In this document: piece after piece, positions 1 through 64,000 of the stretch
Layout of the letters: each line of letters starts with the position of its first letter
How positions within the stretch are numbered: position 1 is the stretch's first letter
Source: Rhodococcus sp. 105337
Lineage (GTDB): Bacteria > Actinomycetota > Actinomycetes > Mycobacteriales > Mycobacteriaceae
Length of the DNA stretch: 64,000 nucleotides
Direction of reading: 5' to 3'
Assembly (NCBI RefSeq): GCF_012844225.1
Contig: NZ_JABAGQ010000002.1
Location: 372,001 to 436,000, forward strand
Notes under the pieces: model-generated
What the model was told of the DNA's origin: nothing
The model's input: the letters and a program-made list of their open reading frames with translations, nothing else
Database searches by the model: none
Program-made: the position numbers and the translations under genes

Positions 1-72
1 TTCCTCGGATCGTTCGTCGCGTTGCTGCTCGGCGTCGCGGCGGGTGTCTGTCTGTGGCTGTTCGGCCGCTGA
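1..72 (+). CDS. 3' end of a membrane protein gene (partial)
   Basis: The first 23 codons are open in frame 1 and end at TGA (70-72). They encode one hydrophobic helix (FLGSFVALLLGVAAGVCLWL) followed by FGR, so this is the C-terminal transmembrane segment of a protein that begins outside the window. A transporter such as an MFS permease would fit, but the family cannot be told from this fragment. The gene converges on ilvD across a strong palindrome. Confidence 0.55.
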   Translation, partial: FLGSFVALLLGVAAGVCLWLFGR

Positions 73-83
73 GACCACGGAAA

Positions 84-121
84 ACGGCGGGGGCCGCACA
101 CATGTGTGCGGCCCCCGCCGT
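84..121. terminator. bidirectional terminator between two converging genes
   Basis: This is a perfect 19+19 base palindrome with CATG at its centre. On the minus strand it is followed directly by TTTT, the arrangement expected of an intrinsic terminator for ilvD. It can also end the rightward gene that finishes at 72. Confidence 0.75.
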
Positions 122-141
122 CGTCTCGTTCGTGCCCGTGA

Positions 142-1983
142 TCAGGGCACGTAGCGAACCGCGCCCTTGTCGGCGGAGGTGGCCAGCGCGGCATACGCGC
201 GCAGCGCGGTGGTGACTGTGCGCTGACGATCGACCGGCTGCCAGGGCTTCTCCGACGCCTCCATCTTGGCGCGACGGGTGGCGAGTTCCTCGTCGGACAC
301 CAGCACCTCGAGCGTGCGGGTCGCGACGTCGATGCGGATCTGGTCACCGGTCTCGACCAGACCGATCGTGCCGCCGGCGGCCGCTTCGGGGGAGATGTGC
401 CCGATCGACAGCCCCGACGTGCCACCGGAGAACCGGCCGTCGGTGATCAGTGCACACACCTTGCCCAGGCCGGCGCCCTTGAGGAAGGCGGTGGGATGCA
501 GCATCTCCTGCATTCCGGGTCCGCCCTTGGGGCCTTCGTAGCGGACGACCATCACGTCGCCGGGCTTGATCCGCTTCTGCAGGATCGCCGAGACCGCTTC
601 CTCCTGGGACTCGACCACGAGCGCAGGCCCCTGGAAGGAGAACAGGTCCTCCTCGATACCCGCGGTCTTGAGGATCGCGCCGTCGAGGGCGACGTTGCCG
701 CGCAGCACGACGAGTCCGCCTTCGACGGTGTACGCATGTTCGACGTCGCGGATGCATCCGCCGGCCGCGTCGGTGTCGAGCGAGGACCACCTGTTGTCGG
801 TGGAGAAGGGCTCGGTGGTGCGCACACCGCCCGGGGCGGCGTGGAACAACTCGAGTGCTTCGTCGGATGCTTTTCCGGAGCGGATGTCCCAGGTGTCGAG
901 CCACTCGTCGAAGCTCTTGGTGTGCACCGTCGACACATCGGTTTCCAGCAGTCCGCCGCGTCGCAATTCGCCGAGCAGTGCGGGGATGCCACCGGCCCGG
1001 TGCACGTCCTCCATGTGGTAGTCGGAGTTCGGGGAGACCTTCGACAGGCACGGCACCTTGCGGCTGATGGCGTCGATCGTCTCGAGGTCGAAGTCGACCT
1101 CGCCTTCCTGGGCGGCGGCAAGCGTGTGCAGCACCGTGTTGGTCGACCCGCCCATCGCGACGTCGAGCGCCATCGCGTTACGGAAGGCGGCGGGAGTGGC
1201 GATGTTTCGCGGCAGCACGGACTCGTCGCCGTCGCGGTAGTAGCGCAGCGCCGCCTCGACGACGGTGGTTCCGGCCCGCTCGAACAGTGCGCGTCGTGCG
1301 GAGTGCGTCGCCAGGGTCGAGCCGTTGCCCGGGAGGGCAAGGCCCAGTGCTTCGGTGAGGCAGTTCATCGAGTTGGCGGTGAACATGCCCGAGCACGATC
1401 CGCAGGTCGGGCACGCGCTGCGCTCGACCTCGTCGAGACCTTCCTCGCTCACCGAGTCGTTGGCCGACGCGGAGATCGCGGTGATGAGGTCGGTGGGTGC
1501 CTGTGCGACGCCCCCGACGACGACCGCCTTGCCTGCTTCCATCGGCCCACCGGAGACGAACACGGTCGGGATGTTCAGGCGCATCGCGGCATTGAGCATG
1601 CCCGGCGTGATCTTGTCGCAGTTCGAGATGCACACCAGCGCGTCGGCGGTATGTGCGTTGACCATGTATTCCACGGAGTCCGCGATGATTTCGCGGCTCG
1701 GCAGCGAGTACAGCATTCCGCCGTGGCCCATCGCGATACCGTCGTCGACCGCGATGGTGTGGAACTCGCGTGCCACGCCGCCGGCTGCCTTGACGGCCTT
1801 GGCGACGATCTCGCCGACATCCTTGAGGTGGACGTGGCCGGGAACGAATTGCGTGTACGAGTTCGCGATGGCGACGATCGGCTTGCCGAAGTCGGAATCG
1901 GTCAATCCGGTGGCGCGCCACAGTGAGCGCGCGCCGGCTGCATTACGTCCGACGGTGGTGGTGCGTGACCTCAACGGGGGCAT
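142..1983 (-). CDS. ilvD: dihydroxy-acid dehydratase
   Basis: IlvD removes water from 2,3-dihydroxy-isovalerate or -methylvalerate to give the 2-keto acid precursors of valine and isoleucine; it is cytosolic. The 613-residue protein carries the IlvD signatures CDKITPGML (around residues 122-130) and [10 protein letters not shown] (around 192-201), which supply cluster cysteines. The position of the first cluster cysteine in the shorter [2Fe-2S] enzymes is glycine here (QFVPGHVHL, near residue 49), as in E. coli IlvD. This is therefore probably the long, E. coli-type [4Fe-4S] enzyme. The ATG at 1983 is preceded by AAGGAAG at good spacing. The gene lies near ilvBNC but on the opposite strand, so it has its own promoter. 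Confidence 0.95.
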
Positions 1984-2084
1984 GGCTGACTTCCTTGACG
2001 GGTTGTGCGCAAGCGGCGGACCGCATCCGGTCGCCGTGGCTGGGGCCTGTTCCGGGTGGCGGCACAGTCGAATTTACTCGTGTG

Positions 2085-2630
2085 CTATTTCGTCTCGGTA
2101 TCCGAGTCGGGTTCGCTCACCTCGTCGCGTGTGCCGGATGTCGTGTCGTCCTTCGCCGGTGAGCGTTCGGCAGCGGCCGCTTCGGCTGCGCGCGCGTCGT
2201 CGGCGGCTGCGTACGGGTCGGTGATGCGGCCTCCGCTGGCTTCGGCGAGTTGCGGCAGGCGTCCGAAGGTGACGACCGGCAACGGAACCTCGGAGTCGTC
2301 GGTGAGCGTCGCGCGGGCCCAGCCGCGCTTGGGGAAGCGGATGCCCTTCAGGGACTCCCACGGGATCGTCGTGGTGGAGAAGGTCGAGCGAGCGACAACT
2401 CCGTCGGGGCCGACGACGGTGCGCACGCGGACCACCCACGCGGCGACGAGGAACGGGATCACGAGGGTCCACGCGAAAGCTTCGGGCCACGCGAGGGCGG
2501 GAGAGGCCAGCGCAAGGAACAGAAGCCCGCACGCGAGGAACGACAGGCGCGAAATCTGGATGACCTGCGTCGTCGAATCCGGCATGTGGGATGATGGGGG
2601 AGGTGGCACGGGCTGCTGTGAAGATGACAC
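2085..2630 (-). CDS. PH-domain membrane protein (CFP-6-like)
   Basis: This 181-residue protein has two closely spaced hydrophobic segments (about residues 29-66, LSFLACGLLFLALASPALAW and TLVIPFLVAAWVV). A beta-rich bacterial PH-like domain follows (about 67-130, with TIPWESLKGIRFP), and then an acidic, low-complexity tail. It resembles the actinobacterial family of low-molecular-weight antigen CFP-6 (Rv3004), which likewise sits divergent to ilvB. Its function is unknown. The GTG at 2630 has AGAGG only four bases upstream. An ATG 15 codons further in (MPDSTTQ) has no visible ribosome-binding site, so the longer form is preferred with some doubt. Confidence 0.75.
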   Translation of the reverse strand: MSSSQQPVPPPPSSHMPDSTTQVIQISRLSFLACGLLFLALASPALAWPEAFAWTLVIPFLVAAWVVRVRTVVGPDGVVARSTFSTTTIPWESLKGIRFPKRGWARATLTDDSEVPLPVVTFGRLPQLAEASGGRITDPYAAADDARAAEAAAAERSPAKDDTTSGTRDEVSEPDSDTETK

Positions 2631-2690
2631 CTCTACATCTTGTCACTGCAGCCGCGGCATCTCACATTCTGGGACAGTAACCACACCAAG

Positions 2691-2720
2691 TTGACTGTCT
2701 CCCCACCACGCGCCTACCGT
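2691..2720 (+). promoter_or_regulatory. putative promoter of the ilvBNC leader transcript
   Basis: TTGACT (2691-2696) and TACCGT (2715-2720) are separated by 18 bases. The expected start of transcription falls at about 2727-2728, on the GTG of the leader peptide, so the leader would be translated from a leaderless mRNA. Confidence 0.6.
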
Positions 2721-2727
2721 CAAGCGC

Positions 2728-2775
2728 GTGAATCAGAATGGGTTGCTCGTAATCGGCCGGCGCGTCGTCGCCTGA
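2728..2775 (+). CDS. ilvB leader peptide (branched-chain amino acid attenuator)
   Basis: This 15-codon ORF reads [15 protein letters not shown] and stops at TGA (2773-2775). It contains the run Leu-Leu-Val-Ile and then Val-Val, all products of the pathway encoded downstream. Together with the terminator just before ilvB, this is the arrangement of a ribosome-mediated attenuator: scarcity of charged Leu, Val or Ile tRNA would stall the ribosome and favour read-through. Attenuation of ilvB by leader peptides is known in actinobacteria such as Corynebacterium glutamicum. The -10 box ends seven bases before the GTG and no Shine-Dalgarno is possible, so the peptide is probably leaderless. Confidence 0.75.
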
Positions 2776-2806
2776 GCCGCATTCTGCAACTCGCCCACGA
2801 CGCGCC
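2759..2806 (+). promoter_or_regulatory. leader RNA hairpin overlapping the end of the leader peptide
   Basis: GGCGCGTCGT (2759-2768) is perfectly complementary to ACGACGCGCC (2797-2806). The first arm covers the Arg-Val-Val codons of the leader peptide, so a translating or stalled ribosome would open or block this stem. It is a candidate pause or anti-terminator element. Confidence 0.5.
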
Positions 2807-2807
2807 A

Positions 2808-2841
2808 CCCTCGTACAGCACAACGCTGACGAGGGTTTTTT
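2808..2841 (+). terminator. ilvB attenuator terminator
   Basis: CCCTCGT (2808-2814) pairs with ACGAGGG (2829-2835) and is followed by six T residues (2836-2841). It is a complete intrinsic terminator lying between the leader peptide and the ilvB ribosome-binding site, 31 bases before the ilvB start codon. Confidence 0.8.
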
Positions 2842-2872
2842 GTTGCCCGGAGCCAGAATCAGAGGAATTGCA

Positions 2873-4813
2873 GTGAGCGCACCAACCGCACGGCCTCATC
2901 CCTCGCCGCGGAAGCCGGGGGCCGGAACCCCAGCCGCCGCCGCTGCCGCGGCGCAGCCCGCCACCCGACGCCAGGTCGCGCCCGAGCGCGTCACCGGCGC
3001 ACAGTCGGTAGTCCGAGCCCTCGAAGAGCTCGACGTGGATACGGTCTTCGGCATTCCCGGCGGCGCGATCCTCCCTGTCTACGACCCCATTTTCGATTCG
3101 AAGCGGGTGCGGCACGTCCTCGTCCGGCACGAGCAGGGCGCGGGCCACGCTGCCACCGGATACGCGCAGGCGACCGGCAAGGTCGGCGTGTGCATGGCGA
3201 CGTCCGGACCCGGCGCGACCAACCTCGTCACACCGCTCGCGGACGCGCAGATGGACTCCGTGCCGCTCGTCGCGATCACCGGGCAGGTCGGGCGCCCCCT
3301 CATCGGTACGGATGCATTCCAGGAAGCCGACATCTCCGGCATCACGATGCCCATCACCAAGCACAACTTCCTGGTCACCGACGGCGCCGACATCCCTCGC
3401 GTGCTCGCGGAGGCGTTCTACCTCGCGTCGTCGGGTCGACCCGGTGCGGTCCTCGTCGACATCCCGAAGGACATCCTGCAGGCCCAGACCACCTTCAGCT
3501 GGCCACCGGAGATGCACCTGCCCGGCTACCGGCCCGTCACCAAGCCGCACGGCAAGCAGGTCCGCGAGGCGGCACGTCTGATCGCCGATTCGCGTAAGCC
3601 GGTGCTCTACGTCGGTGGCGGCGTCATCAAGGCAGAGGCTTCGGCCGAACTGCTCGAACTCGCCGAACTGACCGGGATTCCGGTCGTCACGACGCTCATG
3701 GCGCGCGGTGCGTTCCCCGACACCCACACGCTGCACTGCGGAATGCCCGGCATGCACGGCAATGTCGCGGCCGTGGCGGCGCTGCAGAAGAGCGACCTGC
3801 TCATCACTCTCGGCGCCCGCTTCGACGACCGTGTCACCGGTCAGCTCGACTCCTTCGCGCCCGACGCGAAGGTGATCCACGCCGACATCGATCCCGCCGA
3901 GATCGGCAAGAACCGTCACGCGCACGTCCCGATCGTCGGTGACTGCAAAGAGGTTCTCGTCGAGCTCATCGAGGCGATGCGCGCGCATCTCGCCACCAAC
4001 ACCACGCTCGACTACACGGCATGGTGGGCGTACCTGGACGACATCCGTCGCACCTACCCGCTGAGCTACGACCGCCCGTCCGACGACTCCCTGTCGCCGC
4101 AGTTCGTGATCCAGGCTGTCGGCAAGCTCGCCGGACCGGACGCGATCTACTGCGCGGGCGTGGGGCAGCACCAGATGTGGGCGGCGCAGTTCATCGACTA
4201 CGAGAAGCCGCGGACGTGGCTCAACTCCGGTGGACTCGGCACGATGGGCTACGCGGTGCCCGCTGCGATGGGCGCCAAGATGGGCCGCCCGGACACCGAG
4301 GTGTGGGCCATCGACGGCGACGGCTGCTTCCAGATGACCAACCAGGAACTGGCGACGTGCGCCGTCGAGGGTGTTCCGATCAAGGTTGCCCTGATCAACA
4401 ACGGCAACCTCGGCATGGTCCGCCAGTGGCAGACGCTGTTCTACGAGCAGCGGTACTCGAACACCGATCTGTCCACGCATTCGCTGCGTATCCCGGACTT
4501 CGTGAAGCTCGCCGAGGCGCTCGGTTGCGTCGGTATCCGGGTCGAACGGGAAGAGGACGTCGAGCCTGCGATCCGTCGCGCCCAGGAGATCAACGATCGC
4601 CCGGTCGTCATCGACTTCATCGTCGGCAAGGACGCCCAGGTGTGGCCGATGGTCGCCGCCGGTACCGGTAACGACGAGATCATGGCTGCCCGGGACATCC
4701 GTCCCTTGTTCGACGAGGACACTGCCGCGGACGACGCCACCGTCGTCGACGCGGTCATCGAACGTGATCAAGCACGCGGCCGTCAGGCTGCAGCCGAGGA
4801 GGAAGCCAAGTGA
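2873..4813 (+). CDS. ilvB: acetolactate synthase large (catalytic) subunit
   Basis: IlvB condenses two pyruvates, or pyruvate and 2-ketobutyrate, using ThDP, FAD and Mg2+. It is the first common step to valine, leucine and isoleucine. The 646-residue protein has an N-terminal ThDP-binding domain ([23 protein letters not shown] with the catalytic glutamate), a central FAD-linked domain, and a C-terminal ThDP domain with [14 protein letters not shown]. An Ala/Pro-rich N-terminal extension of about 40 residues precedes the catalytic core. The GTG at 2873 is chosen because AGAGGA ends six bases upstream; an earlier in-frame TTG overlaps the attenuator. The gene overlaps ilvN by four bases. Confidence 0.96.
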
Positions 4814-5313
4814 GCACGAGCCACACCCTCAGTGTCCTCGTCGAGGACAAGCCGGGCGTGCTGGCCCGAGTCGCATCGCTGTTCTCGCGGCGCGGCTTCA
4901 ACATCGAATCGCTTGCGGTCGGTGGCACCGAGATTCCGGAGATCTCGCGTATGACCATCGTCGTCACCGTCGATGCGTTTCCTCTCGAGCAGGTCACCAA
5001 GCAGCTCAACAAGCTCGTCAACGTCATCAAGATCGTCGAGCAGGAGGACGAGGCGTCCGTCGCCCGCGAACTTCTGCTCATCAAGGTGCGCGCGGACGCG
5101 AGCGTTCGCACCCAGGTCATCGAAACCGTGAATCTCTTCCGCGCCAAGGTGATCGACGTGTCGCCGGAGTCGCTCACGATCGAGGCCACCGGCACCCGGT
5201 CCAAGCTGGATGCGCTTCTTCGCATGCTCGAGCCGTACGGGATCCGAGAGATCGTTCAGTCCGGCGTCGTTGCCGTCGGACGCGGTCCCAAGTCCATCAC
5301 GGCCACCCGTTAG
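4810..5313 (+). CDS. ilvN: acetolactate synthase small (regulatory) subunit
   Basis: IlvN activates IlvB and carries valine feedback inhibition. The protein has 167 residues. An N-terminal ACT domain ([20 protein letters not shown], then [12 protein letters not shown]) is followed by the ACT-like C-terminal half typical of IlvN/IlvH, ending at [11 protein letters not shown]. The GTG start overlaps the ilvB stop (GTGA), which implies translational coupling and balanced subunit synthesis. Length and domain order are normal for the family. Confidence 0.95.
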
Positions 5314-6363
<1,050 letters not shown>

Positions 6364-6380
6364 TCGTTTCCATTTCGCCA

Positions 6381-6423
6381 CGACGGCAGCCCGCCACCCC
6401 GAAAGGGTGGCGGGCTGCCGTCG
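6381..6423 (+). terminator. intrinsic terminator of ilvBNC
   Basis: A 19-bp perfect stem (6381-6399 with 6405-6423) with the five-base loop CGAAA starts 17 bases after the ilvC stop codon. It is followed by TTCC rather than a long T-run, as is common in high-GC actinobacteria. Confidence 0.75.
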
Positions 6424-6513
6424 TTCCGGTGCGGCCCCCGGCGGTCGGTGCGTGCCGAGACGAATATCGTCACGCGCCGGACGCGGACCGCACCGGCGGA
6501 CCATACTTGCCCA

Positions 6514-8328
6514 ATGTCGCTCTCGGCCGCCGCCAGCCGGATTCCCGGCATCGCCACGGCACGCAGGTACCAGCGCGGATGGCTGCGGACCGACATCACT
6601 GCGGGTTTGGTGGTCAGCGCACTGCTCGTGCCCACCGGCATGGGATATGCGGCAGCTGCGGGACTGCCTGCCCACATGGGCATGTACGCCACGATCGTGC
6701 CGATGCTGGTGTACGCGCTCGTCGGTCCGTCGCGCATCCTCGTGGTCGTTCCGTCTTCCGCCCTGGCACCGCTGATCGCGGCGGCGGTCGTTCCCCTCGC
6801 CGCGGCAGGAGATCCCTCCCGCGCCGTGGCGCTAGCCGGTCTGCTCGCCCTGATAGTCGGAATTCTGCTGTTGTTCAGCGGGATTCTGCGCCTCGGATTC
6901 ATCACAGAACTGCTGTCCAACCCCATCAGGGTCGGATTTCTCAACGCTATCGCTCTGATCGTGATCGCGAGCGAGGTCCCGCACCTACTCGGTGCGAATA
7001 CCCGGCCGGCCGACCTTTTCACGAACCTCAGGAATGCTGCGGACGCGGTGCGCGGGGGTGCGCTCGGATCGCTCGCCTTCCTCCTCGGCGGCGCTACCCT
7101 GATCCTGATCGTGGTGATGCAGGTGCTGTGGCCACGAGCTCCGGGCATCCTCGTCGGGGTCGTCGTGGCCACCGGGGTGACAGCCGCTTTCGGGCTGGGC
7201 GACAAACTCGAGACGGTGGGCGCGCTCCCGTCGGGGCTCCCGGGCCCGGCCCTCGGCGGGCTCGCGTGGAGCGACGTCGCGACCCTGCTCGGCCCCGCTG
7301 TCGCGATCGCCATCATCGGTTTCGCCGACACCTCCGTCGTGTCCCGCGCTTTCTCGTCCGAGCGCGGTGAGGACGTGAACGGAAGCTCCGAGATGCGGGC
7401 GCTCGGCGTCGCGAACCTCGCGGCCGGTGTCACAGGCGGGTTCCCGGTGTGCGGTAGCGGAAGCCGCACGCCTGTCGTCCAACGCGCGGGCGCGCACACA
7501 CAACTCGCCGGAGTGGTGGGAGCACTGACGGTCCTTGCCTTCCTCCTGCTCGCACCCGGCGCGACGGGCAACCTTCCGCGTTCTGCGCTCAGCGCCGTCG
7601 TCATCGTCGCTGCGAGCGCGCAGTTCAAACTCGCCAAGGTCAGGCATCTGTGGCAGGTGGCCAAGATCGAATTCGGTTTGTGTATAGCGGCATCCGTCGC
7701 TGTCATCCTCGCGGGCGTGCTGCGAGGCGTACTGATCGCGATCGCGCTGTCGCTGATGGCGTTGGTGATCCAGGCCTGGCGGCCTCACCGCGCCGAACTC
7801 GTCGAAGTCCCCGGAATCGCCGGATATCACGACAGGGAGCGCCATCCCGAAGGCCACCGGATCAGAGGGCTCCTCCTGGCACGGTTCGACGCACCGCTGT
7901 TCTTCGCGAACGGCTCGATTCTCACGGGATATGTGCGCGCACTCGTACAGGAGCGATCGGATCGGGTGGAGTGGGTGATCCTCGTGGCGCAGCCGATCAC
8001 CGATCTCGACACGACGTCGGTCGAAGAGATCGAGCGGCTCGATGAATACTTGTCCCACAACGGAATTCGACTCGTTTTCGCGGGATTGGAGGGCCAGGAG
8101 AGGGACAAGCTGCTGCGCATGCAATCGGCGAACCGTTTCCACCGGGAACGGTTCTATCCCACGACTCGTGCCGCCGTGATCGCCTTCCGGCACCGGCACG
8201 ACACCGGTATCACGCAGCGGACAATTCGTGCGCGTCCGGACATTTCGCCGACGGGAACCACCGGACGGAGTGCACGGCGGAGGCCGCGCCCGGTGCCGGG
8301 CGCCAGGCATCTGCGGCGGCGGCACTGA
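6514..8328 (+). CDS. SulP-family anion transporter with STAS domain
   Basis: This 604-residue integral membrane protein has about 10-12 hydrophobic segments across residues 25-420 and a cytoplasmic STAS domain at about 440-560 (DAPLFFANGSILTGYVRALVQ, DTTSVEEIERL). The N-terminal signature GLVVSALLVPTGMGYAAAAGLP is that of SulP proteins, which move sulfate, bicarbonate or other anions by symport or exchange. The substrate cannot be read from the sequence. The last 50 residues are Arg-rich and atypical. The ATG at 6514 lies seven bases after CATACT, so it is probably leaderless; upstream in-frame codons exist but are less likely. The sulfate ABC operon is far away (50 kb), so a role in sulfate uptake is only a possibility. 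Confidence 0.85.
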   Translation: MSLSAAASRIPGIATARRYQRGWLRTDITAGLVVSALLVPTGMGYAAAAGLPAHMGMYATIVPMLVYALVGPSRILVVVPSSALAPLIAAAVVPLAAAGDPSRAVALAGLLALIVGILLLFSGILRLGFITELLSNPIRVGFLNAIALIVIASEVPHLLGANTRPADLFTNLRNAADAVRGGALGSLAFLLGGATLILIVVMQVLWPRAPGILVGVVVATGVTAAFGLGDKLETVGALPSGLPGPALGGLAWSDVATLLGPAVAIAIIGFADTSVVSRAFSSERGEDVNGSSEMRALGVANLAAGVTGGFPVCGSGSRTPVVQRAGAHTQLAGVVGALTVLAFLLLAPGATGNLPRSALSAVVIVAASAQFKLAKVRHLWQVAKIEFGLCIAASVAVILAGVLRGVLIAIALSLMALVIQAWRPHRAELVEVPGIAGYHDRERHPEGHRIRGLLLARFDAPLFFANGSILTGYVRALVQERSDRVEWVILVAQPITDLDTTSVEEIERLDEYLSHNGIRLVFAGLEGQERDKLLRMQSANRFHRERFYPTTRAAVIAFRHRHDTGITQRTIRARPDISPTGTTGRSARRRPRPVPGARHLRRRH

Positions 8329-8540
8329 GGTATCCGCGACCTCTTTCGACCGGCTATCGGTCGGGCTCAGGATCGCGTGGGGGGACTCCACCCCGCTCCG
8401 GTGTACCCCGGTGGGCGATCCCGGTGGGTCCGTAGTGGGGGCAGGGGCACTAAACTGTGTGCGGTCGCGGGTGAACGCGCCTTCCGACAGGCGTCGGCGC
8501 CGCCGACCACCCACACATTCACGACACAGGGAGTCCACAC

Positions 8541-10133
8541 GTGAGCCAGAATGGCCGTCCAGTAGTCCTGATCGCCGACAAGCTTGCGCAATCGACCGTC
8601 GATGCGCTCGGTGACGGTGTCGAGGTGCGCTGGGTGGACGGCCCGGACCGCCCGGCGCTGCTCGCCGCCGTGCCCGACGCGCATGCGCTGCTCGTCCGGT
8701 CCGCAACGACTGTCGACGCAGAGGTGCTCGCCGCCGCGACCAACCTGAAGATCGTCGGCCGCGCAGGTGTGGGTCTCGACAACGTCGACATCGCCGCCGC
8801 CACCGAGCGCGGCGTGATGGTCGTCAACGCTCCGACGTCCAACATCCACTCGGCCGCTGAGCACGCTGTCGCGCTGCTGCTCTCGACCGCGCGCCAGATC
8901 CCGGCCGCCGACCGCACGCTGCGCGAGAAGACCTGGAAGCGCTCGAGCTTCAACGGCACCGAGATCCTCGGCAAGACCGTCGGCGTCGTCGGCCTCGGCC
9001 GGATCGGTCAGCTCTTCGCGCAGCGCCTCGCCGCGTTCGAGACCGACATCATCGCGTACGACCCGTACCTGCCCGCAGCGCGTGCGGCACAGCTGGGGAT
9101 CGAACTGGTCGACATCGACGAACTCGTCGCGCGGGCCGACTTCATCTCCGTGCACCTGCCCAAGACCAAGGAAACCGCCGGTCTGCTCAACGCGGAGCGT
9201 CTTGCCAAGACCAAGGACGGCGTGATCATCGTCAACGCCGCTCGCGGCGGTCTCATCGACGAAGGCGCACTGTACGACGCGCTCGTCTCCGGCAAGGTCC
9301 GCGCCGCGGGGCTCGACGTCTTCAACTCCGAGCCGTGCACCGATTCGCCGCTGTTCGATCTCGACAACGTGGTCGTCACCCCCCACCTCGGGGCATCCAC
9401 CTCCGAGGCCCAGGACCGGGCGGGCACCGACGTCGCGAAGAGCGTGCTGCTCGCACTCGCCGGCGAGTTCGTGCCGGACGCCGTGAACGTCTCCGGTGGC
9501 CCGGTCGGCGAAGAGGTCGCGCCGTGGCTGGAACTGGTCCGCAAGCTCGGCCTGCTCGCCGGCACCCTCTCGCCCGAGGCAGTCCAGAACGTGCAGGTCG
9601 TCGCGAGCGGCGAACTCTCGTCCGAGAACGTCGAGATCCTCGGACTCGCTGCGCTGCGGGGCCTGTTCTCGGCCAGCAGCGACGAGCCCGTCACCTTCGT
9701 CAACGCACCGCAGCTCGCCGAGCAGCGCGGCGTGACCGTCGAGGTCGAGAAGGTCAGCGAGGCGCAGACCCACCGCAGTGCCGTCGAGGTGCGCGCCGTG
9801 GCCGCCGACGGTCACGTCACGCAGGTCGCGGGTGCGCTCACCGGCCTGCAGCAGGTCGAGAAGATCGTCAACATCAACGGACGCAGCTTCGACCTGCGTG
9901 CCGAGGGCCACAACTTCATCGTGCACTACCAGGATCGCCCGGGTGTCCTCGGAACACTCGGCACCGTTCTCGGTAACGCCGGTATCGACATTCAGGCCGC
10001 CGCACTGAGCCAGGATGCCGAAGGCCCGGGCGCGACCGTCATCCTGCGCGTGAACCGCGTCGTGGGTGACGCCGAGGTCGCGCAGATCGTCGAGCAGCTC
10101 GACGCACGCGTCGCGCAGGTCGACCTGTCCTGA
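8541..10133 (+). CDS. serA: D-3-phosphoglycerate dehydrogenase
   Basis: SerA oxidises 3-phosphoglycerate with NAD+, the first step of serine synthesis. The 530 residues follow the long actinobacterial form: a split substrate domain, a Rossmann domain (VGVVGLGRIGQLFA, about 145-158), the allosteric substrate-binding insert, and a C-terminal ACT domain (IVHYQDRPGVLGTLG, from about 457) for serine feedback. Catalytic residues sit in NAARGGLIDE (Arg) and VTPHLGAST (His). The GTG at 8541 has AGGGAG upstream. The 212-bp gap before it holds a possible -10 box (TAAACT, 8451-8456) and otherwise nothing I recognise. Confidence 0.95.
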   Translation: MSQNGRPVVLIADKLAQSTVDALGDGVEVRWVDGPDRPALLAAVPDAHALLVRSATTVDAEVLAAATNLKIVGRAGVGLDNVDIAAATERGVMVVNAPTSNIHSAAEHAVALLLSTARQIPAADRTLREKTWKRSSFNGTEILGKTVGVVGLGRIGQLFAQRLAAFETDIIAYDPYLPAARAAQLGIELVDIDELVARADFISVHLPKTKETAGLLNAERLAKTKDGVIIVNAARGGLIDEGALYDALVSGKVRAAGLDVFNSEPCTDSPLFDLDNVVVTPHLGASTSEAQDRAGTDVAKSVLLALAGEFVPDAVNVSGGPVGEEVAPWLELVRKLGLLAGTLSPEAVQNVQVVASGELSSENVEILGLAALRGLFSASSDEPVTFVNAPQLAEQRGVTVEVEKVSEAQTHRSAVEVRAVAADGHVTQVAGALTGLQQVEKIVNINGRSFDLRAEGHNFIVHYQDRPGVLGTLGTVLGNAGIDIQAAALSQDAEGPGATVILRVNRVVGDAEVAQIVEQLDARVAQVDLS

Positions 10134-10177
10134 TCGTTTCCGGGGCGTCTACGGGCGCCCTCGGGCCCAGCATCGTC

Positions 10178-10215
10178 CGGTGGCCGCGACCGTCTCAGCA
10201 CGGTCGCGGCCACCG
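10178..10215 (+). terminator. strong hairpin between serA and leuB
   Basis: A 16-bp perfect stem (10178-10193 with 10200-10215) has the six-base loop CTCAGC. No T-run follows. It may terminate serA transcripts, but it lies only 6 bases before the leuB ribosome-binding site, so it could also act as a leader structure limiting leuB expression. Confidence 0.55.
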
Positions 10216-10241
10216 TCGCACAGGAAGTGAGCACCAACCCA

Positions 10242-11252
10242 ATGAAACTCGCAGTCATCCCCGGTGACGGAATCGGTGTCGAGGTCACAGCCGAGGCGCT
10301 GAAGGTGTTGCGCGCCTTGGTCCCGGACCTCGAGACCACCGAATACGACCTGGGCGCAAAGCGATACAACGCCACCGGTGAACTGCTGCCGGACGCGGAT
10401 CTCGAGGCGATCCGTGAACACGACGCAATCCTGCTCGGCGCCATCGGGGATCCGTCGGTCAAGCCCGGCGTGCTCGAGCGTGGCCTGTTGCTCAACATGC
10501 GGTTCGCTCTCGACCACCACGTGAACCTGCGTCCTTCGCGGCTGCATCCGGGTTCGGTGTCGCCGCTGGCGAAGAACCCCGACATCGACTTCGTGGTCGT
10601 GCGTGAAGGCACCGAGGGCCCGTACACGGGCAACGGCGGAGCGATCCGGGTCGGCACACCGCACGAGATCGCCACCGAGGTGTCGATCAACACCTGGTTC
10701 GGCGCGGAGCGCGTCGTGCGGTACGCGTTCGCGCTGGCGCAGACCCGTCGTAAGCACCTCACGCTCATCCACAAGACCAACGTGCTGTCGAACGCGGGCG
10801 CGATCTGGACCCGCGCGATCGAGACCGTGGGCCGCGAGTACCCCGACGTCGAGACCGCCTACTGCCACATCGACGCGGCGACGATCTACATGGTCGACGA
10901 TCCGTCGCGGTTCGATGTGATCGTCACCGACAATCTGTTCGGCGACATCATCACGGACCTGGCGGGTGCGGTCACCGGCGGTATCGGTTTGGCGGCCAGC
11001 GGCAACATCGACGCCTCCGGCACGAATCCGTCGATGTTCGAACCGGTACACGGCTCGGCTCCCGACATCGCGGGCAAGGGCATCGCGGACCCGACGGCGG
11101 CGATCTTGTCGACTGCGTTGCTGCTGCGTCATCTCGGGCGCGACGAGGATGCCGCCCGCGTGGAGCAGGCCGTGGAAGCGGATCTCGCGTCGCGGGGATC
11201 GGGACCGATCGTCACGACCGAAGTCGGCGACCGTATCGCCGCAGCACTCTGA
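10242..11252 (+). CDS. leuB: 3-isopropylmalate dehydrogenase
   Basis: LeuB oxidatively decarboxylates 3-isopropylmalate with NAD+, the third leucine-specific step. The 336-residue protein begins [15 protein letters not shown] and carries the substrate-binding arginines ([14 protein letters not shown]), the Lys/Tyr region ([12 protein letters not shown]) and the metal-binding aspartates ([13 protein letters not shown]). The ATG at 10242 gives the family length. A GTG at 10227 would add five residues, but it sits directly on the AGGAAG ribosome-binding site, so it is not favoured; the AGGAAG-to-ATG spacing of 14 is rather long. leuC and leuD are 6 kb away rather than adjacent. Confidence 0.94.
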
Positions 11253-11256
11253 CGCG

Positions 11257-11294
11257 GTGCTGGTTCCGGTTGCCTCGGTAGCCGGAACCAGCAC
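11257..11294. terminator. bidirectional terminator between leuB and the MFS gene
   Basis: A 13-bp perfect stem (11257-11269 with 11282-11294) with a 12-base loop fills the gap between two converging genes. Confidence 0.65.
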
Positions 11295-11299
11295 GCCGG

Positions 11300-12472
11300 T
11301 CAGCTTTTCGGAATCACCGGTGCGGCGGCTGCCGGTGCGACCGCTGCGATCGCGAATGCCGCCGGGAACCCGACCACGGCGATGAGCGCGCCGAACACCG
11401 GCCCCACCGCAGCCGCCGCGACGAATTGCCCGGTGTTCTGGACGCCGAGCGCTCGTCCTCCCCAGTACGGCCCCGCGATCTCCGCAACGGCCGTGAACGC
11501 CAGCCCGTTCGGGGCCGAGGTCAGCACGGAGGCGACGAGCAGGACGACGACCGCTGCCACCGACCCGGACAGGGATGTCGCGGCCAGTGCGACCATCGCC
11601 AGGACCACCGATACGGCGACGAGTCGCATCGGACCCAGTCTGCTGCCCACCCGGTCGGACCAGCTCCCGGCGGCGACACGGCCGAGAGCGGCAAGGATCT
11701 GGGCCACCGTGATCAGCAGACCGGCACCGGTTTCGTCCCATGCTCGATCGGTGATCAGCCACACGAGTGAATAGGTCCACACGACGTACTGCGGCACCAC
11801 CAGCAGGATCGAAGCCGCGTGGATGCGCGCGAGAGTCCACGAACTCCGGTACGGATTCGCGAGCATTCCCGTGCGTTGCGCCTCCGCTCGGTCGGGCCGG
11901 GGCGGGTCCAGGATCCCGAGCACGCATGCGAGTGCCGCGATTCCGCAGGCGAGGGCCGGAAAGGCCAGTGCCCAGGCAACGCCGTGGTGCGCCGCGACAG
12001 GGGGAATGACGAGTGCTCCCGCTGCGACGCCGAGCGGCACCGACATCTGACGGATTCCCATTGCCAGTCCGCGTTGGCGGGGCGCGAACCACCCGACGAC
12101 GACGCGCCCGCTCGCGGCGTTCGCGCTGACGGCGCCGGCGCCGGCGAGCACGAGCAGTATGCCCAGCGCGGGAATCGAGGTGGTGAGCGTAGCTGCGGCC
12201 GTTGCCGCCGACGCGAGTCCCAGTCCGGCCGTCAACGCGAACCGCTCGCCGAATCGATCCGAGATCGCGCCCCACATCACGAGAGTGAAGACGCCGCCGA
12301 ACAGTGGTGCGCCCGCAAGGGTTCCGGCCTGCGCGAGCGACAGCCCCGCCTCGGTATGGAGCGAGGGGATGAGGAACGCCACTCCGTTGACGATCGTGGC
12401 TTGCGCCGCCTGTGCCAGCACGCCGACGGCCAGGATGAGCCAGCGCCGTGCCCCGATTTCTCCCGCGTCCAT
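11300..12472 (-). CDS. MFS transporter
   Basis: The 390-residue protein has about 12 hydrophobic segments. The loop between helices 2 and 3 carries an MFS-type motif A variant (GAISDRFGERFAL), and another conserved loop lies in the second half (GSWSDRVGSRLGP). It starts MDAGEIGARRW and has no signal peptide. Its substrate is unknown. An MFS gene occupies the same place in M. tuberculosis (Rv2994) beside leuB and the FAH gene. Upstream of the start an imperfect palindrome, TATCTAGGATA (12484-12494), may be an operator. Confidence 0.85.
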   Translation of the reverse strand: MDAGEIGARRWLILAVGVLAQAAQATIVNGVAFLIPSLHTEAGLSLAQAGTLAGAPLFGGVFTLVMWGAISDRFGERFALTAGLGLASAATAAATLTTSIPALGILLVLAGAGAVSANAASGRVVVGWFAPRQRGLAMGIRQMSVPLGVAAGALVIPPVAAHHGVAWALAFPALACGIAALACVLGILDPPRPDRAEAQRTGMLANPYRSSWTLARIHAASILLVVPQYVVWTYSLVWLITDRAWDETGAGLLITVAQILAALGRVAAGSWSDRVGSRLGPMRLVAVSVVLAMVALAATSLSGSVAAVVVLLVASVLTSAPNGLAFTAVAEIAGPYWGGRALGVQNTGQFVAAAAVGPVFGALIAVVGFPAAFAIAAVAPAAAAPVIPKS

Positions 12473-12573
12473 CGTTTCCCACTATCTAGGATAATGATCC
12501 CGTATCTTGAAATTGTGGGCTCACTTTATACGGCGGCCGACGCCGCGTCGATCGGAGGTGGCGACCGCCCCGT

Positions 12574-12579
12574 TAGACT
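12574..12579 (+). promoter_or_regulatory. -10 box of a leaderless FAH-family gene
   Basis: TAGACT ends six bases before the ATG at 12586, which places the transcription start at or next to the start codon. No clear -35 hexamer is seen. Confidence 0.5.
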
Positions 12580-12585
12580 TCCCGC

Positions 12586-13362
12586 ATGCGCCTTGGTCGA
12601 ATTGCCAGTCCGGACGGTGTCGCTTTCGTCAGCATCGAGGGGGAGGGCGAGTCCGCGACCGCGAAGGAGATCGCCGAGCACCCCTTCGGTACACCCACCT
12701 TCACCGGGCGTAGCTGGCCGCTCGCCGATGTCCGGTTGCTCGCTCCCATCCTCGCCAGCAAGGTGATTGCCGTCGGCCGCAATTACGCTGCGCACGCCGC
12801 GGAATCGGGGAACGAGGTCCCCGAGGAGCCGGTGATCTTCCTCAAGCCGAACACCTCGATCGTCGGGCCGGGTGCCCCGATCGTCATTCCTCGCAATGCT
12901 TCTGTCGTGCACCACGAGGCCGAGCTGGCCGTCGTGATCGGCAGGCCGTGCAAGGACGTACCGGCAGCGAAGGCGCGTGAGGCGATCCTCGGATACACCG
13001 TCGCGAACGACGTCTCGGCCCGCGACCACCAGGCGGCCGACGGACAGTGGACGCGAGCCAAGGGGCACGACACGTTCTGCCCGCTGGGGCCGTGGATCGA
13101 GACCGACCTCGACCCCTCGGATCTCGAGATCACGGCGGAGGTCGACGGGCAGCAGCGTCAGCGGAGCCGGACTTCTCTGATGGTCCACGACATTCCGAAG
13201 CTCATCGAATGGGTGTCGGCGGTCATGACCCTGCTTCCGGGCGACGTCATTCTCACCGGCACCCCCGAGGGCGTCGGACCGATCGTCCCGGGCGACACCG
13301 TTTCCGTCACCGTCGAGAAGATCGGAACACTGACCAATCCGGTCGTCGCCAAGGGTGCCTGA
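12586..13362 (+). CDS. fumarylacetoacetate hydrolase (FAH) family protein
   Basis: This 258-residue cytosolic protein has the FAH fold. A short N-terminal domain precedes the catalytic core, which starts at VIAVGRNYAAHAAE. Metal and catalytic residues lie in VVHHEAELAVVIG (Glu pair), GYTVANDVSARDHQ (Asp) and GTPEGVGPIVPGD. Members act as acylpyruvate hydrolases, oxaloacetate decarboxylases or 2-hydroxyhepta-2,4-diene-dioate isomerases, and sequence alone does not choose between them. The gene sits just upstream of gltX (82 bp gap), the same pairing as in mycobacteria (Rv2993c-Rv2992c). Confidence 0.85.
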   Translation: MRLGRIASPDGVAFVSIEGEGESATAKEIAEHPFGTPTFTGRSWPLADVRLLAPILASKVIAVGRNYAAHAAESGNEVPEEPVIFLKPNTSIVGPGAPIVIPRNASVVHHEAELAVVIGRPCKDVPAAKAREAILGYTVANDVSARDHQAADGQWTRAKGHDTFCPLGPWIETDLDPSDLEITAEVDGQQRQRSRTSLMVHDIPKLIEWVSAVMTLLPGDVILTGTPEGVGPIVPGDTVSVTVEKIGTLTNPVVAKGA

Positions 13363-13444
13363 CCGGGCGGTCTCCGCTTCCCGGGCGGCGGTCAGGGGAT
13401 AGCCTGGGAGGGTCTCCCCGTCGATCCTCAACCCTGAGCGAGTC

Positions 13445-14917
13445 ATGACCAGCAGCGAAGTACGTGTCCGTTTCTGTCCGTCCCCGACCGGAACCCCGCA
13501 CGTGGGTCTCGTGCGTACCGCCCTGTTCAACTGGGCCTTCGCGCGTCACCACGGCGGCACGTTCGTGTTCCGCATCGAAGACACCGACGCTGCCCGGGAC
13601 AGCGAGGAGTCGTACCAGGCGATCCTCGACGCGTTGCGCTGGCTGGGCCTCGAATGGGACGAGGGCCCGGAGGTGGGCGGACCGTACAAGCCGTACCGCC
13701 AGTCGGAGCGTCGTGGACTCCACATCGGAGTCGTGGAGAAACTGCTCGAGGCCGGCGAGGCCTACGAGTCGTTCTCGACCGCGGAGGAAGTCGAGGAGCG
13801 CCACAAGGCGGCGGGACGCGACCCCAAGCTCGGCTACGACAATTACGACCGTGACCTGACACCCGAGCAGCGGCAGGCTTTCCTCGACGAGGGACGCAAG
13901 GCCGTCGTGCGGCTGCGGATGCCCGACGAGGACCTCACATGGCACGATCTCGTCCGCGGTGAGACGACGTTCAAGGCAGGTAGCGTTCCCGATTTCGCGC
14001 TCACCCGAGGTAACGGCATCCCGCTGTACACGCTCGTCAATCCCGTGGACGACGCGCTCATGAAGATCACCCACGTTCTGCGCGGCGAGGACCTGTTGTC
14101 GTCCACGCCTCGTCAGCTCGCCCTGTACGCCGCGCTGCAGCGCATCGGGGTAGCCGACTTCACGCCCGAGTTCGGGCACCTTCCGTTCGTCATGGGCCAG
14201 GGAAACAAGAAGCTCTCCAAGCGCGATCCCGAGTCCAACCTCTTCCTCCATCGCGACCGCGGTTTCATCCCGGAGGGATTGCTGAACTACCTCGCGCTGC
14301 TCGGCTGGGGACTGGCCGACGACCGCGACATCTTCTCTCTCGACGAGATGGTCGCGGCCTTCGATATCGGCAAGGTCAATTCGAACCCGGCGCGGTTCGA
14401 CCAGAAGAAGGCCGACGCGATCAATGCCGAGCACATCCGGATGCTCGAGCCGGCGGACTTCTCGAACCGTCTGAAGTCGTTCCTCGTCGAGCACGGTCAT
14501 CTCGCGGCCGACGTGGACGACACGGTGTTCAGGAAGGCCGCCGATCTCGTCCAGACGCGCATCGTGGTGCTCTCCGACGCGTGGGATCTGCTGAAGTTCC
14601 TCTTCGTCGACGAATCGGACTTCGTTCTGGACGAGGCGGCTGCCGCGAAGAACCTCAAGGAGGAGGCGGCACCGGTCCTCGACGCCGCGCTCACCGCGTT
14701 GGACGGTCTGGGCGACTGGTCCACCGAGGCGATCGAGGAGGCCCTCAAAACGGCCCTCATCGACGATCTCGGACTCAAGCCGCGCAAGGCGTTCGCGCCC
14801 GTGCGGGTGGCCGTCACGGGCTCGCACATCAGCCCGCCGCTCTACGAGTCGATGGAGTTGCTCGGACGCGAGCGCACCCTGGACCGCATGCGCGCGGCTC
14901 GGGCTGTCGTCGGCTGA
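13445..14917 (+). CDS. gltX: glutamyl-tRNA synthetase
   Basis: GltX charges tRNA-Glu, and in most actinobacteria also mischarges tRNA-Gln for GatCAB. The 490-residue class I synthetase shows the HIGH-type motif [10 protein letters not shown] at the N-terminus and the KMSKS-type motif KKLSKRD at about residue 257. It ends in the alpha-helical anticodon-binding domain. A tRNA-Gln and two tRNA-Glu genes lie just downstream, so the enzyme and its substrates are grouped here. Confidence 0.96.
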
Positions 14918-14950
14918 TCGGCGCCACCACCGATCGGCCGGCACTGACGG

Positions 14951-14980
14951 GCGCCCCCGTAGCTTCCGCTACGGGGGCGC
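14951..14980 (+). terminator. terminator of gltX
   Basis: A 13-bp perfect stem (14951-14963 with 14968-14980) with tetraloop TTCC starts 33 bases after the gltX stop codon. Confidence 0.7.
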
Positions 14981-15020
14981 TTCCGGTTCGAGGCCGATTT
15001 ACCTACTTTGACCAGGCGAT

Positions 15021-15051
15021 TTGTAGTTGTGCACGGTGATGGTGCTAATCT
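15021..15051 (+). promoter_or_regulatory. possible promoter of tRNA-Gln
   Basis: TTGTAG (15021-15026) and TAATCT (15046-15051) are 19 bases apart, about 60 bases before the mature tRNA. The -10 box is good and the -35 box is weak. Confidence 0.4.
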
Positions 15052-15110
15052 TTCTCTCGGTTCGGGAACGGAGGCCGGAGCGCAGTGCGCAGGCCGAAGG
15101 GACAGTCCAT

Positions 15111-15182
15111 TGGGGTATGGTGTAATTGGCAACACAGCTGATTCTGGTTCAGCCATTCTAGGTTCGAGTCCTGGTACCCCAG
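15111..15182 (+). tRNA. tRNA-Gln (anticodon CTG)
   Basis: The 72-base cloverleaf has acceptor arms TGGGGTA (15111-15117) and TACCCCA (15175-15181) and discriminator G. The T-arm reads GGTTCGAGTCC. The anticodon loop TTCTGGT gives CTG, reading CAG codons. CCA is not encoded. Confidence 0.93.
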
Positions 15183-15269
15183 CTGCGATGTGGTGGTTTG
15201 CCCGCCACGTCTCGGCCAGCTAAGCTGGCTGAGCTTCCCCCGGGAAGCGTAACGAGAAGAAGTTCTCAG

Positions 15270-15342
15270 GCCCCCGTCGTCTAGCGGCCTAGGACGCCGC
15301 CCTCTCACGGCGGTAGCGTGGGTTCGAATCCCATCGGGGGTA
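15270..15342 (+). tRNA. tRNA-Glu (anticodon CTC), copy 1
   Basis: The 73-base tRNA has acceptor arms GCCCCCG and CGGGGGT (one G-U pair at the end), T-arm GGTTCGAATCC, and anticodon CTC in the loop CTCTCAC. The genome continues CCA (15343-15345), so the 3' CCA is encoded here. The body is identical to the copy at 15431. Confidence 0.93.
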
Positions 15343-15430
15343 CCATGAACGGCCCATCGATCTCCGGATCGGTGGGTGTTCTTCTCTGAAAGCAGGCATG
15401 CCTTCCGGGGTGTGTCGAAGGAAAGTCCAG

Positions 15431-15503
15431 GCCCCCGTCGTCTAGCGGCCTAGGACGCCGCCCTCTCACGGCGGTAGCGTGGGTTCGAATCCCATCGGGG
15501 GTA
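15431..15503 (+). tRNA. tRNA-Glu (anticodon CTC), copy 2
   Basis: All 73 bases are identical to the copy at 15270-15342, but the 3' flank is CAGG, so CCA is not encoded. The 88 bases between the copies share no obvious similarity except a short AGG just before each tRNA. A T-rich terminator follows directly, suggesting that this is the last gene of the tRNA transcript. Confidence 0.93.
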
Positions 15504-15511
15504 CAGGAAGA

Positions 15512-15544
15512 AGACCCTCCGAGCATCGCTCGGAGGGTCTTTTT
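15512..15544 (+). terminator. intrinsic terminator of the tRNA-Glu transcript
   Basis: A 13-bp perfect stem (15512-15524 with 15528-15540) with a three-base loop runs into TTTTT (15540-15544). It is the most canonical intrinsic terminator of the window together with the ilvB attenuator. Confidence 0.85.
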
Positions 15545-15559
15545 CGTGCCGGGACCGTC

Positions 15560-15733
15560 TCATACGCTCTTGCGCCGGAACTCGCGGTGATGGTCCGCAG
15601 TCGCCTTCGGTCCGCGAGCCTTGGATTGAGCGTCGAGGTGCGCGGTGCCGTGCCCGTCGCGCTGATTCTTGTTCTTGCGCTCGAGCGCGTCACGGAATTC
15701 CTGTTTGAGGCGTTCCTTCTCCGGGTCGGTCAT
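15560..15733 (-). CDS. small basic protein, DUF5302-like
   Basis: A 57-codon ORF reads MTDPEKERLKQEFRDALERK at its start and ends REFRRKSV. The first half is a charged amphipathic helix and the second half a basic, Gly/Ala-rich tail finishing in FRRKS. Both resemble the actinobacterial DUF5302 family of about 60 residues, whose function is unknown. AAGGAAGGGG stands six bases before the ATG, a strong ribosome-binding site. The frame carries the high-GC codon bias of its neighbours. The stop codon lies just past the tRNA-Glu terminator on the opposite strand. Confidence 0.75.
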   Translation of the reverse strand: MTDPEKERLKQEFRDALERKNKNQRDGHGTAHLDAQSKARGPKATADHHREFRRKSV

Positions 15734-15815
15734 GGTGTCCCCTTCCTTCGCCGATGCCCTCGAAATGTAGCGCCGGGGGAACGGCGCTGTCGCCCCATTT
15801 ATCGGGGGCCGAGGT

Positions 15816-16328
15816 TCAGCGTGCGAGCGAGGAGAGGTACGCAGCTGTGGTCCCGCCGATCTCCATCGCGGGCAGACCCAGCTTGCGGTGATCCCAGGAT
15901 CGGACCCGCCCGGGCACGACGCGCACGGCGACCCGCTTGGCCATCATCTGCTCCACTGCGGGCCGCGCCTCCTCGGTGTAGGGAGCGGTGTACCGATTCC
16001 ACACGTCGCGGCAGACGGCGAACACGGTGTCGTGGTCGTCGGTGATCTCGGCGTGGCCCTCGAGTGCGACGCCCCGCAACTGGTCGTACGTGTCGCCCGC
16101 CTCGACCAGTGCGGTGACGCGGTTGTCGCGCCGGAGATTGACGACCTTCTGGGACTTCGCCTTCGTCTCGAACCAGATCTCGCCGTCCAGTACCGCGTAC
16201 CACATCGCGACGAGGTGGGGCATGCCCGTGGGACCGAGCGATGCGAGGGTCGCCACACGGCTGTGGTGGAGAAAATCGGAGATTTCCGAGTCGGTCATAG
16301 CGATTTCGGCGCGACGGTTGGTTCCCAT
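15816..16328 (-). CDS. PPOX-fold (pyridoxamine phosphate oxidase-like) protein, possibly F420- or FMN-dependent
   Basis: The 170-residue protein has the split beta-barrel flavin-binding fold: FLHHSRVATLASLGPTG near the N-terminus, then MPHLVAMWYAVLDGEIWFET and the NLRRDNRVTALVEAGD segment. Such proteins bind FMN, F420 or heme. The F420-type reading is supported only by general resemblance to actinobacterial F420-dependent family members and by the F420 gene fbiD 8 kb away. An equivalent (Rv2991) lies next to gltX in M. tuberculosis. The ATG at 16328 is used; a second ATG at 16298 (MTDSEIS) is possible, and neither has a strong ribosome-binding site. Confidence 0.75.
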   Translation of the reverse strand: MGTNRRAEIAMTDSEISDFLHHSRVATLASLGPTGMPHLVAMWYAVLDGEIWFETKAKSQKVVNLRRDNRVTALVEAGDTYDQLRGVALEGHAEITDDHDTVFAVCRDVWNRYTAPYTEEARPAVEQMMAKRVAVRVVPGRVRSWDHRKLGLPAMEIGGTTAAYLSSLAR

Positions 16329-16372
16329 GACGAGAACTGTGACATACCACGCACATCCGCCACCAGGGGTCG

Positions 16373-17074
16373 TCAGAGTCTTTTCTGCAACGCCTCGGCG
16401 GCGGCGAGAAGGTCTGCGGCCCACCGGGCACCCGGCCGGCGTCCCATGCGGTCGATCGGTCCGGACACCGAGACCGCCGCGACGACAGCACCGCCACCGT
16501 CCCGGACGGGTGCGGCCACGGACGCAACGCCGGGTTCGCGTTCGGCCGCGCTCTGCGCCCATCCGCGACGGCGGACTTCGGTGAGGACGCGTTCCCCGAA
16601 CGCGGCGTCGGGCAGGATCGCGCGCTGTACGGCCGTATCGGCCCACGCGAGCAGAACTTTGGCGCCTGATCCGGCGGTCATCGGCAGACGCGAACCGACA
16701 AGGACTGTGTCGCGCAGTCCCGTCGGCGGCTCGAGTGCTGCGACGCACACCCGGTGGGTGCCTTCGCGACGGTACAACTGCACGCTCTCGCCGGTGATTT
16801 CGCGCAACCGGGGCAGGACGAGGGAGGCGGCCTCGGCGAGCGAGTCGCCGGCGCCGGTGGAGAGTTCGGCCAGACCCGGGCCCGGACGCCACTGACCGTC
16901 ACCGTCGCGCATGAGGAGGCGGTGTACTTCGAGACCGACTGCGAGACGGTGCGCGGTGGCCCGCGGCAAACCTGTGCGGGTGCACAACTCGTTGAGATTG
17001 CACGGTTGTTCGGCCACCGCGTGTAGGACAGTCATCGCTTTGTCCAACACTCCGATCCCGCTATGCTGTCTCAT
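16373..17074 (-). CDS. ndgR: IclR-family regulator of leucine biosynthesis (NdgR/LtbR type)
   Basis: The 233-residue regulator has an N-terminal winged helix-turn-helix (GVLDKAMTVLHAVAEQPCNLNELCTRTGLPRATAHRL split across residues 7-43) and a C-terminal IclR effector domain (EPGVASVAAPVRDGGGAVVAAVSVSGP). It is divergent to leuC with 127 bp between start codons. In that position NdgR of Streptomyces and LtbR of Corynebacterium control leuCD and other amino acid genes. I infer the same role here, binding the shared intergenic region; the effector is not evident. The ATG at 17074 (MRQHSGIGVLDK) fits family N-termini; an in-frame ATG at 17116 would add 14 Arg-rich residues. Confidence 0.85.
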   Translation of the reverse strand: MRQHSGIGVLDKAMTVLHAVAEQPCNLNELCTRTGLPRATAHRLAVGLEVHRLLMRDGDGQWRPGPGLAELSTGAGDSLAEAASLVLPRLREITGESVQLYRREGTHRVCVAALEPPTGLRDTVLVGSRLPMTAGSGAKVLLAWADTAVQRAILPDAAFGERVLTEVRRRGWAQSAAEREPGVASVAAPVRDGGGAVVAAVSVSGPIDRMGRRPGARWAADLLAAAEALQKRL

Positions 17075-17118
17075 AGGTCGATACCTCCGTCTCGCATGCT
17101 GGGAAGCATAACGCATGC
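17061..17118. promoter_or_regulatory. candidate operators between the IclR gene and leuC
   Basis: CTATG-N6-CATAG (17061-17076) spans the IclR start codon. CGCATGC occurs twice, at 17093-17099 and 17112-17118, 19 bases apart. ATGCT-N4-AGCAT (17096-17109) overlaps the first copy. The two-turn spacing is what a dimer-of-dimers regulator such as IclR proteins could use. No binding site has been demonstrated; this is inferred from symmetry and position. Confidence 0.45.
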
Positions 17119-17201
17119 GGAACGAGGCGGGGACGACACCATACGCGGGCCGGACAGCCCTGAATCGGTCTCGCGTTCGTCACGTACGACAGGTGGAGAA
17201 G

Positions 17202-18620
17202 ATGGCTGGAAAGACTCTGGCGGAGAAAGTGTGGGATCAGCACGTCATCGTGCGTGGTGGAGGAGAAGGTTCGGCGCGAGAGCCGGATCTGATCTACATC
17301 GACCTGCACCTCGTGCACGAGGTGACGAGTCCGCAGGCCTTCGACGGCCTGCGGCTGGCGGGGCGTTCGCTGCGCCGTCCCGATCTCACCATTGCGACCG
17401 AGGACCACAACGTTCCGACGATCGACATCGACAAGCCGATCGCCGATCCCATCTCGCGCACGCAGGTCGAGACGCTGCGTCGCAACTGCGAGGAGTTCGG
17501 CGTCCGGCTGCATCCGATGGGAGACCTCGACCAGGGCATCGTCCATGTGGTCGGGCCCCAGCTCGGACTCACCCAGCCCGGCATGACGGTGGTGTGCGGC
17601 GACAGCCACACCTCCACCCACGGGGCATTCGGTGCGCTCGCAATGGGTATCGGCACCAGCGAGGTCGAGCACGTCATGGCGACGCAGTCGCTGTCGCTGC
17701 GGCCTTTCAAGACCATGGCGATCACCGTCGACGGCGAACTGCAGCCCGGCGTCACCTCCAAAGACCTCATTCTCGCGATCATCGCCGAGATCGGTACCGG
17801 CGGTGGGCAGGGTTACGTCCTGGAATACCGCGGCGAGGCGATCCGCAAGCTGTCCATGGAATCGCGGATGACGATCTGCAACATGTCGATCGAGGCAGGC
17901 GCGCGCGCCGGCATGATCGCTCCCGACGCCACCACCTACGAGTTCATCAAGGGTCGTCCGCACGCGCCGAAGGGCGCGGATTGGGACGCGGCCGTGGAAG
18001 CGTGGGAACAGCTGAAGACCGACGACGACGCGGTTTTCGACGCAGAGGTCCGCATCGACGGCAGTGCGCTCACCCCGTTCGTGACGTGGGGAACCAACCC
18101 GGGCCAGGGTGCACCGCTCGGCTCCACGGTGCCGGTGCCCGAGGAGATCGCGGAGGAGACCGCACGGTCTGCTGCCGAGAAGGCCCTTCGGTACATGGAC
18201 CTCGAACCCGGTATGCCGCTGCGCGACATCAAGATCGACACCGTGTTCGTCGGTTCCTGCACCAACGGACGGATCGAGGATCTGCGCGCCGTCGCCGAAG
18301 TGCTCGACGGACGAAAAGTCGCCGACGGTGTGCGAATGCTGGTCGTGCCCGGTTCGATGCGTGTTCGTGTCCAGGCGGAGGAAGAAGGTCTCGGTGAGAT
18401 CTTCACGGCCGCAGGGGCGGAATGGCGTCAGGCCGGCTGCTCGATGTGCCTGGGCATGAACCCGGATCAGCTTGCGCCGGGTGAGCGGTCGGCATCCACG
18501 TCGAACCGTAACTTCGAGGGGCGTCAGGGCAAGGGCAGTCGCACGCACCTCGTCTCCCCGGCAGTCGCGGCCGCAACAGCGGTGCGCGGCACCCTCTCCG
18601 CGCCGGCGGATCTGGACTAG
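17202..18620 (+). CDS. leuC: 3-isopropylmalate dehydratase large subunit
   Basis: LeuC with LeuD isomerises 2- to 3-isopropylmalate using a [4Fe-4S] cluster of the aconitase type. The 472-residue protein carries the cluster cysteines in [10 protein letters not shown] and [10 protein letters not shown], the [13 protein letters not shown] signature, and substrate-binding segments normal for the family. The ATG at 17202 ([15 protein letters not shown]) follows AGGTGGAG at good spacing; in-frame upstream codons back to 17115 lie in the regulatory region. leuD follows by 25 bases, so the two subunits are co-transcribed. Confidence 0.96.
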
Positions 18621-18645
18621 AGCACAGGACCGAGGAGATATTTCG

Positions 18646-19242
18646 ATGGAAGCCTTCACTACTCACAAGGGCATCGGCGTTCCCCTGCGCCGGTCCAACG
18701 TCGACACCGACCAGATCATCCCGGCGGTGTATCTGAAACGCGTCACCCGCACCGGATTCGAAGACGGACTGTTCGCCGCGTGGCGTAACGATCCGGCATT
18801 CGTTCTCAACACCCCGCCGTTCGACCGTGGCAGCGTTCTCGTCGCCGGTCCGGATTTCGGCACCGGTTCCTCGCGTGAACACGCGGTGTGGGCCTTGTCC
18901 GATTACGGATTCCGGGTTGTGATTTCGTCCCGCTTCGCCGACATCTTCCGCGGCAATGCCGGAAAGGCCGGACTTCTGGCCGCTCAGGTCGAGCAGGACG
19001 ACGTCGAATTGCTCTGGAAACTCATCGAACAGCAGCCCGGGCTCGAACTCGATGTGAATTTGGAAACTCGGACAGTGACCGCCGGAACGACCGTGGTGCC
19101 GTTCGTTATTGACGACTACACACGGTGGCGTCTGCTGGAGGGTCTCGACGACATCGGGTTGACGTTGCGCCAGGTAGAAGCCATTTCCGAGTACGAAAAG
19201 TCAAGGCCTTCTTGGAAACCACGGACTCTTCCGGCCCCGTGA
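18646..19242 (+). CDS. leuD: 3-isopropylmalate dehydratase small subunit
   Basis: LeuD is the swivelling domain of isopropylmalate isomerase. It has 198 residues, with [16 protein letters not shown] near the N-terminus and [17 protein letters not shown], the conserved Ser/Arg/Glu segment that contacts substrate. The ATG at 18646 has GAGGAG eight bases upstream. It ends with a short Pro/Trp-rich tail ([13 protein letters not shown]). Confidence 0.96.
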
Positions 19243-19263
19243 TCCGAGCCTGAAAAGGCCCCT

Positions 19264-19303
19264 GCAGGTCTCGGTTCGACCCCTCGGTCGAGCCGGGACC
19301 TGC
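19264..19303 (+). terminator. terminator of leuCD
   Basis: GCAGGTC (19264-19270) and CGGTTCGACC (19272-19281) pair with GGTCGAGCCG (19286-19295) and GACCTGC (19297-19303). There is one G-U pair and one mismatch. The next bases are GACTTATTTG. Confidence 0.6.
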
Positions 19304-19310
19304 GACTTAT

Positions 19311-19340
19311 TTGCATGAGAATCCGCGTGGCACATAGACT
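19311..19340 (+). promoter_or_regulatory. hup promoter
   Basis: TTGCAT (19311-19316) and TAGACT (19335-19340) are separated by 18 bases. Transcription would start near 19347, leaving a leader of about 65 bases before the ATG. Confidence 0.6.
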
Positions 19341-19411
19341 CTAGTCCGTTTGCGGGTCTACCGTGGACTGGAGTCGGTCTGACGGTGGACCGTAGATGTG
19401 CGGAGGAAATC

Positions 19412-20173
19412 ATGAACAAGGCAGAGCTGATCGACGTTCTGACCGACAAGCTCGGTTCGGACAGGCGCACCGCCACGGCGGCCGTCGAGCACATTGTGGA
19501 CGCGATCGTGCGCGCGGTGCACGACGGGAAGAGCGTCACCATCACCGGATTCGGTGTCTTCGAGCAGCGTCGCCGTGCGGCGCGCGTCGCCCGCAACCCG
19601 CGCACCGGTGAGACTGTCAAGGTCAAGCCGACGTCGGTGCCGGCTTTCCGTCCGGGTGCGCAGTTCAAGGCAGTCATCGCCGGTACCCAGAAGCTCCCCG
19701 CCACGGGACCGGCCGTCAAACGCGGTGCGGCTGCTGCAGTGAAGAAGTCCGCTGCCGCCAAGAAGGCTGCGAAGAAGACCGCTGCCGCCAAGTCGACCGC
19801 GGCCAAGAAGACGACCGCAGCCAAGTCCACTGCAGCCAAGAGCACCGCAGCGAAGAAGACCACTGCGGCAAAGTCGGCTCCGGCCAAGAAGACCACCGCG
19901 GCGAAGAAGACCACTGCGGCAAAGTCGGCTCCGGCCAAGAAGACCACCACCGCGACCAAGAGCACCGCGGCGAAGAAGACCACGACCGCGGCAAAGAAGG
20001 CCCCGGCCAAGAAGACCACCACCGCGACCAAGAGCACCGCGGCGAAGAAGACCACCACCGCAGCGAAGAAGGCCCCGGCCAAGAAGACCACCACCGCGGC
20101 CAAGAAGACCACTGCGGCGGCGAAGAAGGCTCCGGCCAAGAAGACCACGGCCCGCAGGACCGCCAAGAAGTAA
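19412..20173 (+). CDS. hup: histone-like HU protein with lysine-rich tail
   Basis: This nucleoid protein has two parts. Residues 1-90 are a canonical HU domain ([33 protein letters not shown]). Residues from about 100 to 253 are a histone H1-like tail built from AAKKTT / APAKKTT units. This two-domain form is the HupB/HU of mycobacteria and rhodococci, which compacts DNA and binds RNA and iron-related targets in mycobacteria. GGAGGA stands four bases before the ATG. The tail is encoded by imperfect DNA repeats, so its length is likely to vary between strains. Confidence 0.95.
19738..20160 (+). repeat. imperfect tandem repeats encoding the HU tail
   Basis: The region is a run of AAGAAGACCACC-type units, with GCGGCAAAGTCGGCTCCGGC occurring twice (near 19865 and 19917). 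A longer block, from about 19937 to 20001, recurs with a few changes from about 19997 to 20060. It is a coding repeat that can expand or contract in frame. Confidence 0.8.
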
Positions 20174-20256
20174 TTCGGCACCGAGAAGTAATTCGGCGCC
20201 CGAGCAACAGTTCGGCGCCCACCACCGGTTCGCGTGTGCGCGGGACGGGTGGCACT

Positions 20257-20288
20257 CGGCGGCTACCGGATATCTCCGGTAGCCGCCG
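20257..20288 (+). terminator. terminator of hup
   Basis: A 14-bp perfect stem (20257-20270 with 20275-20288) with loop TATC lies 83 bases after the hup stop codon. Confidence 0.65.
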
Positions 20289-20316
20289 TTGGCGTCTGGA
20301 TGCCATGCTGCGACCG

Positions 20317-20348
20317 TCGCTCACCCGGATGCGTACCCGGGTGAGCGA
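20317..20348 (-). terminator. terminator of the fbiD-ppk1-mutT1 operon
   Basis: A 12-bp perfect stem (20317-20328 with 20337-20348) with an eight-base loop lies just after the mutT1 stop codon, on the side of the leftward operon. Together with the hairpin at 20257 it separates two converging units. Confidence 0.65.
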
Positions 20349-20353
20349 AGCGG

Positions 20354-21301
20354 TCAGGACTGCTTCGAAGGCAGCGGACTGTCGAGGTGGTCGGCCGCGA
20401 GGAGACGGTCGCCCTTCAGCGAGAGCACCCACATGCTCGCCTTGCGATTCCGGGCGGGTGGGAGCGTGATCCCGTCCCGGGCAGCCCACCACGAGACAAG
20501 ATCGGGAATGACCTTTCCCTGGCTGCAGATCACCGGGGTGCCACCGCGCGCGACGATGTCGAGTGCGCGCTTGCGGCCCAGTTGGGGATCTGCGTTGTAT
20601 TCCTCTTCCGACAGCGAGGGTTCGAGCGCAACCTCGACGCCGATGTCCGCGGCGAACGGTGCCACGGTGTCGACGCACCGCGTGCGGTCGGCCGACGTGA
20701 CGCTGTCTCCGCCGAACGCGCGCAACTGGGGGACAAGTGCGGCCGCTTGTGTCTTGCCGGCCGCATCCAGAGGCCGGGTTCGGTCGTCGCCCCGATGTTT
20801 CTTGCGGCTTCCCGCCTTCGCGTGCCGGACGATCACTACCGTCCCGGTGTCGGCGGGCAGCAACCTGAAACGCCGGAGCACGCTGCGGTCCATCGGATAC
20901 GACAGCTGGTCGAACGCGGCTTCGGGTGTCACCCAACGCAATTCGTCGACTTCGTCGTTCGGGACGAACTCGCCGTCGGCCGGCTTCGCTGCCCAGTAGT
21001 CCACCCGTTTGAGTTTCCGGTGTCCGGGCACCGGATAAGTCACCCGGCCGAGGTGCCGGCCGAGGACGGGCCGAAATCCGGTTTCTTCCCGGATTTCACG
21101 GACCGCGGCAACGACTGCGGTCTCCCCGGGGTCGAGTTTCCCTTTCGGAAACGACCAGTCGTCGTATCGGGGCCGGTGGACAACTGCGACTTCGACGTCG
21201 CCACCGGCGAGCCGGGTGGGGTCGCCACCGGCGGGACGCCACAGCACTGCACCTGCGGCAAAGATGTTGGCCTTCATCGGCTTATCGGACGAATCGGTCA
21301 C
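20354..21301 (-). CDS. mutT1: NUDIX hydrolase with C-terminal histidine phosphatase domain (MutT1)
   Basis: The 315-residue protein has two domains. The first half is a NUDIX domain whose box runs from GKLDPGETAVVAA to REIREETGF. The second half, from about residue 150, is a histidine-phosphatase domain beginning VVIVRHAKAG. In mycobacteria, MutT1 of this design cleans 8-oxo-dGTP/GTP and also hydrolyses diadenosine polyphosphates, and the phosphatase domain extends hydrolysis. The GTG at 21301 has GGAGG five bases upstream. The gene follows ppk1 by 12 bases, so it is the third gene of that operon. Confidence 0.9.
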   Translation of the reverse strand: MTDSSDKPMKANIFAAGAVLWRPAGGDPTRLAGGDVEVAVVHRPRYDDWSFPKGKLDPGETAVVAAVREIREETGFRPVLGRHLGRVTYPVPGHRKLKRVDYWAAKPADGEFVPNDEVDELRWVTPEAAFDQLSYPMDRSVLRRFRLLPADTGTVVIVRHAKAGSRKKHRGDDRTRPLDAAGKTQAAALVPQLRAFGGDSVTSADRTRCVDTVAPFAADIGVEVALEPSLSEEEYNADPQLGRKRALDIVARGGTPVICSQGKVIPDLVSWWAARDGITLPPARNRKASMWVLSLKGDRLLAADHLDSPLPSKQS

Positions 21302-21313
21302 CGGTGCCTCCGC

Positions 21314-23530
21314 TTACGATGCGCGGCTGCGCATGAGTTCCATCTGGTGGTCGCGCGCTGCCGTGCCCGGCGCGGGGGAAGCCGTCCATGTGCCGTCGGC
21401 CTCGAGGGTCCAGCACCGCGTGGCCGGATCGAGCGCGGAATCGAAGATGTCCTGCAACTGATGCGCCAGCCGAGGGTTTTTCACCTGCACCATGACCTCG
21501 ACCCGGCGGTCGAGGTTGCGGTGCATCATGTCGGCGCTGCCGATCCAGCACTCGTCGCTGCCGAGGAAGTGAAAGATGCGCGAATGCTCGAGGAACCGGC
21601 CGAGGATGGAGCGCACGGTGATGTTCTCGCTCAGGCCCGGAACGCCCGGTTTGAGAGCACAGATGCCGCGTACGACTATTTCGACGGGGACGCCGGCACA
21701 GGACGCCCGATAGAGGGCGTCGATGACCTGCTCGTCGACGAGGGCATTGGCTTTGAGGCGAACCCGCGTCGGCCGACCCGCCGCATGGTGTTCGATCTCC
21801 CGGTCGATGCGCTCGATGATGCCTCTGCGGACTCCGTGGGGCGCGACGAGCAGGTTGCGGTACTGCGCCTTCCGCGAGTAACCCGTGAGGGTGTTGAACA
21901 GGTCGGTCAGGTCGGCGCCGATCTCCGGCGACGAGGTGAGTAGACCCACGTCCTCGTAGAGCCGAGCAGTCTTCGGGTTGTAGTTGCCCGTGCCGATGTG
22001 GCAGTAGCGGCGGATGGTGGACCCTTCACGACGGACCACCAGGCAGGTCTTGCAGTGGGTCTTGAGTCCCACCAGGCCGTACACCACGTGCACGCCCGCC
22101 TGCTCGAGTTTTCGCGCCCACTTGATGTTCGCCTGCTCGTCGAAACGCGCCTTGATCTCGACGAGGGCAACGACCTGCTTGCCGGCCTCCGCGGCCGTCA
22201 CCAGTGCGTCGACGATGGGGGAGTCACCGGAGGTGCGGTACAGCGTCTGCTTGATCGCCAGGACCTGGCTGTCCGCGGCGGCTTGCTCGATGAACCGCTG
22301 AACGCTCGTCGAGAACGAGTCGTACGGATGGTGGACGAGGACGTCCCCCTCGCGCAGCGTCGAAAACACGCTCTTCGGTGTCTCCCTCTCCCCGAAGGCG
22401 AAATGCGTTGCGGGAACGAACGGCACATCCTTCAGATCCGGGCGGTCGACGGCGTGGACCTGCCACAGGCACGACAGGTCGAGGAGGCCGGGGAGCTGGA
22501 CGACGTCCGCAGGGTCTACATCCAGCTCGCGGAGCAACAGGTCGAGCATGTGCTCGGTCATGTCGTCGGACACCTCGAGGCGGACGGGCGAACCGAACCG
22601 TCGTCGTGCCAGTTCCCGTTCGAGCGCCTTGAGAAGGTCTTCGTCGCGGTCCTCTTCGACCTCGAAATCGGCGTTGCGTGTCACCCGGAACGCGTGGTGC
22701 TCCACGATTTCCATGCCCGGGAACAGCACGTCCAGGTGAGCCGCGATGAGCTCTTCGAGCGGCAGGAATGCCGCGAGGCCGTGCAGCGACCCGGCGCGGT
22801 CGACCCGGACGAAACGATCGACGTTGTCGGGCACCTTGACTCGCGCGAAATGCTCGCCCGACGATTCACAATCCTTCACCGTCACAGCGAGATTCAGGCT
22901 CAAACCGCTGATGTAGGGGAACGGGTGGGCGGGGTCGACGGCGAGCGGCGTGAGGACGGGGAACACCTGTTCCGCGAAGTACCGCGTGAGCCGTCCACGT
23001 TCGCCGGCGGTCAGATCCGCCCATTTGATGATCGAGATACCCTCGGTTTCGAGAGCCGGCAGGACCGAGTCGAGGAAGACCTGCGCGTGCCGTCCCGCGA
23101 GTTCCTGCGTGCTCGACGCGATGAGCGCGAGCTGCGCCCGGGGAGAGAGGCCGTCGGCGGACCGGACGGACAGTCCGGTCTCCGCGCGGCGCTTGAGCCC
23201 CGCGACCCGCACCATGTAGAACTCGTCGAGGTTCGACGCGAAGATCGCGAGGAACTTGGCGCGCTCGAGCAACGGCTGAGAAGTGTCTTCCGCCAAGGCG
23301 AGTACCCGGGCATTGAAGTCGAGCCAGCTCAACTCGCGGTTGAGGTACCGATCGCGGGGCAGGCCGTCGTTGCGGTTCGTCTTCAGCTGGGAGTCGATGG
23401 CCGCTGGTGGGGCGCTGGTGGCGGTGGCCACGCGTCCCTGCGGTCGGGTGATGCCGGAGAGGGCACCTTGCTCGGTTCCGGCACTCTGTTCGATGCCGAC
23501 GCTCTGCTCGGGGGTGTCGCCGTTGGTCAC
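21314..23530 (-). CDS. ppk1: polyphosphate kinase 1
   Basis: PPK1 reversibly polymerises the gamma phosphate of ATP into polyphosphate. The 738 residues contain the four PPK1 regions. The N domain starts [20 protein letters not shown], and the C-terminal catalytic part carries the autophosphorylated histidine region ([19 protein letters not shown]) and [17 protein letters not shown]. The first about 45 residues are low-complexity. The start GTG overlaps the fbiD stop (GTGA). A PPK2-type enzyme is also encoded at 55176, so the organism has both polyphosphate kinase families. Confidence 0.95.
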
Positions 23531-24249
23531 CGTCCCATTGTGTCAGGAACCGGTGAAGTATGAGGCTCCCGGCGGGAGGTCGGATACGGGAAGGGAAGCG
23601 CGGAGCCGATCCGGTCGAGCAACGCGGCGGTGGCCGCACCGACTCCCAGACGCACCGCGGCCCCCAGATCGTCGATCGTGTCGACGTCGAGTCGCAGGCC
23701 GGGCAGGTGCGCCTCCACGGCGAGGGCACCGGCCTCGAGGTGCCGGTGCGCGGAGTCCGGACCGAACCGGGGGTGCAGCGGACGCTGCGACGTGCAGTGG
23801 AGAAGTGCGGTGGTACCCGAGCCGGTGTGGTCGGCGACGATCATGGTCCCCGTCGCGCGGGCCGCCTCGAGTGCCTCGGCCAGTTCGTGGGGGCGCAAGG
23901 AGGGAAGGTCTGCCTGCAACGCGACGAGATCGACACCGGGCGAGTCGTCCCGGGCGTGTTCGGCAGCAGATCGCAGGGCCGCGTTCAGCGAATCCTGCCG
24001 GTCCTGACCGCTCGCGGCCGGGGGATCTGCGAGCACCGCTGCGCCCGACCGTCGGGCAACGGCCGCAACCCGGTGGTCGGAGGTGATCACGGTGACCACG
24101 GCGTCGTCGGTGTTCCGGGCTGCGGCGAGGGTGTCCTCGAGCATCGCGAGCACCAGTTCGGCGCGTGCGTCCGGTTCGAGGGCATGCGCCAGTCTCGACT
24201 TGGCCAGGCCGAGGGCCTTGACCGGGACGAGAATGTGCACCGCGGGCAT
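23527..24249 (-). CDS. fbiD: phosphoenolpyruvate / 2-phospholactate guanylyltransferase for coenzyme F420
   Basis: FbiD (CofC family) couples GTP to phosphoenolpyruvate in mycobacteria, or to 2-phospholactate in archaea, making the activated moiety that FbiA transfers to Fo. The 240-residue nucleotidyltransferase-fold protein begins [20 protein letters not shown], with the conserved Lys/Arg, and has [18 protein letters not shown] with the metal-binding aspartate. The open frame continues upstream of the ATG at 24249, but only in the direction of the divergent gpsA gene, so it is not coding there. Order fbiD-ppk1-mutT1 matches Rv2983-Rv2984-Rv2985. Confidence 0.9.
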
Positions 24250-24390
24250 GGGCGTGATTGTGCCAGCCGGTCGCGGGCGAGGGCGGGTCGCGGTGCCGTC
24301 CGTCCACCTGGGCGATACTGAAAGCAACAGCGTGCAGTGACGCGCGTGCCGGAAGCGCGTCGGAACGAATGAGGGAACAGAGGGGGATTT

Positions 24391-25389
24391 GTGACCAAAG
24401 CGGCAGTTCTGGGAGCAGGGTCGTGGGGGACTGCCTTCGCGAAGGTGCTCGCAGAAGCAGGCACCGACGTGACGATCTGGGCGCGCCGGGCGGAGGTGGC
24501 GCAGGCCATCGGTGAGCGCCACGAAAACCCGGCCTATCTGCCGGGCGTCGCGCTCCCCGCGTCTTTGAGGGCGACGACCGATCATCGTGTGGCGCTCGAC
24601 GGCGTCGACTTCGCGGTGCTCGCGGTGCCGAGCCAGTCCCTGCGCGCCAACCTGGGGGCGTGGCGCGACGACATCGGGTCCGGCGCCACCCTGCTCAGCC
24701 TCGCGAAGGGGATCGAGAGCGGCACCCTCATGCGCATGAGCCAGGTCATCGGCCAGGTCACGGGAGCCGACCCGCACCGCATCGCCGTCCTCTCCGGCCC
24801 GAACCTGGCTCCGGAGATCGCGGAGGGGCAGCCTGCCGCAACGGTGATCGCGTGCCCCGATTCGACGCGTGCGCTGGAAATCCAGAAATCGTGCGCCACA
24901 GGCTATTTCCGCCCCTACACCAACTCCGACGTCATCGGCTGTGAGATCGGTGGCGCGTGCAAGAACGTGATCGCACTGGCGTGCGGCATGGCGGCCGGGG
25001 TCGGCCTCGGCGAGAACACCGTTGCGAGCATCATCACCCGGGGCCTCGCCGAGATCATCAGGCTCGGAGTCGCGCTCGGCGCCATGCCCACCACCCTCGC
25101 CGGCCTCGCGGGAGTCGGCGATCTCGTCGCGACATGCAGTTCGCCGTTGTCCCGCAACCGTTCTTTCGGTGAACGCCTCGGCAGAGGAGAGTCGCTCGAG
25201 AGTGCGCAGGAGGCCACCCACGGCCAGGTCGCCGAAGGCGTCAAGTCCTGCACATCGGTGCGGGCGCTCGCAGCGAGCTACGACGTGGAGATGCCCCTCA
25301 CCGACGCGGTGCACCGGGTGTGCCACGAGGGGATGTCGGTGCACGACGCGATCGGTCTGCTGCTCGGCCGGCGAATCAAGCCGGAATAA
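24391..25389 (+). CDS. gpsA: NAD(P)-dependent glycerol-3-phosphate dehydrogenase
   Basis: GpsA reduces dihydroxyacetone phosphate to sn-glycerol 3-phosphate for phospholipids. The 332-residue protein has the Rossmann motif [10 protein letters not shown] at residues 8-17, [10 protein letters not shown], and the catalytic lysine region [17 protein letters not shown]. Length and motifs are complete. The GTG at 24391 ([13 protein letters not shown]) is preceded by AGGGGG. The 141-bp gap to the divergent fbiD must hold both promoters. Confidence 0.95.
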
Positions 25390-25393
25390 GCAC

Positions 25394-26518
25394 ATGACCG
25401 GAGATTCCACACGTTGTGTGAAAGCTGTTGCCGCCGAAGGCACGCCGGGTTCGCCGCTCCAGCAGGGACCGGTATTCGCCGCGCCCTATCTTCTCGGCGA
25501 AGACGAAAGCGCGGAGGTGGACACCTACGCACGCGCGTCCAACCCCGGCTGGCGTGCCCTCGAAACAGCCCTCGCGACGCTCGAAGGCGCTGTCGCCGCG
25601 CGGGTCGTCGGATCCGGAATGTCGGCGATCACCGTCGCGCTGAGAGCGTTCAGCCGTCCCGGTGCGACCGTCGTGGTGCCCGCCGACGGTTATTACCAGG
25701 TGCGTGCCTATGCGCAGGACTTCCTCGCCGGCCACGGCGCAGTGGTTCGTGAACTCTCCGTTGCCGAGTTCGGCGACGGAACGCTGCGCAGCATCCTCGC
25801 CGGTGCCGGAGACAAGGCGGTGGTGCTCGCCGAAACCCCGTCGAACCCCGGCCTCGACATCGTCGATCTACGGGCCACCGCCGAGTTGTGCAGCGCGGCG
25901 GGGGCGCTGCTGCTGGTCGACAACACCACCGCCACTCCGCTCGGGCAGACCCCACTCGCTCTCGGGGCGGACATCGTCGTCGCCAGCGGTACGAAATCCC
26001 TCAGCGGGCACAGCGATCTTCTGTTCGGATACGTGGCGGTCTCGGACGCCGCGCTGCTCCCGCGGCTCGATCGCGAGCGCTTGCACTCGGGCACCGTGCT
26101 CGGGCCGTTCGAAACGTGGCTGGCCCACCGCAGTCTCGGAACGGCGGGGCTGCGGATCGAACGGCAGTGCGCGAACGCCCTCGCCGTCGCCCGGATGCTC
26201 AGCGAGCACCCCGCCGTGACCGGAGTGCGATACCCGGGACTGGACTCGGACCCCGCTCACCCGGTGGCGGCCGCGCAGATGCAGAAATTCGGGCCCTTGG
26301 TCACGTTCGTGCTGCCCAGCGCACCCGACGTCCATCGGTTCGTGAACGCTGCCGAACTCGTTCTCCCGGCGACGAGTTTCGGCGGTATCCACACCACTGC
26401 GGATCGTCGGGCTCGCTGGGGCGATCCCGTGCCGGACGGCTTCATCCGGTTGTCGTGCGGAATCGAAGACACCGCCGATCTTCTGAGCGACCTGCACGCG
26501 GCCCTCGGCTCGTTGTGA
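25394..26518 (+). CDS. Cys/Met metabolism PLP enzyme (cystathionine gamma-lyase-like)
   Basis: The 374-residue fold-type I PLP enzyme carries [21 protein letters not shown], the PLP-binding aspartate in [14 protein letters not shown], and the Schiff-base lysine in [14 protein letters not shown]. The family includes cystathionine gamma-lyase, gamma-synthase and methionine gamma-lyase; the exact reaction is not decided by sequence. It starts four bases after gpsA. The active-site tyrosine segment (YARASNPGW) departs from the common YSR-PTNPT form, so the substrate may be unusual. Confidence 0.8.
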
Positions 26519-26600
26519 CATCCCGGGCGGCGGGCCGGGCGTGCGGGCGGATCGGGACGCGGCTGGGGAGACAGCGCGGCTTACCGGTACGGTTTGTGCC

Positions 26601-27707
26601 GTGAGTACGCCCCGAACCCGGGTGGCCGTCGTCTTCGGCGGTCGCAGCAACGAACACTCCGTCTCCTGTCTGTCGGCGGGCAGTATTCTGAGCAACCTCG
26701 ACCCCGAGCAGTACGACGTCGTCCCGATCGGGATCACGACCGACGGGTCCTGGGTGCTCGGCGACACCGACCCGGCGCGGCTCGCCAAGGCGGGGCGCGA
26801 ACTGCCCGTCGTGGACGCGAACGGTTCGTCGCTGGTCCTCACCGCAGACCCCACCCGCAGCGGCGACATCGTCGCCCTCGACGCGCGGGAATTCGGCAAG
26901 GTGCTCGCGTCGGTCGACGTGGTCTTCCCGGTGCTGCACGGCCACTACGGGGAGGACGGCACCATCCAGGGACTGCTCGAACTCGCCGACGTGCCCTACG
27001 TCGGTCCCGGGGTGCTCGCGAGCGCAGCCGGAATGGACAAGGAGTTCACCAAGAAACTGCTGGCCGCGGAGGGGCTGCCGGTCGGCTTCCAGATCGTGAT
27101 GCGGCCGGGTACGGCCACCCTCACCGAGGAACAGAAGCAGCAACTGGGACTTCCCGTCTTCGTCAAGCCGGCCCGCGGCGGATCGTCGATCGGCGTCAGC
27201 CGCGTCACCGACTGGGCGGCGTTCGACGCTGCCGTCGGCAGAGCCCGAGCGCACGATCCGAAGGTCATCGTCGAATCCGCCATCGTGGGACGCGAAGTCG
27301 AGTGCGGCGTCCTCGAGTTCCCCGACGGAGACGTGCGGGCCAGCGTGGTCGCGGAGATCCGCATGCCCGACACCTCCGGCGACCACGAGGCGTTCTACGA
27401 CTTCGACACCAAGTACCTCGACGACGTGTGCGAGTTCGACGTACCGGCGAAGTTCGACCCCGCCGTCTCCGACGAAATCCGCGACATGGCCGTCCGCGCG
27501 TTCCGCGCCCTCGATTGCCAGGGCCTGTCGCGGGTCGACTTCTTCGTCACGGACAACGGGCCGGTGATCAACGAGATCAACACGATGCCCGGATTCACGT
27601 CGATCTCGATGTATCCGAAGATGTGGGAAGCCACCGGGATCGGGTACCGCGAACTCGTCGACACGCTCGTACGGACCGCGCTCGCACGAGGCACCGGTCT
27701 TCGCTGA
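26601..27707 (+). CDS. ddl: D-alanine--D-alanine ligase
   Basis: Ddl joins two D-alanines with ATP for peptidoglycan precursors. The 368-residue ATP-grasp enzyme begins [20 protein letters not shown], with the N-terminal HSVS-type motif. It has [16 protein letters not shown], the ATP-grasp lysine segment [16 protein letters not shown], and [18 protein letters not shown] with the D-Ala binding residues. The GTG at 26601 lies seven bases after TACGGT and has no Shine-Dalgarno, so it looks leaderless; a longer in-frame start at 26541 is disfavoured. Confidence 0.95.
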
Positions 27708-27750
27708 CCCGGACGGGCGCCGCGCTTGTCGGAGCCCCCGTATCCACGAC

Positions 27751-27756
27751 TAGGCT
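27751..27756 (+). promoter_or_regulatory. -10 box of leaderless proA
   Basis: TAGGCT ends six bases before ATG 27763. This spacing decides the start against the GTG at 27757, which would directly abut the -10 box. Confidence 0.5.
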
Positions 27757-27762
27757 GTGGAC

Positions 27763-29043
27763 ATGACTGCCGTGACTCCCGACTCAGTGGTGACCGACGC
27801 CGGAGACACCCGTGAAGCCGTGCATGCCGCGGCCCGCCGCGCCCGCGTCGCGTCCCGCCGTCTTGCGTTGCTGACCACTGCCGAGAAGGACGCCGCGCTC
27901 CACGCGGCCGCCGACGCCGTGCTCGCCGCGACCGACGCCGTGCTCGCCGCCAACGCCGAAGACATCGACGCCGCCCGCGCGGCCGGTACGGAAGAGTCTC
28001 TCCTCGACCGGCTGCGGCTCACGGCCGCACGCGTCGACGGCATCGCGTCGGGGCTGCGGCAGGTCGCCGGATTGCCGGACCCGATCGGCGAAGTCGTCCG
28101 CGGTTCGACGCTGCCCAACGGACTCGAATTGCGGCAGGTGCGGGTGCCGCTCGGCGTCGTCGGGATGGTCTACGAGGCCCGCCCCAACGTCACCGTCGAC
28201 GCGTTCGGTCTTGCGCTGAAGTCGGGCAACGCGGCGTTGTTGCGCGGTTCCTCCTCGGCGGCACGTTCCAATGCCGCGCTCGTCGCCGCGCTGCGCCCCG
28301 CGCTCGAAGCACAGGGACTGCCGGCCGACGCGGTGCAACTGCTGCCCAGCGCCGACCGTTCGTCGGTCACCCATCTCATCCAGGCCCGCGGGCTCGTCGA
28401 CGTGGTCATCCCGCGCGGCGGTGCCGGTCTGATCGCCGCGGTCGTCAGGGATGCCACCGTGCCGACCATCGAGACCGGTGTCGGTAACTGCCACGTATAC
28501 GTCCACGCCGCCGCCGACCTCGAGATGGCCGAGAGGATCGTGGTGAACGCGAAGACCCGCCGGCCCAGCGTGTGCAACACGGCGGAGACGATCCTGGTCG
28601 ACAAGGCCGTCGCCGACACCGCCGTCCCGCAGTTGCTGGAGGCACTGCAGTCGCACGGCGTGACCGTGCACGGCGACCTGCCCGGTCTGATCCCGGCCAC
28701 CGAAGAGGACTGGGCGCAGGAATACCTCACGCTCGACGTTGCGCTCGCGGTGGTCGACGACCTGAATGCGGCCGTGGAGCACATCGATCGGTACGGAACC
28801 GGTCACACCGAAGCCATCGTCACGTCCGATCTCGCGGCGGCCCGGGAGTTCACCGCCCGTGTCGATGCAGCAGCCGTTATGGTCAACGCGTCGACGGCCT
28901 TCACGGACGGTGAGCAGTTCGGGTTCGGAGCCGAGATCGGAATCTCCACGCAGAAACTGCACGCCCGGGGTCCCATGGGCCTGCCGGAGCTGACCTCCAC
29001 CAAATGGGTGGTGTGGGGCGCCGGCCACACCCGCCCGGCCTGA
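27763..29043 (+). CDS. proA: gamma-glutamyl phosphate reductase
   Basis: ProA reduces gamma-glutamyl phosphate to glutamate semialdehyde with NADPH in proline synthesis. The 426-residue protein has the aldehyde dehydrogenase fold, with the catalytic cysteine in [15 protein letters not shown], the nucleotide-binding [20 protein letters not shown], and the terminal [13 protein letters not shown]. The first about 15 residues are a variable lead-in. proB is not beside it in this window. Confidence 0.95.
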
Positions 29044-29072
29044 ACCCGGCCGGCCCGACGAAAGGACTCAGC

Positions 29073-29969
29073 GTGGATCGTGCGCTGCCCATCACCCCGC
29101 CGATCTTCGCGGATGTCCAGGAAGTGATCGATCGCCTGGCGGAGACCGGTTACCTCGCGGACAAGGCCACGGCCACCGCGGTGTTCCTCGCCGACAGGCT
29201 CGACAAGCCGCTGCTCATCGAGGGGCCCGCCGGTGTCGGCAAGACCGAACTCGCGCGGGCCGTCGCCCAGACGTCCGGCGCGGAACTGGTTCGCTTGCAG
29301 TGCTACGAGGGTGTCGACGAATCCCGCGCGCTCTACGAGTGGAACCACGCGAAGCAGATTCTGCGGATCCAGTCCGCCGGCGCGAACGCCGCGGCCGGCG
29401 AATCGTGGGACGAGACCAAGGCAGACGTGTTCTCGGAAGAGTTCCTCCTCTCCCGCCCGCTGCTGACGGCCATCCGCCGCGAGGATCCGACGGTGCTGCT
29501 CATCGACGAGGTCGACAAGGCGGACGTGGAGATCGAGGGTCTGCTGCTCGAGGTGCTGAGCGACTTCGCCGTCACCGTCCCCGAACTCGGCACGATCGTC
29601 GCGACGCGTAAGCCCTTCGCCGTGCTGACCTCCAACGCCACCCGCGAACTGTCCGAAGCACTCAAGCGGCGCTGTCTGTTCCTGCATTTGGATTTCCCCG
29701 ACGCCGACCTCGAACGCCGGATCCTCGCGAGCCGCGTACCGGAACTTCCGGACGCGATCGCCGAGCAACTCGTGCGCACGGTGCGGGTGCTGCGCGGCAT
29801 GCAACTCAAGAAGGTGCCGTCGGTGGCCGAAACCATCGACTGGGGCCGGACGTTGCTCGCACTCGGGCTCGACACACTCGACGACGCGGCCGTGCGCACC
29901 ACCCTCGGGGTCGTGCTCAAGCACCAATCCGACCAACTGCGCGCCGCAGCCGAGCTTCGGCTGAACTGA
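29073..29969 (+). CDS. MoxR-type AAA+ ATPase
   Basis: This 298-residue AAA+ ATPase has Walker A GPAGVGKTE at about residues 51-59, Walker B TVLLIDEVDKAD, and a sensor-1 asparagine in LTSNATRELSEAL. MoxR ATPases act with VWA-domain partners as chaperones that assemble or activate protein complexes, and the next gene encodes such a partner. The GTG at 29073 has AAAGGA six bases upstream. The start of the next gene is one base after its stop codon, so the pair is surely co-expressed. Confidence 0.88.
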   Translation: MDRALPITPPIFADVQEVIDRLAETGYLADKATATAVFLADRLDKPLLIEGPAGVGKTELARAVAQTSGAELVRLQCYEGVDESRALYEWNHAKQILRIQSAGANAAAGESWDETKADVFSEEFLLSRPLLTAIRREDPTVLLIDEVDKADVEIEGLLLEVLSDFAVTVPELGTIVATRKPFAVLTSNATRELSEALKRRCLFLHLDFPDADLERRILASRVPELPDAIAEQLVRTVRVLRGMQLKKVPSVAETIDWGRTLLALGLDTLDDAAVRTTLGVVLKHQSDQLRAAAELRLN

Positions 29970-29970
29970 C

Positions 29971-31416
29971 ATGGCCGGCGCGTTTCAGACCGGTGCGGGG
30001 ACGCCGATCGCACCACACGGTCTGCCCGGGCACCTCGTGGGATTCGTCGAGTCGCTGCGCCGCCGAGGCATCGCCGTCGGCCCGTCGGAAACGGTCGACG
30101 CGGGCCGGGTCATGACCGTGATCGACCTGCTCGACCGCGAAGCCCTGCGCGAAGGACTCGCCTGCACGGTGCTGCGCCGCACCACTCACCGGCCGACCTT
30201 CGACGCGCTCTTCGACCTATGGTTCCCACCGGCCATCGGGCACCGCACCGCCGACGCACCCGACGCCGACCTTCCGCGTACTCCCGACGGCGATATCGAC
30301 CTCGACGCGCTCCGCGAACTGCTCGCCGAACTGCTCGCCGACGACTCCGCCGAAGCGCAGGCCGCCGTCGAGGCGCTCACCGCGCAGATGGTGGAGGAAC
30401 TCGGGCAGTACAAGTCGTCCAACGGACCCTCCTTCTCGGCGTATCAGGCTCTGCGCGAGGTGGCTCCGGAGACGCTGCTCACCAGGATCCTCGAAGGCCT
30501 GCTCGGAAACAGCGCACCGGATGCACGCGCGGACGGCGACTACGAAACCGAGGTCGCCCGGCGGACCGCGGCGCGGAGAATCGCGGACTTCCGGGCAATG
30601 GTCGAACGGGAGACGCGGCGGCGCACCGCGGAACACCTCGGCCGCGAACGCGTCGAGAAGTACGGTGTGCCCAAGTTGGCAGAGGAAGTCGACTTCCTCC
30701 GTGCCTCCGATGCCGACATGGTCGCGCTCCGCCGCAGCGTGATGCCCCTCGCGCGTCTGCTCGCCAGCCGCCTCGCGGCCCGTCGTCGCCGGTCTCGTGC
30801 CGGCGCGATCGACCTGCGCCGCACACTGCGAAAGTCCATGTCCACCGGCGGCGTGCCGATCGACCTGATCAACCGCAAGCCACGACCGGCCCGGCCGGAA
30901 CTGGTCGTGCTGTGCGACGTCTCCGGTTCGGTGTCCGGTTTCTCGCACTTCACGCTGCTCCTCGTGCACGCGCTGCGCGAACAGTTCTCCCGGGTGCGGG
31001 TGTTCGCCTTCATCGACACGACCGACGAAGTGACCCATTACTTTTCGTCGGGCGCCGACCTCGGTGACGCGATGTCGAGGATGCTGCGCGAGGCAGACCT
31101 GATCACTTACGACGGACACTCCGACTACGGCAACGCGCTGGCGACCTTCGCCGAGCGGCATGCCCACAGCCTCACCGGGCGGAGTTCGCTGCTCATCCTC
31201 GGCGACGCACGGACGAACTACCGCAATCCCAACCTGGATGTGCTCGAACATCTCGTCGGTGTCGCGCGGCACGCTCACTGGCTCAATCCCGAGCCGCGCG
31301 GCCAATGGGGCTCCGGAGATTCGGCGGCCCGCGCGTACGCGGAGGTCATCACGATGCACGAGTGCCGGTCGGCGCAACAGCTGGCCGCGGTGGTGGCGGG
31401 CCTGCTCCCGGTGTGA
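29971..31416 (+). CDS. VWA-domain protein, partner of the MoxR ATPase (CoxE-like)
   Basis: The 481-residue protein has a helical N-terminal half (about 1-300) rich in Arg and Glu. A von Willebrand A domain in the CoxE-like style follows, with the MIDAS motif CDVSGSVSG (DxSxS) and a later conserved aspartate in TYDGHSDYGNAL. No signal peptide or membrane helix is seen, so it is cytosolic. With the adjacent ATPase it should form a metal-dependent chaperone pair; the client protein is unknown. The same pair lies next to proA in M. tuberculosis (Rv2426c-Rv2425c). Confidence 0.85.
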   Translation: MAGAFQTGAGTPIAPHGLPGHLVGFVESLRRRGIAVGPSETVDAGRVMTVIDLLDREALREGLACTVLRRTTHRPTFDALFDLWFPPAIGHRTADAPDADLPRTPDGDIDLDALRELLAELLADDSAEAQAAVEALTAQMVEELGQYKSSNGPSFSAYQALREVAPETLLTRILEGLLGNSAPDARADGDYETEVARRTAARRIADFRAMVERETRRRTAEHLGRERVEKYGVPKLAEEVDFLRASDADMVALRRSVMPLARLLASRLAARRRRSRAGAIDLRRTLRKSMSTGGVPIDLINRKPRPARPELVVLCDVSGSVSGFSHFTLLLVHALREQFSRVRVFAFIDTTDEVTHYFSSGADLGDAMSRMLREADLITYDGHSDYGNALATFAERHAHSLTGRSSLLILGDARTNYRNPNLDVLEHLVGVARHAHWLNPEPRGQWGSGDSAARAYAEVITMHECRSAQQLAAVVAGLLPV

Positions 31417-31435
31417 CCCCGTAAGCTGAACCATC

Positions 31436-32146
31436 GTGCATCAGCCATCGGAGCGGCCCGTAGTGCCTCAGCGACGTCTGGGCGTGATGGGCGGCACCTT
31501 CGACCCGATCCACCACGGCCACCTCGTTGCCGCCAGCGAGGTCGCGGCACGCTTCGGTCTCGACGAGGTGATCTTCGTCCCCACCGGGCAGCCGTGGCAG
31601 AAATCGAAACGGGACGTCAGCCCCGCGGAGGACCGGTACCTGATGACGGTGGTCGCGACGGCATCGAACCCGCGATTCACCGTGAGCCGGGTGGACATCG
31701 ACCGGGGGACGCCCACGTACACCGTCGACACGCTGCGCGACCTCCGCGACCGGTATCCGGGTGCGGAGCTGTACTTCATCACCGGTGCGGACGCGCTCGG
31801 GTCGATCCTGTCGTGGCAGAATTGGCAGACTCTGTTCGGTCTCGCCCGCTTCGTCGGGGTCTCGCGACCCGGGTACGACCTGCACACCGAACATCTGGCG
31901 CCGCACCTCGTCGACCTACCGGACGAGGCCGTGAGCCTCATCGAGATCCCTGCCCTGGCGATCTCGTCGACCGAATGCCGGGAGCGGGTCCGGGCGAACC
32001 GGCCGGTCTGGTACCTCGTGCCGGACGGGGTGGTGCAGTACATCAGCAAACGCCGCCTCTACAGCGAGAGCACGACCGCCGACGCGAGCACCGGCACCGA
32101 CGACCATTACATCGACAGCAGTACCGAGAGAAAGAGCACGCAGTGA
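31436..32146 (+). CDS. nadD: nicotinate-nucleotide adenylyltransferase
   Basis: NadD adenylates nicotinic acid mononucleotide on the way to NAD. It shows [18 protein letters not shown] (the GxFxPxHxGH ATP-binding motif) and [13 protein letters not shown] (the ISSTxxR motif). The 236 residues include a C-terminal extension of about 30 residues rich in Ser, Thr and Asp after YISKRRLY. The GTG at 31436 lies eight bases after TAAGCT, suggesting a leaderless mRNA. It overlaps rsfS by GTGA. Confidence 0.94.
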
Positions 32147-32598
32147 GCGCATCGACAGAAGCAATCGAGATGGCCCGTGTCGCGGCCCTGGCGGCCGACG
32201 AGAAACTGGCAACCGATGTCGTGGTGCTCGACGTGTCGGAGCAGTTGGTGATCACCGACTGCTTCGTCATCGCGTCCGCGCCGAACGAACGCCAGGTCAA
32301 CGCGATCGTGGACAACATCGAGGACAAGCTCCGCGAAGCCGGTCACAAGCCGGTCCGCCGCGAGGGAACCCGCGAAGGCCGCTGGACGCTTCTCGACTAC
32401 GTCGACGTGGTGGTGCATGTCCAGCACGAGGAGGAACGCAACTTCTACGCGCTCGAGCGCCTGTGGAAGGACTGCCCGACGGTGCCCGTCGAGGGCGTCG
32501 GAACCCCGCGTTCGGCAGTCGAGGCCGGCTCGGACGAGACGGCGCCCGGTGAGACCGGTACCGCGACCGAAGACGTCGATCCCACGGGCAACGCGTGA
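32143..32598 (+). CDS. rsfS: ribosome silencing factor
   Basis: RsfS (Iojap/YbeB) binds uL14 on the large ribosomal subunit and blocks subunit joining when nutrients are scarce. The 151-residue protein has the core [24 protein letters not shown] and [24 protein letters not shown]. After it comes an acidic tail of about 40 residues that is not part of the family core. The gene lies between nadD and gpgP, each overlapping by four bases; nadD-rsfS pairing is widespread in bacteria. Confidence 0.94.
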
Positions 32599-33245
32599 GC
32601 GAGCCGCGGGTGCGCCGGCTGATTCTGCTGCGCCACGGACAGACCGGGTACAACGCGACCCGGAGAATGCAAGGCCAACTCGACACGGAACTGTCCGACC
32701 TCGGCCGGAAACAGGCCGCCGCCGTCGCCGACGCGATGGCTGCGCTGAACCCGTTCGCGGTCGTCTCGTCGGACCTGCGGCGTGCGTACGACACCGCAGT
32801 CGCCGTCGCCGACCGCGCGGGCCTTCCCGTCGAGATCGACGCGCGGCTGCGTGAGACCCACCTCGGGCAGTGGCAAGGCCTCACCCACAGTGACGTCGAC
32901 GCGATCGGTCCGGGCGCACGCAGTGCCTGGCGGGCCGACGCGACCTGGGCGCCGCCGGAGGGCGAAAGCCGCGTGGATGTCGCCCGTCGCAGCGTCCCCC
33001 TGGTGGAGGAACTGCTCGACAAGCACGAGCAGTGGGGTCACGAGCCGATCGTCCTGGTGGCGCACGGAGGGCTGATCGCGGCGCTCACCGCAGCGCTGCT
33101 GGACCTGCCCGTGGACCGCTGGCCGGTGCTCGGAGGGCTCGGCAACACCGGCTGGGTGCAGTTGAGCGGTTACGGTGACACGCCGTCCTGGCGACTCGAC
33201 GTGTGGAACGCGTCGGCTGTGGTGGCACCCGATGACGTCCTCTGA
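32595..33245 (+). CDS. gpgP: glucosyl-3-phosphoglycerate phosphatase (histidine phosphatase family)
   Basis: The 216-residue phosphatase of the phosphoglycerate-mutase superfamily has the phosphohistidine motif [10 protein letters not shown] near residue 12, [10 protein letters not shown] and the second histidine in [12 protein letters not shown]. The neighbouring octT and the match to Rv2419c point to GpgP. That enzyme removes phosphate from glucosyl-3-phosphoglycerate to give glucosylglycerate, the starter of methylglucose lipopolysaccharides. The biochemical assignment rests on synteny; other small-molecule phosphatase roles are possible. It overlaps both neighbours. Confidence 0.8.
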
Positions 33246-34023
33246 GCCGGTGTCCGGTGAGGACACCGACGCAGGTGCCGCGACTCGGCGGCCGACGCTG
33301 CTGGTGCTCGCCGACTCCCTGAGCTATTACGGCCCCAAGGGCGGACTACCGGCCGACGATCCGCGAATCTGGCCGAATCTCGTCGCCGCCGAACTGGGCT
33401 GGGATGTGGAACTCGTGGCGCGTATCGGGTGGACCTCCCGCGACGCGTGGTGGGCGCTGACGCAGGACCCCCGCGTCTGGGCGACCATTCCGCGTGCGGG
33501 CGCCGTGGTGCTCGGCGTGGGAGGAATGGACACACTCCCGTCGCCGCTGCCCACCGCCCTGCGGGAAGGACTGCGGTACGTGCGTCCGCCGGCGTTGCGC
33601 CGCGTCGCCCGCACCGCGTACGGGTGGCTTCAGCCCCGGCTCTCCCCGCTGGGATGGCCTGTCGCCCTGCCGCCGCGCATCAGCGTCGAATACCTCGAGA
33701 TGATCCGGGAGTCGCTGGCGTACGTGCGCCCGGACCTGCCGGTCATCGGCACACTTCCGTCGGTGCACCGCAGCGAGCAGTACCGCTCGGTCCACCGCGG
33801 CCGGCGTCCCGCGGTGCACGCGATCACCGGTTGGGCATCGCAGAATGCCGTTCCGCTCGTCGACCTCGGTGAGGCGGTCCACGACGACATCCATTCCGGC
33901 GACGCGAATCCGGACGGTATCCACTGGGGCTGGGAAGCGCATCGCCGCGTCGCCGCCGCTGTCGTGGACGCTGTCCGGATGGCGCACCGGGATGCGCAAC
34001 CCGCCGCGGACGGCTTACGGTAG
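33232..34023 (+). CDS. octT: diglucosylglycerate octanoyltransferase (SGNH-fold)
   Basis: This 263-residue protein has SGNH-hydrolase features: [16 protein letters not shown] with the nucleophile serine near the N-terminus, [13 protein letters not shown], and the C-terminal [14 protein letters not shown] with Asp and His. In mycobacteria the equivalent (Rv2418c, OctT) transfers octanoate to diglucosylglycerate, an early step in making methylglucose lipopolysaccharides. The start at 33232 overlaps the gpgP stop by 14 bases, in keeping with the pathway link. Confidence 0.78.
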
Positions 34024-34028
34024 TCGTC

Positions 34029-34844
34029 GTGGCTGTCGTGGTGGTGACCGATTCGTCGTGTTGTCTCGATCCGGAACTGGTGGATCGGTACGACATCCGC
34101 GTGGTGCCGTTGCACGTCATCGCGGACGGACAGGATCTTCGCGAGGGCGTCGACGCACTTCCCGACGACCTCGCGACGGTGACCACCTCGGGCCCCTCGC
34201 CCGCGGAACTGACCGAGGCGTACGCGTCGGCGCTCGCCGACAGCGACGGCGACGGTGTGGTGGCAGTCCATCTCTCACGATTGCTGTCCGGAACCTGGGA
34301 CGCCGCGCGCTCCGCCGCCGACGAGCTGGGCGAGCGGATTCGGCTCGTCGATTCCCGCAACACGGCAATGGGTTTGGGTTTCGCGGCGCTCGACGCGGCG
34401 AAGGCTGCGCGGGCAGGCGAGCACCTCGACCAGGTGTTCTACCGGGCCGAGAAGGTCGCCGCGTCCGCCAGGACCCTTCTCGTCGTCGACCGTCTCGATC
34501 ATCTGCGCCGCGGCGGCCGTATCGGCACCGCGACCGCGCTGCTGGGCACCGCCCTCGCGATGAAACCGGTGCTGCACCTCGTCGAAGGAAAATTGGTTCT
34601 GCGGGAGAAGACCCGCACCATGACCAAAGCGATGGCCAAACTCGTGGACGGTGTCGTCGCGGAGGCCGGGCCGGGCGCACTCGTCGCGGTGCACCACCGT
34701 GACGCACCCGAGCGAGCCGGTCAGCTCGTCGAGCAACTGTCCGAGCGGCTTCCGGAGGCGGAGGTCACGGTCACCGAACTCGACGCGGTCCTCGGCGCGC
34801 ACGTGGGGCCGGGTGCGGTGGGCGTCGTCGTCGCGCACGCCTGA
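34029..34844 (+). CDS. DegV-family fatty-acid-binding protein
   Basis: The 271-residue DegV protein begins MAVVVVTDSSCCLDPELVDRY and has the ligand-contact segment VTTSGPSPAELTEAY and DHLRRGGRIGTATALLG. In other bacteria DegV/FakB proteins hold a fatty acid for phosphorylation by FakA. No FakA gene is in the window, so whether this one feeds lipid synthesis is open. It starts six bases after octT and is probably the last gene of the nadD operon. Confidence 0.88.
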   Translation: MAVVVVTDSSCCLDPELVDRYDIRVVPLHVIADGQDLREGVDALPDDLATVTTSGPSPAELTEAYASALADSDGDGVVAVHLSRLLSGTWDAARSAADELGERIRLVDSRNTAMGLGFAALDAAKAARAGEHLDQVFYRAEKVAASARTLLVVDRLDHLRRGGRIGTATALLGTALAMKPVLHLVEGKLVLREKTRTMTKAMAKLVDGVVAEAGPGALVAVHHRDAPERAGQLVEQLSERLPEAEVTVTELDAVLGAHVGPGAVGVVVAHA

Positions 34845-34947
34845 CCCCGCGGGTCCGAGCGCACGGGGGTTCGTCCCCAGGTGCCCGGTTCATCCCCAGC
34901 CCTGATCATCCTGCTGCCGGCCGGATTTTCCGGGTCCGCCGCGGCGT

Positions 34948-34953
34948 TACCGT
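34948..34953 (+). promoter_or_regulatory. -10 box of leaderless comEA
   Basis: TACCGT ends six bases before ATG 34960, the same spacing as for the other leaderless genes in the window. The 115-bp gap between degV and comEA otherwise shows no structure I can name. Confidence 0.45.
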
Positions 34954-34959
34954 CGCGCC

Positions 34960-35805
34960 ATGGCGAGCACTGACGGCGGCGACCTGGCGAGAAACAGGCT
35001 GGGCGCGATCGCGCGAACGGCGGGTCGCGTCGGCGCCGAGATGCGCGAGGCGGACGAGGTCGCCGGCACGGCCGGAGAATACGACGAACCGGAGCCGTAT
35101 CCGTCGCGGCTGACCGAGCGGATCGCTGCCGCGAGGTGGGCAACCGGGCACCGCGGAAGCGTTGCTCTCGCCGGCGTCGCTGTGCTCGCGGTGGTCATCG
35201 CCCTCGGGGTCGTGTGGCGCGACCGGCCCGTCCCGGAGCCGGTGCCGCCGTTGCCTTCGGTGGACAGTGTGGTTGCGACCGCGACCGCGACCGCGCCCGC
35301 CCCGCCGCCCGTGCCGGAGCCCGAGAACGTACCGGCCGACCTTGTCGTGAGTGTGGTCGGTCTTGTCCACCGGCCCGGGCTCGTGACGACCGCGCCCGGC
35401 GCGCGGGTCGCCGACGCGCTCGACGCCGCAGGCGGTGTCGCACCGGGAGCCGACCTCGTAGGTCTCAACCTCGCGCGGCGCATAGCCGACGGAGATCAGA
35501 TCGTCGTGGGTCTGTCTCCGCCGCAGCCGATCCCGCACGGTAGCGGCGTGTCGGGTGCGGCCCCTCAGGGTGGGGACGGCCCGGACGGCGACGCCGGAGG
35601 GGTGCCGGGGCAGGGGAAGATCGACCTCAACGCAGCGGACGAGGCGACCCTGGATTCGCTTCCGGGCGTGGGTCCGGTGACGGCTGCGTCGATTGTCGCG
35701 TTCAGGCAGGCGAACGGACCGTTCGCCGACGTCGAGCAACTCGGAGAGGTCGACGGGATCGGCCCCGCCCGGCTCGCGCGGTTGCGCGAACTGGTCACCG
35801 TATGA
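34960..35805 (+). CDS. comEA: ComEA-like DNA-binding membrane protein
   Basis: ComEA binds double-stranded DNA outside the membrane in competent bacteria. This 281-residue version has a long cytoplasmic N-terminus (about 65 residues), one membrane helix (SVALAGVAVLAVVIALGVVW), a Pro/Ala linker and a SLBB-type segment (VSVVGLVHRPGLVTTAPGARV). It ends in two helix-hairpin-helix motifs (KIDLNAADEATLDSLPGVGP, FADVEQLGEVDGIGPARLARL). Natural competence is not established for most such actinobacteria, so the in vivo role is inference. It overlaps comEC by ATGA. Confidence 0.9.
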   Translation: MASTDGGDLARNRLGAIARTAGRVGAEMREADEVAGTAGEYDEPEPYPSRLTERIAAARWATGHRGSVALAGVAVLAVVIALGVVWRDRPVPEPVPPLPSVDSVVATATATAPAPPPVPEPENVPADLVVSVVGLVHRPGLVTTAPGARVADALDAAGGVAPGADLVGLNLARRIADGDQIVVGLSPPQPIPHGSGVSGAAPQGGDGPDGDAGGVPGQGKIDLNAADEATLDSLPGVGPVTAASIVAFRQANGPFADVEQLGEVDGIGPARLARLRELVTV

Positions 35806-38150
35806 CCGACACTCCGCGTCTGGACGCGCGCCTCGTGCCGTGCGCCGCGGCCGCGTGGGTGGCGACCGCGACCGGATTGCATCTCGGTTCGTCGGCGACC
35901 GTTGTGCTGGTGACGGGTGCGATCGCCGTTGTCGTTCTTGTTGTGGGTGTTCGTCTCCGGGGCCCGGGCAGGTGGCGTAACCACGCGGTGGTGCCGGTCG
36001 TGCTCGCGGTCTGCGCCGTCGTCGTGGGTTTCGGTGCGGCTGCAGGGGTGCGGATGTGGTTCGCCGAAACACACCCGGTGGCGCAGGCGGCGGCGGACGG
36101 GCGATGGGTGAGCGCGACCTTCGAACCGACCGACGATCCGAAGATCGTGCGGCGCGCCACCTTCGGCGGCGAGCCGCAGGTTCGTCTGCCGGCGGTTCTG
36201 CGGCACACCACGATCGCAGGTGGCACGCAGGCGACGGGCGGCGCCGTCGTGGTGTTCGCGCCCGCGGACGGGTGGTCGGATCTGCTTCCCGGACAACGAG
36301 TTACCGCGCGTGTCCGGGTGTCGGAATTCGAGGGGGCGGGGACGAGCGTTGCCGTCCTCCGCGCCGACGGGCACCCGCGCGCCGTCGCGCCCCCGCCGGC
36401 CTGGCACACGTGGGCCGGTGGGGTGCGGGACCGACTTGCCGAAGCGTGCCGACGCGCGCTGTCGCCCGAACAGGCCGGATTGCTGCCGGGCCTCGTCGTC
36501 GGCGATACGTCGGCGCTGCCGGACGAGGCGCGTGCCGACTTCCGCGTTGCCGGACTGACCCACCTGACTGCTGTGTCCGGGGCCAATGTGAGCATCGTGC
36601 TCGGTGCGGTTCTGCTTCTCGTGCGTGCGGCGGGACTCGGTCCACGCACCGGGACGGCCTTGGCGGCGGTGGCTCTCGTCGCGTTCGTGATCGTGGTCCG
36701 GCCGTCGCCCAGCGTGGTGCGGGCGGCAGCGATGGGCGCGATCGCATTGCTCGCGCTCGTCTCGGGCCGCGAACGCCGAGCACTTCCCGCCTTGTGTGCG
36801 GCGGTGGGTGTGTTGCTCCTGGTGGTGCCCGATCTCGCCGTCGATATCGGTTTCGCGCTGTCGGTCTCGGCGACCGGGGGCCTCGTCGTGCTCGCGCCCG
36901 TCGCGGTCGAGCGGCTGTGTGCACACGGGTGGCCGCGGGCGATGGCCGAGGTCACGGCGGTGTCGACGACCGCGTTCGCGGTCACCGCTCCGATCGTCGC
37001 CGCCGCGACCGGCACCGTCAGTCTCGTCGCCGTCGCGGCGAACATCCTGGTCACTCCGGTCGTGGCGCCACTGACGGTGCTCGGATCGGGAGTCGCCGTG
37101 GCCGCGACGGTTCATCCTGCGGCCGGGGAGTTGCTCGCGCGCGGCGCTGCGCCGTTGCTGTGGTGGATGCTCGGTGTCGCAGATCGATCCTCCGCGGTGC
37201 CGTCCGCCGAGGTAGCCGTTCCGGACGGGATGGCAGGAGCCGTGACCGCCGGTGCCGTCGCAGTTCTGGCCTGGACGGCGGCGCGGAACCGGCGGGTCCG
37301 GCTCGCCACCGGAGTGGCGCTGCTGTCCGTGGCGGCGGTGTGGATACCGGTCCGGTTGCTCGAACCCGCGTGGCCGGGCGCGGGGTGGGTGTTCGTTGCC
37401 TGCGATGTGGGCCAGGGCGATGCGCTGATCGTCGCGACGGACGGGGGAGGGGCGGTGGTCGTCGACGCGGGGACCGAGCCCGGACCCGTGGACCGCTGTC
37501 TGCGCAAACTCCGGATCCGCACGGTGTCGATGCTCGTCGTGTCGCACCTGCACGCGGACCACACCGGGGGTGTGACCGGTGTCCTCCGGGGACGCGACGT
37601 GGGCGCGGTGGTGGTGGGTCCGGGCGCCGCAGCCCGTGACGGGGGCGCCGAGCTGGGTCATCTCCTCGCACAGCACGCAGTCCCGATGCGGGAGGCCGAT
37701 CCCGGCGAGGTCCTCGTCTCGGGTGCGACGACAATCCGGGTCGTCGCTCCCGCGGGACCGGGTTACGCATCGGAGAACGACCTCTCGCTCGTGCTGGTCG
37801 CCGACACCCCGGTCGGGCGGATTCTGCTGCCGGGCGACGCGGAGGAGGCGGCCCTCGACGCGCTGGTGCGCGCCGGTGTCGACGTGCGGGCCGACGTGCT
37901 CAAGGTGCCGCACCACGGCTCGCGTACCACTCCGGCCCGGTTCTTCACGGCGGTGCGTCCCCGTGTCGCGGTGATCAGCGCCGGCCGCGACAACACGTTC
38001 GGCCATCCGCATCCACAGACGGTCGACGTGCTGCGCAGGCTCGGTACCCGGGTGCTCAGCACCGACCGGCACGGCGATGTCGCGGTGGTGCGCGCGGGGT
38101 CGGGGGCCTTGGCCGTGGTGTCGGACCGCCGTGACACCATCGAGCCGTGA
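35802..38150 (+). CDS. comEC: ComEC/Rec2 DNA-uptake channel protein
   Basis: The 782-residue membrane protein has N-terminal hydrophobic helices and an OB-like region. The competence domain follows ([35 protein letters not shown] split at about residues 228-262), then more helices, then a C-terminal metallo-beta-lactamase domain ([40 protein letters not shown]). This is the full three-domain ComEC layout, and the metal-binding HxHxDH residues are intact. It overlaps comEA and holA by four bases each. Confidence 0.93.
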
Positions 38151-39118
38151 GCGATTCTCCTTTGCATCTGCTCCTCGGCGACGAGGAACTCCTGATCGAT
38201 CGTGCAATTGCGAAGATCGTCGCCGCCGTGCGTGCCCGGAGCGGGGCCGGCACCGATCTTCCGGTGACGCGGTTGCGTGCCGGCGACGCGTCACCTCCCG
38301 AACTTGCCGAGTTGCTGAGCCCGTCGCTGTTCGCCGAGGACCGGGTCGTGATCCTCGAGTCCGCGGGCGAGGCCGGCAAGGATGCCGCAGCGCTGATCCT
38401 CGACGCCGCGGGCGCCGTGCCCGACGGCGTCACACTCGTCGTCGTTCACAACGGCGGGGGACGCGCCAAGGCGATGGTCGGTGGTCTGCGTTCGTGCGGT
38501 GCGGTGGAGCACGACTGTGCGGCGCCCGCGAAGGCCGGAGACCGCGCGGCGTGGGTACGCGCCTTCGTCCACAAGGAGTTCCAGGCGGTCGACGTACGGG
38601 TCGCGTCCGACGTCGAGCAGTTGGTCATCGAATCCGTCGGATCCGATCTGCGGGAATTGGCCGCAGCGTGCAGTCAGCTGGTGGCGGACACGGGCGGCAA
38701 GATCGACGCCGCGGCGGTGCGGCGCTACTACTCCGGCAAGGCGGAGATCACGGGTTTCGATGTCGCCGAGAAGGCTGTCACGGGCGATACGGCCGGTGCT
38801 CTCGAGGCGCTGCGGTGGGCGATGCACCGTGGGGTTGCGCATGTCCTGCTCGCCGACGCGCTCGCCGACGCGGTGCATACCATCGCGCGGGTCGGTTCGG
38901 CCGGTCGCGGCGACCCGTTCGCCCTCGCGTCCGGTCTCGGAATGCCCCCGTGGAAGGTCAAGAAGGCGCAGGCACAGGCCCGAGCCTGGGCGCCCGCCTC
39001 GATCGGCACGGCGCTCGGCGTGGTGGCCGCGCTCAACGCCGACGTCAAGGGTGCGGCCGCCGACCCCGACTACGCACTCGAGTACGCCGTACGTACCGTG
39101 GCCCAGCTCGCCGGCTGA
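38147..39118 (+). CDS. holA: DNA polymerase III delta subunit
   Basis: HolA is the wrench of the clamp loader, opening the beta ring. The 323-residue protein begins [20 protein letters not shown] and has the AAA-like domain pattern without a functional Walker A, then the helical collar domain ([22 protein letters not shown]). Family length and signatures are normal. The GTG start overlaps comEC; the comEA-comEC-holA-rpsT order is common to many actinobacteria. Confidence 0.92.
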
Positions 39119-39177
39119 TACCGGGCGAGCCCGGTTCCGGCCGGGCCGCCACCGGTGCGGGATCCTCGGAAGACAAC

Positions 39178-39210
39178 GAAGGCCGCTCCCCGGTGTGGGG
39201 AGCGGCCTTC
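39178..39210. terminator. bidirectional terminator between holA and rpsT
   Basis: A 14-bp perfect stem (39178-39191 with 39197-39210) with loop GGTGT lies between converging genes. On the minus strand it is followed by TTCGTTGTCTT. Confidence 0.75.
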
Positions 39211-39247
39211 GGAAGCAGAGCTCGCGTCTACTACCTCGGAACTACGT

Positions 39248-39508
39248 TCAGAGCGAGTTGGCGAGCTTGGCCAGTGCAGACTTCTTGTTTGCAGCCTGGT
39301 TGGGGTGGATGACACCCGCGCTGGCTGCCTTGTCGAGCTTGCGGCTGGTGGCGACGAGAAGCTCGGTGGCCTTGTCCTTGTCGCCAGCGGCCGCGGCCTC
39401 GCGGAAGGAGCGGATCGCGGTACGGAGCGCCGACTTCACCGACTGGTTCCGGAGCCGGTTGCGCTCGTTGGTGCGAATTCGCTTCACCTGGGACTTGATG
39501 TTGGCCAC
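39248..39508 (-). CDS. rpsT: 30S ribosomal protein S20
   Basis: S20 is a small helical protein binding 16S rRNA. The 86 residues are typical ([41 protein letters not shown]), rich in Lys and Arg. It starts at GTG 39508 with AGGA nine bases upstream. The 190-bp gap to the next gene holds the divergent promoters; TTGGTA-N18-TAGTGC on the minus strand is a fair candidate for rpsT. Confidence 0.96.
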
Positions 39509-39681
39509 GCGTAGAATCCTGTCGTGTTGCTGGTAGCTGGTTGGAAAGCTCTGGATGCACTAGGCACCGACAGGCAACGATACCAAGAAGGCAGGCAAAG
39601 CCCAAACCGGCGCGAGCGTGATGTCCGCTGTGTTTCCCCGGCGAGACAGTTCGATGTCGGATTGTGCACAACCCCTTCCCA

Positions 39682-39687
39682 TATAGA
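39682..39687 (+). promoter_or_regulatory. -10 box before the ATP-grasp gene
   Basis: TATAGA lies 11 bases before the ATG at 39699. It is the best -10 match in the divergent region. No -35 box at normal spacing is convincing. Confidence 0.4.
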
Positions 39688-39698
39688 ACGATTCCGGC

Positions 39699-41371
<1,673 letters not shown>

Positions 41372-41372
<1 letters not shown>

Positions 41373-42346
41373 TGCTCGCACGAAATGCGGAGTCGCTGTT
41401 CTGGATCGGACGTTACGTCGAGCGAGCCGACGACACGGCGCGCATCATGGATGTCGCGGTCCACCAACTGCTCGAAGATTCGACGGTGGACCCCGACCGC
41501 ACGTGCCGTCAGCTGTTGCGGGTGCTCGGGTTCAGCGCGCCCGACGGTGAACTCGACGTGCAGACCGTCATCGATATCGTCGCGTTCGGGCGGGACGGCG
41601 CGGGATCGATCCTCGACACCATCTCGCACGCGCGTGAGAATGCGCGCGGCGCGCGCGAAGTCACCTCCACCGAGATGTGGGAGTGCCTCAACACCACCTA
41701 CAACGCCCTCGCCGAGCGGGAACGGGCGGCGAAACGACTGGGGCCCCACGAGTTCTTCCGATACGTCGAAGACCGCGGCGCGATGTTCGCGGGCCTGGCC
41801 GACAGCACGCTGTGCCGTGACGACGGGTACCGGTTCCTGTTGCTCGGCCGCTCCATCGAACGCGTGGACATGATCGTGCGACTGCTGCTGTCCCGCGCCG
41901 GCGACCGTCCCACGTCGCCGACCTGGGCGACGGTGTTGCGGTCGGCGGGCGGTTACGACACCTACCTGCGCACCTATCGCGGTGCACTCGACGCGGGGCG
42001 CATCGTCGAATTCATGATGCTGGACAGGCTTTTTCCGCGTTCGGTGTTTTCTGCCATCCGGCAGGCCGAGCAGTGCCTCACCGAACTCGACGACCAGACC
42101 GACTACCGGTTCGGTGCGCGCAACGAAGCGCAGCGGTTGCTCGGACGTGCCCGCAGCGAACTCGAGTTCATCCGCCCCGGGGTACTTCTCGAGGAACTCG
42201 CCGAACGGCTTGTCGCGCTGCAGGAGATGTGCCGGCAGGTCGGTGAGGCGATCGCACTCCAGTACTTCCATGCGGCGCCCTGGGTGGCGTGGAGTTCCGC
42301 TCGCAACGACGGTGAAGACGACATGCTTCTGGAGGGAGAACTGTGA
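41372..42346 (+). CDS. alpha-E domain protein
   Basis: The 324-residue helical protein has the alpha-E (DUF403) family start MLARNAESLFWIGRYVERAD, HEFFRYVEDRGAMFAGLADS and GRSIERVDMIVRLLLSRAG. It has no catalytic motif that I can name. The family nearly always occurs beside CP-type ATP-grasp and transglutaminase-like genes, as here, and the three products are assumed to work together on an unknown peptide or amide. The ATG overlaps the preceding TGA by one base (TGATG). Confidence 0.85.
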
Positions 42347-43185
42347 GCTGGCGTATGCGCGTGGTCCACAAGACCGGCTACGAGTACGCGGGGCCGGTCA
42401 CGGCGTCGTACAACGAGGCGCGTCTGACGCCGCGGTCCGACAACCGTCAGACGGTGATTCTCAGCCGCGTCGAGACGACTCCCGCGACGCGGTCCTATCG
42501 GTACACGGACTACTGGGGAAGCGGCGTGACTGCGTTCGATCTCCATGCGCCGCACACTTCGCTCGAAGTGACCGGTTTGTCTGTTGTGGAAACGGATTCG
42601 CTCGATCCGCTGGAGGAACCCGCGGGGTGGGACGTGATCCGCGAACCCGACACCAGAGACCGATACGACGAATTGCTGTTGCCGAGCCGCTACGTTCCCG
42701 CGGACAAGTCGCTCGCCAAAACGGCGCGTGACCTCGCAAAGGGGCTCGATCCTGTCGACGCGGTGGTCGCGGCGGCGCAATGGGTGCACGAACAGATGGA
42801 TTACGTCCCGGGAACGACCGGCGTGCACACCTCCGCAATCCAGGCGTACGAGGAACGGCAGGGTGTTTGTCAGGATTACGCCCATTTGACCCTTTTGCTG
42901 TTGCGGGCCATGGGGATTCCCGCACAGTACGTCTCCGGGTATCTCCATCCGGTTGCGGACGCGGAGATCGGCAAGACCGTCGAAGGTCAATCCCACGCGT
43001 GGATTCAGGCCTGGACCGGAGGATGGTGGGGATACGACCCGACCAACGCGAGATTCGTGGGCGAGCAACACGTATCGGTGGGAATCGGCCGCGATTACGG
43101 AGACGTCCCGCCACTCAAAGGTATTTACATGGGCGGAAGCGCCGCGGCGCAGGAAGTCGTTGTGGAGGTGACGCGACTTGCGTAG
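42343..43185 (+). CDS. transglutaminase-like cysteine protease family protein
   Basis: The 280-residue protein has an N-terminal beta domain (WRMRVVHKTGYEYAGPVTAS), the transglutaminase-like core with the catalytic Cys in RQGVCQDYAHLTL, His in GQSHAWIQAW and Asp in GYDPTN. All three catalytic residues are present and there is no signal peptide, so a cytosolic peptidase or amide-forming enzyme is likely. It overlaps the alpha-E gene by GTGA and completes the cluster. In some bacteria this cluster sits with the proteasome-like Anbu subunit; none is adjacent here. Confidence 0.87.
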   Translation: MSWRMRVVHKTGYEYAGPVTASYNEARLTPRSDNRQTVILSRVETTPATRSYRYTDYWGSGVTAFDLHAPHTSLEVTGLSVVETDSLDPLEEPAGWDVIREPDTRDRYDELLLPSRYVPADKSLAKTARDLAKGLDPVDAVVAAAQWVHEQMDYVPGTTGVHTSAIQAYEERQGVCQDYAHLTLLLLRAMGIPAQYVSGYLHPVADAEIGKTVEGQSHAWIQAWTGGWWGYDPTNARFVGEQHVSVGIGRDYGDVPPLKGIYMGGSAAAQEVVVEVTRLA

Positions 43186-43285
43186 TGTGCTCACGAGCGA
43201 ACGACGCTGCGGCAAGACGATTCGATGGTGTCCGGTGTAGGTAGGTCCGGCGGATGTGCGGGACCACGACCTCCGAGGGGAACTC

Positions 43286-44173
43286 ATGGAACCCGAACGC
43301 GACCCTGCCCGTGAACCGTTACCCGATCCCGCGCAGAGAACTGCCGGAGAACCGGATTATGGGGTCCGTGAACCGGATCGCCCGGTCGGCAGAGCCGAAC
43401 ACGAAACGGCGCAGGAAGTCGCGGACCCCACGGACTATTCCGATCTCCGACGGTGCGCGGCCGAGGCCATCGGCACGTTCGTGCTGGTGTTCTCGGCGGT
43501 CGGAACCGCTGTCTTCGCGGGTGATTACGTGGGGCAACTCGGCGTCGCGCTGGCCTTCGGCCTGACGCTGCTGTTCCTCGTCTACACCATCGGCCCGATT
43601 TCGGGCTGTCACGTGAACCCGGCGGTGACACTCGGCCATCTCATCGTCGGCCAGGTCACTGCCGTACGCGCGGTGGGCTACTGGATTGCCCAGATCATCG
43701 GTGGTCTGGTGGCGGGTGTGACGATCTACGCGATCGCCTCGTCGCTCCCGTCGTACAACCGTGCGGCGGACGGTCTCGGTGCGAACGGCTGGGGCGCCCA
43801 CAGTCCGTCCGCGATCCGGGGGCCGCTCGGCGGCGTCCTCGAAAACGGGTACGGGATCGGGGCCGCGATGGCCGTCGAGATACTCCTGACCGCGCTGCTC
43901 GTGTTCGTGGTGCTCTCGAGCACCGACCGAATCGCCGACGTGCCGATCGCCGGAATCGCCATCGGGTTCACGCTCGCGGTGATCCACCTGATCTCGATCC
44001 CGATCGACAACACGTCGGTGAATCCCGCCCGCAGCCTTGCCGTCGCGTTCTATCAGAACGGCGCGCTGGGGCAACTGTGGTTGTTCATCGTCTTCCCGCT
44101 GATCGGCGGTGCGCTCGGCGCACTCGTCTACGCGTTCCTGTTCGGCCGACGGCAGGGACTGCGTCCCTCCTGA
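43286..44173 (+). CDS. MIP-family aquaporin
   Basis: This 295-residue channel has six membrane helices and both NPA boxes intact (CHVNPAVTLGH and TSVNPARSLAV). The residues around them are of the water-selective (AqpZ) rather than glycerol-facilitator type, although selectivity is inference. An extra hydrophilic, Pro/Glu-rich N-terminus of about 60 residues precedes the first helix (AEAIGTFVLVFSAVGTAVFA). The ATG at 43286 has GAGGGG five bases upstream. Confidence 0.9.
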   Translation: MEPERDPAREPLPDPAQRTAGEPDYGVREPDRPVGRAEHETAQEVADPTDYSDLRRCAAEAIGTFVLVFSAVGTAVFAGDYVGQLGVALAFGLTLLFLVYTIGPISGCHVNPAVTLGHLIVGQVTAVRAVGYWIAQIIGGLVAGVTIYAIASSLPSYNRAADGLGANGWGAHSPSAIRGPLGGVLENGYGIGAAMAVEILLTALLVFVVLSSTDRIADVPIAGIAIGFTLAVIHLISIPIDNTSVNPARSLAVAFYQNGALGQLWLFIVFPLIGGALGALVYAFLFGRRQGLRPS

Positions 44174-44215
44174 CAAGACGACGCCTGACGAGACGACGCC
44201 TGACGAGACGACGCC
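44171..44215 (+). repeat. three 15-bp tandem repeats starting at the aquaporin stop codon
   Basis: TGACAAGACGACGCC is followed by two copies of TGACGAGACGACGCC. The first TGA is the aquaporin stop codon. The third copy forms most of the left arm of the terminator that follows. Confidence 0.85.
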
Positions 44216-44249
44216 CGGCGGGGTTCGGGGCCGCCGGGCGTCGTCTCGT
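44203..44249. terminator. terminator between the aquaporin and the PemK-like gene
   Basis: A 19-bp perfect stem (44203-44221 with 44231-44249) has a nine-base loop. It separates two converging genes. Confidence 0.75.
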
Positions 44250-44273
44250 GCCGGTATCGCCGGTTGTGGGCGG

Positions 44274-44864
44274 TTACTGCCAGCTGTAGTCGGACCGGAG
44301 CCGGCTCGCGACCTGCTCGAACCGCGACCGCTCGAGGATCGCGCCCTCCCGGCGGATGCCGTCCTCGGGCACGTCGATCACGCGATCGAGCCGGATCCAG
44401 CTCGGCCGGCCCTCCGGGTCCCAGCGTCCCTTACCGATCCCGACCCAGTCCGGATGTCCGTCGCGGTCGCTGTTCGACGACAGCATCAGGCCCAGCAGCG
44501 TGTGGCCGTCGCGGCCCACGACGAGGACCGGCCGGTCCTTGCCCTGGCTCGCGTCCTCCTCGTAGGCAACCCAGGTCCAGACGATCTCACCGGGATCGGC
44601 ACGGCCGTCCAGATCCGGGGAGTACGCGACTCGCCGGGCGCGCTGTGCCGTGGGAGCGCTGTGCGACGCCACCGGCCGTCCCGGTACCGGACCGCGGGTA
44701 GCCGCTGCCGTGCCGCCCGCGGCCGTTCCGGCGGCCGCGTTACCGATAGCGGTCCGAGCCTTGTCCAGCGCTCCGGATTGCTGCAGTTGCTTGTACAGTT
44801 TCGGGCCCTGCTGGGCCGCGAGGCGGCCCAGTTGCATGCCTAGTTTCTTCCATGTGCCAGCCAC
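44274..44864 (-). CDS. PemK/MazF-fold protein with N-terminal extension
   Basis: The C-terminal 110 residues have the PemK/MazF SH3-like barrel pattern (RRVAYSPDLDGRADPGEIVWTW, GKDRPVLVVGRDGHTLLGLML, WIRLDRVIDVP). The first about 80 residues are Ala/Gly-rich and resemble no toxin. No antitoxin gene is adjacent. A similar protein (Rv2405) sits divergent to lepA in M. tuberculosis. It may be a domesticated member rather than an active toxin. The GTG at 44864 lies eight bases after TAAGCT (leaderless); a GTG at 44894 would add ten residues but overlaps the -10 box. Confidence 0.75.
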   Translation of the reverse strand: MAGTWKKLGMQLGRLAAQQGPKLYKQLQQSGALDKARTAIGNAAAGTAAGGTAAATRGPVPGRPVASHSAPTAQRARRVAYSPDLDGRADPGEIVWTWVAYEEDASQGKDRPVLVVGRDGHTLLGLMLSSNSDRDGHPDWVGIGKGRWDPEGRPSWIRLDRVIDVPEDGIRREGAILERSRFEQVASRLRSDYSWQ

Positions 44865-44872
44865 GAGGACCG

Positions 44873-44878
44873 AGCTTA
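44873..44878 (-). promoter_or_regulatory. -10 box of the PemK-like gene
   Basis: TAAGCT on the minus strand ends eight bases before the GTG at 44864 and decides that start. Confidence 0.45.
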
Positions 44879-44947
44879 GCGAGCCGGTGAGCACCGGGCT
44901 CGGTGAGCCGAGCCCCGGCCGGGGTCCCGAGCACGCGCAGGCTTGGA

Positions 44948-44953
44948 TATTCT
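44948..44953 (+). promoter_or_regulatory. -10 box of leaderless lepA
   Basis: TATTCT ends six bases before the GTG at 44960. Confidence 0.45.
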
Positions 44954-44959
44954 GCTGGT

Positions 44960-46849
<1,890 letters not shown>

Positions 46850-46890
46850 TTCCCGGAGTAGTTCTCGCGCGGCCCCACGAAGGAGAACCA

Positions 46891-47823
46891 GTGCTCGACA
46901 CCTGGCTGACCCGGACACTCGGAATCTCCGTCCCGCTCGTGGGGGCGCCGATGGGCGGCCGCGCCGGGGGTGTGCTGGCGGGAGAGGTGACCAAAGCCGG
47001 CGGCCTCGGACTCATCGGAGCGGCCCGGTACAACACCCCCGAGTGGCTCGACACCGAAGTGCGCGTCGCCCGCGACATCGGGGACGGGCCGGTCGGGTTC
47101 GGGCTGATGACGTGGTCGCTGGCCGACGACGATTCACTGCTCGCTGCTGTTCTCGCGCACCGCCCACAGGTGGTCGCGTTGTCGTTCGGCGATCCGGCCC
47201 CGTACGTCGACCGGGTCCGCGAGGCCGGTGCGCTGGTCCTCTCGCAGATCAACACGCTCGACGACTTGCGGGTCGTCGAGGCGGCGGGCGTGGACGCCGT
47301 CGTCGCCCAGGGACACGAGGCCGGCGGGCACACGGGCAGGGTCGGCACTCTGCCGCTGCTCCAGGAGGTTCTCGAGTCCACGTCGCTGCCGGTGCTCGCC
47401 GCGGGCGGAATCGCCACCGGACGGGGACTCGCCGCGGTTCTGGCAGCCGGGGCGCAGGGCGCGTTCGTCGGGACCGCGCTGCTGGCGAGCCCGGAAACGG
47501 TCGGCCCCGAGTACGCGCGCACGAAGGTCGTCGACGCCGGGAGCGCGGATACCGTCTACACCGACATCTTCGACAAGGCCCGGCATCAACCGTGGCCGTC
47601 ACGGTGGGGTGGGCGCGCGCTGACGAATGCGTTCACCGACCGCTTCCACGGCACAGTCGCCGACGAGGACGTCCTCGCCGAGGCGTACACCGGCGACGAT
47701 CCCGATATCGGTGTGGTCTACGCGGGGGAGGCTGTCGGCTCGGTGCGGGAGGAGCGACCCGCGGGACAGGTCATCCGCGAGATCGCGGCGTCAGCGGAAG
47801 CGCTTCTGGCCCGTTTCCGCTGA
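46891..47823 (+). CDS. nitronate monooxygenase family flavoprotein
   Basis: This 310-residue FMN TIM-barrel protein of the 2-nitropropane dioxygenase/NMO family has VGAPMGGRAGG near the N-terminus, AVVAQGHEAGGHTGRVGTLPL with the catalytic-type histidine, and LAAGGIATGRGLAAVLAAGA for phosphate binding. Members detoxify nitronates or act as enoyl reductases; the actual substrate is not decided. The GTG at 46891 has GAAGGAG upstream. It converges on the GH15 gene with 25 bases between stop codons and no obvious terminator. Confidence 0.85.
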   Translation: MLDTWLTRTLGISVPLVGAPMGGRAGGVLAGEVTKAGGLGLIGAARYNTPEWLDTEVRVARDIGDGPVGFGLMTWSLADDDSLLAAVLAHRPQVVALSFGDPAPYVDRVREAGALVLSQINTLDDLRVVEAAGVDAVVAQGHEAGGHTGRVGTLPLLQEVLESTSLPVLAAGGIATGRGLAAVLAAGAQGAFVGTALLASPETVGPEYARTKVVDAGSADTVYTDIFDKARHQPWPSRWGGRALTNAFTDRFHGTVADEDVLAEAYTGDDPDIGVVYAGEAVGSVREERPAGQVIREIAASAEALLARFR

Positions 47824-47848
47824 CGCGGGGCGGCGGGAACGACACCGG

Positions 47849-49786
47849 TCAGGTGATCGGGTGTCCCGGGCGGAATTCCCCCGTGTGGACTCTGCTCTCG
47901 GCGCGGATGACGTGCACCACCGCGTTGATCTGCGCCAGGTGCGTGAACGCCTGCGGGAAGTTGCCGAGATGTCGACCGGATTCGGGATCGATCTCCTCCG
48001 CGTACAACTTCAAGGGACTGGCGAACTCGAGCAGGCGATGGCAGAGCGCTGCGGCACGTTCGACCTCCCCGATCTCCACGAGTGCCGACACCAGCCAGAA
48101 CGAACAGATCGTGAAGGTTCCCTCTTTGCCCGAGAGTCCGTCGTCGGTGGTCTCGACGCGATAGCGCAGCACCAGTCCGTCTTCGGTCAGCTCGTCGGCC
48201 ACGGCCAGTACCGTCGCGCGCACCCGGGGGTCGTCGGCGGGAAGGAAGCGCAACAACGGGATCAGCAGGGTAGAGGCGTCGAGTGACGGGTCTCCGTATC
48301 GCTGTGTGAACACGCCTCTTTCGTCGACGCCGTGCTCGAGAATGTCCGCCTTGATCTCGTCGGCGGTCGCCGCCCACCGCCGCGCGTGGCTGTCCCGGCC
48401 GTGCAGGTCGGCAAGCTTCGCGCCGCGATCGAGAGCTACCCAGCACATCACCTTCGACGACGTGAAATGCTGCGGGTCGCCGCGCACTTCCCATATGCCC
48501 CGGTCCGGTTCGCGCCAATGAGCGGCAGCTTCCTCGACCTGCTGACGCAAGATCGGCCACAGCGATTCGGGGATCTGCCGCCGAGAACGCACGTGCAGGT
48601 ACACCGAGTCGAGAAGAGTTCCCCAGATATCGTGCTGGCGTTGCTGATACGCGTCGTTTCCGATCCTGACCGGCTTGGCGCCGTCGTATCCGCTGAGATG
48701 GTCGAGTGTCGACTCGGGAAGTGAGCTCTCGCCGCCCACCCCGTACATCACCTGCAATGTGCGGTCGCTCCCGTCGGCGTTCTGCGAGACGTCGAGGATG
48801 AACGAGAAGAAGTCGTCGGCTTCGCGGTCCAGCCCGAGTGTGTGCAGGCCCCACAGTGCGAACGTCGAGTCGCGAACCCAGGCGTAGCGGTAGTCCCAGT
48901 TCCGTTCTCCGCCAGGTGTTTCCGGAAGGGAAGTGGTCGGTGCCGCAAGCAGTGCGCCGGTGGGGGCGTAGGTCAGACCCTTGAGGATCACGGCGCTGCT
49001 CTGCAGATAGGTACGCCAGGGATGATCCGGGAAGCGCCCGGTGGTGATCCATTCCCGCCAGAAATCCTGCGTGCTGGTCATCTTCGCGACCGCGTCGGCG
49101 AACGTCCGCGGCGGCGTCAGTTCCGACCACGACAGTGCGACGAACACCGAGTCACCCTTGTCGAGCCGGGTACGGGCGCGCGCTTCACCACCCTCGATGC
49201 CGATCCGGAGGTTGGTGGTCAACCGCAACTGGGGTTGTTCGTCGGGTGCGCCGGCCCGCATCGCCGTCGCTTCCTCGTATACCTTTCCGGTGTACCGCCA
49301 CTCGGCGCCGCACCGGTGGTAGTCGAAGGCGGGCTCGCACGACATGTCCAGTTCGACCGTGCCGTTGACGCAGCGAACGGTACGGAGCAGAACGTGCTCG
49401 GCCTGCCAGTCCGACGGGGTGCGCCGATGGGTACGGGAGCGTTCGTCGACGTCGTACCAGGGCCCCATCACCAGCGCGTCGCGCACCACCATCCAGCCCG
49501 TGTCGGTCTGCCACGTCGTCTCGAGGACGAGCCCGCCGGGCAGATAACGGCGCGCCGCCGGAACGCTGCGGTTGTGCGGTGCGAGACGGAACCGGCCGGC
49601 ACTGCGGTCGAGGACCGCGCCGAACACGCTGGGGGAGTCCGGGCGCGGCAGGCACATCCATTCCACCGATCCGTCGCGCGCCATCAGGCACGTCGTCTCA
49701 CAGTCGGACAGGAACGCATAATCGTCGATCGGCGGATGCGGGCTGTCGTGCAGTGCGGCGACCCGGAGGCGGTGTGACGAAGCCAT
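47849..49786 (-). CDS. GH15-family glycoside hydrolase, trehalase-like
   Basis: The 645-residue protein has an N-terminal beta domain (PIDDYAFLSDCETTCLMARDGSVEW) and an alpha/alpha-barrel with GERNWDYRYAWVRDSTFALW. The general acid and base regions are near REPDRGIWEVRGDPQHFTSS and, towards the C-terminus, GKEGTFTICSFWLVSAL. No signal peptide is seen. The actinobacterial homologue Rv2402 is a trehalase of this GH15-like group, so trehalose hydrolysis is the best guess; glucoamylase activity is the alternative. The ATG at 49786 (MASSHRLRV) is used; an upstream in-frame start overlaps the region next to the divergent gene. Confidence 0.85.
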   Translation of the reverse strand: MASSHRLRVAALHDSPHPPIDDYAFLSDCETTCLMARDGSVEWMCLPRPDSPSVFGAVLDRSAGRFRLAPHNRSVPAARRYLPGGLVLETTWQTDTGWMVVRDALVMGPWYDVDERSRTHRRTPSDWQAEHVLLRTVRCVNGTVELDMSCEPAFDYHRCGAEWRYTGKVYEEATAMRAGAPDEQPQLRLTTNLRIGIEGGEARARTRLDKGDSVFVALSWSELTPPRTFADAVAKMTSTQDFWREWITTGRFPDHPWRTYLQSSAVILKGLTYAPTGALLAAPTTSLPETPGGERNWDYRYAWVRDSTFALWGLHTLGLDREADDFFSFILDVSQNADGSDRTLQVMYGVGGESSLPESTLDHLSGYDGAKPVRIGNDAYQQRQHDIWGTLLDSVYLHVRSRRQIPESLWPILRQQVEEAAAHWREPDRGIWEVRGDPQHFTSSKVMCWVALDRGAKLADLHGRDSHARRWAATADEIKADILEHGVDERGVFTQRYGDPSLDASTLLIPLLRFLPADDPRVRATVLAVADELTEDGLVLRYRVETTDDGLSGKEGTFTICSFWLVSALVEIGEVERAAALCHRLLEFASPLKLYAEEIDPESGRHLGNFPQAFTHLAQINAVVHVIRAESRVHTGEFRPGHPIT

Positions 49787-49861
49787 CCCCCCATGATCCC
49801 GCGAAGGGAGCTGTCCGGGGCGGCATTGCCGGGCTGCGTACGGACGAGTTCCGGCAGCCAC

Positions 49862-49867
49862 TAAGGT
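49862..49867 (+). promoter_or_regulatory. -10 box of the small membrane-protein pair
   Basis: TAAGGT ends seven bases before GTG 49875. Confidence 0.4.
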
Positions 49868-49874
49868 GAGGAGA

Positions 49875-50081
49875 GTGGATCGACTGGCATCGTGGTGGGA
49901 CGGTTTCGAGCTGTGGCTCGCGGGACTGTCCTTTGTGCCGCAGTCGGCACTCGTACTCGTTGTGCTGGTGCCGCTGTGCGGAGGCGTCGCCTGGCTGCTG
50001 GACCGCGTGATCGCCGGAGCGTTCGCGATGGTCGGACGCCGCGAACCCGTATCGCCCGCCCCGGACCCGGAGGATTGCTGA
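49875..50081 (+). CDS. small membrane protein
   Basis: The 68-residue protein has a single long hydrophobic stretch (SALVLVVLVPLCGGVAWLLDRV) and an acidic, Pro-rich C-terminus (EPVSPAPDPEDC). A similarly placed small membrane protein (Rv2401A) is found between the trehalase and sulfate transport genes of M. tuberculosis. Its function is unknown. The GTG at 49875 follows TAAGGT by seven bases; GAGGAG also lies directly upstream but at only one base spacing. Confidence 0.65.
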   Translation: MDRLASWWDGFELWLAGLSFVPQSALVLVVLVPLCGGVAWLLDRVIAGAFAMVGRREPVSPAPDPEDC

Positions 50082-50082
50082 C

Positions 50083-50160
50083 ATGCCGCGCTCGCGTGTG
50101 ACCCTGGCGCTGATCGCCCTGCTGCTGCTCGTCGTCATCGCCTGGTTACTGACCCGCTGA
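50083..50160 (+). CDS. 25-residue transmembrane peptide
   Basis: The ORF encodes MPRSRVTLALIALLLLVVIA followed by WLLTR and a TGA. It is a single hydrophobic helix with basic residues at the N-terminus and a final Arg. GGAGGA stands eight bases before the ATG, an excellent ribosome-binding site, and the gene begins one base after the stop of the previous small membrane gene. The pair is therefore probably translated together. No function is known. It could be a regulator of a neighbouring membrane complex, which is a guess. Confidence 0.6.
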   Translation: MPRSRVTLALIALLLLVVIAWLLTR

Positions 50161-50211
50161 CACCTGCTTCGTCGCCCGAAACGTCGGTTTCGGGAGCCCC
50201 ACAGCCTCTGC

Positions 50212-50217
50212 TAGAGT
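50212..50217 (+). promoter_or_regulatory. -10 box of the sulfate-transport leader transcript
   Basis: TAGAGT ends seven bases before GTG 50225, placing the transcript start at the start codon of the cysteine leader peptide. No convincing -35 hexamer is visible, which would fit a promoter needing an activator. Confidence 0.55.
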
Positions 50218-50224
50218 CTGCCGA

Positions 50225-50317
50225 GTGACCGCGACCGCGCTACCTCGAATCCGCCATGAACTGGCGTTGATCGCTGTAGGTATGCCCTCGGTTGCCGATA
50301 TCGACTGTTGTCGCTGA
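50225..50317 (+). CDS. leaderless cysteine leader peptide upstream of subI
   Basis: The 30-codon ORF begins MTATALPRIRHELALIAVGM and ends VADIDCCR before TGA (50315-50317). Tandem Cys codons (TGT TGT, 50306-50311) lie next to the end. It has no Shine-Dalgarno, but it has a -10 box at leaderless spacing. It stands 177 bases before the sulfate-binding protein gene. This matches the design reported in mycobacteria, where leaderless cysteine-containing short ORFs act as cysteine-responsive attenuators of sulfur genes. The proposed logic is that low charged tRNA-Cys stalls the ribosome at the Cys codons and changes folding of the following RNA. Confidence 0.7.
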   Translation: MTATALPRIRHELALIAVGMPSVADIDCCR

Positions 50318-50493
50318 CCCTGTTTCTCGACCCGGTCCCTCTTTTCGGCGGGGAGTGTTCTCGCTCCTGTCCGCCGCGCTCCCCTCACGGATGATTCCGT
50401 CGCCCTGACTCACCCCGGTTCGTGGTGTGCCGGGTGGCGTTGCCGTCGTCCGTTCGATCACCTCACCGAACAGCCCCTCAGGAGGCTTGTGTC
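50318..50493 (+). promoter_or_regulatory. structured leader between the Cys peptide and subI
   Basis: GGCGGGGAG (50347-50355) can pair either with a downstream TCCGCC (50370-50375) or with CTCCCC (50379-50384), two mutually exclusive stems. CTCCTG (50364-50369) is complementary to CAGGAG (50479-50484), which is the subI ribosome-binding site. No T-rich terminator is seen, so control is more likely at translation start than by termination. No known riboswitch consensus is recognised. Confidence 0.5.
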
Positions 50494-51522
50494 ATGAAGA
50501 AGCGCACCAGAGTTCTCGTTGCCGCAGTGGCGGCGGCCACCGTGACGGCACTGACCGCGTGCAGCGGCGGGTCGAGCGACACCGCAGGCGCCGAGGGTGG
50601 CGGCGACGGCTCCGCCGGCACGATCAACCTCTACGCCTACGCCGTGCCGAAGGTCGGATACGACCTGCTCATCCCTGCCTTCGAGGAAACCGAAGCGGGC
50701 ACGGACGTCGCTTTCCAGCAGTCCTACGGAGCGTCGGGGGACCAGTCGCGGAAGGTGCGTGACGGGGCCGCGGCCGACTTCGTGAATTTCTCCGTCGAGC
50801 CCGATGTCACCCGCCTCGTCGAGGCCGGGCTCGTCAACGAAGCGTGGAACGAAAACGCTTACGGGGGTGTGCCGTTCGGCTCGGTCGTCACCATCGTGGT
50901 GCGTGAGGGAAACCCCAAGAACATCCGGGACTGGAACGATCTCCTGCGTCCCGACGTCGAGGTGGTCACCCCCAATCCGTTCAGTTCGGGCTCCGCGAAA
51001 TGGAATCTGCTGGCACCGTACGCGGCCCTCAGCAACGGTGGTGAAGACCCGCAGGCCGGGATCGACTACGTCACCGCCCTGGTCAACGATCACGTCAAGG
51101 TCCAGCCGAAGTCGGGGCGCGAGGCAACCGAGACGTTCCTGCAGGGGACCGGCGACGTTCTCCTGAGCTACGAGAACGAAGCCTTGTTCATCGAGCGCAA
51201 CGGTGACCCCGTCGAACACGTCACTCCGCCTGTCACATTCAAGATCGAGAATCCTGCCGCGGTCCTGAAGAACTCGCCGAACGCCGAGAAGGCACAGGCG
51301 TTCAACGACTTCCTCTACACCCCCGAAGGCCAGCGTCTGTGGGCCGAGGCCGGGTTCCGGCCCGTCGATCCTGCCGTGGCGGCAGAGTTCGCCGCGGACT
51401 TCCCGGAGCCGGAGAAGCTGTGGACCGTCGCCGATCTCGGCGGCTGGGACACGGTCAACGAAGAACTGTTCGCGGACGGTTCCGGCTCGATCGCGATCGT
51501 CTACGACAACGCCACGAAGTAG
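50494..51522 (+). CDS. subI: sulfate-binding lipoprotein of the sulfate ABC transporter
   Basis: SubI captures sulfate or thiosulfate outside the membrane for CysTWA. The 342-residue precursor has a lipoprotein signal peptide (MKKRTRVLVAAVAAATVTAL then lipobox LTAC), and the lipidated Cys is followed by a Ser/Gly linker. The mature part has the Sbp/CysP features NLYAYAVPKVGYDLL, FQQSYGASGDQSRKVRDG and PNPFSSGSAKWNLLAPYA. The ATG at 50494 follows AGGAGG by eight bases. It is the first structural gene of the operon behind the cysteine leader peptide. Confidence 0.94.
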   Translation: MKKRTRVLVAAVAAATVTALTACSGGSSDTAGAEGGGDGSAGTINLYAYAVPKVGYDLLIPAFEETEAGTDVAFQQSYGASGDQSRKVRDGAAADFVNFSVEPDVTRLVEAGLVNEAWNENAYGGVPFGSVVTIVVREGNPKNIRDWNDLLRPDVEVVTPNPFSSGSAKWNLLAPYAALSNGGEDPQAGIDYVTALVNDHVKVQPKSGREATETFLQGTGDVLLSYENEALFIERNGDPVEHVTPPVTFKIENPAAVLKNSPNAEKAQAFNDFLYTPEGQRLWAEAGFRPVDPAVAAEFAADFPEPEKLWTVADLGGWDTVNEELFADGSGSIAIVYDNATK

Positions 51523-51531
51523 AGCGTCGTC

Positions 51532-52407
51532 TTGAGCATTTCCGAGCAGACTGCCGGTGCGGGAGCAACGCCTCCCGCGCCGGCGGCTCGTCGTCGCACA
51601 CGCAGAGCACGGATCACCGGCACCGTCGGACCTCTCGGGATCGGCGTGGCCACGCTGTGGCTGAGCCTGATCGTCCTGTTGCCCCTCGCTGCGCTTGCCG
51701 CCCATTCGCTGTCGGACGGATTCGGTGGGTTCTGGAACGCGGTCACCGCTCCCGCTGCCCTCGCAACCCTGCGCGTGACCGTCGGCGTCTCGATCGTGGT
51801 CGCCGCGATCAACGCGGTGATGGGCACGATCGTCGCCTGGGTCCTCGTCCGCGACGAGTTTCCCGGTAAGAAGGTCGTCAACGCGCTGATCGACCTGCCG
51901 TTCGCCCTGCCGACGATCGTCGCGAGCATCGTGCTGCTCTCGCTGTACGGGCCGCAGAGTCCCATCGGGCTGCAACTGAACGCGACCCAGCCCGGCCTGG
52001 TGATCGCCCTGGCGTTCGTCACGCTGCCGTTCGTCGTCCGGGCCGTGCAGCCGGTACTCATCGAGGTGGACCGGGAGGTGGAGGAGGCTGCCGCGTCGCT
52101 CGGGGCGAACAACTTCACGATCTTCCGCACCGTGGTCCTGCCGGTGCTCGCGCCGGCAATTCTCGGCGGCACCGGCCTGGCATTCGCGCGTGCCATCGGT
52201 GAATACGGCTCGATCGTGCTCATCGGCGGCAACATTCCGTATCAGACCCAGGTCGCTTCCCAGTACATCCAGCAGCAGATCGAGATCGATCGGCCCGTCA
52301 ATGCCGCGGCCGTGTCGGTGGTGCTGCTGCTCATCGCCTTCGTCGCCCTCTTCGTGCTCCGCTGGGTCGCGAGCCGTGGCCTCCGCAGACAGGAGAACGA
52401 CCGGTGA
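51532..52407 (+). CDS. cysT: sulfate ABC transporter permease CysT
   Basis: CysT is one of the two inner-membrane permease subunits. The 291 residues have six hydrophobic helices and the cytoplasmic EAA loop (EEAAASLGANNFTIFRTVVLPVLAP). A Pro/Arg-rich cytoplasmic N-terminus of about 35 residues precedes the first helix. The only start at the right place is TTG 51532, nine bases after subI; the ribosome-binding site is weak, so translation may depend on coupling to subI. It overlaps cysW by GTGA. Confidence 0.93.
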   Translation: MSISEQTAGAGATPPAPAARRRTRRARITGTVGPLGIGVATLWLSLIVLLPLAALAAHSLSDGFGGFWNAVTAPAALATLRVTVGVSIVVAAINAVMGTIVAWVLVRDEFPGKKVVNALIDLPFALPTIVASIVLLSLYGPQSPIGLQLNATQPGLVIALAFVTLPFVVRAVQPVLIEVDREVEEAAASLGANNFTIFRTVVLPVLAPAILGGTGLAFARAIGEYGSIVLIGGNIPYQTQVASQYIQQQIEIDRPVNAAAVSVVLLLIAFVALFVLRWVASRGLRRQENDR

Positions 52408-53213
52408 ACGTGTCGCTTCCCGTCAAGATCTCGCTGCGCACGATCGCGCTCGGGTATCTGTTCGTCCTGTTGCTCGTGCCCATCGGCGTGATCCTGTACC
52501 GCACGTTCGAGAACGGAATCGGCGCCTTCGCCGAGTCGATCAGCACCCCGGCGGCGATCTCCGCCCTGAATCTTTCGCTGCTGATCGTCGCGATCGTCGT
52601 ACCCGTCAACGTGGTGTTCGGCATCGTCGTGGCGCTCGCACTCGTCCGTGGCCGGTTTCCCGGCCGCCGCCTCCTGCAAGCCGTCGTCGACCTGCCGTTC
52701 GCCGTGTCGCCGATCGTGGTCGGTGTCGCGCTGATCATGCTGTGGGGTGCCAACGGCTGGTTCGGTGCCGTCGAATCCCTCGGATTCAAGGTGATCTTCG
52801 GGCTCCCCGGCATGGTGATCGCCACGATCTTCGTGACCCTGCCGTTCGTGGTCCGCGAGGTCGAACCGGTCCTGTACGAGATCGGTGAGGAACAGGAACA
52901 GGCAGCCGCGACCCTCGGGGCCGATACCTGGCAGACGTTCTGGCGGATCACGCTGCCGGCCATCCGCTGGGGACTGACCTACGGAGTGGTGCTGACCGTT
53001 GCCCGCGCGCTCGGTGAGTTCGGTGCCGTCATCATGGTCTCGTCGGGCTTCCCCGGTGTTTCCCAGACCTTGACTCTGCTCGTGCATGCCCGCTACATCG
53101 ACGACCACAACACCTTCGGCGCCTACAGCGCCGCGACCCTGCTCATGGCCATCGCGGTGATCGTCCTGCTGCTGATGACCCTGCTCGACCGCAAGAGGAG
53201 CACCGAAGAATGA
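52404..53213 (+). CDS. cysW: sulfate ABC transporter permease CysW
   Basis: CysW is the second permease. The 269 residues have six hydrophobic helices and an EAA loop ([20 protein letters not shown]). The segment [20 protein letters not shown] is diagnostic for CysW versus CysT. GTG 52404 overlaps the cysT stop, and its own stop overlaps the cysA ATG (ATGA), so the three products are made in step. Confidence 0.93.
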
Positions 53214-54214
53214 TCACCGTCACCGGGGCACGCAAGAATTACGGCAGCTTCGCGGCACTCGACGATGTCAGCCTCGACATCCCGTCGGGGTCGCTCACCG
53301 CGCTGCTCGGGCCGTCCGGGTCCGGGAAGTCGACGTTGCTGCGGTCCATCGCGGGTCTCGAGTCGCTGGACGGCGGCACCGTCCACATCGCGGGCGAGGA
53401 CGTGACCACCGTGACGCCGCAGAAGCGCGATATCGGATTCGTCTTCCAGCACTACGCCGCGTTCAAGCACATGACGGTGCGGGAGAACGTCGCGTTCGGG
53501 CTGAAGATCCGCAAGCGGCCCAAGCCGGAGATCGAGAAGAAGGTCAACGAACTCCTCGAGATCGTGGGCCTGGGCGGTTTCCAGTCCCGCTACCCCGCGC
53601 AACTCTCGGGTGGTCAGCGCCAGCGCATGGCCCTGGCGCGAGCACTCGCGGTCGATCCCCGTGTGCTGCTTCTCGACGAGCCGTTCGGCGCACTCGACGC
53701 CAAGGTCCGCACCGACCTGCGGACCTGGTTGCGCCGTCTGCACGACGAAGTTCACGTCACCACGGTGCTGGTGACTCACGACCAGGAAGAAGCGCTCGAC
53801 GTCGCCGACCGCATCGCGGTGATGAACCAGGGCCGCATCGAGCAGGTCGGAACCCCGGAAGAGTTGTACGACCGGCCGTCCAACACCTTCGTGATGTCGT
53901 TCCTCGGCACCGTGTCCAAGCTCAACGGCCAACTCGTACGACCTCACGACATCCGGCTCGGACGGCAGCCGGAACTCGCGCTGGCGCAGCACGAGGGAAC
54001 GGCCGAGACACTGGGCATCACCCGCGCCACCGTCGAACGCGTCGTGCACCTCGGTTTCGAGGTGCGAGTGGAGTTGCGCAACGAGGCGACGGGCGAGCCG
54101 TTCTCGGCCCAGGTCACCCGCGGAGACGCGCACGCCCTCGGGTTGGCTGCGGGCGAGACCGTCTACGCCCGCGCCACGAGGGCGCCGCAACTGGACGCGG
54201 TCCCCGTCACCTAG
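53210..54214 (+). CDS. cysA: sulfate ABC transporter ATP-binding protein
   Basis: CysA drives sulfate import. The 334-residue ATPase has Walker [10 protein letters not shown] (about residues 35-43), the Q-loop [15 protein letters not shown], the signature [15 protein letters not shown], Walker [13 protein letters not shown] and the switch histidine in [12 protein letters not shown]-terminal TOBE-like domain (about 240-334) includes VRPHDIRLG. The gene ends by overlapping the converging universal stress gene by eight bases, and no terminator lies between them. Confidence 0.95.
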
Positions 54215-55091
54215 TGCGGCAGATCGCCACCGGGCAGTAGCTGTGGTGGATGAGTCCCTGGCTGGTCGAGCCGAGTATCGCGGACGACTTCGCGCTGCGG
54301 CCGTGGCTGCCGACGACGAGCAGCTGTGCATCGGCCGAGTGCTGGAGCAGGACGATGTCGGGCTTGCCGCGCTCGACCCGGTGCTCGACCTGCACATCGG
54401 GAAATCGGGAAGCCCAGCCGGACATGGACTCCACCATTCCGGCCCTCTCGAACGTCGCGAAATCCGTCCAGTCCGTGAAGCGAGAATCTTCGCCGTACGT
54501 GATCGTGGACTGTTCCACCCAGGTGTGCACGGCGACGAGCGGTGCCTCCAGCGCCGCCGCGAGGATGTAGCTCTCCGCGATCGCGGAGGAGCTGAGTTCG
54601 GTGCCGTCGACCCCGACCACGATCGGACGTCCGTCCGGGGGCTGGAAACCGTTCTCACTCCGCCACGACACCACCGGACAGACCGCGTGGTTGGCGACGT
54701 ACACGACGTCGGACCTGCGGAACATGGACTGTAGTTCGCTGGTGGTGGTGTGCCCGAGCACGATCATCCGCGCCGACGCCGACAGGTCGGACAACGCGTT
54801 GGCGGGCCGGCCCGCCACCGGAATCTTCTCGATCGCCAACTCACCCACGGGGATGCGCTCGCCTGTCGCCTGGCGTGCCGTCTCCGTGTCGAGGACCGCG
54901 GCCTCGGCGTCGTCGAGCACGGCGCGCGTGGGTTCGTCGTCGTCGCCGGGGCCCCCGGGATGGGCGTGGACGAGCCGGAGCGGTTCACCGAGCTTGCGTG
55001 CGATCGCGGCGGCCCACCTGGCCGCGTACATCGCGCTGTCGGACCCGTCGATCCCCACCACGATTCCCCCGGCCGGTGTTCCTGTGCTCAT
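54207..55091 (-). CDS. tandem-domain universal stress protein
   Basis: The 294-residue protein has two Usp domains in tandem. The first starts [20 protein letters not shown] (about 9-28) and ends with [15 protein letters not shown]. The second starts [20 protein letters not shown] and ends [27 protein letters not shown], with the ATP-binding G-2x-G-9x-G(S/T) pattern. Tandem Usp proteins in actinobacteria bind ATP and respond to hypoxia or dormancy. It lies 84 bases downstream of ppk2 on the same strand, and the two may be co-regulated. Its 3' end overlaps cysA. Confidence 0.9.
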
Positions 55092-55175
55092 GGATCCTCG
55101 CTCCCTGTCTTCTTCAGTCTGGGGTAGGCCGCACGGTCGAGCAACGAATCTGCCGTATCGCGTCGGAACGGATAC

Positions 55176-56066
55176 TCAGTCGCCGACGGCGTCCTTGCCT
55201 CGCTGCACGATGTTCGGATCGGCCGGAAAGACCACCTGGGTGTCCTTGTCGTCGTAATCGAACTGGTTCAGGAAAAAGCGCATCGCGTTGATCCGCGCGC
55301 GCTTCTTGTCGTTGGACTTGATCGTGGTCCACGGGGTGAGGTCGGTGTCGGTACGCAGGAACATCTCTTCCTTCGCCGCGGTGTACTCCTCCCAGCGTTC
55401 GAGCGACTCGAGGTCCATTTCGGAGAGCTTCCAGCGCCGCACCGGGTCGAGCTGACGAATCGCGAACCGCGTGCGCTGCTCGTCCCGCGTGACGGAGAAC
55501 CAGAACTTCGTCAGCGAGATCCCGGAGTCGACGACCAATTGTTCGAACATCGGGACCTGCGTGACGAACTGTTCGTACTCCTCGTCGGTGCAGAATCCCA
55601 TGACCCGTTCGACACCGGCGCGGTTGTACCAGGAGCGGTCGAACATCACGAGTTCTCCCGCGGTGGGGAAGTGCCTGACGTAGCGCTGGAAGTACCACTG
55701 CCCTTGCTCGCGGTCGGACGGCTTGTTCAGCGCGACCACCCGGGCGTGCCGGACATTGATGTATTCCTGGAAACGTTTGATCGTGCCGCCCTTGCCGGCG
55801 GCGTCACGGCCCTCGAAGACGATGACGTGCTTCGAGCCGTTCTCCTTCGACCATGCCTGGAACTTGAGCAGTTCGATCTGCAGCAGGTATTTCTCGACTT
55901 CGTAGGTCGCCCGATCCATACGCTCGTCGTACGGGTAGTTCTTGCGCCACGTGTTGACGGCTTTGCCCTCGATGTCGATCAGGTCGGGGTCTTCGCCGTG
56001 ATCGTCGCGCACGGAGAATCCCTCGGTGCGGAGACGGTCGATGTAGCGGCGTAACTCGTTCTGCAC
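55176..56066 (-). CDS. ppk2: polyphosphate kinase 2
   Basis: PPK2 uses polyphosphate to phosphorylate nucleoside (di)phosphates. The 296-residue protein has the Walker A-like VIVFEGRDAAGKGGTIKRF (about residues 82-100), the lid segment with REQGQWYFQRYVRHFP, and Walker B VMFDRSWYNRAGVERVMGF. The one-domain length is that of class I enzymes that favour ADP or GDP; the class is inferred. With ppk1 elsewhere in the window it gives the cell both routes of polyphosphate turnover. A 16-bp palindrome lies 38 bases before its start. Confidence 0.93.
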   Translation of the reverse strand: MQNELRRYIDRLRTEGFSVRDDHGEDPDLIDIEGKAVNTWRKNYPYDERMDRATYEVEKYLLQIELLKFQAWSKENGSKHVIVFEGRDAAGKGGTIKRFQEYINVRHARVVALNKPSDREQGQWYFQRYVRHFPTAGELVMFDRSWYNRAGVERVMGFCTDEEYEQFVTQVPMFEQLVVDSGISLTKFWFSVTRDEQRTRFAIRQLDPVRRWKLSEMDLESLERWEEYTAAKEEMFLRTDTDLTPWTTIKSNDKKRARINAMRFFLNQFDYDDKDTQVVFPADPNIVQRGKDAVGD

Positions 56067-56103
56067 GTGCGCTCCCTGAAGTGATCCGAGCCCGAGGTCG
56101 TTC

Positions 56104-56119
56104 GTGTTCGATGGAACAC
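56104..56119. promoter_or_regulatory. palindrome upstream of ppk2
   Basis: GTGTTC-GATG-GAACAC is a perfect 6-4-6 inverted repeat. On the minus strand TATACA (56130-56125) stands just upstream, so the palindrome would cover the transcription start of ppk2. It is a candidate operator, or a small hairpin in the leader. Confidence 0.4.
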
Positions 56120-56165
56120 CTACTTGTATAGGACAAAAGTGAACGCGAGGACATCGAACGAGGTC

Positions 56166-56209
56166 GGGCAGCCGTGTTCAGGGCAGCCGTGTTCTGGGCA
56201 GCAGGGCTC
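56166..56209. repeat. 15-bp tandem repeat downstream of the chelatase gene
   Basis: GGGCAGCCGTGTTC occurs at 56166-56179 and 56181-56194, with a degenerate third unit (GGGCAGCAGGGCTC) at 56196-56209. It lies in the 177-bp space between the chelatase stop and ppk2, and no gene covers it. Confidence 0.8.
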
Positions 56210-56243
56210 TCGGTAGCCGGATCCCCGGCAGCGGGCGGCCGTG

Positions 56244-56990
56244 TCAGGCGGCGGCGCGAACGGTGGCGCGCCGAACCGCCGCGAGATAACGCTCCGCGAC
56301 GACGTGCCCGACGGCGGCATGCGTGGTGAGGGTCGGGGCGATACGTACGCCGGGATGCGCCTCGACGGCAGCGGCACACGCCCGGTCCCACAAAAGCCCC
56401 GGAGCGAGCATCCAGGGTGCGACCACGAGGGTGCGGCACCCGGACCGGGCCAGCAGTCCCAGCGCCGAGGCGGCAGTCGGCTCGGCAGCCGTGGCGTAGC
56501 ACGGGACGGCCGCCCATGTGGTGCCGTCGGTGACCCGCGGAACGACGCGCGCCGTGGCGGTATTCGCCTCGTCTCGGCGCGAGCCGACGGCACAGAACGC
56601 AACCCCGACGGACGGGTCGTCCAGCGCGACACCCGTCGACGCGATGCTGTCGCGGGCGGCGGCGACGAGGAGCGCGTCGTCGCCGAGAATGTCGGCGCGC
56701 ATCACCTCGAGCGGGGGGGTGCGGGTGCGTGCGTCGGCGAGGATCGCGGGCAGGTCGACGCGGGCGTGGAACGCGCTGCCGAGCAGCAACGGTACGACGA
56801 CCGCGCGGCGGTACCCGTCGGCGGCGACGGCGTCGAGAACCTGCGGTACCGACGGCGTGTTCAGATCGAGGAATGCGAGGCGCACATCCCATTCGGGGTG
56901 CTCTGTCCGCAGCACCGCGAGCGCGGCAGCCACGGCCCGCGCAGAGCGGGGGTCGCGGCTGCCGTGCGCGACGGCGATCAGCGGGATCAT
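56244..56990 (-). CDS. sirohydrochlorin ferrochelatase (CbiX/SirB-like)
   Basis: This 248-residue protein begins IPLIAVAHGSRDPRSARAVA, with the conserved metal-binding histidine. A second half repeats the chelatase fold, including TLVVAPWMLAPGLLWDRA and LTTHAAVGHVVAER. It should insert Fe2+ into sirohydrochlorin to make siroheme, the cofactor of the sulfite reductase encoded in the same operon. A cobalt chelatase role is the alternative. Its ATG overlaps the cysN stop (ATGA), so it is the last gene of the sulfur-reduction operon. Rv2393 occupies a similar place in M. tuberculosis. Confidence 0.85.
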   Translation of the reverse strand: MIPLIAVAHGSRDPRSARAVAAALAVLRTEHPEWDVRLAFLDLNTPSVPQVLDAVAADGYRRAVVVPLLLGSAFHARVDLPAILADARTRTPPLEVMRADILGDDALLVAAARDSIASTGVALDDPSVGVAFCAVGSRRDEANTATARVVPRVTDGTTWAAVPCYATAAEPTAASALGLLARSGCRTLVVAPWMLAPGLLWDRACAAAVEAHPGVRIAPTLTTHAAVGHVVAERYLAAVRRATVRAAA

Positions 56991-58321
56991 GCGGGGACGC
57001 GATCTCCGAGTTCGATGTCCGCGAGGCCGTTGCCCACCAGTCCGGCGGCGAGCGTGTTGCCGCCGGCCGGGTCGATCAGCAGGAAACTGCCGGTACGCCG
57101 GTTGACCTTGTAGTCGTCCGCCGCGATCGGCTCCGCGACACGCACCGTGATACGCGCGATCTCGTTGAGCTCCAAGGACTCCGGGTGATCTTCCGAGGTG
57201 AGGGTCTGCTCGTCGAATCGTTCCTCGAGCGTGCCGACGATCGCCTGGGTGGTGCGAGTGCCGTGCTTGAGGAGCAGACGCGCGCCGGGCCGCAGAGGCT
57301 TCTCGGCGAGCCAGCACACGGTGGCCTCGAACTCCGAGAGCGGTTCGGGTGCATCCCCGGGCGAGGCGAGCAGGTCGCCGCGGGAGATGTCGACGTCGTC
57401 GGTGAGAACGAGAGTGACCGAGCGACCGGCGTGTGCGATGTCGAGTTCACCGTCGGCGGTGTCGATGCGCTGCACCGTGGACCGGACCCCCGAAGGCAGG
57501 ACGACGATCTCGTCGCCGGGCCGGACCGATCCGGCGGCGATCTGACCGGCGTACCCGCGGTAGTCCGGGAACTCCGCGGTACGGGGCCGGATCACGTACT
57601 GGACCGCGAAGCGCAGACCCACCTCGTGCCGTCCGTGCACGTCGGCGTCGACGGGCACCGACTCGAGGTGCTCGATCAGCGTCGGGCCGTCGTAGTAGGG
57701 CGTGTTCTCGCTCCGGATCGCGATGTTGTCGCCGTGCAGCGCCGAGACCGGAATCTCCTGCACGTCGTCGGGAGACCAGCCCAGCGAACCCGTCAGTTCG
57801 TTGAACTCCGCACTGATCCGGCCGAAGACCTCGGCGGGGTCGTCGACGAGGTCGATCTTGTTGACCGCGAGTACCAGCTTCGGCACACCGAGCAGCGCGA
57901 GCACCGCGGCGTGCTTACGGGTCTGAGAGATGACCCCCTTGCGCGCATCGACGAGCAGCACCACGAGCTGGGCGGTCGAGGCGCCGGAGACGGTGTTGCG
58001 GGTGTACTGGACGTGCCCCGGGGTGTCGGCGAGCACGAAGCTGCGCTTCGGGGTCGCGAAGTACCGGTAGGCGACGTCGATGGTGATGCCCTGTTCGCGT
58101 TCGGCACGCAGACCGTCGACGAGCAGCGAGAGGTCCGGGGTGTCGAGGCCTTTGTCGACCGAAGCTCGTGTCACAGCGTCGATCTGATCGGCGAGCACCG
58201 ACTTGGTGTCGTACAGGAGCCGGCCGACGAGGGTGGACTTACCGTCGTCGACGCTGCCCGCGGTGGCGAGGCGCAGCAGTTGCGTCTCGCTCTGCAGGCC
58301 GGGCTCGTGGAGGTCGCTCAT
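56987..58321 (-). CDS. cysN: sulfate adenylyltransferase GTPase subunit
   Basis: CysN is the GTPase that drives ATP sulfurylase. The 444 residues have the P-loop GSVDDGKSTLVGRLLYD (about residues 22-38), AEREQGITIDVAYRYF, DTPGHVQYTRN and NKIDLVDD, then EF-Tu-like beta domains. It ends at GDRVPA without the CysC (APS kinase) domain found fused in mycobacterial CysNC. APS is therefore likely passed directly to the APS reductase CysH rather than to PAPS. It starts two bases after cysD. Confidence 0.94.
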   Translation of the reverse strand: MSDLHEPGLQSETQLLRLATAGSVDDGKSTLVGRLLYDTKSVLADQIDAVTRASVDKGLDTPDLSLLVDGLRAEREQGITIDVAYRYFATPKRSFVLADTPGHVQYTRNTVSGASTAQLVVLLVDARKGVISQTRKHAAVLALLGVPKLVLAVNKIDLVDDPAEVFGRISAEFNELTGSLGWSPDDVQEIPVSALHGDNIAIRSENTPYYDGPTLIEHLESVPVDADVHGRHEVGLRFAVQYVIRPRTAEFPDYRGYAGQIAAGSVRPGDEIVVLPSGVRSTVQRIDTADGELDIAHAGRSVTLVLTDDVDISRGDLLASPGDAPEPLSEFEATVCWLAEKPLRPGARLLLKHGTRTTQAIVGTLEERFDEQTLTSEDHPESLELNEIARITVRVAEPIAADDYKVNRRTGSFLLIDPAGGNTLAAGLVGNGLADIELGDRVPA

Positions 58322-58323
58322 GA

Positions 58324-59268
58324 TCAGAAGTAGCCCTCTCGCTTGCGGTCTTCCATGGCCGCTTCGGAAACACGGTCGTCGCCCCGGGTGGCGCCCCGTT
58401 CGGTCAGCCGCGACGCGGCGACCTCGTCGAGGATGTCTTCGTTGGTGACCGCCTCGGACAGGATCGCGCCGGTCGTCGAGCCGTCACCGACGGTGCGGTA
58501 GCGCACCGAGCGGGTTTCGAGGGTCTCGCCGTCGGCGGGGCCGCCCCAGACGCCGGGCGTCATCCACATGCCGTCGCGCCGGTAGACCGGGCGCTGGTGC
58601 GCGTAGTAGATGCTCGCGAGTTCGACGTCCTCGCGGGCGATGTAGCGCCAGATGTCGAGTTCGGTGAAGTTGCTCAGCGGGAACACCCGGACGTGCTCTC
58701 CGGGGGAGTGGCGGCCGTTGTAGAGGTTCCACAACTCGGGGCGCTGCCGCTTCGGATCCCACTGGCCGAATGCGTTGCGCAGCGAGAAGATCCGCTCCTT
58801 GGCGCGCGAGCGTTCCTCGTCGCGCCGGCCACCGCCGAAGACCGCGTCGAAACGGTTCTCGGTGATCGCGTCGAGCAGCGGGACGGTCTGCAGCGGGTTG
58901 CGGATACCGTCGGGCCGCTCGGTGAGCCGCCCGTCGGCGATGTAGTCCTCGACACTCGCGACGTGCAGACGCAAGTTGTACTTCTCGACGATGTGGTCGC
59001 GGAAGTCGAGAACCTCGGGCAGATTGTGCCCGGTGTCGACGTGCAGCAGCGCGAACGGCAGCGGTGCGGGCCAGAACGCCTTGATCGCCAGGTGCAGCAG
59101 GACGGTGGAGTCCTTGCCGCCGGAGAACAGGATCACCGGCCGCTCGAACTCCCCGGCGACCTCACGGAAGACGTGGATCGCTTCGGACTCGAGTGCGTCG
59201 AGAGTGTCGAACTTGGTGCCGTCCAGCGTGGCGCGGGCAGTGGTGGGAGTCGGATCGGTGAGTGTCAT
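58324..59268 (-). CDS. cysD: sulfate adenylyltransferase small subunit
   Basis: CysD makes adenosine 5'-phosphosulfate from sulfate and ATP together with CysN. The 314-residue PP-loop protein has VILFSGGKDSTVLLHLA (the SGGxDS motif), LLHVDTGHNLPEVLDFRD, the conserved FGGGRRDEERSRAKERIFS and the C-terminal EDRKREGYF. The ATG at 59268 overlaps the stop of cysH; longer in-frame starts lie within cysH and are rejected. Confidence 0.95.
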   Translation of the reverse strand: MTLTDPTPTTARATLDGTKFDTLDALESEAIHVFREVAGEFERPVILFSGGKDSTVLLHLAIKAFWPAPLPFALLHVDTGHNLPEVLDFRDHIVEKYNLRLHVASVEDYIADGRLTERPDGIRNPLQTVPLLDAITENRFDAVFGGGRRDEERSRAKERIFSLRNAFGQWDPKRQRPELWNLYNGRHSPGEHVRVFPLSNFTELDIWRYIAREDVELASIYYAHQRPVYRRDGMWMTPGVWGGPADGETLETRSVRYRTVGDGSTTGAILSEAVTNEDILDEVAASRLTERGATRGDDRVSEAAMEDRKREGYF

Positions 59269-60026
59269 GAGGCGTGCAACCCGCATTCGGTCTTGGCTCG
59301 GCCGGCCCAGCGTCCGCTGCGCGGATCGGCCCCGGGAAGTGGTTTGGAAGTGCACGGGGCACACCCGATGGACGGGTAACCCTCGTCGACGAGCGGGTTG
59401 ACCAGAATTCCGTGCTCGTCGATGTAGTTCTGCATGTCCTCGTCGGACCACGCGGCGATCGGGTTGATCTTCACGAGGCCGAACGCATCGTCGAAGGAGA
59501 TCAGCGGCGCATTCGCGCGAGTGGGTGCCTCCACCCGGCGGATACCGGTGACCCATGCGCGATAGCCCCGGAGGGACTCGGTCAGCGGCACCACTTTGCG
59601 CAGGCGGCAGCACTCGTTGGGATCGCGGGCGAACAGATCCTTGCCGAGCAGTGCGTCCTGCTCGGCGACGGTGGCCGCGGCGCGGGCGTTCACGATATTG
59701 ACGCCGTACACCTGTTCCACGGCGTCGCGGGTCCCGAGGGTCTCGGCGAAGTGGTAGCCGGTGTCGAGGAACAGCACGTCCACGCCGGGGCGCTGCTGCG
59801 CCGCGAGATGGACCAGGACGCCGTCCTGCATGTTGGAGGCGACGATGTATCCGCTGCGTGCGCCCTCGACGGGCGCCCCGAATGTCTCGTCGGTCCACCG
59901 CAGAAGTTCCTGAGTGGACGCGCCTTCCAGTTCTTCCGCACCTCGCGCGGCTATCGCTCGCAGCTCGTCGGCTGTCGCGGTGTCGATCGTCATCTGCCCC
60001 GTCCGCTCGTCGGTTGTCTCGGTCAT
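59265..60026 (-). CDS. cysH: assimilatory adenylylsulfate (APS) reductase
   Basis: CysH reduces APS to sulfite with thioredoxin. The 253-residue protein has the PP-loop-like core (DVLFLDTGYHFAET). It also has the cysteine pairs of the APS-type [4Fe-4S] enzyme, NECCRLRK and GCAPCTSKP, and the C-terminal nucleophile ECGLHAS. Enzymes that use PAPS lack the two Cys pairs, so APS specificity is well supported. It agrees with the absence of an APS kinase domain on cysN. Starting at ATG 60026 (MTETTDERTG), it overlaps the sirA stop. Confidence 0.94.
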   Translation of the reverse strand: MTETTDERTGQMTIDTATADELRAIAARGAEELEGASTQELLRWTDETFGAPVEGARSGYIVASNMQDGVLVHLAAQQRPGVDVLFLDTGYHFAETLGTRDAVEQVYGVNIVNARAAATVAEQDALLGKDLFARDPNECCRLRKVVPLTESLRGYRAWVTGIRRVEAPTRANAPLISFDDAFGLVKINPIAAWSDEDMQNYIDEHGILVNPLVDEGYPSIGCAPCTSKPLPGADPRSGRWAGRAKTECGLHAS

Positions 60027-61741
60027 CGCAGGTCGGCTTCTTCCGCGCGTACGGCCCACTGCGCGAAACGTTCGCCCTCGGTGCGGTGCTTCATGAAATT
60101 GCGCACGACGCGCTCGATGTAGTCACCGAGCTCGTCGCTGGTCACCTTGTGCTGCCGCAGCTTCCGGCCGAATGCGGAGTCCAGGCCGAGGCTGCCGCCG
60201 AGATGGACCTGGAAGCCTTCGACCTGTTTCCCGTCGCCGTCGTCGACGAGCTGGCCTTTGAATCCGATGTCCGCGATCTGCGACCGGCCACAGGAGTTCG
60301 GGCAACCGTTGATGTTGATCGTGATCGGCACGTCGAGGTCGGCGTTGATGTCGGCGAGTCGCTGCTCGAGCTCCGGCGCGAGTGCCTGCGAGCGCTTGCG
60401 GGTCTCGACGAACGACAACTTGCAGAATTCGATTCCGCTGCACGCCAGCAGGTTGCGCCGCCAGTGCGACGGCCGGGCACGCAGCCCGAGCGGCTCGAGT
60501 TCGGCGATCAGCTCCTCGACCTTGTCGTCGGCGACGTCGAGGATCACCAGCTTCTGGTACGGGGTGAACCGGATACGGTCGGAACCGATTCGTTCGGCGG
60601 CGTCCGCGACCTTCGTCAGGACCGTGCCCGACACCCGTCCCGCGATCGGGGAGAAGCCGACGGCGTTGAGGCCGTTGCGAATCTTCTGCACGCCGATGTG
60701 GTCGATCGGCCGGGCCGGTTTCTCGGGCGCGGGACCGTCGATCAGCGGACGCTTCAGGTACTCCTGTTCGAGCACCTCGCGGAACTTCTCGATGCCCCAG
60801 TCCTTGATGAGGAACTTCAGGCGCGCCTTCGCCCGCAGGCGGCGGTAGCCGTAGTCGCGGAAGACGGAGACGACCGCTTCCCACACGTCCGGAACCTCGT
60901 CGCGCGGGATCCAGGCGCCGACGCGCTGGGCGAGCATCGGGTTGGTGGACAGGCCACCGCCCACCCACAGATCGAACCCGGGCCCGTGCTCGGGATGTTC
61001 GACGCCGACGAACGCGACATCGTTGATCTCGTGCACGACGTCCTGCTGACCGGAGATCGCGGTCTTGAACTTGCGCGGCAGGTTGGAGTATTTCGGGTCG
61101 CCGATGTAGCGGCGGACGATCTCGTCGATGGCCGGGGTGCCGTCGATGACCTCGTCGAGGGACTCTCCGGCGAGCGGCGACCCGAGCACGACGCGGGGGC
61201 AGTCGCCGCACGCCTCGGTGGTCTGCAATCCGACCGCTTCGAGACGGCGCCAGATCTCGGGAACGTTCTCGACCTCGATCCAGTGGTACTGCACGTTCTC
61301 GCGGTCGGACAGGTCGGCGGTGTCGCGGGCGAACTCGGTGGAGAGTTCGCCGACGGTGCGCAGTTGCGCGGCGCTGAGCGCGCCTCCGTCGCATCGCACC
61401 CGCATCATGAAGTACTTGGCCTCGAGCAGGTCGAGGTTCTCGTCACCGGTGTACGTACCGTCGTAGCCCTGTTCGCGCTGCGTGTAGAGGCCCCACCAGC
61501 GGAAGCGGCCGCGCAGGTCGGACTTGTCGATGCTGTCGAAGCCCTGGTGCGCGTAGATCTCTTCGATCCGCCGGCGGACGTTGAGAGGGTTGTCGTCCTT
61601 CTTCGTCTGCTCGTTGGCGTTGAGCGGCTCGCGGTAGCCGAGAGCCCACTGGCCTTCGGCGCGAGTCTTGGTGGGCCGCCCCGCACGCCGGGTTGGGGCT
61701 GCCGAACCGTCGGTGGGAGTGGCGTCGGTGGACGACGTCAT
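60023..61741 (-). CDS. sirA: ferredoxin-dependent sulfite reductase
   Basis: SirA (named NirA in M. tuberculosis) reduces sulfite to sulfide using six electrons from ferredoxin, with siroheme and a [4Fe-4S] cluster. The 572-residue protein has the two-fold ferredoxin-like repeat (WWGLYTQREQGYDGTY, FMMRVRCDGG) and the cluster cysteines in LACSGIEFCKLSF and NGCPNSCGRSQ. The N-terminal about 40 residues are a Pro/Thr-rich lead. The ATG at 61741 has CAGGAG eight bases upstream; a longer in-frame start runs through the leader RNA and is rejected. It is the first gene of sirA-cysH-cysD-cysN-chelatase. Confidence 0.94.
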   Translation of the reverse strand: MTSSTDATPTDGSAAPTRRAGRPTKTRAEGQWALGYREPLNANEQTKKDDNPLNVRRRIEEIYAHQGFDSIDKSDLRGRFRWWGLYTQREQGYDGTYTGDENLDLLEAKYFMMRVRCDGGALSAAQLRTVGELSTEFARDTADLSDRENVQYHWIEVENVPEIWRRLEAVGLQTTEACGDCPRVVLGSPLAGESLDEVIDGTPAIDEIVRRYIGDPKYSNLPRKFKTAISGQQDVVHEINDVAFVGVEHPEHGPGFDLWVGGGLSTNPMLAQRVGAWIPRDEVPDVWEAVVSVFRDYGYRRLRAKARLKFLIKDWGIEKFREVLEQEYLKRPLIDGPAPEKPARPIDHIGVQKIRNGLNAVGFSPIAGRVSGTVLTKVADAAERIGSDRIRFTPYQKLVILDVADDKVEELIAELEPLGLRARPSHWRRNLLACSGIEFCKLSFVETRKRSQALAPELEQRLADINADLDVPITININGCPNSCGRSQIADIGFKGQLVDDGDGKQVEGFQVHLGGSLGLDSAFGRKLRQHKVTSDELGDYIERVVRNFMKHRTEGERFAQWAVRAEEADLR

Positions 61742-61748
61742 GCGGGGT

Positions 61749-61786
61749 CTCCTGGAGTGTGCGTTGACGGGCCGAGTGCGCAGGAG
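61749..61786 (-). promoter_or_regulatory. possible anti-Shine-Dalgarno pairing in the sirA leader
   Basis: On the minus strand the sirA ribosome-binding site is CAGGAG (61754-61749), and CTCCTG (61786-61781) lies 26 bases upstream of it. The two are exact complements. Pairing would hide the ribosome-binding site. The pairing strand begins about 66 bases after the end of the poly-cysteine peptide. Confidence 0.5.
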
Positions 61787-61852
61787 GGAGCTGTACCTCG
61801 TTGCGAGCACGCCTCGACCCGGCGGGATCTGGGGATTGCCGGGTGGTGCCGA

Positions 61853-61963
61853 CTACAGACAGTCGGCGCAGAAACAGGCGGCGCAAGGCAGACAGCATGA
61901 CGCACAGACGCGCTTGAGGTCGACGTGGCGGCGAGCCACGAGTCGCACTCCGGGTCCGGTCAT
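61853..61963 (-). CDS. leaderless poly-cysteine leader peptide upstream of sirA
   Basis: The 36-codon ORF starts MTGPGVRLVARRHVDLKRV and its last 17 residues contain seven cysteines (CASCCLPCAACFCADCL), then TAG. The ATG at 61963 has no ribosome-binding site but lies seven bases after CACAAT. Poly-cysteine leaderless short ORFs are known in mycobacteria as cysteine-responsive attenuators of sulfur-assimilation operons. The sirA operon here is the expected target, 111 bases downstream. Two Cys codons would also be met early in the run, so stalling could occur at several places. The metal-binding look of the CxxC pairs is probably a side effect of selection for Cys codons. Confidence 0.8.
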   Translation of the reverse strand: MTGPGVRLVARRHVDLKRVCASCCLPCAACFCADCL

Positions 61964-61970
61964 GTCGCCA

Positions 61971-62000
61971 ATTGTGCCATGTCATCGGCGCGATTCCGAA
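61971..62000 (-). promoter_or_regulatory. promoter of the poly-Cys leader and sirA operon
   Basis: On the minus strand TTCGGA (62000-61995) and CACAAT (61976-61971) are separated by 18 bases. Both are partial matches to consensus, and the -10 spacing to the ATG is that of leaderless transcripts. Confidence 0.45.
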
Positions 62001-62094
62001 ACTCGGCGGCTATTTCCACCGAATTCGGGGGAAATGTCGAGGTAGGCGCCCCGGCCGTGGTCGCGGGCCCGCGCGTGTCTGGGACACTGGGGGT

Positions 62095-63357
62095 GTGAGT
62101 ACGACGGAAATCGGTGAACGCACCGCGGGAAAATCAGGTGTCGCCGATGCCGAGGACGGCTTCGCGCTGTCCGAGCACGCCCTCGAGGGAGTGGGCACCC
62201 GGCCGTTCGGGGTGTACGTCCACGTCCCCTTCTGCGCGACGCGCTGCGGCTACTGCGACTTCAACACTTACACGGCGGGTGAACTCGGCAGCGCTGCCTC
62301 GCCGGCATCGTGGCTCGAGGGCCTGCGCAGGGAACTCGCCGCCGGCGCGGAGATGCTCGGCGGCACCGGCCGGGGCGCGCCGGCCGCGCAGACGGTGTTC
62401 GTCGGGGGTGGCACACCGTCGCTCCTCGGTGCGGACGGGCTGGCAGATGTCCTCGGCGCCGTCCGGGAGTCGTTCGGTCTCGCTCCCGGTGCGGAAGTGA
62501 CCACCGAATCGAATCCGGAGTCGACCTCGCCCGAATTCTTCGACCGCATCCGCGCCGCGGGATACACCCGGGTCTCGCTGGGCATGCAGTCCGCCGCGCC
62601 GCACGTGCTGGCCGTACTCGACCGCACCCACACTCCGGGACGCCCGGTCGCGGCGGCGCGGGAGGCCCGCGCAGCGGGCTTCGACCACGTGAATCTCGAC
62701 ATCATCTACGGCACACCGGGGGAGCGTGACTCGGACCTCGAGGCATCTCTCGACGCGGTGCTCGACGCCGGCGTCGATCATGTGTCCGCGTACGCGCTCA
62801 TCGTCGAGGACGGCACCGCGCTCGCCCGGCGGGTGCGCCGGGGAGAGCTTCCCGCCCCCGACGACGACGTGCTCGCCACACGGTACGAGCGGATCGACGC
62901 ACGTCTCCGGGATGCAGGCATGACCTGGTACGAGGTATCGAACTGGGCTGCCGCGCAAGACCCTTCGGCGCGCTGTGCCCACAACCTCGGCTACTGGGAC
63001 GGCGGCGACTGGTGGGGAGCGGGTCCCGGCGCGCACAGTCACGTCGGCGGAACCCGGTGGTGGAACGTCAAGCATCCCGCGCGGTACGCAGGCATCCTCG
63101 CGGACGGACGTCTGCCGGTCGGCGGAAGCGAGCGCCTGAGCGCCGAGGACGTGCACACCGAAGTCGTGATGCTCGCGGTCCGGTTGAGGACCGGGTTGCC
63201 CCTCGGCGTCCTCGACGCCGGGGAGCGCGTCGCCGCCGACTCGGTGGTCGCCGACGGTCTCGCGGAGATCTCCGACGAACATCTCGTCCTCACCGACCGC
63301 GGGCGGCTCCTCGCCGACGCGGTGGTCCGGACGATCCTGCTCGGCGCCGAGGGCTGA
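62095..63357 (+). CDS. hemW: radical SAM heme chaperone HemW (HemN-like)
   Basis: The 420-residue radical SAM protein has YVHVPFCATRCGYCDFNTY, giving CxxxCxxC for the [4Fe-4S] cluster, TVFVGGGTPSLL, TESNPES and RVSLGMQS, and the C-terminal HemN-like domain. Of the two related families, the missing extra N-terminal segment and the CxxxCxxC followed directly by FNTY favour HemW, a heme-trafficking protein, over coproporphyrinogen dehydrogenase HemN. The assignment is by family resemblance. The GTG at 62095 (MSTTEIGERT) lies seven bases after GACACT, consistent with a leaderless start. Confidence 0.87.
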   Translation: MSTTEIGERTAGKSGVADAEDGFALSEHALEGVGTRPFGVYVHVPFCATRCGYCDFNTYTAGELGSAASPASWLEGLRRELAAGAEMLGGTGRGAPAAQTVFVGGGTPSLLGADGLADVLGAVRESFGLAPGAEVTTESNPESTSPEFFDRIRAAGYTRVSLGMQSAAPHVLAVLDRTHTPGRPVAAAREARAAGFDHVNLDIIYGTPGERDSDLEASLDAVLDAGVDHVSAYALIVEDGTALARRVRRGELPAPDDDVLATRYERIDARLRDAGMTWYEVSNWAAAQDPSARCAHNLGYWDGGDWWGAGPGAHSHVGGTRWWNVKHPARYAGILADGRLPVGGSERLSAEDVHTEVVMLAVRLRTGLPLGVLDAGERVAADSVVADGLAEISDEHLVLTDRGRLLADAVVRTILLGAEG

Positions 63358-63381
63358 TCCCGCCCGGCGCCGAGCGCGGCG

Positions 63382-63822
63382 CTATTCGTCGCCGGCGTCG
63401 TCGCTCCGGTGGCGCCCGACCCCGGGCGGATTCGGCGGCGAGTCCGGCTCGCCGCCCAACGCCTCACCCGGCGCGGGGAACGGCTCCGACGGCGGGAGTT
63501 CGGCCGGCGCGTCCGGCGCGGGTGCGAGCGCGTCGTAGTCGAAGACGCGGGCGTGCAGCACCGGGCGGTTGCGCAGCGCCGACCGCACCGCGCGGTGCAA
63601 CCCGTCCTCGAGATACAGCACGCCCTGCCACTGCACCGCGTGCGGGAACAGGTCGCCGTAGAAGGTCGAGTCCTCGGACAGCAACCGGTCGAGTTCGAGA
63701 ACCTTGGTTGTGGTGACGATTTCGTCGAGACGCACCTGCCGCGGTGGGATTCGCGACCAGTCACGCAGCGACAACCCGTGATCGGGGTACGGCTTCCCGT
63801 CCCGGACGCCCTTGAAAATCAT
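63382..63822 (-). CDS. conserved hypothetical protein
   Basis: This 146-residue protein begins MIFKGVRDGKPYPDHGLSLR. It has a compact first part with KVLELDRLLSEDSTFYGDLFPH and WQGVLYLEDGLHRAVRSALR, and ends in a Pro/Gly/Asp-rich tail. I recognise no catalytic motif; it looks like an actinobacterial family of unknown function. The ATG at 63822 follows TACTGT (63834-63829, minus strand) by six bases, so it is probably leaderless; a GTG two codons upstream is the alternative. It converges on hemW with 24 bases between stop codons. Confidence 0.7.
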   Translation of the reverse strand: MIFKGVRDGKPYPDHGLSLRDWSRIPPRQVRLDEIVTTTKVLELDRLLSEDSTFYGDLFPHAVQWQGVLYLEDGLHRAVRSALRNRPVLHARVFDYDALAPAPDAPAELPPSEPFPAPGEALGGEPDSPPNPPGVGRHRSDDAGDE

Positions 63823-63987
63823 GCGCACACAGTACGGGTGACCCCCGCCCGGCCCTCACGGCGGTAGGCGCTGTGCTCCGGGCGAACGGCCGGCCCGGTG
63901 TGGCACGTGCCTGCACATTTCGGACACGATTAGACTGGTCCGGTACGGGACATGTAGCACGCACATGTGGAAACGGAGGTGGGCGGG

Positions 63988-64000
63988 TTGTCGAGCACCG
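63988..64000 (+). CDS. start of the next gene, perhaps hrcA (partial)
   Basis: GGAGGTG (63975-63981) stands six bases before TTG 63988, followed by codons for Ser-Ser-Thr and the window end. In related actinobacteria the heat-shock repressor gene hrcA follows hemW, and many HrcA proteins start with a short Ser/Thr-rich lead. TAGACT (63931-63936) is a fair -10 box upstream. Four codons cannot prove the identity. Confidence 0.3.

Follow-up and report, generated by a model that had tools for sequence, protein, structure and literature searches.

The window, a 64,000-nucleotide stretch of the Rhodococcus sp. 105337 genome, carries on its minus strand a short leader ORF followed by sirA, cysH, cysD and cysN, all genes of cysteine supply, with hemW upstream of the leader in the opposite orientation (Table 1). 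The sirA product matches PDB 1zj8, there named NirA, with 1059.7 bits. The leader encodes a 36-residue peptide, MTGPGVRLVARRHVDLKRVCASCCLPCAACFCADCL, with seven cysteines within residues 20–36. A first-pass annotation had described an ORF with seven cysteines in its final 17 residues at 61853–61963 and gave no strand; it exists as described when read on the minus strand, from 61963 to 61853, while on the plus strand the frame is interrupted by a stop. The 111-base gap claimed ahead of sirA is also found, from the leader stop to the sirA ATG (61741–61739), and covers positions 61742–61852. Among the 273 window ORFs of 20–60 residues, the leader alone contains more than four cysteines per 17 residues. 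Because the 15,472 ORFs of 30 dinucleotide-Markov shuffled windows never exceed five, the cysteine cluster is not a product of chance. A cysteine-responsive leaderless attenuator requires such a cluster of Cys codons, and seven in 17 residues are present here.

Table 1 Features of the leader and the sulfite-reduction operon in the window
Feature	Position	Strand	Remarks
-35-like TCGGAA	61994..61999	minus	17-nt spacer to the -10-like box
-10-like box CACAAT	61971..61976	minus	7 nt ahead of leader ATG; preceded by TGG at 61977-61979
Cys-rich leader ORF, Ms4527A-like	61853..61963	minus	36 codons + TAG, ATG start
Hairpin inside ORF	61916..61951	minus	nt 13-48, codons 5-16, 14 pairs
Hairpin GCCGAC/GUCGGC over ORF end and stop codon	61848..61867	minus	from fold and sequence only
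H1	61817..61844	minus	ACCCGGC (61838-61844) with GCCGGGU (61817-61823); directly after leader
P1	61768..61823	minus	GCCGGGUCGAG (61813-61823) with CUCGGCCCG (61768-61776); encloses P2
P2 hairpin	61779..61805	minus	CGCA..GAGG / CCUC.UGCG, loop UACAGCUC
CAGGAG, Shine-Dalgarno (SD) of sirA	61749..61754	minus	
sirA/nirA, ferredoxin-dependent sulfite (nitrite) reductase	60023..61741	minus	NIR_SIR domains
cysH, (phospho)adenylyl-sulfate reductase	59265..60059	minus	start provisional
cysD, sulfate adenylyltransferase small subunit	58324..59253	minus	start provisional
cysN, sulfate adenylyltransferase large subunit	56987..58321	minus	

The -10 box previously assigned a leaderless spacing does have it, with CACAAT ending 7 nt ahead of the ATG. 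This spacing is compatible with an mRNA that would begin at the start codon, and it is constant: TGGCA stands 15 or 16 nt ahead of the start codon in 107 of the 109 loci examined, counted by a script that took distances of 14–18 nt only. In 94 distinct upstream sequences, TGGCA is followed by C (83) or G (10), then by A (90), A (93) and T (94), and the -35-like element keeps its T, C, G and G columns in 79–86 sequences and its two A columns in 63 and 75. The start codon is ATG in 101 and GTG in 6 of 107 leaders. The box TGGCA[C/G]AAT is near-identical across sirA leaders, yet its C is the first -10 base; four of the five other Cys leaders in the window's genome show, by eye, TANNNT boxes at leaderless spacing. 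The TGGCA[C/G]AAT box may overlap a regulator site.

One of these other leaders, MTATALPRIRHELALIAVGMPSVADIDCCR, lies within the window (50225–50317, plus strand) before sbp-cysTWA, whose sulfate-binding protein gene begins 176 nt after it. It scores 50 bits against NF042937 (Ms4533A), over the cut-off of 31, and TAGAGT (50212–50217) ends 7 nt ahead of its GTG. This leader resembles the sirA leader in its Cys codons and leaderless geometry but differs in sequence, with only two cysteines (CC) near its end. The genome holds four further ORFs that resemble leaders and have cores of the RR..VDLCR type; they precede a rhodanese/sulfurtransferase-like gene (L010 1483–1569, plus), a flavin/NAD reductase-like gene (L012 1486–1560, plus), a Trans_reg_C gene (L009 around 1492–1563, minus) and a gene of uncertain type (L011 1471–1557, plus).

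Family relationships of the leader

The leader matches NF042936, the NCBIfam family of Ms4527A Cys-rich leader peptides, over the whole core (positions 1–21 of 21; E 1.6e-11). It shares with that family the core RLVARRHVDLKRVC, the leaderless geometry, the Cys-rich end and the site directly upstream of sirA/nirA, here with a gap of 111 nt, but differs in its seven cysteines, its longer tail and its score, which at 43.5 bits (43 in the genome search) falls below the curated cut-off of 45. Judged by sequence and gene order, it occupies the syntenic position of the Ms4527A leader of mycobacteria and is a further member of an already known leader type, formally just under the annotation cut-off. 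The predicted leader RNA in the window adds the helices H1 and P1 and a degenerate P2, features for which mycobacterial counterparts were sought in a few loci only. The RRHVDL core is also common to a second profile, NF042934 (actinobacterial putative leader peptide cis_reg_atten), which matches with E 1.5e-4 but gives 21.3 bits, under its cut-off of 27; after VDL, the window leader has K, whereas four other leaders of its genome have C. NF042935 was rejected as a leader family, being an unrelated protein.

The occurrence in close relatives expected at first pass is borne out by NF042936 matches in all 18 same-genus genomes, none of them above the 45-bit cut-off. Matches extend to 52 of 61 relatives (E 0.01) and, with up to 28 candidates per genome scored, to at least 240 of 301 genomes of the bacterial family (E 0.001), at least 83 of which exceed the cut-off. 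At least 27 of 31 genera are reached in this family search, in which genera g3, g4, g5 and g8 appear solely among the misses listed. None of the 14 control genomes matched in the genus, relatives or family search. The closest among the named records is Rhodococcus coprophilus (97%), in a comparison from which the window's own record was possibly omitted. By tblastn, sirA was located in 106 of 109 leader loci; L028 and L045 lack it at the expected place.

Polycysteine leaderless short ORFs were reportedly established as cysteine-responsive attenuators by Canestrari et al. in 2020, according to papers that cite the work. Later papers credit it for translation attenuation by such ORFs, one of them for regulation generally. 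The window leader is likewise a leaderless short ORF with Cys codons heading a cysteine-metabolic operon, but it is known here from sequence, and 48 named Nocardia leaders differ from the polycysteine type in carrying just two or three cysteines. The first-pass annotation had presented the Rhodococcus leader as a clear extension of the mycobacterial cases, a claim that gives way to the curated NCBI family, to its reach across at least 240 of 301 family genomes and to the leader before nirA/Msmeg_4527 published in 2015, as given in a figure legend (Fig. 7C, PMC4633059). Within the open-licence literature, as far as its accessible text goes, we found no description of a Rhodococcus leader beyond that mycobacterial account, and the accessible parts of PMC11133741 do not treat one.

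Conservation of the peptide and its codons

The core GVRLVARRHVD[FL]KRVC is nearly invariant in the leaders compared, which were drawn from 109 examined loci. L036, which lies unplaced at a contig end, was excluded from the locus survey and from the conservation counts, and L044 and L045 were kept out of the conservation counts as belonging to other families, with no TGGCA and no sirA in place. Sets based on the sirA start omit L028, L113 and L119, which have no placed sirA start, leaving 104 of 107 loci. An extension of the locus set added 17 of 20 candidates (L129, L130 and L144 were left out), and L128 and L146 were kept among the resulting 121 loci despite a doubtful sirA start.

Conservation of the Cys codons across Rhodococcus and Nocardia had been proposed as a check, and it holds for one position and fails for the number. 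Cys24 is present in 82 of 83 distinct ORFs. Cysteines per leader, in contrast, number two in 40, three in 17, four in 13, five in 19, six in 4 and seven in 14 of 107 leaders, and the 48 named loci from Nocardia carry two (35) or three (13). Since the count varies in this way, the seven-Cys tail is clade-specific, and the sequences compared identify it as a lineage-specific elaboration. The conservation of Cys20 is partly a selection effect, because the 80 named loci were chosen by a pattern that includes it; in L037 and L143, which were picked up through the profile, the residue is Asn.

The codon used at Cys24 is more constrained than the residue requires: UGU encodes Cys24 wherever the residue occurs, in 92 of 94 distinct leaders (L041 and L134 lack it). 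Overall, UGU makes up 199 of 343 Cys codons in the leaders versus 15 of 662 in the sirA frames behind them (Fisher p 4e-95), where many frames are partial and the sequences are related, making p only a guide. The contrast is milder in the window itself, with UGU at 4 of 7 Cys codons in the leader, 1 of 7 in sirA and 3 of 18 in nine sulfur and neighbouring genes pooled; the second Cys leader in the window reads UGU UGU. The fixed UGU at Cys24 is possibly due to wobble reading or to a base in an RNA contact.

Two readings would deny the ORF a role as a translated leader acting in cis. In the first, the ORF is untranslated, and selection acts only on the RNA of a structured leader that leaves the frame open. 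A hairpin does span codons 5–16, and part of the codon conservation therefore acts at the RNA level. In 46 of the 79 prepared sequences, 94.9% of 644 cells of this hairpin are paired, as against at most 58.7% in slid versions, and two-sided changes occur in 16 cells versus 8.3 in shuffles (0 of 500 as high), although they fall in just 3 pairs (96 of 500 shuffles as high). However, residue 11, encoded in the hairpin loop, is arginine in all 83 distinct ORFs although six codons (CGN, AGG, AGA) are in use, and residue 8 is leucine in all 83 with five codons in use; a profile or a peptide pattern had been used to collect these loci, and no ORF was then dropped for absence of the motif. The retention of Arg11 across six codons indicates that part of the constraint acts on the peptide. 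With a Cys content well above chance and the NF042936 profile match, we consider an untranslated ORF extremely unlikely. In the second reading, the peptide acts in trans, for instance as a small metal- or redox-binding protein. The conserved basic core RRHVD[FL]KR, the clustered cysteines and the related cores ahead of other genes in this genome, including sulfur-metabolism genes, would fit such a role, but a cysteine number ranging from two to seven and a tail of free length are unlike a metal site, the ORF is nearly always upstream of sirA, and its family is named as leader peptides. A trans-acting peptide is thus very unlikely. We consider it probable instead, on sequence and modelled folds, that the ORF encodes a cysteine-sensing leader peptide, is read from a leaderless transcript and acts in cis to control sirA-cysH-cysD-cysN.

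RNA elements between the leader and sirA

The stretch between the leader and sirA contains a small hairpin, P2, that recurs in most loci. Its loop motif CAGCCC is found in 95 of 105 distinct leader–sirA intergenic stretches (16% when shuffled), and in 75 of 105 it is flanked, anywhere in the stretch, by a stem scoring at least 4.5 (0.55% when shuffled). The relaxed motif CAGC[CT][CT] lies 38–66 nt ahead of the sirA start in 97 of 121 loci. A script anchored on this motif collected 58 distinct stem-loops, and since the anchor makes their loops alike by construction, the unbiased figure for the loop is 95 of 105. The stems pair well despite their diverse sequences (GAGGA/UCCUC, GUGAG/CUCAC, CGCGA/UCGCG, GGGGA/UCCCC): their mean score is 5.71 versus 3.68 with permuted 3′ arms (maximum 4.40 in 1,000 tries), and 48 of the 58 score at least 4.5, compared with at most 28 after permutation. 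For 12 of the 58, picked for gap-free alignment of loop and arms, the covariation score is 0.348 versus 0.150 in shuffles (0 of 500 as high). A covariance model built on these 12 (R1) also recognises 36 of 86 other loci, chiefly from Nocardia, with E values of at most 0.03, and in 21 whole genomes, with 150 of thousands of candidates scored per genome, it gave one strong match, the sirA leader of genome G003. The window has a degenerate version: the loop CAGCUC is a one-base variant of CAGCCC, the stem is weak (4+4 bp), and R1 gives no match to it at E 10.

An outer helix, P1, encloses P2 in the window's genus and in several further clades. In 18 genus sequences, P1 alone is 96.1% paired and P1 with P2 92.8%, as against at most 54.8% in slid versions of the pair; six of the ten P1 pairs never vary within the genus. 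No clear P1 helix was found in Nocardia. A third helix, H1, is 94.4% paired in the same number of genus sequences (slid versions at most 58.2%), and in L035 and L042 a change from GGG to GGA in H1 is matched by CCC to UCC (L042 is misaligned in the count); in other clades the competitor helix was not clear. The genus leaders L029, L030 and L033 have ~19–25 extra nt between stop and sirA, placed before H1. A search of Rfam with 601 bases of the window returned only a chance match to gntR-DTE far under the gathering threshold, and seven leader loci gave no match. As a candidate defined by sequence comparison, the P1/P2 element is absent from the listed RNA families, and it forms, together with the fixed UGU codon, the unexpected part of this leader.

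Possible routes from ribosome position to sirA expression

The first-pass reading of the ORF as an attenuator is backed by the family match, synteny, promoter geometry and Cys-codon conservation; the leaderless start, the stalling, the cysteine response and the attenuator switch itself are steps that we infer. Transcription would start at or beside the leader AUG, where 70S ribosomes could load at once. With scarce Cys-tRNA, ribosomes would stall at Cys20–Cys24 or at later Cys codons, and with plentiful Cys-tRNA they would reach the UAG. Ribosome position would then decide how the next 111 nt and the sirA SD fold, such that cysteine shortage would lead to higher expression of sirA-cysH-cysD-cysN. 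The last step would most likely be translational: in the window, codons 21–26 could pair with the sirA SD and start codon, and a ribosome between Cys20 and Cys30 would block this pairing. In folds of the window with the ribosome modelled as a 29–30-nt block, opening the sirA SD costs 2.9–3.0 kcal/mol with the ribosome at Cys20, 23, 24, 27 or 30, compared with 5.6 kcal/mol at the stop and 5.2 without a ribosome; stalls at Cys32 and Cys35 cost 4.3 and 5.7 kcal/mol, the last two cysteines thus being of no help. The mean unpaired probability of the SD is 0.23–0.24 with the ribosome at Cys20 or Cys24 versus 0.01 at the stop. The lower cost at Cys20–Cys30 fits cysteine-responsive translation attenuation in the window.

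As a family-wide rule, SD release found no support in a fold scan of 92 distinct leaders. The cost with a Cys stall is below that at the stop in 43 of 92 (Wilcoxon p 0.70), and shifts of at least 1 kcal occur in the expected direction in 13 and in the opposite direction in 5. The SD masking seen in the window fold, and not across the family, also sets this leader apart from the polycysteine type. Two candidate pairings were discarded by eye: an anti-SD CUCC in the 3′ arm of P2, which could pair with CAGGAG in many Rhodococcus, Prescottella and Nocardia leaders, is missing in others, and codons 24–25 (UGUCUG) show Leu25 variants without matching changes in the SD.

The helices P1/P2 and H1 point to another switch, either in place of SD release or alongside it. 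Trp-type attenuators use mutually exclusive 2:3 and 3:4 helices downstream of a codon-sensing leader, and H1 (CCCGGC/GCCGGG) and P1 (GCCGGGUCGA/UCGRYCCGGU) are likewise mutually exclusive, the 3′ strand of H1 being also the 5′ strand of P1. In a transcriptional version of the switch, with no SD masking, RNA polymerase would be halted at P1, whose end is 26 nt upstream of sirA, either by the helix itself or with the help of Rho; a stalled ribosome would avert this by allowing H1 to form. Both helices are kept in the 18 genus sequences, and full-length folds of L022, L024, L025 and L027 favour mainly H1 with the ribosome at Cys24 (0.95, 0.99, 0.93 and 0.70) and mainly P1 with it at the stop (0.94, 0.91, 0.95 and 1.0), with a partial shift from H1 to P1 in L003 and L026. 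However, 11 of 18 leaders, L026 included, show little or no shift, and L042 and L043 shift in the opposite direction. In folds truncated after P1, a clear switch appears in L022 and L027 only, the window leader staying in H1. A ribosome at the stop reaches just the first H1 bases, as the 5′ arm begins 8–13 nt past the stop in four genus leaders. The covariation of H1 is thin (51 of 500 shuffles reach its score, with one two-sided cell), that of P1 with P2 is reached by 25 of 500 shuffles with six of ten P1 pairs invariant, and no U-tract follows P1 when the sequence is read by eye. The window thus departs from trp-type attenuators in lacking the U-tract and in a mixed dependence of the helices on ribosome position in silico, and we regard transcription attenuation at P1 as rather doubtful.

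Cysteine-responsive attenuation of the sirA operon is very likely. Support is good for a leader that senses cysteine, and SD masking and termination are both candidates for the switch step. Tentatively, the sirA leader of Rhodococcus, Nocardia and their relatives could be a composite attenuator, in which a wobble-read UGU at Cys24 would act as the sensor behind a nascent-peptide core and be joined to an undescribed CAGCCC-loop RNA domain, in several clades inside P1, whose loop would have an RNA, a protein or the ribosome as its partner; the poly-Cys tracts would then be a lineage-specific gain. We hold this proposal possible rather than probable.

These results place a mycobacterial cysteine switch, in detail, in the window's Rhodococcus clade. 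What is kept is a Cys position with its UGU codon, the peptide core and the RNA folds, whereas the Cys count varies. How ribosome position would be read out could be tested directly and cheaply by mutating the CAGCCC-loop element or the fixed UGU codon.
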